A DNA stretch of 64,000 nt, taken from positions 5,705,001-5,769,000 of the forward strand of contig NC_092579.1 in assembly GCF_037975245.1 (NCBI RefSeq). The letters run 5' to 3'. Under the pieces are notes generated by a model that had not been told where the DNA came from, made no database searches, and was given only the letters and a program-made list of their open reading frames with translations. Position 1 is the stretch's first letter. Every line of letters begins with the position of its first letter. Source of the stretch: Apostichopus japonicus (lineage: Eukaryota > Echinodermata > Holothuroidea > Aspidochirotida > Stichopodidae). Below, in pieces: positions 1 through 64,000 of this stretch. A program made the position numbers and the translations under genes.

Positions 1-333
1 ACTGTTGAAAGACAGTTCTATTCTATTCTCTTTCATAAAACATAAGTTTTGGAGCGTGTGCAAAACAGGTCTGCCAAAGTGTGTTTTCCGTCCAAATTGG
101 CCCGATTTGGACATAAATCGGTGAAAAAGTCACAGAATGAGATACAATTCTGGAATAAAAAATAGTAACTTTTGTTGGTCTATATGATATATTCTTGCTC
201 TGGAAATTACAGAGAAAAAGAACTTTGTTTGAAGACGCTGAAAAATTTTTAAGAGAAGAGAGAGTCCCACTTACTGTTACAATATCTCTATACATGTAAT
301 GTATTGAGATAAAAATTGCAAAAATAACATCAA

Positions 334-3300
334 TTAACCAACCTCTTCGAGTAATTGCTCCATGAGCTTCATCAATGCATAGACTTTCTCTTCCTGTGGG
401 AGAGCCTCGTAGAGTTCCTTCCGGTGCTGAAGGGTCAGGAGTACCTCTGAGAGTTTGTTCTGCATAGATCTCAACTTCAATAACTCCTCTACATGCATCG
501 CCTTATGACATCACGATCCAAAGAAAAGAAAACAAAAGAATTAAATTATTCAGGAAAATTATCCCCCCCCCCAATAAAACTATTAAATTAAAGCAAACAT
601 TGCTGAAGCATTATTATTCTGATCATATTAACATTAAACTGGTAATGGTAAAAATCCATGGTTCTGTCGGTACTAAGCTAATGGTTTGTTATGGTCAAAA
701 CAGGGACAATTTCATTAAAAACACCGATCACCCTACAAAGGAAAATAAAATGTCTTTGATCAGGATCTGGTTTAATAGTATCAATAATCAGATTAACCTC
801 TCCTCTGTAACTCTAAATATCTGATGTCGAAAATGTAAACATCCGTCAAGAACAACTGTCATGATTAGACTTGCCAATGCAGACTGCCAAAGGAGTGGGG
901 TGGGTGCAGAAGGGGGTGAGGGGTGAAGAGGGGGGTGAGGAGTGGGGGAGCTTATAAACCGCCGAGGAGAAAGTGAAATATGCCAAAGCTCTTGAACTCA
1001 CTGCTTGAACTGTTCTATGAAGATAGTCTCCAGAGTTATTCTTCTTCTGCTTCTCTTTGGTGGATGTCGTTCGCAGGACCTCTTTCAAAGACTGACGGCT
1101 GTCTTCCATCAACTTCGTTATCAGGTCCACACAGATCTTCATCTGTAAAACAAAACCAAAAATATTAATATATGAGAAGGATACTAAAGAATAACATATT
1201 GCACCAGAAATCTTGGAAGAAGCCTTGCTACATTTCCAAAAAAAAGTTATCATCATCAGGCTAGTATACTTCCAGTCAGAGATCAACAGAGAGATCAACA
1301 ACGACAAAAAGCTTGACCTTTGTCAATTTATGGGAGTGGTTGAGATGGGAAAGTTATAGTCTGCACCTCACCTCATGAAAACAGACCCTCAAATCAATAA
1401 TGATTTTATTTAAAAAATAATAAAAAAAAACTTTCAAGTTACCCAAGAATTCATTTTCATCCAGTCTATAATGTGCTCATTGTGGTTTGAGGTAGGGATG
1501 GGGGGGGGGGGGGGAGGACAGAGATGGGAAACCGTGGGATATTTTGTCAACTGCCTATATGTTGGCTAAGCTATTTGTTTACTTCAGAGTATTGGCATTA
1601 CATACAGTTTCAACACGCTAATTTTTACTTCCTCTCTCATTGAACAAAATACTCACTTCGGGTACAAGGTATGCTGCAACCTCATGTCGTTGAACTGGAC
1701 TAAGTTTGTCAGAAAATATATTGCGTAATTTTGAATAGAATGCTTCTAGGAATGTCTGCAGTTGTTTTAGGAATATAGGAATTCTGTGTGGGGAAGAACA
1801 AATCAAACAAAATATGAAACTGATCGACACAAACCGTTTATGACAAAATCAAATCAGGACTTCTCTCATTCTGCATTGCTTATTGAAAATTTAACTCCTT
1901 GTATGTTATAGTCCAAGGGAAAAGAAATACTTGAAATACTTTCTACAGTTGTAACGTACCATACTATCGCAACAAAATTTTGTTCACTCTTTTTAAACAT
2001 TTTGTCCCTGGGAATCCAGAATATATCTCTCCTTCTTGAATGTACGCTTCTTAGCAGGACTTTTGAATTTTTTACCTTAATGCCTGATTACTGCTCTAAA
2101 AGAGGCTTATGAGAGCATATGATACAAGGAAGACTAGTAACTAAGAGTACTCACCTTGACTTAGCATACTTTATAATTTCATGTCTCTCTTGCCTGGAGA
2201 GATCGTTTTTCCTTCGAGAAAACAAATCGCAGATGAGGACACACTTGGCCCCGGCTGCAAGAGGCAAGAAAGAATATTACCTCAAACATGGTGCAGAAAA
2301 GGTACTCCTTAATTAAATATTGCAAAACGGCAGTATAGCCCAATATTACTTTTTTTTTAAATTTCTACTTTCTTTGGGAAAGAATAATCCACAGGGGGGA
2401 TTACCTGTGTATAGTAGCAGTAAATATGATAGATGGGTTGACAGCTCATCCATAGCATGTAATTCTCTTAAGAGGCAAAATACTTTTAATTTTATTGAAG
2501 ACTTCAAGAGATGCTCACCGACTGCTGCTTCCCTTGCTGCTTGCTTGACAGCGTAACAGAGCTTGGCAGGCTCAGAGACCAGCATGGCCTCCGTGTTGGA
2601 ATTATCACCGGCGACGGTGGACGAACTGCTGAATATATTGATTATCCGATCGGCGCAGGAATGCAGTTCATTGATTATGGCGAATATCTCTAAAGAAATT
2701 CAACAAAACAAGAAACAAGAAATTGATTGAGAAACATCATATTTTTCCAATTCAAGTGTCTTTCTTTAATCTTGAGATGTTCCGGTTACACACCAATCCC
2801 CCCCCCCCCTTTTTTGAACAGTAAAGGATGATGAAAAATCCACTAGCATAGCTTTTCCCAATTTATTTCCAAAGCTACAATCAGACATGATGAATAAATG
2901 CAAAGTTACGATTCTGCTGTAAAAGGTTTCTGCTTTCTGAGAATAGCTAAATGAGATCGAGTCAGTCTTTGATGCCGCCCACTACACAAAATCTTAACCC
3001 TGTGGAAGACATGTGTCTTGCCTTGTTGCACAGAAGAAACACATCATATGCATATTATGAGAATTAAAATATAACATTATATATACATTGTTATCTAGCT
3101 TCCAAACCAGTCATATTAAGATGACAAGGTAAATCCAGTGTCTCATCTTCAGAAATGTAAAAATGTAATTTTTTTTTAAAGAGAAAATAATCCATTAAAT
3201 AATTACTAAGGTACAACAAGTAGATACATGAATATACCCTCTAAGCACTTTACCACCCTGAGCTATCCCAACCCTAAGTATTTCATAAAAATTTCAAGTA

Positions 3301-6300
3301 ATCCTTACGTTCTTGTAGCGCAGCTTTCTTTAAATATTCTTGACACATTTTGGCAAGTTTCTCCAGTCCAGGTGTTTTTGAAGCCAGCTTCAAGCAGCCT
3401 TGGATTGATTCCATAGACACTTCCAGGGGCAGGCACTCGGCATAAAAGAAATGGAGGACTATCTTCAGAGTGTCTTCCTCGACCCCTGTTAGAGGAGGCG
3501 GACTCCTCAGCCAGTGAAGACGTGGGCAGCTCGCCTGAAGGATTGCTTGATGTAACAAAAACTATAGCAAAATAAACAGACCATAAAAAAAAGTAAAGGT
3601 ATTGGTAGACTGTTGCAACGTGCGACATATTCAAAACGGCGCTGATTCTATCAGGAAGTTTACAAATTGTGAGGTTTTCCAAATAGGAAAGATATTTGTC
3701 CCAACAAGATATGTTAACGGTCATGATTCATTTATTTTAATGGTACTTAATTAGCTGTTATCACATAGTTCTGCTTCTCTTCCACCCCCTCCCCCGCAAG
3801 GTGCCTGTTTCAGTTTTGTTTTGACCTGTGTGCTATAGCAAGACCTCACACCATATAACAGCAACATTAACACAGAACATGCATCCTTCCTAAAGTAAGT
3901 TTTTCTGCCTTGCATGAGCTCATCTTAGAGGACAAATTAAATGACAACTGATACCTTCCTGCCATTGGCTGCTTTGATTGTAATATCTGAGAAGAATCCT
4001 TCATGCAAAGCAGGTAGAAGGGAATACGGCTCTTCTTTAGCTTTGTCTATACTCCAAACCTGGAAAATAAATAAAGAAATGGATCATAAAAATTAACAAA
4101 ACTTTTGTTGCATGCTTCGTTCACAATTTATCCTCAGCAACATAACATTATTAAAAAATAAAGTCATGGCTACTGTAAATGCTGCTGTTTCTGTTTGCAA
4201 AAGTAATGTTTCTGGACAACCAAGCAATTTTGCTGGTGTGTTGATTTAATATAACAACGGACAGGTTTTAGACCTCAAGGATACACATCACATGCAAACT
4301 TCAAGACTAACATTCTCTTTATATATGAAATGCAGATTTACTGTACTTGGCCTAGCCTCATTTGCATATGTTGGCTGCAGGTACTACTGTCATTACCTGC
4401 TAAGACTAATGAACAGAGAAGAAACACTGTATTCACACCACTCACTAGAGTAGGTGCAAGGGGAATACAATTATGTATAAATGTAACCCAGCTGTATTTA
4501 AGCCTTGACCCTTGGTCCAACTCCTCAAATGAGTTGACGTGACATAACATAACAAATTCCACTGTGCCAAATATAGGCAATGTTTGCTGTCTAGATCCAC
4601 CATGCCATGATTATTAAATGAAATTAATAGCTCTCCGGAGGGAACAAATCATCCATAAGTAAAACCTCCCACAAAACTGATCAAACTGAGCCGAAACAAA
4701 TCAAATTTTAACTCACCTTTTCACAGATGATGGTAAATACGTTTTCATGTTTTAAGTGCATTCTATCTTCCCACTTTAGCATGGCCTACAGAGAAGAAAG
4801 AAAAAGCATCTATGGTCTTTAAGCAAAAAACTACTGCAAAACTGTCCTTTCTTGGGTAACTCAATTTGTCTTGTCTTTTCTTCATTTTTTTCTTTTTCTT
4901 TTTTGAATGAAATGAGAATTACAAGCACTATGATTCTGGTGATTCCATGGAGACGGGAGATCCAGGTGAGATAAAAGCTGTTGAAACATTACATCTACTA
5001 CAGGGCAATTCCATGAGAAAGTGGACATGATACCCAAAAAATTAAAAGTGTGTGACAATAGTAAATTTGGTGTCATATGAAAGCTAAGAGTCCATTTGTT
5101 CCAGAATCAGGTTCAGAAATGCAATTTTCATGCATTTTTGGAATGAAAATATATGGGTAATTGAATATTCATGAGTTGATACAGAAAATTGGATGATTGG
5201 TAATAAAAACTATTCGTCACTGCTAATTGATAGCGAGTATATAAATGATATCAGCCACTACCATGTGAGAGTATAGATCATGGAAAACTGAATGGATAAT
5301 ATTTTTGCCCCTTTTCTTCATTGGTTCCGCTTCAGTGGCCTTCGGTATTTTTGCCATTTGAAATGTCCTTCCGTTACCAAAAATATAACTTTTTTTAGTT
5401 TTTCAGGAAAAGTTGCAGCATGATTAAAATGAAAGTTCATCTTCAAAGCAAGTTTAGATTGGCCAACAAAATGAAATAATTAGTTTCACCCTGGTCCTCT
5501 TCGTTTGGTCATTATGATTGATTAAAACCTGTCTTTCCGTTACCATTTTGGTAACGGAAGGACAGTAACGGAAGGACAATTTTGTTTTTCCAGTCAGATA
5601 ATTGAGTCATTTGCCTATGATTAAAAGTAAATATCATTGCATGCATACATATATATTGTATACAGCATCCTGTGGGATTTGTTGACTCTGAGAGTGATGT
5701 TTATATCTACTAAGGTGGTGTGATTGTATACTCTATTGTTGACTGTCTGGACTAGGGCAGCCAACAATTCTTTTCATGTCTCAATGCTAAATGTGTACAG
5801 TTTAGCGTTCAACTTGCCACAGTTTATCCACTTCTTCACATAGACTGATGGGGTCCAAGCTTTGTAGTGCCCCTGAATCCCCTACAGTTCAACGACCAAC
5901 ACAGTGTGGGGACTTCATTCTTATAGAATATGTGGGGGAAAATAAAGTCAGCAAATCATACACGTTTGTAGCACTTGTCACAGAAGTTCATGAAAAGGAA
6001 GTGTATGTGACCCATCTCCACAAGGGTGATAAGGAAGGCAAAGTGTATGTTGCAAGGTATCTCACAGACAAATATGGAGTGGTCACAGAGGATCAAATTG
6101 TGAAGCTGACACCTTCACCATTCATGGACAACAGGGAGAGATACATTTTCAGTGACGCTATCCCAGAGGGGAATTAGGTTGTCCAGAGTATCACTGAGTA
6201 ACGTTGCATGCTTATGCATGAAGATTGTGTGATTGTTTGTTCCTTTAGATATAATTACTTCTCATTAATTATTCCAAAAGTAGTAGGATTTCAGCTTCAG

Positions 6301-8894
6301 TTGACTAATATTTTAGATTAAATTTTGTTGAGTATATTGATACACTGTAGTTGCCTCGACTTTTTCGGATTCACTTTTTCAAAATTCAGGTATTGATACC
6401 GTTAATTAACGTTATAATTTGTTTGTACTTTCAGATACAATCACTTCCCATTAATTAGCAGGTGATTATTCCTTAAGTAGTAGGACTTCAGCTTCAGTTG
6501 ATTATCATTTTAGAATAAATTCAGTTGAATATAGTGATAGTTGCTTCAACTTTTTCGGATTCACTTTTTCAGTTATTGACATAGTTAATTAACATAATGT
6601 GATTAGTTGATAATTAGAAATAACTTCCATATTTTTGCTTTTGATGGTCAATACATTGTTATAGTTCACATTGGAATGTTGGTTCTGACAATTTTATTAT
6701 TGTTTCAACATGTGATATACTCTTCTTTGCACACTGTAACTGAGTGGACATTTGTTCCTTCCGTTACCGTCCTTCCGTTACCAAATTTAACTTTAATTAG
6801 CACAATATTTCTAGAAAACCAAAGCAACAATTTCAGAATTGAAAGTGGTACAGTATAGGAAACGGTATTGGGTTAACATTTCTCACCTCTAAAATAAGAT
6901 TACTCCATAGAATTCACAGAGTTTTACAATAAACTCAAGACGTGTGAAAACCCTTGTCCGTTTGCTGTCCTTCCGTTACCGACCTCATTAATATTCATAT
7001 TTCAAAAATGGGAAGGGTTTGTGTAAAAAAAAATATGTGGAAATTGAAGTATGTAGTTATAGCTAGTCAATGATGACAATTATTTGTTGTAGTTAATGGG
7101 GATATTCATGATATACTTGCTCAAATGTCAGAAAATTAGTCCCAATGTCCTTCCGTTACCATGGAATTGCCCTACATGTATGTCAATCGTCCACCTACCA
7201 ATTTTAATTGATATGTTAAATTCATTTTCATATTAACAATGAAAATTAACCTGTCTGGCCTTCTGTTAGTAAAACCAGTTTTTTATTGTTTGTCAGTTTG
7301 ATAAGCTAAAAACAAAATCCTATCTTCTAACGATTTATGCAGAAGAAATGCAGCTCAGACTTCTAGACAATTAGCTTAATTTATAATGATTCACAAGAGC
7401 CTATGCCATTTCTCTTTCATCAAACCTTAACTGACAATTATTTGTCTGAAGAAAAACATGGTCAAGAAACATCAGAAAATGTGTCTCAGTTGGTTCATTT
7501 ACTTAGTAAATGATTGATTGATGAACAAATAACTGGTCAGTGCTATCTGTTTGACCATGAAAGATCAATACTCCCAGTTATAAATTAACAAAACAATTAG
7601 TAAATTAAAAAAACATAATTATGCTCACATTGAAATCGAACCATTCTCCGCTTTGTCCTCCAATAAATCTTAAAAAGTGAAACCTAGTCCCAGTGACTCT
7701 ATAGAAGTCAAACGATGATACGATGTATGGAATTTGGCTAACATGTTTTGGAACCCTCCAGAATATGTCTCCAGACTCACTCAGATGAAATTCAACCCTG
7801 TACAGAAAGAAGAAACTAGCATAATTAGTTTGTGCACAGTAATAATTTGCATCCTCTTTTGTAGAACTAGAAATACACCAACTAGGTTTGCAATGCATCT
7901 ATTGTACCCTATGTGACAGTTGTTCATAAAGGACCAAAGTTCATTCACCTAGGTATGATCATAATAATTTAAGGAAATCGGTGTCAAAAATACCATTTAT
8001 GCTTAGATGTTCTTTTCAAGCTTTCTATAAAGTATCATGGTAGGCACACTCCTAAGGAAAAAACCAAGAAAAGATTTGGACCCTAAATACAACATAAAAG
8101 AATATCAAGCACTTCAGTGATATCAATGGGAGGCCTGTTTAACATATACAAACATGCTGGAAACCTTTTAGTGAATATGAGGTACAAGGCTGGGATTTGG
8201 TTAAGCATTCCTATTTTGCTTTCCTCAAGTTAATGGAATTTTTCTGAATTTTCTTTGCAGCATGCCAACAATGTGTACAAAGGCTTAAGAATGACTGAGT
8301 GACAAAGTTGACTTTCTTCCAGTCAGTTTTGAATTGGTCATCTTTGCAACAACTTGTGTACTTGGAATTGAAACCTTAACTTAGGCCTATTATTTTATTT
8401 TTGTTTGCATTAATGAAAAAGTGTCTTCAAACTGAGTTCCTTGTTAAGACCATCTGAAATAAATAGCGAAAGCATAACGCTTTTTGTTTTCACTTAGTTA
8501 CACAATTGACAAGTTGTCAACAAATTAGGTAAATAGGTCTCGGCCTATTTGGTAGTAGCTTTAAGTTACACCGTCCGTGGACACTTTCTCACCGCAGCCA
8601 GCCTACTGTTCGTTGCCTAACGTTAGGCCTGCAGTAAGACTGTAGCCTAACTATAGTAACATTACGTAGTTTCTAACTTACCCTTCCAAGCCTCCGACGT
8701 TCGTAGCTTCCGTCGAGTAAACTTCAACTTTGACAATCTGAAATAAATAAAATCGATTGATTGTTGTAAAATGACTTACTTTATCAATGAATGCATCAGG
8801 CGATATAACCTACCACGAAAAAAAAATTGTAGTATACCTTCCATGTTCCGTAAAATCCGGCCTCAACGCCGCTGTCCGTATCACCAGACGCCAT
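334..8894 (-). CDS. BTB/POZ domain protein, 11 coding exons, 471 aa
   Basis: Coding exons in transcript order: 8838-8894, 8682-8737, 7629-7797, 4717-4785, 3955-4059, 3309-3561, 2519-2689, 2155-2254, 1657-1783, 1002-1142, 334-501 (TAA at 334-336). All junctions are GT-AG and in phase, summing to 472 codons. The start is ATG 8894 (MASGDTDSGVEAGF). Residues about 139-245 read as a BTB/POZ fold: FSDITIKAANGRK, then FLLHQAILQAS, then EEDTLKIVLHFFYAE. BTB domains commonly mediate dimerisation or recruit cullin-3. The first 95 residues are beta-rich and aromatic with a GTWK motif; I cannot name a domain there. Residues 246-471 look helical and charged. There are no Kelch, ankyrin or zinc-finger repeats. 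The acceptor of the last exon (AAG/GCG at 501-503) is poor in pyrimidines, so that boundary is the least sure. A donor-like GTTGGT just before the stop leaves open a further exon beyond the left edge. I cannot assign an orthologue. Confidence 0.8.
3309..3561 (-). other. BTB core exon of the minus-strand gene
   Basis: This is the longest exon of the BTB gene (253 nt). It starts after the acceptor CTATAG with FLLHQAILQAS and ends one base into a codon at donor GTAAGG. It carries the central BTB helices (EEDTLKIVLHFFYAE) and the following helices (CLKLASKTPGLEKLAK). The segment between LQAS and EEDTL is short and proline-rich (about 13 residues), so the usual loop of the fold seems shortened. 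An overlapping open frame of similar length exists on the same strand in another phase; the BTB frame is preferred because it matches the domain and the splice phases on both sides. Confidence 0.75.
5002..7173. mobile_element. Intronic DNA-transposon-like element with repeated GTCCTTCCGTTACC boxes
   Basis: This lies in the 2.8 kb intron of the BTB gene between 4785 and 7629. The ends form a perfect 14-bp inverted repeat, AGGGCAATTCCATG at 5002-5015 and its complement at 7160-7173. A 12-14 bp box (core CCTTCCGTTACC, sometimes CTTTCCGTTACC) recurs at 5365, 5533, 6756, 6769, 6967 and 7147 on the plus strand, and inverted at about 5550 and 5565. The copies at 5533 and 5550 form a palindrome around ATTTT. 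Clustered subterminal boxes of this kind are usual transposase-binding sites. The flanking bases do not give a clear target-site duplication (TCTACTAC versus ACATGTAT), so the superfamily is open. A 109-codon ORF sits inside. Confidence 0.6.
5848..6177 (+). CDS. 109-aa ORF inside the intronic element, Tudor/BAH-like segment
   Basis: An intact ATG-to-TAG frame, antisense to the host gene. The visible pattern is GDFILIEYVGENK, a valine-rich strand YTFVALVTEVHEKEVYV, then DQIVKLTPSPFMDNRERYIF. The order of charged beta-strands followed by a closing I-V-L-P-R-Y-F motif resembles the small barrel segment (Tudor/BAH-like) at the C-terminus of many uncharacterised metazoan transposon proteins; this is recalled resemblance, not a search result. 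The frame stays open about 45 bases upstream to a TAG at about 5803, with a possible TTTAG acceptor there, so it could be the last exon of a longer transposon gene. No catalytic residues are present in what remains. Confidence 0.4.
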   Translation: MGSKLCSAPESPTVQRPTQCGDFILIEYVGENKVSKSYTFVALVTEVHEKEVYVTHLHKGDKEGKVYVARYLTDKYGVVTEDQIVKLTPSPFMDNRERYIFSDAIPEGN

Positions 8895-8975
8895 GTTTAC
8901 GTCTTTTCGGTTGAATCCAATCGGGAATATTAAAACGGCTGACGAAGAAAGTTTAGTAACTATTAATAAATAAAA
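8895..8975. promoter_or_regulatory. Compact bidirectional promoter between the BTB gene and YARS2
   Basis: The BTB gene ATG (8894, minus) and the first plus-strand ATG of the YARS2 side (8976) are only 81 bp apart. The interval holds CCAAT at 8917-8921 (an NF-Y type box). No TATA box is obvious, only TATTAATAAATAAA near the plus-strand end. CpG dinucleotides cluster here and in the neighbouring first exons. This layout is typical of housekeeping divergent promoters. Transcription start sites are not determined. Confidence 0.55.
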
Positions 8976-9007
8976 ATGGCAGCCCCCATGTGCATTTTAT
9001 TTCAAAG
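8976..9007 (+). other. YARS2: Probable first exon of YARS2 (5' UTR, possible uORF start)
   Basis: ATG at 8976 opens MAAPMCILFQ and reaches a good donor (CAAAG/GTATTT) at 9007. Joined to the nearest acceptor (CCGTAG, exon from 9637) it is out of frame with the synthetase and stops at 9677-9679, making a short uORF of about 24 codons that overlaps the main ATG at 9661. Joined to an AG five bases further on (exon from 9642) it would instead extend the synthetase in frame. The first AG downstream of the pyrimidine tract is the more usual choice, so I treat the exon as leader. Confidence 0.45.
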
Positions 9008-9660
9008 GTATTTTCACTTGTTTTCTTTGTTCCAACTACACAGATGTGTACGAAAAATATCAAACGTTGACATGTTAGCATTTTCATCCATTTCCCTACA
9101 AGATAGTTCATTTTTAGGCACAACTAATGTCTAATAATAAGTTATGGATTTTATCGAAAATTTCACTATCACAGTATCATGCCTATATGCATAACGTTAA
9201 GCAATGTGAATGTGTGGGCAATTATGCCAATTCTCCCGTTAGGATAGACTACATTGAATTAGTGTGTATGGCCAACTTTACAATACAGGAACTGAATTTT
9301 GTTTAGTGATTAAACATTTTAGAATGTCTAGGCAAAGCACATTCTGCGTAAAAAAAAGTCGCAGTATGCAATACTGAATGTGTAGGCTAGGCTCTATTTG
9401 AATACAGTGTGTGATGAAACATTGGAAGCCCACTGCCAGACTATGGCACAGAATGATGATACACTCTTTTGCCAAAATTTAGGCCCATTTGTGAACCATT
9501 CAAACTAACAAAATATTGTGCCCTCTCTTGTTATTCTTTTCGTCAAATTCAAAACATTAATGCATATGCAGGGGGATGTTCTGACCTTTCCTTTCATAAC
9601 TGTAAACTATCTCTCTCTCAAACAATATTTCCGTAGCAGAGAGAGCCATTTGAAGAACAC

Positions 9661-12600
9661 ATGTACAAGAAAAAGTTAAAAAGTGTTCTTTTATCAATTC
9701 CCAGTATTAAGAAACCGTCTTGGCAGATCTTGAAGAAGAAAGTGAACCACTTAACAGTCAGATATTATTCAGCATCAGGATCAAATATATTATCTTTGGA
9801 AGGAAGGGGTCTTTACCATGACATGGTACCAGCAAACAGGTTAGACACAAATTAAAATTCATAATTATTTACTGTATACTTACAGTTGCAAATATTATTA
9901 GCATTATATTAGGATAGTAGACCTTACAATCTGTCTTGTAAAGGTCTATAGTAAAGTATTTAGATTTATAATTGATACAGAATGTTTCGTATACATCAAG
10001 TTTCATTTTCTTTAATTTTTGCTAATATTTATTTTGATCAGTAATTTCATGAATAGTGGTTCAGTCTAACATTACTGGCGGTTTAACTCTAAATTTCAAA
10101 GAAGGAAGAGACAAAAAATAAATAGTTACATCAGTGGTTTTGATATCTGTTTGACTACCAAGTAGCTTCTTGAAAACATGTCTACTGTTTACTTCATCAA
10201 TCTTTCAAACACCTTTTTCTTTTCCCTTTCCAGCGCTTTTGCTCTATCTAAGCAGCTCAATTCTTCACCACAGTGTATCTATTGTGGTTTTGATCCAACA
10301 GCTGACAGTCTCCATGTTGGCAATCTGCTGACCCTGATTTCTCTAATCCATTGTCAACGAGCTGGCCATCAGATCATTGCCTTGGTAAGAAATAATTGGG
10401 AGGGGAGGTTCAAAATCGACCCCCCCCCACCTTTCTCTTGCCCATCCTTTTCGATATCCATATAAGCAGATTTTACTTTTTATTGATCTTATATTTGTCA
10501 ACAAATTTTTAGCTCCTGTTACAGATACCTTTAACTGATGATATAATTAATATAATGAAAATAAAGTTATTCAAACCTTCATTTTCCAGATGATCTTGAA
10601 ATTATTGATTTTCTAGTGTTTGTGTAACTAAAAAACTAACTAAGAAAACGCTAACCTGAGGTTTTTTCAGACAAGGTTGCTCAGCACTGAGAGCAAACAT
10701 TAAAGTACTGTACAAAGTACTGCAGTTACTAAAAGACATAATTTTGTGAATATTTAGTTTCTTTTTCATTGTCATAGATTGGAGGTGCAACTGCTATGAT
10801 CGGAGACCCAAGTGGCAAATCGTCAGAACGACCAGTCCTGAACATAGAAGAAGTGGAGTCAAATGTTAAAAGACTTGAAGTAAGTCTACACAGAATATTC
10901 ACCAATCATGAGAGGTATTTCTGGAGGAAACAGAAGAAGTTATTACCATATAAGTGAGTGACTTATTTGTGGTTACTTTTGTAACTATTTTTTATGTGCA
11001 CAGTTTGCTTGATTCCTGTGCGACATTTGTACTTTATGCCTTCTTGTGGTTTTTGTTTAAAAAAAATAAAAGAAGTTTGGGATGTATTTACGTCATCCCT
11101 CTCTGAATTACGTCTCTCATCTCTACAGATGTACACCAATAAACTTAGGGCACAAAATTTGGTAGCCTATTTGAACTGCACCCCGATTGACCCACTCCTG
11201 AGGTTGGGGCTACAATATCACCTACATCTATGATTCAGAAAATACACAAGGGCAAAATTCTCATCTCTTGATGCTTGTGAGAATACGTTCATGGGTAATT
11301 TAGACTTCCCATCCCCTCTCCCAACTTCTCCATGGTGATACTACTATAAAAAATTGAAGAGACAGGAAAGGATGTTACCTGTCGTTACGTTGGTTGTCAA
11401 ACTGAATGACCTATTAACTTAATCCGTTGAGCAGCTAACAGATACATTCTTTTCTCTACATTTTTGTCATTTTTTTCTTACCTTCGGAAGAATTCTTAAC
11501 AACTCTGATTGGTACAACGATATCAACTTGGTTAAATTCTTGTCTACGGCCGGAAGACATTTTAGAATGCACAAGTTACTTTCCAGAGACAGGTACAGTT
11601 TTTTAGTCTGTGTTTCCTTTATTAATCTTTATTTTGTTTTTGCGATGTCAATAATATTTTGTCGTTATTATATTATAATATTTTGTCAATAATATCAATA
11701 ATATTTTGTGATATCAAATTTTCAGGTGTTCTTTTTAGAGGGAATTACTTTTGGAGTAGAAGTTGTTAAGGTTTAACTTTGTTTTGCAAGCTTTCTGCCT
11801 TTGGAAATTTGGAGGATGAAATTGGGCATACTGTAACCTTCAATTGAAGAAAACATTAGTTTTGTGGGACACTTCATTTTCTGACTTGTATGAACTTGTT
11901 AGTAACTCAGAAAAATTACAGTAGTTGTAACTATAGATATGAGTTCTCTTGCTCATCAAAGTGGACGAATGAAAAATAACCAGTAATCCTGTCTTCCCAT
12001 GTTTAGGGTGTGTGGAGAATCAAATTGCTACAACAGTACTCTCACAGACCAGGGTCAGTTTCCTTATGAATATTCATAAATGGAGATGGTCATGTTAATT
12101 AAGTAACTAGGTTTGAACACTATTCAGGCCAGGTAAGCATGGCCTACTCAAATGTCAAATCAAATCCATGTAATGACTTTTGTCTTGTTTATTTTCCTAG
12201 TGTACGGTCGAGGCTATCCAGTCCAGATGGTATGAGCTTCCAAGAATTCTCCTATCAGATCTTCCAGGCTTACGACTTTCTGCATCTTCATCAAAACCAT
12301 AAATGCATCCTTCAGGTAGGTCAAAGGTTAACAAACAGGTCAGATGGCAGATTTCTGTATGTAAAAGTTGTGTCGATATTATTTTTTTGTTTTAAGTGTA
12401 TTAATTTATCAAAATTAATTCATAACCATTCCTGTTACTGGCATTATACGTAAGATCCACCCAATTGCTAAATTTGGTCAGAATATTTTAGCATTGTATT
12501 TTGTTTATCAAGTTTGAACCCAAAGACAACCTGGTCCTTCATGTGACACCTTTTTGCTCATTGTTTTTATTTTTGGACTTAGAATTCAGAGTATTTCCTT

Positions 12601-15600
12601 AAAGAAACTATGTGTCTGATGTTTTTTTTTTTTGGCAGGTCGGTGGCTCCGATCAGCTCGGTAACCTTTCTTCCGGTCATGATTTTGTAAAGAGAGTCAC
12701 AGGGAAGGATGTCTATGGTAAGCTTAAGTTTTGAGAAGCAACTGGAGTACAGTACCTGTCGGTCGTGTATCAAGTCATGTGTATCAAGTCATGAACTGAG
12801 TTACAATTTAGTCAATGTTGCTAGAATCCAATGTTTTACTACAACTCAGTTTCATTTGAAGATATGTTAATGCTCATAGTAAGATGCATCAATAAAATGA
12901 GGTCCTGTACTCAACAGTGTATAGGTGATGTGTGATTCCTCTTGCCCCCTACCCTCAAACCCCCCCCCCCACCTAGCTCAAGAAAGCATCATATAACGCA
13001 GCACTGAAACTAACATCAGTGGGTTAACATTGTGTTCCCAGGTATCACCATTCCTCTTCTGACAACATCCCAAGGTGCAAAACTGGGCAAGACAGCAGGG
13101 AACGCTGTGTGGATCAATGATGATAGGACGTCAACCTTTGACCTCTATCAGGTACTGTATATGCACAATGTCATCATCAGGTCACCAATGCTTACGATAT
13201 TTTAAAGTTGTATTACCTACAGGTGGAAAAAGGAGGGGGGGGGGTTGGAGGGATGAGGGGAACTTCTGACTTTGCTTATTGAATGTGGTTTTTACAGTTG
13301 CTAAATTTGCTCAGAAAAGAGAAAGAAAAAAGAAAACACAATACATATATGTCAAGGAAAATGATTTAAAAAAAGAACATTGTTGCCTTTTTCTCTTTGT
13401 TCTTTCAGAGTTTTGTTAGACTTCAGGATGCAGATGTCGAGAAATATCTTAAGGCTTTCACTTTTCTATCTTTAGCTGAAATAGAAAGCGTTCTCAAGAC
13501 ACATAAAGTAAGTCAGTCACTTTAGAAATGGCAGAAAATGTTTTGAATAGAAACTTTTCAATATTCTTGCTAGTTGTTTTTTTGTTCTGTTTGGTAATCA
13601 ATATGATCTCCCTACCCCCTTCCTGCCCTAAGAAACCCCTTTTCCCATAATCAATTTCTTTCACTGCTTATATGTTGGTAAATGTTATGCCCTATAAGGT
13701 TTGTATCACATGTCTAGTTATTATTTTTTACTTCTTTTTTTCTCTTTAGGCAAATCCAAAGATCAGATCTGCACAGAAGTTGCTTGCTGAACAGGTTCTT
13801 CTTCTTGTTCATGGAGGTATGTTTTTATAAGAGTACTCAGCAAGCACAAAATAACCACTTTTATATGGGTATAATTGTTTTAAATCAAAGATTGTTGCTG
13901 TCAAGTAAGTTTGATGTATGTACATATACTAATAGCAAACTGGAAGCATGGCTTAGGGATGGGGTTGGGTGGTGGTGAGGAGTGTGGCATAATGAAGAAT
14001 CTAAAAGTCTGTAGGTTACCTCATACTGTTATTGAAAAGGGTCACTTCCATAAATTATGTTCCCAAATACCCCAACAGTATGCATTTAATTCCCATCTCT
14101 CCCAGTCTGACATTAAGCGTTGAGTAGTGTGTTGGGAATATGTTATCACGCTTCCACACACTTTTAGCTAAAAGCGTGTATGTGTAATAGGTGGGTTTTT
14201 TTGTATTCCTTATTGAAGGTAATAGGAATCTGTGTGGTGGTGTGTGTGTGTGGGTGCGTACGTGTGTGCACGTACTTGGTGTGTGGACCAAGCTGGGTGA
14301 GAAGACCTAATTGTTTTTTGTGGACCACCATTATGGCATGACACCTTTATGGCATAACACCATTATGGCATATCACCATTATTGCATAACACCTTTATGG
14401 CATATCACCATTATGGCATAACACCATTATGGCATATCACCATTATGGCATAACACCATTATAGCATATCACCATTATAGCATGACACCATTATGGCATA
14501 TCACCATTATGGCATGACCCATTATGGCATATCACATGATGACATATGACACCATTATGGCATGACACCATTATGGGCATAACACCATTATGGCATATCA
14601 CCATTATGGCATTACACCATTATTGCATGACACCATTATGGCATGACACCATTATTGCATAACACCATTATTGCATATCACCATTATGGCTTGACACCAT
14701 TATGGCTTGACACCATTATGGCATGACACCATTATGGGCATAGCACCATTATAGCATATCACCATTATGGCATGACACCATTATGGCATTACACCTCTAT
14801 TGCATATCACATTATATTCTGTCTGTTTAGTACTTGTTCTGAACCATTGGTGTTTGAGCTCAGGTTCTTTCTTGTGTGATTTTGCTGTTAGGAATGACTT
14901 TTGGCAGAATGTTAGTCTTGATTTGTTATTTGTCCAAGAGAAAAGAAAAACTTGAGTTCTAGTAAGGTTTCTATAGCTATTTCAGTTTTCAAGATATTCC
15001 TATTAAATCTCTGGAATGCTCCTTTAAGGCTAATTTGATGATGCTATCAGCTCCTCAGATCAGCCGTTAATGTTAATTTAAATCACATGATATAGAGATC
15101 GTAATAACTGAATCAAAAACATGCACTTTTGACTTCATAAAAACAACAGAGTTAAGTGGATGATGTTCACCGATTATCCTAGACATTTTTGCAGACATTT
15201 TATAGACTTGCCATTTGAAACCATCAAAATGTTAGCCCATTGAGTTTTGTCTTGCATTGAGGAACTGACCTAACGGTCTGTATATTAGCCTACACATTCC
15301 AGTCATTTTAACCGATGAACCCCAACTGTTTAAAGGGTTATTTCTCACAAATTAAAAGTACCATAACTATGACCTGAGCTTATCGAAGTATTTTTTTTTA
15401 AACGGTCTACAACATGTCAAAATAAATGTTGTGCCTTTAATACAAAGTATGATTTAGTATAGGTATGTTTTCAATCTGCAACAGATTACAATAATATTTT
15501 TTGGTTGCTTGAGTCGCAGCTAAAGTATTTCTCTATATTTCTTCATCTTCAGAGACTGGTCTCGATCAGGCTTTAAGATTAACGGATGCCTTGTACAACT

Positions 15601-17155
15601 CGTCTCCCAGTACTTTAGAAGTATTATCTCCAAGTGAGCTAAGCGATTTGTTTAAGGGTGCCCTTACGCATAAAGTAATCCTGGAAGCCGGGACTACCGT
15701 GCTGGAACTTGCCGAGAGGATTCAGTGTGCCCCAAGAGGAGGTAAGATTGGTGAAGCAATCCCTCCTTCTCCTTCTTCTCTTCATAATCTCTTGACAAGA
15801 GTGGCCTTGAAAGAGGTTTCTTCTCATAATGATTTCTTAGAAGCACAAACATAACTGGATAACACAGTTTGATGAAAACACTGATTGTCGCACATCTGTT
15901 TCAGAAATGTTCTGTTTTTCTTTTTCCACATTGAAAATAGTGACATATAGAAATAGCTGGGAGTAGTTTACTGTGCTGGTTAGTGTGTGACAAGATTAAT
16001 AAGACCTCTCACATTGGATGTCATAGTGGTTAGAAATGATTACCATACTGTTGTTCTATATGTTCAAGAGGTACAAGGGAGAAAGGGCGGGGGGTTGGGG
16101 GGCATGGGTCTTAAGTAGATGATGAGGATGTGAAATGAGTCCCTTATATATATATACCAAACAGAATTTTAAATAGTTAAAAATTACAACTCTAGTTCAA
16201 ACCAATTGTGATGAAATTGATCAGTGGTGGATATTTAGGTGGGAACACTGTCGTTTCTTAAAATTTGTTACTTTTGCCAAATATAAATTATCGTTTGTTT
16301 TCACATAACATGAGACAATCCTGTTTTCCTGTTTATTCAGTCACGGCCGAGAAGTTAATCAGAGAGGGCGGCCTTTACATTAACCAAGAGAGAGAAAGCA
16401 ATCCAGAAGCTGTGTTGCGGAGAGGGGAACATATCCTGGAAAATGGATTGACTTTGGTCAGAGTTGGTAAGTAAATGCCATTGTACTGCTTTAAAAGTCA
16501 GCAGGATGAGGGAGCAGGAGGGAAGAAAAGGTCAGACTCAAGGGGAGGGGGAGAGGTAGGTGGAGGGTGTATAGGTTGTAAAGGTAGTGGGAGGATGTAA
16601 AGGTAGGGGGAGGGTATACAGGAGGGAAGTGTGGGGAGGAAGGAAATGGGTGCATGTAGTACACATGTGGGGTATATCATTGTTTGATATGGTGCATATT
16701 TAGTCGAGAGCTGTCGTGTAGGGAACGAGTAGACGTTATTGTCCTCTATTAATTTGAACTTAAAATGTCACTGAAAAGGATATCATTGTTCAAAATGCCA
16801 GTCAATAGTAGTGAATACCTGAGCAGGTTAAGTGGCGGAAGTCACCAGTTTGTCACACTATTTGGGGGGAGGGGGAGGGGGGAATGAAAACAAGATGAAT
16901 AAGAGTCGTTGTAAGTTATTACTGTATCAGTCACAAGGACGGAAAACACTGTTACAAGGTTATCCAGCTGTATTGGAAGCTTTCTAAGCATAAGGTGAAA
17001 ACTACAGCAAACACAGGCAACTTACACAAAAGGTTGCAGTTTAGCTATTCCTGTAACTGCAAAGTAATCTGCGTAATAGAGAAACATTACTAATGATCTG
17101 TTTTATGGTTTCATTGACAGGGAAGAAGAATTACTTCATCATAACATGGATTTGA
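9661..17155 (+). CDS. YARS2: Mitochondrial tyrosine--tRNA ligase, 12 coding exons, 475 aa
   Basis: Class I synthetase that charges mitochondrial tRNA-Tyr with tyrosine using ATP. Coding exons: 9661-9839, 10234-10384, 10778-10953, 11491-11592, 12201-12315, 12639-12717, 13042-13151, 13409-13507, 13750-13816, 15553-15741, 16341-16466, 17121-17155 (TGA). All junctions are in phase, giving 476 codons including the stop; vertebrate YARS2 is about 477 residues. Residues 74-90 hold the tyrosine-site and HIGH-type signature ([14 protein letters not shown]), 110-120 [13 protein letters not shown], 242-250 VGGSDQLGN, and 281-285 KLGKT, the KMSKS equivalent. The C-terminal 55 residues form the S4-like tRNA-binding part ([12 protein letters not shown] to NYFIITWI). 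The N-terminus ([20 protein letters not shown]) is basic and lacks acidic residues, as expected for a mitochondrial presequence. Exon 10778-10953 uses the second of two possible donors; only that one keeps the frame. Confidence 0.95.
14234..14282. repeat. GT-rich microsatellite in a YARS2 intron
   Basis: Imperfect (GT)n run with interspersed GTGGTG and GTACGTGTGTGCACGTAC; the last part is a short palindrome. It directly precedes the 16-bp minisatellite in the same intron. Confidence 0.7.
14322..14805. repeat. 16-bp minisatellite (CACCATTATGGCATAA) in a YARS2 intron
   Basis: About 30 head-to-tail copies of a 16-bp unit in the intron between 13816 and 15553. Variants alternate GGCATAACACC and GGCATATCACC in the first third, which gives a 32-bp higher-order period, while later copies use GGCATGACACC. 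A few copies gain or lose a base (GGGCAT). There is no spacer diversity and no flanking cas-like gene, so this is ordinary satellite DNA. The rest of this 1.7 kb intron shows nothing else I recognise. Confidence 0.9.
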
Positions 17156-17159
17156 AGGA

Positions 17160-17165
17160 AATAAA
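17160..17165 (+). terminator. YARS2: Polyadenylation signal of YARS2
   Basis: AATAAA lies 5 bases after the stop codon (TGA 17153-17155). The implied 3' UTR is very short, with cleavage expected near 17180. A T-rich or GT-rich downstream element is not obvious, but no other canonical hexamer is closer. Confidence 0.6.
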
Positions 17166-17180
17166 TGTTTAATAGCATCA

Positions 17181-20100
17181 AAAAACAAATTCAAAGTGTT
17201 GGGACGGTGAGTCTTGACAACTTGAGATAACGTTACGTGAACATCAAAATCAAACCGGCCGTGATATAGCTGATATGGATGAGGTTAGCACTGCGAAATA
17301 TACCATGTGACATGAAGACCAGATAACACTGAGAGAAAAAGCTTGCAGCAAAATTTTGTTGCGACGAAACTTTCAATACATTAACACCGTACCCAGATTC
17401 AAGATCTTCAAAAATGAATATATTTTGACTATTACGATCAGAGAAATCATATTATGAACTATTATGGTTATATAAATACAGAGGTTGTAAAAACACACAT
17501 TTCAACCTTAATGTACATACTACATAGTGAGGAAATATACAGACTGTATGGATAGTGGATGGTCAGAGATAAAGATTGATTAATTCCCATGGTAACTTGA
17601 CCATAAGCGCTTCTCTTACGTATAGTATAGGCTTCTTTCTTTAATGTCTCAATGTGTGTTTGCCAAATTTAAACTTCGACAGTTCCAGCTAACTGCCCTG
17701 AAAGCTCAGTGAAAATAACACTGTTCTATGCAAGCAATTTTCATATTAATATTCATTATTTTTATCGAGTTATCTTTCGTTAAACATTTTGAGCTGAATA
17801 AAATTCGCCAGATTTGTTAACGAGTCCATAGGTTCTACAAACTTCACTCAAAATAATTTGCAAGCCTCCGCCCAACAGATCATCCGCCAATCAGATCTCT
17901 CTGTTTATGACCATTAGGCATAGGACTTATGAGTGGACGATACCAGTATATAGGTTACATTTGTGTAATGGACATGCTGATATGGGCGGTGGAAGTGATT
18001 TTACGGTAAATCGTTCGCACCATAAGGGTCACCGAAAATAAATTTCTTTCGATTGCGACAGCTTTTCTCCATTAAACCCACCTGGTAAGAGTGCATTTAG
18101 AATAAGAAGCATTAAATTAGCAGAAGTTTTTTTTTCGGAAGTTTGCTTTCTGAAATTCATCAGCAAACACGTATTGAGACTTTAACTTAGACCCTATATG
18201 CCTTTCAGCTGACATTGCATCATACATTGCTAAATGCAGTTTTCGGTTTTCCAGTGTAGAATTAATGTGAAAGTTAATATGTATTGATTTATACCAAAAC
18301 GGCTGTTTTTTAATTTCCTCACAGGTTGAAAATACATCTACCCATATTAATCAAGGAATAAATTAGGATTCATATTTAGTGTAGCAGCTTTGAAAACTCT
18401 AGATATTTGTCTCTTATGAAGTACTATGGTTTCTGTGTAACAAACAACTGCTATTCATCTTTGGACTTTTATGATTGCAACTTTTAGCAATTTGCATAGA
18501 ATTTGGGGGATGTGATACTAGATTAAGTATTACCTGTTAATGGCAGTGATATTACCTCCTGTGACATATTGATGTAAAGAAATCCATTATCCCCCAAAAC
18601 AGGTGATGTAAGTGCCAGTTGCTAAGTGATAAACCTAGATAAATAGTAAATGATATCTGGACTATCACGAACATCTCTCATATAGGTACTATACATGATA
18701 AAGATAGATCCTATACCCTTCACTGTGTTTTTTAATACCACTGTTATAATATGTTCAACAGTTTATCATCAAAGTGGGGGGGAAAAAAATGATAAATGCT
18801 TCTCCATAGATGAAAGTATGTTGGTATGACCAATAAGGAGTTATGTGACAGTTGCTTGAATTCTAATCACTTTACTTGCAGAAATGGAAGCAATTATCTC
18901 TCCTAGTGAATATCTCATAACATAGTCATTTTACAGAATGCATGTGTTTTTTTTTCAATCAAAGTGGAAGAAAATATATTTATTAAAGAACGAAAGGAAA
19001 TTGATATGGTATTTCTTTGGAATATTATGCAAGGCGTTGAAATGGTGTGAGTCAGCTCACATTCGACATATAAGATGACTATTAAAAATCAAGGTTTTAG
19101 TCAAGGTGATAATATTGAAAACAAAGAAAATATATATATATTGAAGTAAAATACAAATTTAACCTTACCTGGCATCCTTCATTCAAAGGACATATCCAAC
19201 CATACAACTTTTCTCCCTCCACCCCCCCCATCCCCTCCACACTACCCCACCATGTTTTGATGCACTTGTTGCAAACACTACCAAAGACTTGCCGATCCAG
19301 AACAATCTTCCTCATCCTACACCTTTCTCCTTCACCATTCCCCAATTTTTTTTACTCTAGCTATCCAACTTTCCAAATGTAAATATATTTAATTCTTGCT
19401 AAGAAGAAAACTGATGAGGTATTTGAAAGACAATGTTAATAAACATTAATATTTACTGAGGTAAATATTATGTTAGTACAGTACATATTGTAAAAGGCCT
19501 TGCAACATCGTACATTAATCCAAAAGGATATATCTTTTTATCAAACCCCAACAGACGATATCTCCTCGTTTGATAAAGTCATCACTTCATTTGTGAGGAA
19601 GCTTCGCCTAGGGAGTTTTATAAACGATTCCTACACATATTTATTCTTTCAAAGTAAAGTAATGATGTTGCAAAAATCACATCATCCTCTTAATAAATTC
19701 AGTTCTAATTAGATATATAAAGTACAGGCAAAAAACAACCTCGAGCAAGTCAATTCCTGACAAAAAAGCACAATTTCAGATATATTGTTTTATAATATCC
19801 CAGTTCAAGTTGGTTTGTTTTGTTAATTATGATAAATTCATATTTTTCACATCAAACCTTGCCTAGGATTCCTTTTCATAGGTAAAAATTTCCGTAGGAA
19901 GTTCTTGTTTACTGGAAAGGCTCATTCCACGAGGAGAAATACTACCAAGGCATTCATGTTAAACATTACTCAACTTTAAGATGTGAAACCGGTGATACTA
20001 TCAATGATGATCAAATTTTTAGAAATGACATCCAACTTGCTGCCTCTTTAGACCTTTTGGTATTTTTCAATAAAAAGGAGAGATGAACAACTCCCTTCAC

Positions 20101-20244
20101 CAATTGCTATTTTAATCAGTTCCAATAAAAAAAAAAAAGGCTTATTTAAATAGACGTACCAGAAAAAACCAGATCTGTATATGCATGTGAATTTTTTTGC
20201 TTTCTATTTTCTGATTTAAATTATTTAATTTTCCTAGTATCTAC
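17181..20244. other. Intergenic region between the 3' ends of YARS2 and CCDC40
   Basis: About 3 kb of A+T-rich sequence between two convergent genes. I find no coding exon, no RNA gene and no element ends. It contains short homopolymers and a C-rich tract at 19209-19247. Small open frames here show no domain pattern or splice logic. Confidence 0.5.
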
Positions 20245-20250
20245 TTTATT
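20245..20250 (-). terminator. CCDC40: Polyadenylation signal of CCDC40
   Basis: TTTATT on the plus strand reads AATAAA on the minus strand, about 104 bases downstream of the CCDC40 stop (20354-20356). It is the first canonical hexamer after the stop. Confidence 0.55.
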
Positions 20251-20353
20251 TTCTGAAGTTTGTTTTCCCACAGTATCATGGAATGCTGTTATGAATACTA
20301 TGCACTAGATAGTAGGAAAACATTTTTCTTCCTGCCTCAATGAGAGAACAGAT

Positions 20354-23300
20354 TTAATCCTCCTTGACACCTCGAGAGCTCAAAGCCAACACGATGGGTC
20401 TCATAGCAGGTTGGATGTGTGGAAACTCCTGGTTGAGTCTATCCACAATGGTTGCAATAGTATGCATCTTGTCCGTCTGTTTCTGCATCTCTGTTTCCAG
20501 AGCTGCTTCAGTTTTACACAGTAGGTTGTACTTCCCTTCTTTCAGTGACTGGTAATTCTTCACTCGTTGCTGCCTTGCGAGAATCTCAGTCATGTTCTGG
20601 AAAACAAAACGAAACAGAATCACAAGTGAACAGAATCATACGTCTCACAAGTAAACTCAGTCAATCACATCAAAGGTAAGTTAGAGAGAAAAAAAATCCC
20701 CAAAGTTCAGTCTGCACTCTTAACCCATTCTCTGAAGATATGCATTCCAGAGATATTGCAGAATTCACTCCCTCATCTAAAATGTGCCAATTTTATATGT
20801 AGGAAGGATACTGTGCTTGTCAAAGCACCTTTCATGGAGACTTCCATTACTCCGTGATCATAAGCAGCGGTGACCTACCATCTATTTGACCTCCTGTAAC
20901 CTGTGGATGTCTCCATCGAGTGTATCCGCCCCCCCCCCCATGCACCTTCCATCACTCCCTGATCATATGGGACGGTGACCTACCATCTGTTTCATGCAAC
21001 CTTTTGATATCTCCATCAAGTGTATCCCCCACTCCCCCCCCCCAACCTTTCATCACCCCCTGATCATAAGCAGTGGTGACCTACCATCTATTTGACTTCT
21101 GTAACATTTGGATGTCTCCATCGAATGTAACCACCCTTCCCCCCCCCCCCACCTTCCATTACTCCCTGATCATAAGCAGTGGTGACTAACCATCTGTTTG
21201 ACCTCCTGTAGTCTTTCGATGTCTCCATCGAGCGTATCCGCAGCGCTCTGGAGCTGGTGGAAGTCCTTCTGTTTATCCTCCAACTGTTGGCTCAGTAACT
21301 GCTGGTGACCGCGAAGCTCGGCAATATCCTTGTCAGAATTGTTGGCATCCTACAAAAAAACACCAACAAATTTTTCGAAACTGCATTTAAAATAGATTTT
21401 GTCACACATATTACAGAGCATGATGATGCAATAGTTATAAAGCTCCCAATAGGTACTGAATATTCCATATTCCTTTCATCCATTAGCTAATAATGACCAA
21501 TAGAATAGTGGCTACATATATCAAGAAAAGAACGCTATATTCCTATAGTATGATTTACTGTTACTGTTGCTGTTCTTGTGGAGGAGTAAGGTGAGACCAC
21601 AGGGAGAGAGGATGGGTGGAGCGCTGCCTCCAATGCTACTGATGTCTGTCGTTAATTGTGTTTTTATCAGAAAGATAAGAAACAGAGATCAATTTTGTGG
21701 TTTCCTTCCATGAGTTAGGCTTAAACTTACTCTACCCGTATCACAAACTTACCTGTTGGACTTGCTTGATTCTCTTCTTGAGCTCTGCTAGTTTCTTTTG
21801 GAACGCCCCTTTCGTCTCCACCTTCTTATTCAGCTTGGCCTGCGCATCGCCCCTGGTGACGATGGTGTCCCTCCTGGACACGGCCTTCTCCATGTCCTGT
21901 ATGAGTTTCTCCTGTAGCTTCATCAGCTGGGCGTGACGTACTTCCATTCGATGGATCTCGGCATTCATGGCCCTGATCTCCCCCTGACCTACCTCAGAAT
22001 CTACAGTAGCCTTGGCCTCTCTCGCCAGTTGGGTCTTCTTTTCCCATAACATGATTTGTCGCCTATGGAAGAAGGTCATTTTGTGATTAGTTTTTTTAAG
22101 TACACAAATACACAACTTTTAAAAGGAAATGAAGCATTAACACTCACACATGAGAGATGACTCAGCTCCAATCTTCTAGAGAATTGCGATCATTTACGCT
22201 AAAATTGTTACAGAAAGCTCAATACTTTTTGTTAATGAAATATTTTGAAATAATAAAATACAGAATGAATGAAAACTGACGTAAGAAAATAACACTTATT
22301 ACCAAAACAAAAATCTCATCCAGCCAAACATGTTTTAAGTCTTTCTATCATCCTCCAGTCAGCACTGGCGTACTAAGCAGAGGGGGGGGGAGGGGGGAAT
22401 GAGAATTCCTAAACATATAATCAGTTCAAATCTTTGCCAAAGATGGCACCATTTTGCATCCAAGCCACTTTTTATCAACAAAAATTTCTCAAAGAGGCGG
22501 GGGACACCCCTCCCCCAGGATGGCATCCCATGCACAGGGTGACAAAGGAAGGATCTTCCCCCCGGGTGCCAACTATTCTAGGTATGCCACTGCAAGAGAG
22601 GGACAAATATGTAGATATGCCTTTCTTTGTCATCACAAGATTTGTAAAATTAGACAAACTAAAACTTGAATCAATAAGGCCACATTTTGAGGTCTTCTGT
22701 TGATGAAAATCTTCAAGTTGCCTGGCAAACTCACAAGATAAAGATGACAGAAAAGAATTGCTCTGCAGTTTAGTCAGACACAGAAATACCGACAAGGAAA
22801 TCGTAACCAACTTTACTACTTTGATCTTACATAGATCAATAAAAGTGATGAAACAGTATGAAATAAACTATGACTTACTCCGATTCCACCAAGCTATTTA
22901 GAAGCCGTTCCTTCTCTTCACTCAGCTCCTCCAGTTTGTTCTGCATCTCGATGGACTCCTTCTCAGCCTCCTATTCGTGGAAACAACAACAAAATGAATG
23001 TCTAATTAGCATAATATCCCCTGAGACTTTGTGAGCAAGAACAGAGTTACCTGTCAATGTAAAACTACACTATTATTATCACTGCTAGATTATCCAATAG
23101 GGCAGATCAGACAATTCTCTCAGGATTTTCAATGTCAAGGGGCTTCTGTGAAAATTTCCAGGGATGGCATGCCAACTTTCTTGTTTTGGGTTGTGCCTGC
23201 AGGACTTGGGGAGAAGGGAAGGGGGAGGGGATGCATATGGTGCCATAGGGCCTAAGAGGGTGTTAATCTTGCATCGACTTTCACATACTGATGCTGTTCT

Positions 23301-26300
23301 TTGATGGGTCATAACTGATGTCAAACTTCAGTGACAAATTCCTGTTAACTTCCTTTACATCTATTTTTTTTTTGGTTTATTCTCACAACCCGCACCACCC
23401 ATCAACTCATTTATTCCAGTATGAGTATCGACTATCGTCTTAGAGTTACTCCTGTCTCCGCATGTTTTGTAAGTACCAAGCTTCAAAAAGTACTATACAC
23501 TTCTCATGGCAACATTCGTCCAATAGGACAATAATAGTAAATCTGTCCACAGAGATCACATGCAAGATGAAATACAATCAGATGAGCCCACAGCAAGAGT
23601 AACAAAGTCATCTGTCCAATAAGACCTTGAATACCTTTAGGGAGAGGACAAAGTCAGTCTCAATGAGTATGTTATCTTGTTCGAGGTTCTCTTGCAGTTT
23701 CCCTTCCTTCGTCAGTAGCTGGTTCAGTTTCAGCATGTCGTTCTGCATGTTACGGATGTTTCTCTCTACGTCCTTCTTCTCCGACAGCTGTCCCTCAATC
23801 TCACCTGAGACAAGGATCGAAAGAGACGGACTCAAATTTATCCTCAATTGGTAAATGCTTATATTGAAGGAGTAAGCAAGCCCATCCATCACTGATTGCC
23901 ATAAGTATGTGATAGAGACTTTCATGGGGTGAGTATGCCCCACCCCTCCCCCTCCACCACCCGACCATACCCCATCCCCCTCCAAAACCTAACCCTATCC
24001 CACCCCCTCCACCACCCTACCCCATCCCCTCCACCACCTCACACTATCCCATCTCCCTCCACCACCCAACCCTATCCCATCTCCCTCCACCACCTCACCT
24101 TATCCCATCCCCCCTCCACCACCCAACCCTACCCCTTCTCCCTCCACCAACTCACCTTATCCCATCCACCACCCAACCCTACCCCATCTACCTCCACCAC
24201 CTCACCTTATCCTTTCCCCCTCCACCACCCAACTCTACCCCATCCCCCTCCACCACCTAACACTATTCCATCCTCTACCACCCAACCCTACCCCATCTCC
24301 TCCTCCACCACCTAACCCTATCCCATCCCCCTTCACCACCCAACTCTACCCCATCCTCCTCCACCACCTAACACTATTCCATCCATCCTCTACCACCCAA
24401 CCCTACCCCATCTCCTCCTCCATCACCTAACCCTATCCCATCACCCCTCTACCAGCCAACCCTACCCCATCTCCATTCACCACCTCACCCTATCCCATCC
24501 CCCCTCTACCAGCCAACTCTACCCCATCCTCCTCCACCACCTAACACTATCCCATCCCCCTCTACCACCCAACCCTACCCCATCTCCTCCTCCATCACCT
24601 AACCCTATCCCATCACCCCTCTACCAGCCAACCCTACCCCATCTCCATTCACCACCTCACCCTATCCCATCCCCCCCTCTACCAGCCAACTCTACCCCAT
24701 CCTCCTCCACCACCTAACACTATCCCATCCCCCTCTACCACCCAGCCTTGCCCCATCTCCACCACACAGCTACAGCTTACATCTTATTCTATTTGGAAAG
24801 GTATCATGGTTTTGGTATCAAGGTTTTGGTTTTAATCACATGATTACTCCTCCCCTAAAGCAACTGTAATCAACTCACTTTAATCTTACCAATCCTGCAG
24901 AATGTTTTAAGTTAGTTTGCAATGCATGACACAAAGACACCCTTGAGGATTGTAGATTGTACCAGATGAATGATAATAAGCAAATAATTAAAACTTCCAT
25001 TCCCCTCAAGTCGTCTAGACACTCTTGTTTGTCATACTAGTATAAATTAAACGTTAAAAGCAAATCCAAATCTTGCACAATGTTTGATTATTCCTTGGAA
25101 ATGGATCTCAACTTAGTCAACACAATAGATTACATTACCATGGGAACACAGAATGGGAATGGTATTGAGAGTATACAAAATCAACACAAGCAGCTGCACA
25201 CACACTTACAGCTATTGTACTATGCATGCAGTCTCTAGGTAACCAGACACTTGGAATAGAGTGTGTATACAGCTGGATATTGAGTAATACTCTAACATTG
25301 TTTATCTACACTGTCGATCAACGAAAAGAGGCTCTTCGCTACGAGAATATTAAGTCACCATTCCAAGCATTTCAAGATAAACTTTTGCAAACTTTTGACA
25401 TGTTTGGTTTCCTACAACTAGATATCACATGGACTTGTGTAATTATGCAAATAATGATAGAGAATTCGTGATAGAGCAATCTCACATTAGTATATATATA
25501 TATATATATATACATATATATATTTTTTTTTAATTCAAAAATAAATTAAAATTCAATGAAATTAAATTAAATTTAGAATAAAAAAAATTAACCCCCAACA
25601 TTAATTTTTTTTTTAATTTTGAAGTTTTAATTTGTTTGTTCATATTATCTTAGAATTTTTAACCACCACCCCCCCCCCCCCTTCTCATGTATCTAGTACT
25701 GTCAGATAATGGCAGCGAGGAATCTAAAATCATATGAATACATTAGATACATAGATTTATCATTAGTTTTTTTGTTCTTGTTATAAGCATTGATCATATT
25801 TACCTTCAATTCTCATCTTCTTCATGTGCAGTATCGTCAATGCCTTCTTCATGTTGTCGACCTCTCGTTGCTGGTTGTTCTTGTCCTTGCTCATCTTCAC
25901 TAGCTCCAGCTGCTGTCTCAACCAGAACTGCTGGAGGTCCGCAATGTCCTGGGTCCTGGTATCGATGGACTTGGTCAGAGAGGCCACCTCCGCCTCTAAC
26001 GGTCCCAGCTCCTCACCCTGACGACAGACAGTATTCGATTAACATCATTCAACAGTAGCAAACATTTGACATGAGAAAAATCTTTAATCCAAATGAAAAA
26101 CAATTCCCCTCTGATTGATATCCTAACTGCCATTATCATCAACATGACACTAATTTCTGATTAGACTAGTAACCTTGGTTTCACATATCATATCACAGTC
26201 TTCTCTACTCCCAAAACTCACTCATGAATCCCTCAAATACTTAACACTTCACCAGGTCTGATGAGAAAGGGGATGGGAGTAGATGGAGGGGGTTGAACTG

Positions 26301-29300
26301 GATCTACAACCCCTGATTCATCTTAATGAGCAATACATTAAAACCAGACAAAACAAATCCTTCCACCCAACCATATTTCCCCCTTCCCCACTCCCCCAGC
26401 ACCCAATAAAAACCAAGATGAACTTTCAGGTTTGACTCACCCCTTGTTCAATGGCCCACCCTTACCCCCCCTCCCCCTTCCCCAAGCCCCCAATAAAAAC
26501 CAAGATGAACTTTCAGGTTTGACTCACCCCTTGTTCAATGGCCCACCCTTACCCCCCTCCCCCTTCCCCAAGCCCCCAACAAAAACCAAGATGAACTTTC
26601 AGGTTAGACTCACCCCTTGTTCAATGGCCCACCCTTACCCACCCTCCCCCTTCCCCAAGCCCCCTATAAAAACCAAGATGAACTTTCAGGTTAGACTCAC
26701 CCCTTGTTCAATGGCGATGGCTTCCACTTTCTTATTATACTGATCAATTAGACCCTGTTTGCGCTCTATCACGGCATTTCTCTTGATGATTTCTCCCTCG
26801 CTGCGGCTGATGATGTCGTTCTTTTCGTGTATCTCTTTGTCCAGCTCGTCCAGGGTTTTCCTCAGACTCTCCACTCTGGTGCTGGTGTGTGAGTATTCCA
26901 GGGTATCCCTGGATAGTTCATTCTCTGCTTTAGCTCTGGCAGCTTCCTGCAAATTGAGGGTTAATTTATAAAGAATGATGTAGAGGATATGTAGAGGGGA
27001 TCCTAAAGCCCTCCCCCCCTCCTCCCTCCACCCTTCTCGAAAAAAATCAACAGTAGATAGTATCTCTTTCCCAAAGGTAACATCTATCAACCAATCATAG
27101 AGTTATAATATACCTTCGTCCAGTATGTCATCCAGTTACAGAGTTGTTGACAATTCATAATAATGGACGTTAAATATGAATCTAAGAGACACTTCGGTCA
27201 GCTTGCGGCTTTGATAAGCCAATGATGGCTTCTTAGCAAGTTCCTGCTTGCAGGAGTAGCTGAAAAACATACATACATACCTTCCAGGTTGATTTGTTTG
27301 ATTAATTTATAAATGGGTAATGTCACTGGACAAGTCAACATACGTGCATAAATTTATTAAAAGACTTATCGGAGCATAATTTGGCATCAGATCACTCACC
27401 AGCTCCGCGATGCCCTTGCGAACTTTGCCGGCCATTTTGTTAGCATAGTAGGTGACCTTATCTGCGGTCAGTTTGCTCCTCATAGCATCCATAATGTTCT
27501 CTTCTAGTTGTAGCTTCTCCTGGTACTCTCTCTCCGTTTGTTTGCGGAGGGCAACCAGCTCATTCAAGCGAAGTGTCTTGTCCTGTAGAGGGGAGGGGGG
27601 GGGGGTTAATATGAATACTCTTGAAGTAAATGATGAGGGCGATTCACATAGTTTTACAGACTTCCCGGTGGGCTAATGCTTGGAATCAAAAGTGCAGGAT
27701 AACTAAAGGTTGAGTAACATTAATACAATAGGTAAGTTTTGGAGACACAGCTTAGGGCAGCACTAAGGCGTACGTGGAACAAATAGAGGGCAGCCAAGGT
27801 AGAAAATAACAGAGTTGGGCAACCAAAGATTGAAATCAGACTGCAGGGCAGGGCAGGGTCTGAAATTACAGTGTAGAAGAACCACTGTTGAGAATAACAG
27901 TGTAGGACAAGCAAGGCTTGAAACACAGTGTATGGTCACTAAGGTTTGGAATTAAAGTGTAGGACAGCCAAGGCTTGAAATCACAGTGTAGGGCATATAG
28001 GTTTGTCATCACAGTAAAAGGCAGCCAAATCGTGAAATCACAGAATTGGGCAACCAAGGCTGGAAATCAGACTGTAGGACAGCTGATGTCAAATTACAGC
28101 GTAGAGCAACCAAAGTTTGGGACCAATGTATGTGACTTCTAAAGTTGCAGTGTATGGCAGCTTAGGCTTGACATCACAGTGTAGATGGACTTAGGGTTTG
28201 GAATCACAGTATGTGTAGTAAATGTTTGGAATCACAATACTGGGCAGAAAAGTTTTGATATCATAATACATATTGAGATATTCTTCAACATGTCACACAT
28301 AACGTAAAAAAAACATGTTAAAAGTGGAAGATATTATCAACTATATAAAAGTGTCATAAAGTGATCACTAAACTATCAGCAAAATATGTTGCACTTTCTC
28401 CACAACAACTAAAAAATTATACTTTACCAACAAAAATCAAAACATTAACAATACAGATATTTTATCCAGTCATTAATATCTTAGGTAATATTTCAACAAT
28501 TTTCTTGCTTGTTATCAACTTCAAATTATCCCTGCATTTTTTTTATTTTACGTTACTACATAATTCCTAGGAGCATCTGCTCCCAATTTACCGTGGTAGC
28601 TCGGTTTAGATTCTGTTCTGTCTCGTGTAGCATCCTGGAGTATGCGCCGTATTCTTGTTTTAACTGTTCTTGCTTTGTTTGGCTGGTGGTAATCTGTTTT
28701 CTCATACTGTTGATATCAATTTCATTCTTCTGAAGCATCAATGTCAATGTTTCGTTATTCTCCTGTTCCTTCTGAATGGATTTCTTGTAGCCCTCTATCT
28801 CTGTCTGTAAGGACTGGATCTGTTGTCTCTGTTGGCTGCAAATATCCATGAAAATATTGCAATAAGTATCAAATGGAATTTGGAGAGGGAGGGGGGTGGG
28901 TTGAGGGGGACTAACAATGGATACAGAGTTGGAATGATGCATTTAATATATGATTAATATATAACCCCAACCCTGAAATAGAAAGTTCAACCCAAAATGT
29001 GCTAAAAAGATTGAATCTTGATAAAGGAGTTTTATGTTATATTTCTATGTTAATTAGACCAGGTTGCTTTTCTTCAAATTAAGCACTTTATATGTTGTTT
29101 ATAGATGTTCACGTTATCTGGAAGCCTGTTGGGAAGTTTACTATCATCGAACCCCCTGAAAGATTTATATTATTATTATTATTATTATATTGGGAACTTT
29201 TGAAGCAATTCAGCTAAGTAACTTTGCGGGTCTAGACAGACGGAGATGGACAGAGGTGGGCCCTTTCCTTCCAGAGAGGAAGAGAACTTTAAGCAACCAG

Positions 29301-32300
29301 AGGTGGGTTACCTTAAGGCTTCATTCATAGCAGAATGTGCCTCGTCTCGTCTCTTCATCCCGATCAGACTACTGTTCCATTGCTGTAGAAGCTGCTTCTT
29401 CTCAAGCTCAATAGACTAGGAAATAGAAGAAATGGAAATGTTGGGGAGAATTCAAATAAAAGCAAAGTATTGTATACTCCTAGATATGTTAAACATCCTC
29501 GGCTAATCAGAACAATGTTAAGAACAATGTGGGGAACTTTCTTTAGATGAAGAGGGTTTTGTATGTAAAATATCACATCATTTCAAAGATAATTTAATTC
29601 TTCTTTTCTGTTCTAATTGTGAAAATAAATATCTATAGTGTTTGATCACATGAAATATTCAAAGAAGTTGGTACAAAGAATGAACTATTTTTAAAGTGAT
29701 CAAAGACAAGAATCTGGTGTAGCAAATATAATATTGCTGGATACAACTAACAGTCAATGTGCTGAGTCCCACCCCCTCCCACCCCCCACCCATCATCTAA
29801 CTTTACTAAATCACCATTTATATGTAGATAACCATATCTGTTTTAAGTTTGCTAAAACCTGTTGAAAGACCATTCCTAGATTTACACCAAACTTGTTTAA
29901 TGTGCGATAAGCTTCACTGATGAAACTACTTGCGAGATGTGAGTGAATGCTCATTTGATGAAATTAAAGCCTCACCTCAATTTCTGATCGGGCTTCAAAG
30001 AGAGCTTCTTTAGCTGCTTTGGTCTCTTCATTCTGAGCCTGACACTGTGCTTCATAGAGGGCGATCTGCTCTCTCAACTTGTCAACATTTTCGGTTAATC
30101 TGTCCACATAGAGATCCTAGAAGCGAGATACGGTTCATTTTAATCACAGAGCAGGAATCAACGAGGATGAAGACATCTTGAGATGAGTTACTCATCTAAG
30201 ATAGATTTGGTGTGGATGGTTTGTCTAGTGTTGCTACGATAATCGTTTTCAATATCGGTATCGGCCGATATTTGCAATATCGGCAGCATATCGGTATCGG
30301 TAAAATTTTGCCTAATTGCCGATAACAGCAAACCGATATTGAACTTTTCTTTTTAACAGCAGTGCTACTTCTTTATACTTGCAATGATCTGTTAATCTGC
30401 CTAAGACGATCCATTTCTTTAGCGTCAGTTAAACTCAGATTCATTTTCGATTAATATCCATGGAAAGCTGACCCTCCGTAACCTCTAAAAACATGTTTAC
30501 GGCGCGCGAATAAAACCAATGACCTTCGTGAACCTTGGCCTACACACAGCATTAGTGCAGCATATATACACTGTACTAACCATTCATTTTCTCAAAGGCC
30601 GTGAAAACCTTGAACATGATGTATAACTGCACAGTTCAGCAGTGTTGGAAAACCTTGTTCAATTTCCCGCGAACACAAAATACTGACAACTTTTTTTATT
30701 TAAATTGTCACGAAACTGATAAATTTTAAAATGACAAGTTAGAGTACCTATGTAATGTTATAAAATGAAAAGAGATTTAATCTGTCTTTCAATCTTTAAA
30801 AAGTGCAACTTACAAAACTTCCGATATTATGAAACAAACAACGTTCAGCAAAGCCCTGTTTCTAGACTGCCTAACAATGAATAGCGTGCACTATGCGTAC
30901 ATTTTTACAACTGCAGTGCTTAACCCTATACCCAACTACCACGGTACATGTGCTGCAAATTTTCCCAGGTACCTTCCCAAACAACTGTGAGCTCATCCCC
31001 TGTGTAACACCTGTTTGTTAACATTTTTTGGCACTTTGCCAGGGAACTTTTTTGTTACGTGAGATCAGTAACCGCCGAGGTGGTTAGGCTATTTGCTATA
31101 CACTTAACTATGGTAGGATATTATTTTTTCCGTATTTTTGGAAATTCTAGAAAATTTCCAAACTTCCTTTTCCCCCCGCTTAACAACAGATGTGGTCTTA
31201 CGGTATATTCATAAATGGATGCACTAGAGCCTTGTTTACATGACATTAGTTGCATTTAGTACGATATGCCAGTTTTGCGTGAATTTTTCGAAAGTGTTTT
31301 GCTCGAGTTTCGTAATATTTGAAAAGGTGTACCACCTTACTTTCCGTACACAATTGGTCATTTCTCTACTGATTTTCAATTTTTTTTTTCTCTATACGGT
31401 CAAGTGAATAAGTTGTACATTGAGTATAAACTCAATAAATTATAACTTTTACATTGTGATCGACAGTTCGTAACCTAATTAAGATGCAATTTTGCAAGCA
31501 TACGTTAACACTGTAAGCAACTTGTAAGTCTTTACGATGTTAAGGCTCACATTTACTGCGTCCAGTTTATTTTGACTGTTAAAAAATATCGGTATCGTAT
31601 CGGTATCGGACCGATATTGGGATGATACTATCGGATATCAAACAAAACCGATATTGGTGATATCGGCGCAACACTAGTTTTGTCACTATTCTATGGTCAA
31701 CACAAGTGTTTAACCTTAAAACTGAAAACCTCAAATTTTTCATTTTACCTCAAGAATAATATAAAGAGATATTAACAGTACAGACAACATAAACAAATAT
31801 ATATATATTGAACTTGTGGGATTATATCTTGCAAACCAAGAGTAAAATATGAAATTACTAGAGTTAGTACACCACAAAACACTTCCTCCCTCTCCCTTTC
31901 TAAGTACTTATTGATGTTTATTGGTTTTGTATTATGTGGGTATTAGGCAGCGTAATCAAACTAAGAGGCTGTAGATTTGGCTTTGAATTTCAGTTCATCC
32001 AAGTCTTGGCTTATCTTGCTTCACAAGGATTCCAGATCTGGACCTCAATTGACCTCAAATAACCTTCGACCTCCACCAATTTTCAAAAGGTTTCTTGCAG
32101 GGAATGAAAAATTAAATCTGAATTTGAATTCAGTTTTAAACGAACTTGTTTCTGTTTGTCCATCTCAGCTGTTGCGACTTCACTGTCCGCCTTCTCCGCA
32201 GCCCTTCTCATGACGGCGATGTCGCTGCGAATGTCCTCCTTGGCATTGGTCATGTAGAACAAATGGAGAGAAAGGTTCTCTAGCTCTGTCTGAAGGGCAG

Positions 32301-35300
32301 ATGCTATAAATAATAATAATAATAATAATAATGATAGTAATAATAACAATCATAATAATAATAATAAACAGTTCTTATAGAGTGCAACTTTCAATAAAAT
32401 CTCGCCGCGCTGTACTTAACCCTGGTCATTGGTAACTTGTCACACTTACACACCAAAGTGTGCACAATTCAAACAATCTCTCCTGGGGCACTACAGTGCA
32501 CCACAGCCACGTGTCCCCTGGGGGACTTCCCATAGGGTGCAGCCACAAACCGTCGCACGCAACTATATTTACAAGTCACCTCGCAAGTCCCCATTTATAC
32601 ACCTGGGTGAAGAGAGGGAATGGAGGTGAAGTGCCTTGCCCAAGGACACAACGTAACGGTCTGACAAGGGCTCGAATCTGTAATCCTTAGATCACAAGTC
32701 CACTGTCTTAACCACTTGACCACTACGCCCTCACAAGTAATATAAGAAGAGATGACAAACAAATAAACCCTATGGACATGAAAATGTCAATTTGGTGGAG
32801 AAATGTAGGATAAGTTAGAAACTTGGTATCACAAAGCTACAGAAGGAAAAGCAAATAATTCACAAACAGTACTCTAGACTAAGTAGAACACCACTTAAAC
32901 AGTTGATGGGACGCTTTAAAGGAACCAGTTGGGGTCATTAATGTAATTATGACACTTTGCTTCCCTTAGCAACGGGATCCACACTCATTTTTACTTGGGT
33001 AACTCGTTCCTTGTTACCTACAAACGTTCTCAAATATCTGAAACGCAGTTAGCAAACTCAACAGTCAATTATAACTAATTCTCCTAAATGGGAAATATAT
33101 CTCCAAATGGTATATAGAGTCAGATCAAAGCTAAGTGGCTTTACATTCATGGGTATCAGCCACTTGGGTTAATTATGACAGAACATTGGTGACACTCGAT
33201 CAAGATGACAACTATTAAAACAACCAGATATCATGAATGACAAGCAAAATATCACATGCTCATAACAGACTAAATATATATTCATCCCCCCCTACCCCCC
33301 TAAAACAAAAAATATATTTCAAAGCAACTCATTACCTTTTCTTGTTATATTTAATCACTGAGTGACTCTTCAAACTAGCAGCATTTTGATGCTTACCCAA
33401 AGAAAGTGAGATCTTATTCTTCTTACATGTTGTTCATTTTGTATACGTATGTATTTTCATTTGCTACATGACATACAGTACATCTTATCATGGTACAAAA
33501 TCTATATATATAGAACAGTAATGTGCACTTCAAAAAGAGAATCAAATATATGCAAATAACAATTCTGATGAGCTACTGAATATTCATTGTACAAACCCTC
33601 CTTCTGTTGCTGGTTAATGTTCTGTTGAGTCTGTTTGTACATGCTACGTACATCAGTCAGTTGTTCCTCCGTTTGTTGGCGCAGCTTTTGCAGGCCGCTG
33701 CGCTGATCGTGGTATTTCTCGAGGGTCATCTGGTGCTTGGCCAGCTCCTGCTGCATGCCGTACATGTTGACACCGACCTCCTCCCGTTCCTTCTGTTTGG
33801 TCTTCAGGGCTTCTCTAAGCTCCCGTACCTCTAGGTTGATCTTCTCCAGTTGCTTATTAAGATGTCCTCCCAAGGCGTCTTGGAAGCGTCTCATAAGCGG
33901 CTATAAAAGAAGATGACACGAGACACATTTTATATGTCCAGTTGGTTTACTAACCCAGCTCCTCTAGAGACAATTCAAAACATTAGTGTCTTTGGTTTAA
34001 CTCAGTGGCATAGCTAGATCATTGGCACCCCTGAGCGGATCTTTCCTTTGTCACACCGTGCAGGGGATGCCATCCCGTGGAGGGGTCTAATGGATCTATC
34101 TTTGGAAAAGCTTGAATTGATTACGCAATGATTTACCAAAACATCTAAATTTTCTTTGGGGAGTCCTAGGGAGGGGGCTGTGGCATGGCATCCCCCCTGA
34201 CTGGTACCTAGGGCGGACTGCCGCACCCCTCCCTCCAGTTAGCACGCCACTGGTCTTACTTTACTGTTCGAAGATAGTCAGCTTTAACACCTGACTTCCA
34301 CTCTTCAGGAACACTAAATCTAATCTTTAATTGAATTGGACAAATAACTCATGCACACAAAACCTGTAGAACATTTCAACTGCCTGATAAGCACAAAAAA
34401 CTCTGAACTACCTTATATAAAGCATAACTAACTAAATTAGTAGCCCTGGTACTTCTTAACGACAATCACTCAGAACGGAATTAGAGTATGAAAATCACTT
34501 CAAGCAAAACACTCATTCATCCCATTTCAGCCCCAGCTCTCTCATACCAGGAGCGTAAGCAGAGCAACTAATATTATGATGCTAAAGGTTTAACACTCGT
34601 CTAAACAGGTGACGAATGCACAATGGAAGAGGATAACACCATGACTACATAGTACGTCCAAGAAATTCCCCCTGGGAATCATCCTGAGCATGAAAAACCA
34701 TACGTTACTGTCCCATGCCACACTGGCCCTATTATCAGCCCCAAATACTCTCACATGATTAACAGTCAAAGCAATTCAACCAAGACATTATAGCTGAACT
34801 ATAATAACTAGCTCATACCAAGATGTTTGGAGTGACAGTCATGCAACCTTGAACACTTACCACCCTTCTCGAAACATGGGTTTTGACTAATAAAGATGAA
34901 AGATTGTAACAATGAGTATATAAAATTGATAAATAATACATAACAATTAAGATCCTATTGCTATTCAGTCGTCATCATCAAGCATTACCCAAAAAATGGT
35001 CAGCCAAAACTCTGACAAAAGAGGTTAAAAAATTTGAAGGCTCACATGATCGGGATCTAACACCACCATCTCAGTTTCATCATCAGAGAGATCCGAGCCA
35101 TCTTCTTCACCATCTTCTTCTCCATAACCGGCGCCTTCTTCATAATCTTCGTCTCCGTCTAATCCGGTCTCTGTCTGCCCGCCTAAAAAAAAAAAAAAAA
35201 AAAAGGAAAGAATTTCAGGATTATGGAGGTCATACTGTCTTCAATAGTCACAAGCTGATCTTTGCTTCCCAGATAATGGTCTTAAGGTAAAATTAATCAA

Positions 35301-37292
35301 TACAAAATACAAAAAAAAAAAAAATTATTATTAATTATTAGAAAATTATGCAAACTGGGCTAGCTCATATAGATGCTGATACTTAAAGGCATTGAAGACT
35401 CGCCCCAAACCTTGTGCCGCGCTCTGAAAAAAGTTAAGTTTCCTTTGCTTGCAAGTGAAGTTTCCTTTGTGTCGCTACAAAATGCAGACAGTAATGAAAC
35501 GTGATACCTTGTTGTCTTTTATCTAGACCTGAGATGTCCGTCGCTGCTATGTACACTGTGTTGTGGGTATTGACCGTAGCTGTATGTATTGACTGTACAC
35601 TAGTGTCCAATTACCGACGTTAGCAAGCTGTGTGCGTATTTTCTGCGATCGATGGTGGTGTCTAACACTTTTGCCACACCTCATTCGAAACTAGATCAGA
35701 TTACCGGCATTAGACGTTCTTTGTGCACGAGTCTTCACACCCTTTAAAAGCTACGTTACTACATTGAGAGCAACTTTGAACACCATTCAGCAAGTATCAG
35801 TAAGAAGAGGACTACTCCCTGGTATTTTTTAAACCAAATATTGCAACATTTTCTTTCACTCTTCATGAGCTTTATGCACATCAAAGATAAATGAGTAGGG
35901 GAAGAGAGGAGGGGGGGGAAGAAATCATAAAATTTACTTGAATGAGGCCAATAACTTCCTTGTGGAGCATCTTCATCCTAATATGGAAATTTGAAAAGAA
36001 AAAAATGTCTGAAAAGTTTCATTGGATTTCAGTTTCTGAAAATTGTAGTCTGAAAATTGTAACTATATGTCATAAAGTCTAAGAACAAGCTGGTCACTTG
36101 AAAGAGTATATTTGTTGCAGCATCAATTCAATTGACAATGTCAAATCCAAATACCACCATACCCTTCTGCTATACCTATGACTATGTAACTACATCTTAT
36201 TTTTCAAAAGCATTCAATTTATTTACTAGTTAAAATGGGTTGCATTATCTCCATGTTAAATTCAACGTAGACATTTTATTTGATCTCTTTTGGCATTCAA
36301 CAGAAACCATGCTTGTCAGATATATCTTTGTAAAATTTACAGTTACAAATTATTATTACACTACTTGTCTCAACTTGTTACATTGTTTCTCAAATTAATT
36401 TCAAGAATTGTATACATATAAACAAAAATCAAGTAGTTGCATTAAAAAGAAAAAAAGAATGTAGAACTTTAAACATATTCACCTGGTACTGTCCTTCTGC
36501 TATATCATCTAGATCGACCAATGTGAAGGAAAGTAAAGATCAGTTAAGAATGCACTTATCTTTCTGTTTACAAAAATCTCAAATTACTAAATTCTGAAAT
36601 AATTGAACAATTAGCAGACAAACATGGAAATACAATGTATTGTGGGGAGATAGTAACTTGTCATTTATATCAAAAGTTTTCACTTTGAAACCAAATCTGC
36701 ATTTTCCCCTCAAATTGACCCTGCCTTTGTACTTTATATACTTTGTGTGTAGCAGCCTTGCCACATCAACAAAGTGACATCCACTGAGGTAGTACCTTCT
36801 GCTGCCCACACTCGCCCAAATGCCATTTTATGAGATACCAGTTCATATTTTCTCAGATCACATGGGACATATGGAAAATATTTCGAAAATGCTAATACTT
36901 GGAAACACTGGCCAGAAGCATCCATGGGGGTCTCTAATTTTGTGCATCTGAGATATGCATTATAGGCTATGTATAGTAGCTAGGCCTTGTGAAATTAGGC
37001 CTATACCTTTATTTTCTACTGCAAAAACAGAGTGGACACATGAAACTGCAGAAATACCCCTCCCCCTTCTACTGCTACTACTAGTATAGAGACCCCATAA
37101 ATGTGAAAAGAAAAAGTTACTTTCTCTATTGTTTATGAATAGAACAGATGTATACAATACTTCATTCCTGCTGAACTTTAGAGTGATAAGTTCACCCATG
37201 TGTTATTTATTACCTTGCTCATTACTTTCTTCTTGTCCTGCACCTTGAATATTTTCGTCATTGATATCATCTTGTTGGTGTGGATCATCCAT
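20354..37292 (-). CDS. CCDC40: Coiled-coil domain-containing protein 40, 15 coding exons, 927 aa
   Basis: With CCDC39 this protein forms the axonemal ruler that sets the 96-nm repeat of motile cilia and positions inner dynein arms and the nexin-dynein regulatory complex (FAP172 in algae). Coding exons in order: 37214-37292, 35046-35182, 33597-33900, 32146-32303, 29976-30116, 29312-29415, 28592-28835, 27400-27582, 26701-26946, 25804-26017, 23635-23804, 22879-22970, 21753-22062, 21191-21349, 20354-20596. All junctions keep phase (928 codons). Diagnostic stretches shared with vertebrate CCDC40: [67 protein letters not shown] and RQIMLWEKK. Residues 27-65 are acidic ([16 protein letters not shown]); most of 80-920 is heptad-rich coiled coil. 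It is shorter than human (1142 aa) because the N-terminal acidic tail is short. A missed small N-terminal exon is possible. Confidence 0.95.
20869..21240. repeat. About 100-bp tandem repeat containing a CCDC40 exon end and splice donor
   Basis: The block GGTGACCTACCATC (reverse complement of exon end GATG plus donor GTAGGTCACC) recurs at 20869, 20974 and 21075; the real exon boundary is at 21190/21191 in the fourth copy (GGTGACTAACCATC at 21181). Spacing is 105, 101 and 106 bp. Each copy carries about 45 bases of the exon 3' end (TGTCTCCATCGAGTGTATCC on the plus strand), the donor, a CCTGATCATAAGCAG segment and a poly-C tract. Exon-derived parts of the decoys are diverged, one with an in-frame stop (CAAATAGATG). 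Confidence 0.85.
22363..22592. mobile_element. Short inverted-repeat element (MITE) in a CCDC40 intron
   Basis: The left end CACTGGCGTACTAAG and right end CTAGGTATGCCACTG form an imperfect terminal inverted repeat around 230 bp. The interior (GGATGGCATCCCATGCACAGGGTGACAAAGGAAGGATC, positions 22519-22555) is a reverse-oriented copy of sequence in the element at 34003-34252, so the two belong to one family. No matching 8-bp flanks are left. Confidence 0.55.
23935..24765. repeat. C-rich 30-bp minisatellite with higher-order repeat in a CCDC40 intron
   Basis: About 27 diverged copies of a unit near CCCTCCACCACCCAACCCTA followed by CCCCATCT, almost free of G on the plus strand. A higher-order period of about 172 bp is visible: the segment from CATCACCTAACCCTATCCC at 24421 recurs at 24593 with few changes. 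On the sense strand of CCDC40 this intron is therefore G-rich (GGGTTGGGTGGTGGAGG repeated), able in principle to form G-quadruplexes in DNA or pre-mRNA. Confidence 0.9.
25493..25624. repeat. AT-rich simple repeats in a CCDC40 intron
   Basis: A (TA)n run at 25493-25520 is followed by long T and A tracts and AATTAAATTAAAT-type repeats to about 25620. No coding signal. Confidence 0.7.
26434..26720. repeat. 87-bp tandem repeat containing a second CCDC40 exon end and donor
   Basis: GACTCACCCCTTGTTCAATGG (exon end CCATTGAACAAGGG plus donor GTGAGTC on the minus strand) occurs at 26434, 26521, 26607 and 26694; only the last is the real exon 3' end (boundary 26700/26701). Spacing is 87, 86 and 87 bp. 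Between copies the unit holds a C-rich tract and ATAAAAACCAAGATGAACTT. The three intronic copies keep a perfect GGG/GTGAGT donor. Confidence 0.92.
27725..28260. repeat. Diverged 29-bp minisatellite in a CCDC40 intron
   Basis: Repeated cores of ACAGTGTAGGGCAGCCAAGG and CTTGAAATC, with the ACAGTGTAG part recurring at about 27868, 27897, 27924, 27954, 27982 and 28010 (27-30 bp apart). Older, more diverged copies extend to about 28260. This also creates spurious open frames on the minus strand. Confidence 0.75.
30226..31676. mobile_element. 1.45 kb TATCGG-rich inverted-repeat element in a CCDC40 intron
   Basis: The left end TAGTGTTGCTACGATA and right end TATCGGCGCAACACTA form a terminal inverted repeat. 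Inside both ends ATATCGG / CCGATAT blocks are repeated in both orientations (30246-30345 and 31585-31665), a subterminal array suited to transposase binding. Flanks GGTTTGTC (30218-30225) and GTTTTGTC (31677-31684) match at 7 of 8 bases, as for an old 8-bp hAT-type target duplication. No transposase frame is visible, so it is non-autonomous. It lies between exons 29976-30116 and 32146-32303. Confidence 0.7.
32306..32737 (-). mobile_element. tRNA-derived SINE in a CCDC40 intron
   Basis: Read on the minus strand, the 5' head GGCGTAGTGGTCAAGTGG begins near 32729. It has a pol III A box (TGGTCAAGTGG, 32712-32722) and a B box (GATTCGAGCCC, 32668-32678) in tRNA-like spacing. The body CCTTGGGCAAGGCACTTCAC follows. 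The 3' end GCACTCTATAAGAACTG runs into a (TTA)n/(ATT)n tail at 32306-32366. The tail resembles the 3' end of the LINE at 57.1 kb, suggesting LINE-driven mobilisation. The insertion sits only a few bases upstream of the exon 32146-32303 acceptor. Confidence 0.8.
34003..34252. mobile_element. 250-bp hAT-type MITE in a CCDC40 intron
   Basis: Termini CAGTGGCATAGCTAG and (complement of the right end) CAGTGGCGTGCTAACTG form an inverted repeat. The flanking octamers GTTTAACT (33995-34002) and GTCTTACT (34253-34260) agree at 6 of 8 positions, compatible with an old 8-bp duplication. The interior is shared with the element at 22363-22592. Confidence 0.65.
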
Positions 37293-38624
37293 TTCTGTTG
37301 AAGAACATCAAATGTGGAGTGTTTTGATCAAGGAATATAAGTTAATCAGTAAGATTTTAAGGATTGTACGAAGATCCATCAGACATAACTTACAAAGGAC
37401 TTGAACAGTAAATGCAAAAAGTCATCGCTTCAGATAATTTGATTTCTTATCACCAATAAAAGCCTATGACAATTTTAAGATGCCCAACTCAGTCTTATTC
37501 CTAGCCTAGGCATTATAGAACAAGCCTTGGGGATATGAGGGGGTATTTGGCACTTTATGAAATTCCAAAATTCATCAAATTACAATAGGCTACACCACCA
37601 TTAAATAATTTATTCTTTCTTGTCACCTCAGAAAATGATGAAAGCAATATGCTGTATGTACAATATTGGGAACTAAAATTGTAGAAAACTGATGTTATTG
37701 GTAAAAGGAAATGATACTGATAGTGTTGGATGTCAGCACAACTATGGCCAAGGGGATTTAAAACACTGTATGGGAAGGATTTTGTCACCCACCTCCCAGT
37801 CTGCAGTTTCAACATTTTAGAAGCAATTTTATCATAAGGCCCTAGTCCTATACATGTATATAAAATACATATTCTAAATGGTGCAGTATTTTCACAATAT
37901 ATTCCTTATAAATATATTAGTTTCTGGAGGTAAAGGAGACTGAAGTTTGAAAGTAGTATTCTTATCCCCAATAATAAGCAGACCAAATTCAATCAAGTGT
38001 TGCCAACCTTGCAAACTGAAGATGAAAAAGTTTGTCTTGCCAATGGGTAGCTACCTACAGAAAATACCTCAGCAATGTATGGAGTAGTAACACATTAATA
38101 AAATAGGCTAGTATATAGATCTATACTAGTTTCATGTTACTAGGCCAGCAGTGCCAAATCCCCCTCATTTACCATAGGCTAATGCAGACAAACTTAGGCC
38201 AAGGCCCACCAATGGAAATTGATCTAGTCTAGCCTTCTACGCCGAGGCTAGCCTAATGGTAGGCCTTGTATTTTCTTTCAGAAACGTATATCCTAGAGAC
38301 ATAGGCTATATGGCTATATGTAAATGTTTCCAATATAACCTCCTGTTGTAACTTAAATCGTAACGTTAGATATTGGCCTAAGAGTTGGACTACTGTATCC
38401 TAGGCCTAAGTCTACGTAGGCCAGGGGGGGATATCAATTTCGCAAAACTAGTACCAATATTAATTTACATTACGGTGAAACATAAACGTTAACATAACTT
38501 AGATAAAACGAATACATTCATCGATTTTCGAATATAATTCTTTCAAAAGTTACTTTCATGTTCTTAATTTATCTCATTTCTTTTCCATTTTCGCAAGATA
38601 CATTGAAATATTATGTAAAAAATA

Positions 38625-38760
38625 CCAACCGTCTTCGTCTGTCTCTTTCTAACGCTAAGTACAAATATTTTCCTTGACGATGTTGCTATGGAATGTTAGA
38701 TGGCGCTGTTTTCATATAAATTTCAGAGTCGTATAAAGCTGTTCTCTGGCTGCCTGGATA
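38625..38760 (-). promoter_or_regulatory. CCDC40: Probable CCDC40 promoter and non-coding first exon
   Basis: The first coding exon (acceptor ending at 37295, ATG at 37292) begins only two bases before its ATG, so an upstream leader exon is required. On the minus strand a donor (GTTGGT or GTATTT at about 38624-38629) follows an ATG-free leader that runs through AGAAAGAGACAGACGAAGACG. No TATA box is obvious. The start site is inferred from position only. Confidence 0.35.
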
Positions 38761-39282
38761 CTATTGACGAGATGTTTCAGTGAAAATATCCATATACCGC
38801 CTTTTCGACCCTACCATGGGAGGGATGTAATCTCAATCTCAATGAACGTAAAACTTCTTCAGATCTCAAGGCAAATAAAATTTACTTCAGCTTAGTACTT
38901 TTGGCATGGAAATAGTCAAAATCTATATCAAGTTGTCAGGTTTGTGTCAGGCCCATAATGATATTGCCAGGCTGAGACAAGAGGGACCGTGCTCCCCCCC
39001 CCCCCCATACCCCCATGCAAACTACTGCTCTCCCGTTTGTGCCAGTACCCTGTGTAAAAATCAGCTTCACAAGTTACAGCCTGCTTCAATTGTATTTGTA
39101 TCTTTTGTAATTGTTGCCCAATCTCCCACTTCAACAATACAGGTTATTCCAGTTTCTACAATTTTCAATTGGCAAATTTGTCTCTCGGGACGGCAGAAAT
39201 TGAAATTTTCTAAGACACAATCGAGGATATACAATAGCCTAGCTCCTGTTAGTGAAAGTTGATGTTCCACACTAGGCAGGAG
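38761..39282. other. Non-coding flank between CCDC40 5' end and the hAT element
   Basis: About 500 bp with a poly-C run at 38995-39006 and no exon-like signal. Open frames overlap on both strands here but show no recognisable domain. Confidence 0.4.
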
Positions 39283-40021
39283 CAGGGGCGTCAATCCGAT
39301 TTGAAACGTGGGGGGGGACGGAATCGATTCGAGTATTCCGGCCGTAAGTACTATCTAAGCGGAGCGCCACCATCGGTTGGCGCGCAGCGTACAAGAAAAT
39401 TTTTCTTCTGGCAGACCCCTCAGATTGCAGGAAACGGCACTTCCCGTGCATTATGGCAGAAAGCAACACCCCTAAAATTGATAAAAGTTTCCGGCAATTT
39501 TTTATTTTGGGAAATATTCTCGAAGGAAGTGATCGCCATTTATTCCTAAGTTTATTAATTCCTCGTCTCCCAGAAGCGCCCAACATTTAAGATATCGAAA
39601 CATTTTCGTGTTGGCTGATCCATGATCACCGCCCATCAAGGGCGGCGGAAGCACTTTTAATCGGGGGGGGGGGGCACCAACATCAAAGGGCACTTTGCAG
39701 CAATTCGACTGGACTGATGTAGTCTTATATATTTAGTACCCTTTACAACTCTTATTGTATTATCTTATTTGTACACACATCACTCCATCAACGCCCCCCC
39801 CCCCCCCCTCTCAAGGAAAATATGCATACTAGCACTGCAATATCCAATGTGCAAATTGGGAAACAAGGAACAAGTTTTCTTTTGAGACAAAATGAGGCGA
39901 AATCATGCTAATTGCTAATGTAGGAATCTTCCAAATTAGAGTTTATTTCTTGTTAATATCTTAACAAATTTGTTTCATTCGAAATAGCTTTCAGTTTGAC
40001 CCACAGATATTCACTAAGAGT

Positions 40022-40280
40022 CAGAGGCGTAGCCAGGAGTTGCAAAGTTGTATGCACGACTATCTGAGCGGAGCGCCACCATCGGTTGGCGCAGAGCGTA
40101 GTAGAAAATTTTTGGTTTTACAAACCCCTCAGATGGCCGGAAAAAGGCCCTTCCCGAGTGTTCATTCTGGTTCCCTGGCCTCTTGCTAACTTGAGACACC
40201 TCAATTTTTATGTAAAAAATGGGCACATATTTAACCTGGGGAAAAGTGGGGGCACGTGCCCCCTGTGCCACCCGGTTCCG
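40022..40280. mobile_element. Partial element with shared palindromic core
   Basis: It starts CAGAGGCGTAGCCAGGAG and contains the GCGGAGCGCCACCATCGG core at about 40067, as in three other elements of the window. The right end is probably near GGTTCCGCCTCCCTTG (about 40273-40288), but the flanks do not match. It is nested in the 3.5 kb hAT element. Confidence 0.45.
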
Positions 40281-40602
40281 CCTCCCTTGCCGCCCATGCC
40301 CGTGAGAAGTGGTGACTGGGTGAAGAAAAAGCCATGCCGTTTGAAAACATGGGCAGAAAAAGTGAAAGTAGCGAAACCTTAGGTAAAACGCGCGATAACG
40401 AAGTGATTATTTTCCAGGTTAATTGAGACTGTATCAAACGCGAGCTTAGGACAAACATATTCATTACTAATCCCGATATGTCGTCTTTGAGGTGTGTGGA
40501 AAATCCGAAACGACCATCAAAGAGCAATTGAATATTTAGTCTACTTTTCGATTTCGAAAACACTTTTTTTTTAAATTATGACAAAATTTTATGACACCTT
40601 TG

Positions 40603-40962
40603 CAGGGGTGGGCAACCTTTTGAATGAATGGGCCAGATTTTAGGAGTGAAAGATTGACAGGGCCGCACCTAACCAACGGCCTGCTGCTGATTTCAAACTT
40701 TTGATTCCGAGGACGTTCAAGCAATAGGTGTGTGTACTTAATCTGTATTCTCAAAACCATAATGTCAATACAGTCCTGTTGATAATTAATGGTGATAATA
40801 GACCAACCTGACAGCATCATAAGTGCAGATAAATTCTAAGCAGCTAGTTCGTTTTTGGCGATGATGCAAAATAGATTGATATTTTTCTTTTTCTTGAGAC
40901 ATCTAACGGGCCGCAAAAAATCACTGGCGGGCCGCATGTGGCCCGCAGGTTGCCCACCTCTG
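40603..40962. mobile_element. 360-bp nested inverted-repeat element (hAT/MER-like)
   Basis: The left end CAGGGGTGGGCAACC and right end GGTTGCCCACCTCTG form a 15-bp inverted repeat with one mismatch. Internal GGGCCGCA / GGGCCGCATGTGGCCCGC blocks near both ends are typical of a widespread hAT MITE class. Flanking octamers (CACCTTTG and GTCTATAG) do not match, so the original insertion context has been lost or rearranged. A lone right end of the same type occurs near 43259-43272. Confidence 0.65.
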
Positions 40963-42203
40963 GTCTATAGGAACGATATCCCAAAATTTCCCCGGACATA
41001 TAGGCGAAGGAAGCTATCCGCCGCGACTGCATGTGAGTTTCTCGACTTTCTGTCCTGGGAGTCATACCACAAAATGGTGCATTTCCTCATACGCCATTAT
41101 TAATAATTTAAATAACTAACTAATAAGGCACAGCCAATATCCGAGTTCGTATAGCGAGCTTAGCGCCAGCTTGTTAAACCAGGTTGCTAGGTCTACGAGA
41201 ATACATTTACATGAAATTTGAAAACAAGGATAGCAAGACAAACAACTTTTATTATGTTTTCAGGACCTCACACATGCGCATGTATCGTCAGACTTAGAAT
41301 AGGTCCCATGTGAGTGGTGGCTAAAGTGATGAAGGCATGAAAATAAATCAGTGGTTGTTCGTTGGAGTCCTCAAGCAAGTTATCTCGGTTGCTAGGTGGA
41401 TTTGCATCTCGTTATCGGGTGAATTCTGGTCGGAGCGTACTATGTAACCACCATGTACTCAGGGACGTAGCTAAGGCCTGATGATTGGGGGGGGGGGGGT
41501 GTAGTGGCTGAAAATCGGTTTTGAAGCCATAAAATTCCAACTGCTGCTTTGTACCCCCCACCCTCCCGCTACTCGTCAACGATACGGTCAGTGTCAGTCA
41601 GAAAACCCAATCTTTCGCGACTGCACTTCTGTTACGAACTTGTTGCGATACATTTGTACCCACTGACACTCATTTCAAAAACTTATTGCCCCCCCCCCAC
41701 CCCAACCAAATATTTTTGTGAAATTCGGGCAATATGCTGATAGCTTTTTGGATAATTTGCAATGCGTTTTTCAGTGGTTATACTGATATTATTATTATTA
41801 CCCAACAATTATCACCAATACGGAAGGGTAATAAGACGGAAAATGATTGTATGCTATTTGCATGCGATGTAAAAACCGACGCATGCCTGTATGATATGCA
41901 CATGACCATGTGTGATGCGCGCGTAGCGCGCGAAAAATTTTGGTTATATTTTTCGGGCAAGTCGTTACAACCCCCCCCCCCCCCCCCACAAAACAAATTG
42001 GGCTCCTACGCCTATGACGGTAGTTCTATTAGGCATTTTTTTGTAGTATTCAAAATCATAAGAAGTTTTGTACGGTGGAGTATAAGAATCGCGAGAAACA
42101 ATTTCCCAAAGTGGCAAGGAAAACGTGGTAAATATGACCGGTTAAAGGTCAATTTTGACCGAAATTTTTAAAAAATTTTACATGAAAAGGCCTAGATAAA
42201 CTA

Positions 42204-42238
42204 GAGTGCGACAGTCGGAAATTCCGACTGTCGCACTC
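42204..42238. repeat. Perfect 17-bp-arm palindrome
   Basis: GAGTGCGACAGTCGGAA, one A, then the exact reverse complement TTCCGACTGTCGCACTC. It lies inside the hAT element just left of the transposase remnant. It would extrude a stable hairpin; no T-tract, coding context or known site is attached. Confidence 0.95.
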
Positions 42239-42264
42239 CAATTTTCCAACTAGCGTCAGTTTTA

Positions 42265-42655
42265 CTATGGCTTGGGGGTGAGACACACCCACACCCCCTC
42301 TAACGACGTCCCTGCGCGGTGAATATGGAACACGATCACATGGTTCAGCCTCTGTTGAGTCATGGTGCTCCGTAGCCTTGTCTTCAAACGCATCAAAGCA
42401 CTAAAAGATCTCTCGGCTTCCGTCGAACTGGCGGAGGAGACGAGGAGCAACCGCAGGAGAGCTTCGACTTCACCAAACATAGCCCGTATCACTGGATTCA
42501 TCAACTTGAATATTTGTCAATACCCTTCAACCGACGACGAATTTAACTGGCCTCGAAATAAAGGCAGACTAAGCTTAAGATTGTTGGAGAGCTCAGGGTA
42601 CCAACTCACGAGATCTGGGTGGAATTCTCCATTCAGCAACATTGAGTGATATTCG
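42265..42655 (-). pseudogene. hAT transposase C-terminal dimerisation region, broken
   Basis: On the minus strand the translated pattern HPDLVSWYPELSNNL, then NPVIRAMFGEVEALLRLLLV, then SSTEAERSFSALMRLKTRLRS matches the hAT family C-terminal dimerisation region (ERSFS-LKRLKT-LRS) found in TTF-type and ZMYM-like transposases. A TGA interrupts the frame between the two halves (after EGY, about 42511-42513). The upstream catalytic DDE core and the zinc finger are not recognisable in the element, so it cannot encode an active transposase. Confidence 0.8.
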
Positions 42656-42822
42656 AGGATATGAATCCTAAGATGTGTAAGCCGTAACCAAATAGAGCCA
42701 CGACACTACTCTTTTTCCAAATGTGTGGGGGGGACATTTGATATTGTTTCAACCATCCATCGAAATGTGGGGGGGGGACGTGTCCCCCCGTCCCCCCCTG
42801 GATTGACGCCCATGGGCAGGAG

Positions 42823-44917
42823 AAGCTAAATAGATACAGTAGGCTATAGATGTACTTTGTGGAGCAAATTCATTTCAAGAATCTGCATATAATCGCAATA
42901 TCCTGAATTTTTGCATGCAAAACTTTGCAAACTTACTTATTCCATCATTTTGCCCTCGCATAAAGACAAATGAAGAACAAGTGAAAATACAGCTAACGAA
43001 AAGTCTAATCAGACCAAAACATCTTATTAAATTTAAATTAATGAAGACGTAACACACAAAAATGGTTATTTTGTCGGCTAAAAAAATTGTCGGTAAAGTG
43101 TCCCTCTCGAAGAAAAAACAAGGTAATGGGCTAATACTGAGGCGGTATAATGATGCAGTCTCATGGTAGCATAATTTTCCCACCGGAGCTGGTTGCTTCC
43201 TACGGAAGCGTATATTGTTGCCCCGAAATTTTACATTTTACAGTACATGCCAATTAAGTTGCCCACCCCTGAGTATATTATAAAATAGCCACTGAATGGA
43301 ATTAAATATTTCAAAATGTCCACCCAATAAACATATTCTTATTTACTTCACTGCCTATACAATACAAAATCCACACGTTACTTAACAACCACGATATTAT
43401 ACAGATGAAAATGTCAATTTCATAGCTTCATCATTGTCGAGGCGTCATCTTTCATTTCTATGCATATGTAATTTGTAGTAACTGATAAGATATTCCATAC
43501 ATCTGATCAACGGTATGCTTACATCCAATGTAGTTATTTTGTTGTATATATTTTGCTAGTCTGTTGCATCATAAAGCTGGGCGTTTTCATTTTTGATTTT
43601 ATATTTTATTTGCTTTTCTCTTACCTATTGTTTGTGTGTAAAAATAAGTTGGCATGACGTTTCGATCCTAGCAGGATCTTCTTCAAAGGCTAAAAAAGAA
43701 AAACAAATGTTTGTGTTAGAGTGCCTATGACAACATTCGTTGCTATTGTTCAATTTAAATAAATAGTAGGCCTACTATTTTTATCACATTCCATTGTTTT
43801 GTTAGTATAGCGCCGTGATGCGTTTCTTTGTAAGAGTACTTTTGAAATGTCCGCTTAGTATTTGTTCTTATTATGATTATACTTATAATGATGCATTACT
43901 CGCGCCTTTGGCGGCACGAGGGAAAGTCCCAAGCAAAACCCATAAAAGAGACACACCCTCTCGCTGTGTAGCTTATTCTTCCTGATTGTCTGTCGTCAGA
44001 TTCTTAAACATAGACCCTTTTGGCTAAAATCATGTGTAGTATCTGTTCCCTTTCGAGGGGAATGGTGATGCACACCCGACGATGATCACACGGTCACAAT
44101 CCCGATGCAAGGGGACTGGGGTTGAGAGTTCGGTAGTTTGGTTTTCGTGCCCAGGTTCTTTCCTGGGCGACTTTTTCTTAAAAAATACCCACATTTAAAA
44201 ACTATTGTAGACATTTCTCTTGGTTGTATATAGCTAACTTGTTTCCAATGTGCGCAAAAGGGAAACAAATTTTTCTTTTCTTATTCTCAAACCATTTAAT
44301 GTTACTCGATAATTGTAACGTTTCCGAAGGAAACCCAAGTTTTCAAGTGCCTTTCGGTTTTGAATGTTCTTGTAGCTTTTCCCCAAAATAATTTCCTTTT
44401 TCAATGATAGTCTTGGACGCAAGTCATACAATTTTATTCCAGGGGCACGTAATTTGCTGCTACGAATTATTTATTTGTTCTAATGACTAAAATAATTTGT
44501 TTGAGCTAATAAACAATTCGTACCAACTAAGTAATAATTCGAACGAATTGATAACCCCCAGGGCGATGAAAGAGGGTTTTAATCAGGGAGTTTCCATAAC
44601 AACTCCCTGGTTGAATTGAGGATGGGAGGGACTTTGATTTGGGAGGGCAAACCACAAAGTTATCCTTAAAAAAAGTTGAACTTCTGGGAATTCCATAAAA
44701 CTAACTCCTATATATGTACGTTGAACATCAAGGCACGTTTTCATGAAGCTTTATAACGATTTTTATTCCCCCTTTATTTTCAAACAAAAGTCCATTTTTT
44801 TCAATATCACAATGGCACTTAAAATCTGCAAGTATATATTAATATTTGAAAATATGAATGAATATTATAGACCATCGACACAAACATTGTAGGCATATAT
44901 AGGCCTATATATAGGCC

Positions 44918-44950
<33 letters not shown>

Positions 44951-47900
44951 TCAAGTAACAACGAGACTAACTTTTACATTACAGAGCCACCAGTTTAGAA
45001 TTTTCATTTCTTATTTTCTTTTACTTAGTTATCAAATGATAGAATCGGTGCATGTTTTGCACGGTTTACAGTTGCTAAAATATGAGACTCTGTAAATGGT
45101 TTATGATTATATTTCTAATACGAAGGGTTTGATTTTGGTCCTCAGAATATGTAATCAATCAGAATTTCTGTAATGATTCTGGGTAATTTGGTCAACGTCA
45201 ACCATGAATTTGAAAATTTGTGCTATTGTCAGTAGATTTGGTGATTATGAACCTGCTGAATGTTGTCAAGATAGAAAATATTTATAAGAATCATAAATAG
45301 TATATAATAAAGTCAAAAACAAAGTATGAAGCAAAACGGGAAACAATAAAACAGTTGCATAAATTGGTATAGTTTTACTTGAATTTTATTTCCAATCACT
45401 TAGGTTTCTGTGTATTACATTACTCTTGTTATTTCTTATTTGAATGTCATCATCATCATTATTAATAGAAAAAAATCGAAATAGTAACCAAATATGCTTA
45501 GTAATATTTCAATGATCATAATACACAGCATCTGGAAAAAGAAAAAAAAAACTGGTAATGCTGACATACTGACTTGGAAGAAATTTTGCCCCAAAAATTT
45601 CATCAAATCTTAAAGTGAAATGGCTGTGTTTTACTATAAAAATTTAAACTACACCCAATTGTGGTTGTCACCAAATTGAAACCGACTGGTAAAATCATTG
45701 CACAACGATAGATGCAAATCATTCTATAAATGCTGTAATTTAGCTTGAATGTAACCTAAATAGCTTGATGACCATAATTGGTATCACCCAAAATGCTACT
45801 GTGTAAATTAGGCTAGTTCAATTTCCCATACAAATCCTATTGCAAAAATATTTGCAGGCTTACGGGCAAATTATGCGTTGATATGTTATTTTGAGATAGA
45901 TACATTATCTGAAGGCCGTCAAACATCTGTAGAGACACTCATCCAACCAAAAAAAATAAAGGAATCATTTATGCTCATGTAGTATTTAGATGGTAGGAGT
46001 AAAACCAGACATTTCAAACCGAGCAGTCAGTTGACTTTTAAAGGAGAAGAAAACATTATGAATCCTGTTCGGCTTATAAGATGGAGATCTTTGTCACGAA
46101 CATTATCCACAAATATCTAAGAAAATCTTCCTCCATTTGAGTTACATCCGGTGACATTTCATGGGCTTCTCATTTTGTCCATCTATGATGTCATAAAGCC
46201 ACCAGAACAGGCTTTTTTTTACCTTTTTCCATGTGTTTGCTATTCATACTTGTTTAAGTGCAGAATTTCAACATTTTTGGGGATTCAGCATTTGCAAAAC
46301 TCATCTCTGTTATAGCAACATGAACATTAATACAATAAATATTGAAAAGTGTTGAGCATCTATTGGATGAAGATGTCAAGTTTAGACTTGCAATAAAAAT
46401 GCCTTCAGTTTTGCATACGACGATGCAACGTTACAACTTGATAACGTCCCCCAACAGAGTAAGATGTATATATATATATTTTCTTCTTTTCTCAGCAGTT
46501 TTGGGGAAGGTTTTCCTAGCAAGCATATCTATCACATAGACCAGCGGTGATGGTTGGGTTTGCTTCTCCTTTAAGATTAAAATAATCTGAACAAATGAAA
46601 TCCTGTCTCTTTGACATATGGAAATGTCTATCAAGACATACTTTATTTTTATTTGCACGTGGTCGGTAAAGCAAGAGTAGACATAATGCCTTTGGGTTGA
46701 TGCAAATCCAAGAGACTACATAATATGTTGCAGCGCTATTGACTTTCCATAAACTACTCCCAATTGTGAGTAGTGTTGATGATATATGCTGTGATAACTA
46801 AAACTTAGTTTTGTTTCTCATTGGGAGGGGGGAGGGAGGGAGGGAGGGAGGGGAAAAGGAGGGAGGGGCAAGGAGGGGGAGGCAAACCTGAGGCCGGGAA
46901 GAATTTCCTCCACCCTCCTCATTATAACATATTACGCTACATTCTCAATTATCACATTTCATTTTACAAAATATTTATACAAAATACTACCATCATTTAT
47001 CATTTCTGTTTTTTATGTTACAGACTGGCCTTTTACTTAGATTCTCAAAATCCCAGTAGAAACAGCACTCTTGAAAAGTAATAAGTAGAGTAACAAATCT
47101 AAGACCCAAAAAACAATTCTCCCTGATACCAAATTTCCACCAAAAAAAAAAAAAAAAAACTGTTGAAAAGTTAACTGGTATTCAAGAACAAACAGACTAG
47201 CAAGATCTATGTTTTGTGCATTTTTGTCACCATTCTGCAACGTTTGGCACCACTGAAACCCCATTTCCATTTTGGTCTGTAGAAAAAGTCTAGTTCAGTT
47301 TGAAAGGATTAAAAGAAATCATTGCCATTCATAAATGACCTAATTTCCCCAAACCTCAGATTGTGTTCAGTGGAGCGTTAACAAAGCTTTAGCCATTCCT
47401 CAGTCTTTTTTCAAATTGTCTTTTGTCAAATTTCTGTGCTCTTTCCTCTCTTGTGTACCAGCAATACCTGAAACCAGTGTTTATATACCACTTACAGTAT
47501 GCGACCCTAACACCCTTACTGAATGAAAACATAAAATCTGGTACAGTAGGTGGTGTAGCTTTCTGTATGTCTTTGGCTTTTGCATGAGAGATATTGAAAT
47601 CTGGGTTTTCTCATGTAAATATAAGGTAAGACACTCCAAAGCTAAAGGAGAAGTTGTGCTCATTCTAATAGCTATTTCCCAGGAAACCAAGCAAGGCGGA
47701 CAGACTCATCTAAATCGGTACAATGAGTCACTTTCATTTTTGTAAGTGGGTTTGTGAGGGGATCATTATCGGTGGGTGATGAAAGCGAAGGAGTATACAC
47801 TGAAATTAACAAGAACAAATTCCAGTTGTTGTCGTAAACTTTTGTGTATTTTGCGGTGTGTATGCTGCAACATTTACACTAAAAGTATTTTCATCAAAAT

Positions 47901-48019
47901 ATAAAAAATGTTATAAATGATCCCTTGTCACATTGGCTGAAATTTGTTTTAAGTGCAGTGGCCCCTCTTCAAAATTGATGGTCTAATTCTGACAGAATTT
48001 ACTAGCTGATCATTTTTAC

Positions 48020-48050
<31 letters not shown>

Positions 48051-48110
48051 AGTGAACTTGATAAACTGGCAATTTCGTCGAGATTTATAAAAGTCGGCAA
48101 TAAAACAAAA
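42823..48110. other. Non-coding region with simple repeats
   Basis: No exon with domain content was found. Visible items are a solo TIR-like end GTTGCCCACCCCTG (43259-43272), a (TA)n microsatellite with GGCCTATATATA units (44890-44950), a G-rich (GGGA)n block at 46825-46870, a poly-A run at 47142-47159 and (TA)n at 48019-48046. A short inverted repeat AGGGAGTT / AACTCCCT sits at about 44586-44605. Confidence 0.45.
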
Positions 48111-48164
48111 CTAAACAAATTTGTGATGTCGATTTGTATTAAGATGTTTACAAAGGATTTCAGA

Positions 48165-48660
48165 CTTTGGCATCTGTTAAACCTCATGTGACCCTTGACC
48201 TTTTCAGAGAACACTAGGGTTCATGCACTCACTCAGGTGGAGATACATACAGCATACAAAGTTCATCCATGTCTTACTTTTGGAGTTATCCAGTTTGCAA
48301 GAATTGTAGACTTTGACATACATGTAAATTGACCTCAAATGACATTTGACATTCCTCAACAAAGGAAGCAGCCAAGAACTTACTTACGGGCACCTCCATA
48401 CCATGTACGAGCTTCATTAAAGCTAGAATATTGTGTTAGCTTGTTTATCAGGATTCCCCCGACTCATATTGACCTCAATTGACCTTTGACCTATGTCAAA
48501 ACTGCTCAAAGTATATCACTCATTAAGGGACACCTACTACCCAACTATGGCATTCACCAATGTTTCAGATGTTCAGTAAGTTTGTTTACAAGTGTTTTGT
48601 AATTTCCACTGGTGACCTCACATGAACTTTGACCTCGCTCTATAACAAAGGCAGCCAAGA
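48165..48660. repeat. Tandem array of about 140-bp units, each with TGACCT half-sites
   Basis: Each unit ends in a module of up to three TGACCT-type hexamers. The middle hexamers start at 48189, 48340, 48480 and 48623 (spacing 151, 140 and 143 bp). The best module is TGACCT-CAAT-TGACCT-T-TGACCT at 48470-48492. The same family occurs at the right edge of the window and, degraded, at 32038-32075. Other shared words include CAGCCAAGAACT, seen at 48369-48381 and 48651-48663. Confidence 0.7.
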
Positions 48661-50580
48661 ACTAACAAAGGCAAATTTACATACTAAGTTTGAACTTCAT
48701 GCAATCTGTTTGGTGAAATACCGTCTCTACAAGCCAGGGCGTCACATACACTTACATACACCCAGCACCATCGCATGTATTCTTTTTGCCTTCAGCAAGG
48801 AATCTAAAAGCATGGGTTTTAATCAATTCCAATGTCTTGATTTTATTCGTTTTATTCTCAATGACCTAACCATTGATACTGTCACCATTTACCTTTAATG
48901 TTACCGATACAATTCATTCAAAATATGATTTTATTTGACAGACTTGTTTAATGGCCAAAAAAAATGAAAAAGAATGTGAACTTAATCCCAATACTAAATT
49001 TATTCATAATTTATATAAAAAAAATTTAAAATTCTGTAATTTAAATATAAACAAAATAGAAAAAACCCCATCCAACCGGTGGTTGCATCTCGCATCTTGA
49101 GGACCCTCATAAGTCTGTGCCTTGAATCTTTCCCAGGCACATCATCGCTCAGTGCCAGCGCTGGTGGTCCCGAAGGGTGACGTTAAACACTCGTGGGGAG
49201 TCTTTTAGCAGCAAAATGGTCTGCGATCCCCAGAGACTCTCCAGCTGAATCAAATGATTCAGCCTTCATAGACAAGACCACAGAGAAGCACTCTCTTTTT
49301 TAGTCTTCACCACATATCAGAGCAGTGGTTAAACTTAGCCATGCAGGCCATTATCCAAAACGTGAATGGAAAGAGACCCAACGCTACCACACACCAAGTC
49401 ACGGCTGTGGTACGACCTGTTGTAGTCCTGAAATGAGTACAAGAAAGGATGAAAGCTGGTTCAAAAAAAAGATTAAAATTTTTGTTTTTAAAAAGCAACC
49501 CATTACTTATTTGAAATCTGTATTTTGTGTCCAAAGTCTGATAGGAGCCAACCAAGACTGCAGTGTCCCACCTCATTCAAATTAACAGCTTGCAGTAGGG
49601 ACCTTATTAATGTCCCCCAAAATTCAAGAGTAATGGTGCTTTTTTTATGCGTATTTCTCGGTACCGTAGCTTGGTAATGACAATTCCAGACAGACCTTTC
49701 AATATCTGGGTTGTGCTAAATGCCAAAAATCTACGAGGTATGGAGGGAGACAGGACAAACATGTGTGGTGCACTAGGGCCTCCATTAGGGGCAAATGCTG
49801 GGCCATTAGAGGAAAGAAAATGTAGGATTAGATTAACTTTTAAGATATTTCATTTTGTACTCTTAGTCCATCAGAAATGACATCCTCTGGGAAAATAGAA
49901 TTTTCAAAGACTTTCAAATGAAAAATTGAATATAAAAACATACATTACATAACATGTTTTTGTTATACAAAATTTTCTGCGTATGATTTTGTAGCGATTG
50001 ATCGGTCTGTCTAGTTTGAGCAGCTAATGGTTGTATCGTCATTAGTGTCTTGGTAAGCTTGAGGGTCCCCCCTCCCCCCATCCCCTATTTACTGTATAAA
50101 GGGCAACAATTTACACCTTTCTTCTTGTTGTCCCTCTAAAACAGGTCTTACATTTTGGTTGTCCCAAGTGCAAATTTGGTAGTTCAAAAACATGTTGCAA
50201 AACATGAAAGATTGACCGATAGGTACACTAATACGAATAGAAACAGCAGCTTTGGGCCATGAAAACTTCCTTTCGGGTGGATCATAGACTTACACTTGTT
50301 TTTACAGTATCTGCACAATGATGGGAGGACGAAACAAATTTATGAATCGCACACCAGTTTCAGTATTTTGTGGTCCGGAAAAAACATTTCGTTTCATTTT
50401 TAAATCACATGAGAAGAGCAAAAGTGGAAGAACGTACGGATCGTGTCTGGCATTTCTAGGGAATACGGCGAAGGAAAATACAATAACAATGCTCTAAGGT
50501 TTATGCAAATCGTTGCGACCGAACAGAAATCGGGTCGTCTCATCCCTTGACGAATGTCAACTGCAGTACTACTATCATGC
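48661..50580. other. Non-coding region, possible unclassified repeats
   Basis: No gene model could be supported. The stretch 49135-49200 (CAGTGCCAGCGCTGGTGGTC with GGTGACGTTAAACAC) has the look of an interspersed repeat but no ends were found. The rest is A+T-rich. Confidence 0.35.
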
Positions 50581-50693
50581 ATGTTCTATATAGTACCCGA
50601 ACTATCGAGACACCATCGTCAGAATCCTTGGAGAGGAGAGGAGCATCGCTGTTGTCGAGAAAGTGTCAAGTGAACATCCATCATCCACTCAGA

Positions 50694-50782
50694 ATGGATC
50701 GAGACTCAAATTATTTTCCGCTTGAATCTCCAGAGTCCCAGAAACGGTCTACCGGTGATGTAGGTTATGGGGTTTACACAAG
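50694..50782 (+). CDS. Candidate first coding exon of an unknown gene
   Basis: ATG at 50694 opens MDRDSNYFPLESPESQKRST and continues 29 codons plus two bases to a donor-like ACAAG/GTTTCC. The surrounding 50400-50790 is richer in CpG than its neighbours and has a TATATAG motif at about 50587, as a promoter would. The peptide is hydrophilic and is not from any transposon I recognise. No matching downstream exon was found in the window, and a transposon (50871-51657) lies directly after it. It may be chance. Confidence 0.25.
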
Positions 50783-50870
50783 GTTTCCATGAATATAATT
50801 ACTCCACCTGAATAAGATTTGTGTGGGCTCATACCCTGCCCCCCCCCCCCCCACCCTCTTCCACTGGCAG

Positions 50871-51657
50871 CATGGGTGTCAGCAGGTTTCAGAAAGTGGG
50901 GAGGACACTATACTATCTAAGCGGAGCGCCACCATTGGTTGGCGCGTAGCGTACCAGAAAATTTTGGGTACATAAGACCCCCTAGATCGCAGGAGACGGC
51001 CTTCCTGAGTCGTTTTTAGTTACATCAGAACCAGATCTGTGAGGAGAAATTTTGTCTCACAAAACTAAATTCCGACAGAAAGTACTGGTAGAAAGATGCC
51101 GTTCTGACACCAAGGGAAACGAATTACACAGCGTCCATCTCAAACGAAATATTTTCGGTAGTTTGGTATCATATAATACCCTGCATACAGGCAGAATACT
51201 GTCTGTAGGGCCTAAAATATATGATATTACCTTCCTGGTGGGGTCTTCGACTTGTTTTCAAGTTGAAATGCGTCGTTTTCTCTGATTCACAGTGTAGGGC
51301 AAGGGGAATTCCATTTCTGGCGAGAAGGGGTGCTTCCACAAAACACTCTAAAACATCGTTCAAACATCGCACAAACTTTTATCAGAGGTCTCGGACGAAG
51401 CGGGGAGGGTGAATATTGGAGGAAGGGGGATAAAGGGCCAAGCACTGTTCTAATTTCCAGTGCAATTTATTGATAATGATTCTTAAGTTAGATTCTACTT
51501 GAATCAGCTCAGCAATTGTGATAGAAAATCGCGCATATGCATGTGATTTTTTTAATAACTGCTCTGAAAAGTGGGGGGGACAAATGATATGATATCCCCT
51601 CCACTTTTGAAAGTGGGGGGGACATGTCCCCCCGTCCCCCACCTGTTGACGCCCATG
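50871..51657. mobile_element. 787-bp non-autonomous hAT element with exact 8-bp duplication
   Basis: Termini CATGGGTGTCAGCAGG and CCTGTTGACGCCCATG form an inverted repeat with few mismatches. Both are flanked by ACTGGCAG (50863-50870 and 51658-51665). The right end matches the 3.5 kb hAT element (TTGACGCCCATG after a CCCCCCGTCCCCC hairpin). The core GCGGAGCGCCACCATTGG lies at 50921-50938. No transposase frame is present. Confidence 0.9.
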
Positions 51658-51665
51658 ACTGGCAG

Positions 51666-54179
51666 ACAGCATATTACCAAAAAAAATCCTATTGCATGGT
51701 ACAGAACTATATATGGGATACTACTGTAACAAAGACTATTAAAAATACTTCAATATTGTTTCAAAAGTTTCAAAAATTTCGCATCATCATGTTGCATCTA
51801 AACCACCTTCAATCTTAACCGACAATACTCCTCAAAAAGGAATGGGCACGACAGATGTGAATTCTACAAGGTTAAGTACTTTTAGACACGATAGAGAAGA
51901 TACAGTAAAAGGGAGTGGGTAAGTGCAGTAAACCGAGGTTGTTTTTGAACTTGATTCGTGGTGTTTGCAACAACCGATCTTCCATTGGCCCTAACTGTAT
52001 TCAGAAAAAAACCCATTGTACTATTCTGTACTGCCTTTTTCATTATTTGTAAGTTCTGCTTTTATGGGTGAGAACAACAACGCCCACACATGGTACTGCC
52101 TTTTGTACCTCAAATTAGAAGTTCATGGATCTGTCCCCGACACAGCCCTAGAAAGCAACAAAAACACACCCCCAAAAAATACATCACCGTTGCCAAAAAA
52201 ACAGATTTCAAATTTGTCAAGTTAACCTTGCGAATGTTTGCTCTGTGACCTTTAACTCACCCTTTAGTATTTCCGCCACATTTACAAATTAGAAGCCACA
52301 CCAGGACAATAATAATTCCCAAGAATTGCCTGCAGGTGTAAAAGAGAAAAATATGTGCCATTTGAAGATATTGCAACATGCTGATTGAGACACTCAATTA
52401 AACAGGGTACATGGTTATAATCAGTTGAGTTGATCTGGTGGTGAAAAAAATGTAACTCCTCTATAGAAAAGGTAGACTTTTGAGATATTCCAGGAGCGAT
52501 GTTCTGAAGAATGCATGTTTTTTTTTCGATCAAATTTCAGACAATGCTCGAAGTTAATATCCCAAGGGGATTATCAGATATAGCATTTTGAGTGTGTCAC
52601 ACAGATACGAAGGCAAGACTGTGGACCTTCAACTATTGCAACCGTTTGAATTATATTCTACTTCAACTTTCACAAGGGTTGACTTTTCAAATGAATCGAA
52701 TACTAAAGAAAAAGATATTCCCAGATTAATGAATGATATGGAAACATCTTTCCACTATTAAAGATCAATGAAGTACAGATAGTTACATACAGTAAAACCA
52801 TCACTTGTCAAAATCTAGCAACGTACATTCTTCTTGAAGGGTCAGCAAATATTTCTCACGCTACTCAATCATTCTTGTATTATTTAATACAATAATAGGC
52901 AGATGAGGTGAGGGTCTAGAGGCCTGAAGTTCAAGGTGGGGGGGGGGGCCTCTGTGCTGGCAAAGTTAAATATAAAGCAGGGGCAGCGGAAAGGGAGGGG
53001 TGAAAGAGAAGCATGTATATAGTGTTTAAGGGCCCCATAAGGTGTTCTAGGGCCCCAAAAGGTGTTACTCTGGTGTTTTTCCTACTGTACAGTATTTGTA
53101 ATATACTTCTATTAATATGTAATACTGTATCAGAAATCTGTTTTTTATCCCTCTTCAGTGCAGAAATGAGAATATTTTTTCCCCCATTTTAAGAAGACTT
53201 TCCTTCAGAATGATCTCAGTTCGACAGCATTATTACTCAGGGACAGTTTAATAGCGAATGCACTTGGCACTTTTATTTTGACGCACTATTGATGCTATTA
53301 ACGTTATTTTTCGAAACAACATGTGGTTTATCCAATGTTTGAATTTCAGGAGAAATATTCCCAGCAGCTTCATGAGATAAAGAGACACAAAAAAAATTAA
53401 TAATAATAGAAATAATCATTTTATAAGCAGTACGTTCTAATGTCCTAAACACCCATACTGTATATACTAATCTACTTCAAACTGCAAATTTACACATTTG
53501 ATCATAAAAATCATTATAAAATATTATTCAGTTATGGATATTGATGTTACAACAGATGTTTAAATTCTCAAGAATGTCTGTTTATTCAACAACCAACAAA
53601 CACAAAAAAAAACACATTTACAATGAGCATAATAAGCTTTTGTCGTGACTTTCGTACTCAGTAAGCCCTAGACTGCTTTGCATATGAACAGTACATGATA
53701 GCTTTTACTTTAAAAGGCGACATTACTGGCCAAAAATTAACTCAGTTTGTTTGTACAATACTGCTGGCAATCTAAAGTGTTATATTTTCTTACTTTTCTC
53801 TACACCATTTTAATTTTTGGAGAAATGTCTCTGTAAACATCTGAGGCTCATCAATTCAAGCTGCTGGAATTCTAAGTCTAACTACGAGACAATTATGCCA
53901 GTTCATCAGAAGCAACACACAAAACTCAAATTGGGAAACATCATTTTTTTAATATACTATGTATTACAAATTTGTTAAGGATACATGGTCTTTAATTAAT
54001 GTCATCCAATGATGTGTTGTTGTTTATATGAACATGAAACATCATGTTTAGATCAATTTTATTAGAATTGAAGAAACAACGGATAAACGTTAACAGTTGT
54101 GGTCTGAGACAAGGAGCAGATGTAATTATAATCAGGCAGTTATTTTTACAATGCTTAAGCAACCACCAACGTGGGAGAA
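51666..54179. other. Non-coding A+T-rich region
   Basis: I see no exon, RNA gene or complete element. There is a G run at 52939-52949 and a GGGCCCCATAAGGTGTTCTA duplication (53030-53069, two copies of GGGCCCC-AAGGTGTT). Confidence 0.4.
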
Positions 54180-54402
54180 GCCCGCCCAGGTTTGTGGCTT
54201 CCAATTCAAAATTTTAATTAGAATCTGGAATCTTTTCAATTTAGAAAGTCATTTCAGATGGGAAAGCCGTAGATTGCTCTTGGAAGAAAAACCCACCGTC
54301 CTATGACCCGGTCGGGGATCAAACCCTGTGAACCTCCTGATTGCTAAGCCTCATTGCTTTGAACAAATGACACTGCCTTTATCCACTCGGCCACAGCAAG
54401 GG
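54180..54402 (-). mobile_element. Second tRNA-derived SINE (Leu/Ser-type head)
   Basis: On the minus strand, GCTGTGGCCGAGTGGATAAAGG holds an A box (TGGCCGAGTGG, 54383-54393). The B box GGGTTTGATCCCC lies at 54314-54326. The roughly 57-base gap between them is longer than for most tRNAs, as in tRNAs with a long variable arm. The head lacks a closed acceptor stem and CCA context, and a body (GGGTCATAGGACGGTGGG, GTTTTTCTTCCAAGAGC) follows, so this is a SINE rather than a working tRNA gene. It differs from the SINE at 32.3-32.7 kb. Confidence 0.7.
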
Positions 54403-56859
54403 TTTTCATCATCAACTTGGCCTTAAAAGTGCATTCCGGAGATTAAGCATTCCATATTTGAAGATGAATATCTTAAAAAATTGGAGCAGTACTTTCAAAA
54501 CAGACATAACTGGTGCTCAGATTCGTTCCTTGAACTATAACATACAAAAGAGTTTCTTTAAATATTGTCATGTACCCGGTACCCCTTATTAAAGCATCAA
54601 TGATCTTGGGTAAATTCTCCTTACTTTTCACTAGTCATAATCCATACCATAGTAAGTGGCACAGTGCTTGAAACAGCATTTGAAACTACCCAGGAGCTGT
54701 CTTTTGTAAGCGATCGTCTCTGCCACGAATGCTTTTATAACACTCGATGGAATCTTAATTAGTCGCTAGTTTGCATCCTGCCAGGGAAATTTTAATCATG
54801 AAAAATCAGACCTGTCTCTACCAAAGCCTTAAAATTCTCATTTCTAGGTTTATTAATATTGAAAAGAAACACTGATGAGAGCATTTCACACAATTTATGA
54901 GCCAGTATAAAGTTCATTCTTTACTTCCCCCCCCCCCCCCCCAAAGTGTGCCGGAAAGTAAAACTACACATATAATTTTTTTTATTAAAATTTTGTTAAT
55001 GTGCTAAAATTTAGGTCCCAGATTAATGGACTTTTTATCCAGTACAATAGCGGATGAGTGATGATGTTGTATATTAACCATATTAATGGATTTTTTTCAA
55101 GTACTATAGCAGAGGATGTCGTATATTAACCACATTCCACATGCGGATTGACTCGAGTACACTCTGGCACTGTTTCGTAAAAAAGTCCACGACGTTTCCT
55201 CCTTCTTGTTCAAAAAGATACAGAAAGAGAAAATGGTTATCAGCCTTCGTACGTAGATAATGAAAATAGAAACTTCAGCAACCCAGATTCTGGCATGCAC
55301 AATAGGCTGGGCTATAAAGTTATTTTGTCTTTACAAATCTTGCCTAAATGTGCTCTTACGAGTGGTAAAAAACTGTATCTTAGTTTCGAGTATGTCACGC
55401 TATGGGTGGATTAGGGAATGTGTAAGACACTTTTGCCCAGAATTTCTCTCAAAGGAATTCTGAGTGATTTCAGAGACTGCAGATTGTCGAGTATCCTGGA
55501 ACAAGAGAGGACCGATACAACAGCGCCCTCTGTCGACTTAAGGAGCGTAAGGAGATCCCGATTGTATTAACAATGAATGCGCTAAATTTAAAGAGTGATT
55601 TCACAAAACTGCTAGACATGTCAGATGGACATCTCTTTTGAAAAATTCATAAATTTTGTGACAGTTTTTCCAACAATTCTTGGAAATTTCCTCCAAATCG
55701 ATCCTTCTACAAACCTTCGACAACCTTCCTGTGTCTTGGTGCATGATTGAGCCTTGGAAATGTTCTGTGGTGACATTTAGTTAAATGCCCTTATTGCTAT
55801 TGGAATTTAATAGCCCCTCAATGCAGATTAAACAAAGTTAAAATGCCTTTCCACTACACAGACTCAAACAAATATTATTGGGTCATTATTATATATGTAT
55901 CATAGCAGCTTCTGGAGTAGATTTTGAAGATTTTCAGGACTAGAAACCAATAACAATTTACAGTTGTTCATTAATATCTCGGCTAGGTAATTTTTTCATT
56001 TCAAATCATGGAAAGAAATATTAATATATATAAATATTCCAATATTTATTTTATTTCATGAGGTTGATACATCCATGAAAGATTGCCTCATTTTGAGTTA
56101 AAAAAATTTCTGCAGGTTTTGGTAACTTTTTGGACAAAGTTCAAAAACCTGCTTTAGTTTGTCACGTCAGATCTTAAAGTGGCTCAATAAAAAATGCTAG
56201 AAATTTGTCTGCAACCTCTCAATCTAAACCGAAACCTTATGGCATTTTGTATTGCGAATGTATGAATTTGTAAATTTTGGTGGTTTGTCAATTAATGCAT
56301 CTGGCAACAGCAGTGTATAAAATGATGTCATCATGGCAATTCAGCTGAAAAATTTGGTGTTTCTTTATAACTAACTTATTGACAGAGCAAAATAAAACTT
56401 TACCAAAATAAAAAAAAGCATTTTTATCATTACAAAGAACACTTGAAAGCTAAGCCAACATTCCAAATATATCAGGTCTCCAAGGATAAATCAACAAAAT
56501 GATCAGAGAAGAAAAGTAAAACTCTTGAGGGCCATTTCCCCTCCCTCTACCCCCCTCCCCCTCCCCCTTATGACATCACAGACAGCTTACTGTGATCCAC
56601 TCCAAGGACGTATCAGGGGCTTTGGCTGCCAGTCAAATTTGGTTGCAAATCATTCAAACATACCTCCAGTTAGGGACAAAATCCCAAGATGAGATTTTTC
56701 AACTAATAACAGTGCAGAATATTAAACTTTTTACCATATGCTAGTCCTCCCATTGTCTGTCAGCTGAATAACCTATTTAAAGTCTTCTAGGACTTGTCTC
56801 TTATTGTGCAGACACAAGTTTCTGTTTTAATGGTTTGACATGTGCAGTATACCGTTTAA
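54403..56859. other. Non-coding A+T-rich region
   Basis: No gene or element ends recognised. A poly-C run lies at 54928-54943, and near-duplicate text GATTAATGGACTTTTTATCC / CATATTAATGGATTTTTTTC recurs about 60 bp apart (55020-55110). Confidence 0.4.
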
Positions 56860-57165
56860 AAAGTATATCTGCTACTACTTTAAACGTCCCGCCACCCGCA
56901 CAAAACAGTTTGGCAGCCGTGTATTTTCTGTAACTGGGGCCAGGCTGTGGAACGACTTGCCGTCTTCGGTTGCGAATCAATCCACATTTCTCTCTTTCAA
57001 AAAAGCTCTGTAGACAGTTCTCTTCAATGAGGCCTTGAGTAATCCTCTTTTTTTTTCCTTTTGTTGCTGTTTTTGTTCATATTTATGTTTTCTTTTTTCC
57101 TTGTAAAGCGCCATAGAATATATCGTTTTAGTTATGGCGCTATATAAATGCCTTATATATACAGT
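56860..57165 (+). mobile_element. 5'-truncated LINE: reverse transcriptase C-terminal tail and 3' UTR
   Basis: In frame from about 56860 to the TAG at 57011-57013, the pattern FGSRVFSVTGARLWNDLP, then SSVANQSTFLSFKKAL is the characteristic end of the endonuclease/reverse transcriptase ORF of metazoan non-LTR elements. A T-rich 3' UTR follows and ends in a hairpin, GCGCCATA / TATGGCGC (about 57108-57140), then ATATAAATGCCTTATATATA. Only the last 50 or so codons survive, as usual for 5'-truncated insertions. Confidence 0.8.
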
Positions 57166-57549
57166 AGAATTACAAAACTTTCAACAATTAATAAAGTTGC
57201 TTTCACCTGCGTGACCTGCTCTTGATAGTATCCAGAAAGTACAGGCAGACGTTGGTGAGGTACAGTATATAATCGAAGTATAAATGCTAACTACATGTAC
57301 CAACTTTATCGTACCAATTGGGGCAAGCAAGAAACAAAACAAAAAACACATTACTTAAGTAGATACAGTGAACAGCAGTCTTCCTGCATGGGGCCATATC
57401 CCTTAATTGCATCTACAGTAAATGGGGTTTTTTTTCAGGAAAACACAAACCTTCCAGTAGAAATATTGATGATATACTGTAAATGTCTTGATTTAAATGA
57501 CTAACAATGACAGGTTTGCTTTTCTGTTTTTGAATCTTCAACTTTCATT

Positions 57550-57848
57550 CATGCGCGTAGCCAGGAATTTGCCAAGGGAGGGGCGCACCTGTGGGTAAAC
57601 TATTAGAGCCGTAGTTTCTGCATTGAAAACTATCTAAGCGTAGCGTCACCATGAGTTGGTGCTACACGTACAAGAAAATTTTGGCTGAAAATGCCTTCCA
57701 GATCGCTGGAAATGGCACTTCCCAGGCCTTGTAAGTTGCATCTAAGCTTGAAATTACTAGCGATATCGTTAACACATACAAAAAAAATATGCTAAAGGGG
57801 GGGCGGTCGGTCGCCCCCTTTGCCCCCCCCCCCTTGGCTCCGCGCCTG
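57550..57848. mobile_element. 299-bp hAT-type MITE with exact 8-bp duplication
   Basis: Termini CATGCGCGTAGCCAGG and CTTGGCTCCGCGCCTG form an imperfect inverted repeat. Both are flanked by CTTTCATT (57542-57549 and 57849-57856). The internal core CTATCTAAGCGTAGCGTCACC and the following ACAAGAAAATTTTGGC are shared with the elements at 39283, 40022 and 50871. A G-run/C-run hairpin precedes the right end. Confidence 0.88.
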
Positions 57849-57856
57849 CTTTCATT

Positions 57857-60800
57857 TGTAAATTTCTCAGTCTTACCTTCCTTCTGTGTATTTTAATGGA
57901 TTGATGACTCTGTCTTTCATCCAAAATATAAGTTGAGTTCCTAGAAAAACTTGTTTTATTGAGCAGCATATCAAGTGTACTAAGAAAACTATTTTCCACC
58001 AAAGTTTATCTGAGGAGAAAATAAAAGACAAAAGTAGATGAAGATGAAGAAGCAGAAGCAGAAAAAAAGAACACAATAATATCAGGTGTAACCTTAAGGT
58101 CAGTAAAAAAGCAATAAGACAGAACTATTTGGGTCCAGTCACCAACATTCTAGCTTTTATCAAACCTACTGTATAGTACAGCAGTTTCTCCGAATAACAT
58201 TATTTTGGATCAAAGTTAGAGGGCCTTGCTAGTATTATTTCCATAGTTACAGAGTATTTCAATGATTCCACTTTAAACTGCTATCGACAGAGATCAATTC
58301 TTCCCACGGAAGTTGCCTGCTCTTGTTGTGTAGGCTATGAAGTTTTGCTACTGATGTTACAATCAATTAAATGATGCACAGTCCAACGTTTTCCTCAGTA
58401 AAAGTACGAAGATTCTTAGTTTCCATTCCCTTCTTCATTTATTAAAAAAAATGATTCCTATTTAATGAGATATTGGTTGGGGTTGTATTGATCCCTTTGA
58501 CATAATGAGCTCTCTCAAAATTGAACATTGACTCTCCCTACCTTTCAATTGATCTTATCAATAAAGAACACTTAACACTGCAAACTTGGGAGTTTTTTTC
58601 TCTTTGGCATTTATGAATCAAATCTGTTTTTTAACACATATTGTGAGATGGAAAAGTTAATGGGATTTATGTAAAAGACTGCTGTTGTGTAGATCGTATT
58701 ACACATATTGGAAGTGGATATTAATTTAAAGTAGCAATCTATTGTAGAGCTCTAAATCTGGCCACATTTGTTGCAGATATTCTGCACTAGATGTGATATA
58801 TACCAAACCAACAACAAAGGCCTTAAAAATGTCAATAGGACAATATATTTGTAGAAAAAAAACATGGGAATGTTTGCTGTTTTGACTTTAGTCCTACAGC
58901 AGTTTTTTTTAATCCTATATTTCCATTAGTGCATCAGTTGTTATTTCAATAACTTGAGAACTGGACTGCAGGCAGGGTCAATGTGAAAGATTGTTGGTAA
59001 TGTGAGTGCATGAACAACCCTATGGTGTGTGTGATATAATTTATCCTAAACAATTCAAAACTTGCAAACAGGACAGTTTTTGTGGTGAGTCAACATAGCC
59101 TGATATGTGAAGGAGACACCGATGCCTGGACCTACCTGTTACATCTGGAGTAAGAACAATTGAAAAACACAGGAAACTAGGAACGAAGTAAATTAACTGT
59201 GGAAGAGAGAGAGAGAAAATGGGAATGAAATACAAAATATTTTATTTGATAAGACCGTACAGTATTTAATAACTAGAAACATTGACATCATGCAGGGACA
59301 GGCAACACTTTCAAAATGTCACACCAAAGTTTTTTCTTTTATTTCGACTAATCATGTTTGTGATTTGATCTTTTATTGGAATCATGCCCATTTAAAAACT
59401 TGAATTTCAAGAAGTATTCCATCTTCCTAAAGCCTGTACATAACCCCACCGACCCCCCACCACCCCACCCCCAGCCATATTTTTAATACCAGCCTCCACT
59501 CAAAATAAATGACTCCTTCTCTTATAACTGTCTCCAATCAAGGCAATGTACTTTCCCCATCTACCTGTACCATACATAACAACATTTCAAGGACAAATTT
59601 CGGCAACTTATTTTAGCACTGTACCAACTACGACCCACGGTTGGGGTGTTTACCAGTATTAAATTAATAATTTCCCTCCAGGGCTCTGAGAGGAGAGCTG
59701 CTAGATTTACAGTAATTGACACGTCTATCTTACCTTTACCATACATATGATTAAAAAGTCCTTATAATTCAGTTAAATATCAATATATATAGGTATACAC
59801 TACACTACAGTAGCTACAGTAACTTTGAGTATTTAAGCAAACTTCTGAATTATGTGATATGATGCATGTATACGACAGGTTTGTTTCAAAATATTTCATT
59901 TTTTCTGTTTACTACTGTACGTGACCAGAACATATATCATACTCAGATTTCTCACTTTCATATCGTGCAAAATTACATGATTTATATATTTTCCATTTTT
60001 TTCTTGTGAAAATAAAAAATTTAATGTCGTGATGGTTTACTGTACTATATCCCTTTTGTGACACAATTACATGGTTTATATCTTTTTTTCCAATTTTTTT
60101 CTTCTGTTATGATGGTTTACTGTATTATTATATCCATACTAAGTAAGAGTACTGAGGGGGGGAGATGGGTGGGCAGGGGAGGGGGTTGGAGTAGACCTGT
60201 TGGAAGGCTCAAAAGTCAAGCTGCATATTAAATGCTTTACTTGTACAGTATGCCACACAATGGAATATTATTTGGTTCTGATCTACTATATAGGCCTTAC
60301 ATGAGTGTGTCTCAATTTGCTTTCATGACATATAACAAGATTATAACTGAACTTGATACACTTGTATACAGAATAACATGACAAAAACATATATCTAATA
60401 CAAATTGAATATTAAAGCAACAAATCACACCATCAACATCCTTTTCTACTATTCATCTGCACCCCACCCCCTATGTCCCTCCCTCCACCCCTCCCTCCCT
60501 CCCTCTCTCTGTCACAACCTCCCTCCCTCCACCCCTCCCTCCCTCTCTCTGTCACAACCTCCTTCCCTCTATCACATCCCTTCTCTTTGCCAATGGAATG
60601 GAGACAATGGTACAGTACTTGAGTCACATTCTTTTCAGTACAGTACCGCATGCACTCCATTCATGTACACATTAATACTTAGAACTATGTTCAAAATTTC
60701 TACGAAAAAAGACAAGAAAACTTACCATCCACATTAAAGGTGCTGGATCTCTAAACTGAAAATCAAAAAGAGAAAGACAGAGAAATAAGAAACACATAAC

Positions 60801-63800
60801 AGGTAGAAATGACAGACTGTGCCAGACAATTCTATACGTATATCTACTGTACATATATGTTAATCTACCAGACAATGATCATTTATGTACATCTCCCTAC
60901 GGCACCTTAGCCTTATTCCCATTGTGACATGTGCTGAGAATCCTGTATCCCGGCTGCATCCAGGCTGCATAGATCATATAAATGTCATCTTTTGTGCTCC
61001 ACAGCTTCGCACAATAAGGCGCTGCAGGTCTGCAAGCCTATTATTTGGTATCAATTCCTATTAGCTGCATCAGTAAGATTCTGCAGCTGGCTGCAGTTGT
61101 TGTTTGTGGAAAAATTAGCCCAAATGGTTTCTGTACCCGTTTACAAAAGAGGTTGTTAGCTGGTTGTTTACGGTATGTCAGTGTGTACTAAGAATGTGGC
61201 CTTCCTTGGTGCAAATACCCCCCCCCCCCCCCGCTTTACAACAAAAGCGATTTGCAACAATACAGCTACAGTATGGTACAGTAGGTTAATTCTTATAGAC
61301 CTCAGGCTATCGGTATACACATACCCATGTGTGGCATCTTATTCAAACATCTGAGAAGGTAAAAGGCTGAGATTGTTTACTAACGTACAACGAGAAGCAT
61401 GTAACAGTACTTTCTGATGTCATTATTTGGTATGCGGATGGAATCCTGAATGCTTTATTTTGATTGTGGTTTTACTGCCTGTATAATAAAAGGATTTTCT
61501 GTTGACAATATTTAAGAAAAACATATTCCACACTACTAGTTGCAAACGCCATCTCAATATATCTGGCTCATAAGTTGAGATTTATTACACTGGTTGATTG
61601 AATTTAGCCTATTTTGACTGGCTAAATCTTCGTCTATACTCCAAAATTTTGGATCGCAGTAGGGGCTCTGTGATCTCATCTGGGCAAATGTTATCAAAAC
61701 AAATCTTACTTTTGCTTTGTTTCGTGACTTAGATGTCAGAGTGCAAAATGTGGTGCCAACAAATTCTGTTCAATTAAGGCAATTTTAGACCACTCTAGTC
61801 CTCTCAGGAGCAGTGTACAAAAATTTTTCACTGCTGCGGAAAGAAGTTTGTTTACAAGTGACGAAGCTTAAGGCTCTCATAGCAAAAGTACTCCATGGTC
61901 ATGATACGAAAAAATTGAAGGTGCCAACTTGTTAGCTATTCAGTGATGGATAGGGTTTAGCTTGAGAGATAAGTCTATAAGGACTTAGAAACCAATTAAA
62001 TAGAGTATGCTACCATATAAACCAGGTTCAAGTTCACTGCACACATAATGATTCCCTTGTGTCTCAGTAGCCCAGACACTTCAAACAGAGAAATCACACA
62101 GCTTTGTTTGAGTATAGCCTGCCAATGTAAATTAACACTATACAAATACTCCCAAGATATGAACAATAAACGGCAGACATATCATACGTGCGAATATTCC
62201 AAAACTTTCTGGTTTGGATATTTACGAGCTGAGTGATGAGCTTACCTGTCTCCCCACAACCTTAGCATTTTCGTTCTACCGTGCCTAGAATGAACTGGTG
62301 ACCTTTCAACACTGTGACCGGACCCCTTCGGTCAATGCCCTTCCTTCTCATGAGACTACCTCCCCTCCCAAAGTGATTCCTTAATCTGAAGACCAGGGGT
62401 AGTCTCGCCTGCCCTCACCTGAGAGACTTACCCTCCTCAAATCTGTACACGTTTTTACACTGTAACCCTGACACTCGCTAACCAATGTACAACTATAATA
62501 CTGGAAAAATCAAGTCAAAACACTCTAGCCTTATAAAATGCTACGACTGTAAAAAGTCCCAAGTTTGTGTGAAGCATTAATTTCTGTTTGTTAATCATTA
62601 GGTTCAAAATACAACACTAGGTACACAACCCGGTTCAAAAAATGGTTCAAACAATTACTTTAAGTTCAAAACATTGAAGTAAATTTCTCATTTCCTATAT
62701 GGCTGCTTTAAGGAATATCTTTCCATTAGTATTGGCTGCGATAATGGAAACATCTTTAATACAATAAAAAACACATGCTCTATCTACTAAACATCTGTAC
62801 ATACTAATGGTTTCCCTACAGGAAAGGGAAATCCATGTGTGTTTTGTAATTTGCTGTCACTCAGCAAACAACATTACATTATGATGGTATAATTATGTAC
62901 AGTACTTTTTTAAGTTTCTTTAAACTTGGGCAAGTGAAAACAGCAGTAAAGAAATTCTGATATACAGGTAGTACACCAATCCAAAAGCTCTGATATCAGT
63001 ATTTTACCATGTAGAAATATTGTTGTTGATTTTAGCCTCCAGGGGCAAAACTAACTAGGCAAGATGTTTTCACATTATTAAAAAGGACTTCCACAAACAG
63101 AAATATTCTGTACACCTCAGCAAACAACCGTCGATACTAATCCACTAGGATGTAATATTTTTCCTGTAGAGCACAAGAAAATGCTTCCTGAATTTGTGGA
63201 AAAATAGTTCAACAATTAAACAATATGAGGGTAATCCTTGGAGTTGCAGATCTCATATCCTCCACATGTGACAGAAGTGATTGTTTGGGTTACTTCTGAT
63301 TATATCTGGTTGGCTATCTGTGCTAACAGGCTGGAATCCAGTTTCGTTACCATACACTTTACTCTAAAGTTAGTGAAAAACCTGGATACTGTACCTGTAT
63401 ACAGGTTATTTTATTACCTGATATCACATATGTGTAGAAAAGTACTATGCAAACTGGACAAATTCCTATAATACAAATACAAAGGTCTAAATATATAGCA
63501 GTTTTTGTACAAAAGCCAAGCTCATAGCCTTGAAAATTGCTACACAAAATTTGAACATTAAAGTTAATGGTTTTAAGAATGTCATGAAAATCCACTTCTT
63601 ACACTCAAAGCCTTAAGAATGAAACACAATAAACATAATACACTGTACTTCATTTAATATCATTACTTCCTGTAAACACCATACATGTGTTTTACAAAAC
63701 TTCATCTTAACACTAGAAAAGACAAAGGCTTCACTGAACTGATTACAGAAAATCCGCATGTCAAATGTAAGAACTTCATATAGGCGACCATTGTTGAGAT

Positions 63801-63825
63801 ACAGTATCATGTTTACAAGATTTTC
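57857..63825. other. Non-coding region with simple repeats
   Basis: No gene model supported. A duplicated pyrimidine block CCCTCCCTCCACCCCTCC ... CTCTCTGTCACAACCTCC occurs twice at 60476-60562. A poly-C run lies at 61217-61232. Otherwise the region is A+T-rich without recognisable ends or domains. Confidence 0.4.
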
Positions 63826-64000
63826 CTTCTGCTGACCTCAATGACCTTTGACATTCATGGAAAGTACTGCAGATTGTCTACTCACCAAAGGCAAGTTACT
63901 GTACACACCAATTTTAATCTTCCGGCAACTTCCACTTCTTGAGATATTGTGTGAACAAAAGTTTTCAGACTTTGACCCGTGCTGACCTCAAATGACCTTT
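63826..64000. repeat. Right-edge copy of the TGACCT half-site repeat
   Basis: TGACCT-CAA-TGACCT-T-TGACAT at 63833-63854 and TGACCT-CAAA-TGACCT at 63983-63998, with middle hexamers 151 bp apart. This is the same period as the array at 48.2-48.6 kb. The array continues beyond the window. Confidence 0.7.

Follow-up and report, generated by a model that had tools for sequence, protein, structure and literature searches.

The donor of exon 8 in CCDC40, a cilium gene, is present in four tandem copies in Apostichopus japonicus, which raises the questions of how such a string of donors arose, which of its members is spliced, and whether the spare donors are selected or merely tolerated. We analyzed this locus within a contiguous stretch of 64,000 nucleotides (hereafter, the window).

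The exon 8 donor of CCDC40 and its array

The gene was modelled by homology to solved chains (Table 1). Joined together, the minus-strand exons between 35182 and 20354 give 900 codons and one terminal stop, and the product matched two solved CCDC40 chains, 9fqr_Dz (E 1e-210) and 8j07_h3 (E 4.7e-201), as well as four further distinct solved sequences (up to E 1.6e-82). Exon 8 is bordered by AG and GT and maintains the frame of the model. Its joins to both neighbouring exons were gap-free against the two best solved chains, and so was the exon 13/14 join (KQM|NMTE); therefore, in both of the arrays described below, the productive splice would be at the exon-adjacent copy. In the third alignment, that of 7ju4_B (flagellar-associated protein 172), one extra residue is found at the exon 8/9 join. 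No Pfam family reached its curated cut-off with any of six peptides, and neither Rfam nor the tRNA scan gave a match within the window.

Table 1. Coordinates of the CCDC40 model, the two arrays and their donors within the window
Feature	Position	Strand	Description	Basis
CCDC40 gene model	20354..35182	-	14 exons; N-terminal end tentative	Homology to solved chains
CCDC40 exon 8	26701..26946	-	246 nt, phase 0 at both ends; authentic exon-end copy	
Array 2	26379..26715	-	3.9 copies of an 86-87-bp unit	Tandem Repeats Finder, unit comparison
Authentic donor, GTGAGTC	26694..26700	-	First of four in transcription order	
Decoy donor 1, GTGAGTC	26607..26613	-	Donor at 26613, inside intron	
Decoy donor 2, GTGAGTC	26521..26527	-	Donor at 26527, inside intron	
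Decoy donor 3, GTGAGTC	26434..26440	-	Donor at 26440, deepest in intron	
G-quadruplex motif, unit 1	26638..26664	- (sense)		Pattern match only
Further G-quadruplex motifs, array 2	26552-26577, 26465-26491, 26379-26404	-		Pattern match only
Array 1	20841..21241	-	3.8 copies, unit ~105 bp, spans exon 13 donor	
CCDC40 exon 13	21191..21349	-	Authentic donor GTTAGT at 21190	
Array 1 decoy donors, GTAGGT	21084, 20983, 20878	-	Inside intron	

Several other features of the window were recorded. The donors of CCDC40 exon 2 (GTTTGT at 33597, 3.4 bits) and exon 3 (GTTCGT at 32146, 2.3 bits) are weak by an approximate matrix, although both joins fit the homologs. The intron between exons 3 and 4 carries, at 30250-31667, inverted TATCGG-rich segments ~1.3 kb apart, with arms 73-85% complementary, which resemble mobile-element termini. 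A large C-rich minisatellite (23938-24760; 28-bp unit, 172-bp higher-order period), with many quadruplex motifs on the sense strand, begins, in sense order, ~134 nt before the exon 10 acceptor. On the plus strand, a gene at 10234-17156 resembles mitochondrial tyrosyl-tRNA synthetase (YARS2; best solved match 2pid_A, E 1.6e-31) and has an intron with ~30 repeats of a 16-bp unit (14326-14815).

Over 26379-26715 Tandem Repeats Finder gave a period of 87 bp, 3.9 copies and 95% matches, and the spacings between copies are 87, 86 and 87 bp. In sense order, the unit consists of 15 nt of exon end (GCCATTGAACAAGGG), the GTGAGTC donor and ~65 nt of intron that close with a G-rich block. The 20-base exon-end/donor sequence CCATTGAACAAGGGGTGAGT occurs in four exact copies in the window, all on the minus strand (26435, 26522, 26608 and 26695), when 0.01 are expected from shuffles and none of 100 shuffles held at least four. 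Array 2 is hence a head-to-tail array with a unit well above ~10 bp, it takes in a real exon end together with the donor, as judged from the exon 8 model and the homology of CCDC40, and its extra copies retain a donor that is usable by sequence. An earlier note on this DNA had described four copies of a unit of ~87 bp whose decoys keep a perfect GTGAGT, and the exact repeats, the 87-bp periodicity and the intact GTGAGTC in all four copies bear this out. The left edge of the array, placed there at 26434, is at 26379, and the common exon part is 15 nt and not 14. The note had also taken the last copy for the real donor. The donor of exon 26701-26946 is real, but the order is reversed: because CCDC40 is transcribed leftwards, the authentic donor at 26700 is transcribed before the other three, and in both arrays the three decoys lie downstream, in the intron.

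A second array at exon 13 and the chance placement of arrays

The anatomy of array 1 at exon 13 is the same as that of array 2 at exon 8, so that one gene does carry two donor-spanning arrays of different sequence, as had been proposed. The difference between their units holds except for a G-rich junction block (~20 bp) that is common to both and gives the best match between the arrays (18/20 bp, E 0.007, low complexity).

In a placement test on a pattern chosen post hoc, the six arrays of the CCDC40 span (repeats whose period did not exceed 14, and overlapping rows of one array, being left out of the count) were put down at random. With founding units, at least two donor matches were obtained in 2.7% of the trials (5.3% when the 28-bp array was taken at its 172-bp period), and at least two donor-or-acceptor matches in 9.7% (17.9%). 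With whole arrays, these values rose to 49% for donors and 77% for donors or acceptors. CCDC40 and YARS2 together (11 arrays and 23 donors, periods under 14 left out) gave 6.3%. Two donor-spanning arrays of six in CCDC40 are thus somewhat more than placement predicts, and the earlier statement that they are unlikely by chance is only weakly supported: P is 0.03-0.06 for donors, 0.10-0.18 with acceptors and 0.49 with whole arrays, all on a post hoc choice.

We then scanned for other duplications by aligning 60-nt windows at the exon borders to 1500 nt on each side. The two array donors alone stood out (scores of 90 and 75, downstream), and 300 random positions gave a mean of 19.7, a 95% point of 24 and a maximum of 38. 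No duplication signal was observed at the other 11 CCDC40 donors (at most 22) or at the 10 YARS2 donors (at most 23), and the 13 CCDC40 acceptors scored at most 24, except for one of 38 in an ATT microsatellite.

Age, use and origin of the spare donors

In array 2, copies 1-3 share 96.6-97.7% identity with one another, and the copy deepest in the intron is 84-87% identical to the others, mostly owing to its G-rich tail, a pattern as would be expected of recent growth beside an ancestral flank. Among the four copies, the invariant columns were 15/15 in the exon part, 7/7 in the donor, 25/27 in intron positions +8 to +34 and 25/43 in the remainder. Conservation at the donor bases does not exceed that of the neighbouring intron (7/7 vs 25/27), and therefore the perfect donors of array 2 would reflect youth and not special constraint. 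The units of array 1 are 76-80% identical. In its three decoys the invariant columns were 7/7 in the donor, 39/58 in the exon-derived part and 19/27 in intron positions +8 to +34; set against the 58/85 of the exon-derived and near-intron columns together (0.68^7 is ~0.07), this may be a slight hint that array 1 leans toward donor conservation.

When the donors were scored with an approximate matrix, all four of array 2 reached 9.0 bits, and the authentic donor of array 1 (6.5 bits) fell below its three decoys (8.2 bits). The decoys being equal or higher in score, use of the first donor would not be explained by donor strength. Several more donor-like sites are present in the spacers of the arrays. 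Beyond the authentic donor of array 2 a stop is met after 12 nt (read-through peptide VSLT-stop), and beyond that of array 1 the read-through is VSHHCL-stop, so that any decoy use truncates the protein in both arrays.

From these data we consider it likely that array 2 is a near-neutral donor-spanning minisatellite, grown from a duplication of the exon border, in which the exon-adjacent donor is mostly used and the spare donors are tolerated and not selected. The array would have started as a tandem duplication of ~87 bp across the CCDC40 exon-intron border and later expanded to four units; since the extra units were added on the intron side, neither the exon nor its own donor would have been disrupted. 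Splicing would occur mostly at the donor next to the exon, the first in line, which is preceded by the complete exon and followed by G-rich intron, and the decoys would be removed as part of the intron. In a small share of transcripts a decoy may be used; these would run into the in-frame stop and presumably be degraded, and the array would be tolerated. The earlier note had offered either tolerance of or selection for redundant donors; the former fits, and the latter is not supported, in view of the early stop after decoy use and of array 2 donors that are no more conserved than the intron. Microhomology at the array 2 breakpoints was considered and rejected: the exon and the distal flank have GTGGAAG in common, but a shared 7-mer was also present in 5.8% of shuffled flanks.

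The G-rich blocks are a plausible seed or growth mechanism for the arrays, and a junction-linked or G-rich-DNA mechanism, which the earlier note had raised, is possible. The more definite proposal that G-rich DNA (prone to G-quadruplexes or R-loops) downstream of donors seeds such arrays, through a fork that stalls at a G-run and a strand that switches into the exon end, we hold only tentatively. The internal unit junctions of both arrays come after G-rich sequence, and both array donors have a G-run of at least 4 within 120 nt downstream, as opposed to 0/11 of the other CCDC40 donors (2/13 in all; Fisher P 0.013, or 0.040 when the YARS2 donors are added), but this comparison is partly circular, since the counted G-runs belong to the arrays themselves and none is present in the flank immediately past array 1. 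Furthermore, 3/10 YARS2 donors are followed by G-runs but show no duplication. Each array holds quadruplex motifs by pattern match, four in array 2 and one in array 1, and those of array 2 have 1- to 3-nt loops; quadruplex motifs with loops this short (at most 3 nt) are described as destabilising minisatellites in yeast (PMC5491262). Such motifs are, however, common in the window, with 40 matches. In a broader form, G-rich intron starts would seed donor-spanning arrays recurrently throughout the lineage and spare donors would accumulate, their strings being tolerated because the donor next to the exon prevails and transcripts spliced at a decoy are only discarded; CCDC40 would then present two independent cases of different ages (~97% vs 76-80% identity). 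We regard this extension as improbable.

Still more doubtful is that splicing at the decoys is regulated, so that transcripts with premature stops tune the output of CCDC40. The decoys are strong donors by score, any use of them meets a stop, and the human ABCA7 and IFI6 cases indicate that minisatellite donors can be used (PMC5954066, PMC4526556), but in array 2 the donors show no more conservation than their flank. Finally, misassembly of a single-copy border is very unlikely, for although tandem repeats are prone to it, the copies differ in substitutions and G-run lengths and are spaced at 87, 86 and 87 bp.

Donor-spanning minisatellites in other genes

In a limited literature search no published description of the CCDC40 donor array was found, and no paper on competing donors with hnRNP H. 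As the human ABCA7, CBS and IFI6 cases show, however, donor-spanning minisatellites are of a kind that is already known, and PMC2812944 treats tandem repeats located at exon-intron boundaries in human genes. As described in PMC5954066, intron 18 of ABCA7 carries a 25-bp VNTR that takes in the donor of exon 18, and one isoform keeps one unit, which shifts the frame and leads to a premature stop; the two frameshift isoforms are given as 14 +/- 6 and 2 +/- 1%, the 2% figure being probably that of unit retention. As in array 2, the repeats start at the donor of the exon, each unit has a donor GT, the decoys lie in the intron, and use of the donor of the next unit leads to a premature stop, in ABCA7 by a frame shift. 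Unlike array 2, with its four copies of 86-87 bp, the ABCA7 array is polymorphic, with ~12 to 427 copies of its short unit; it begins at the GT, and exon bases are unstated in the description given there, whereas the array 2 unit has 15 of them.

For human CBS, PMC2630376 lists a 31-bp VNTR, c.1444_1467+7(16_21), and a 68-bp duplication of an intron/exon junction. If the HGVS name is read as 24 exon and 7 intron bases, the CBS VNTR would be donor-spanning, like array 2, but it is polymorphic, with 16-21 copies. The minisatellite of human IFI6 (G1P3, 6-16; Turri et al. 1995, as cited in PMC4526556) supplies multiple splice donor sites; it resembles array 2 in offering several donors for one exon, and its downstream units are used. 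Donor use is experimentally known in IFI6, whereas array 2 is known from sequence. In potato, PMC4974935 describes a tandem duplication that copied splice signals, as in array 2, but there a new intron arose inside an exon, whereas here an existing intron was lengthened and no new one was made. Intron gain by tandem duplication was accordingly rejected for array 2: its copies lie within one intron, and the exon joins are gap-free in the two best CCDC40 chains.

Identical donor strings with one real exon constitute a natural test of splicing choice where donor sequences are equal, and having a younger and an older array in the same gene would help to date the origin of such arrays. Taken as a single case, array 2 adds a probable invertebrate example to a class known in human.
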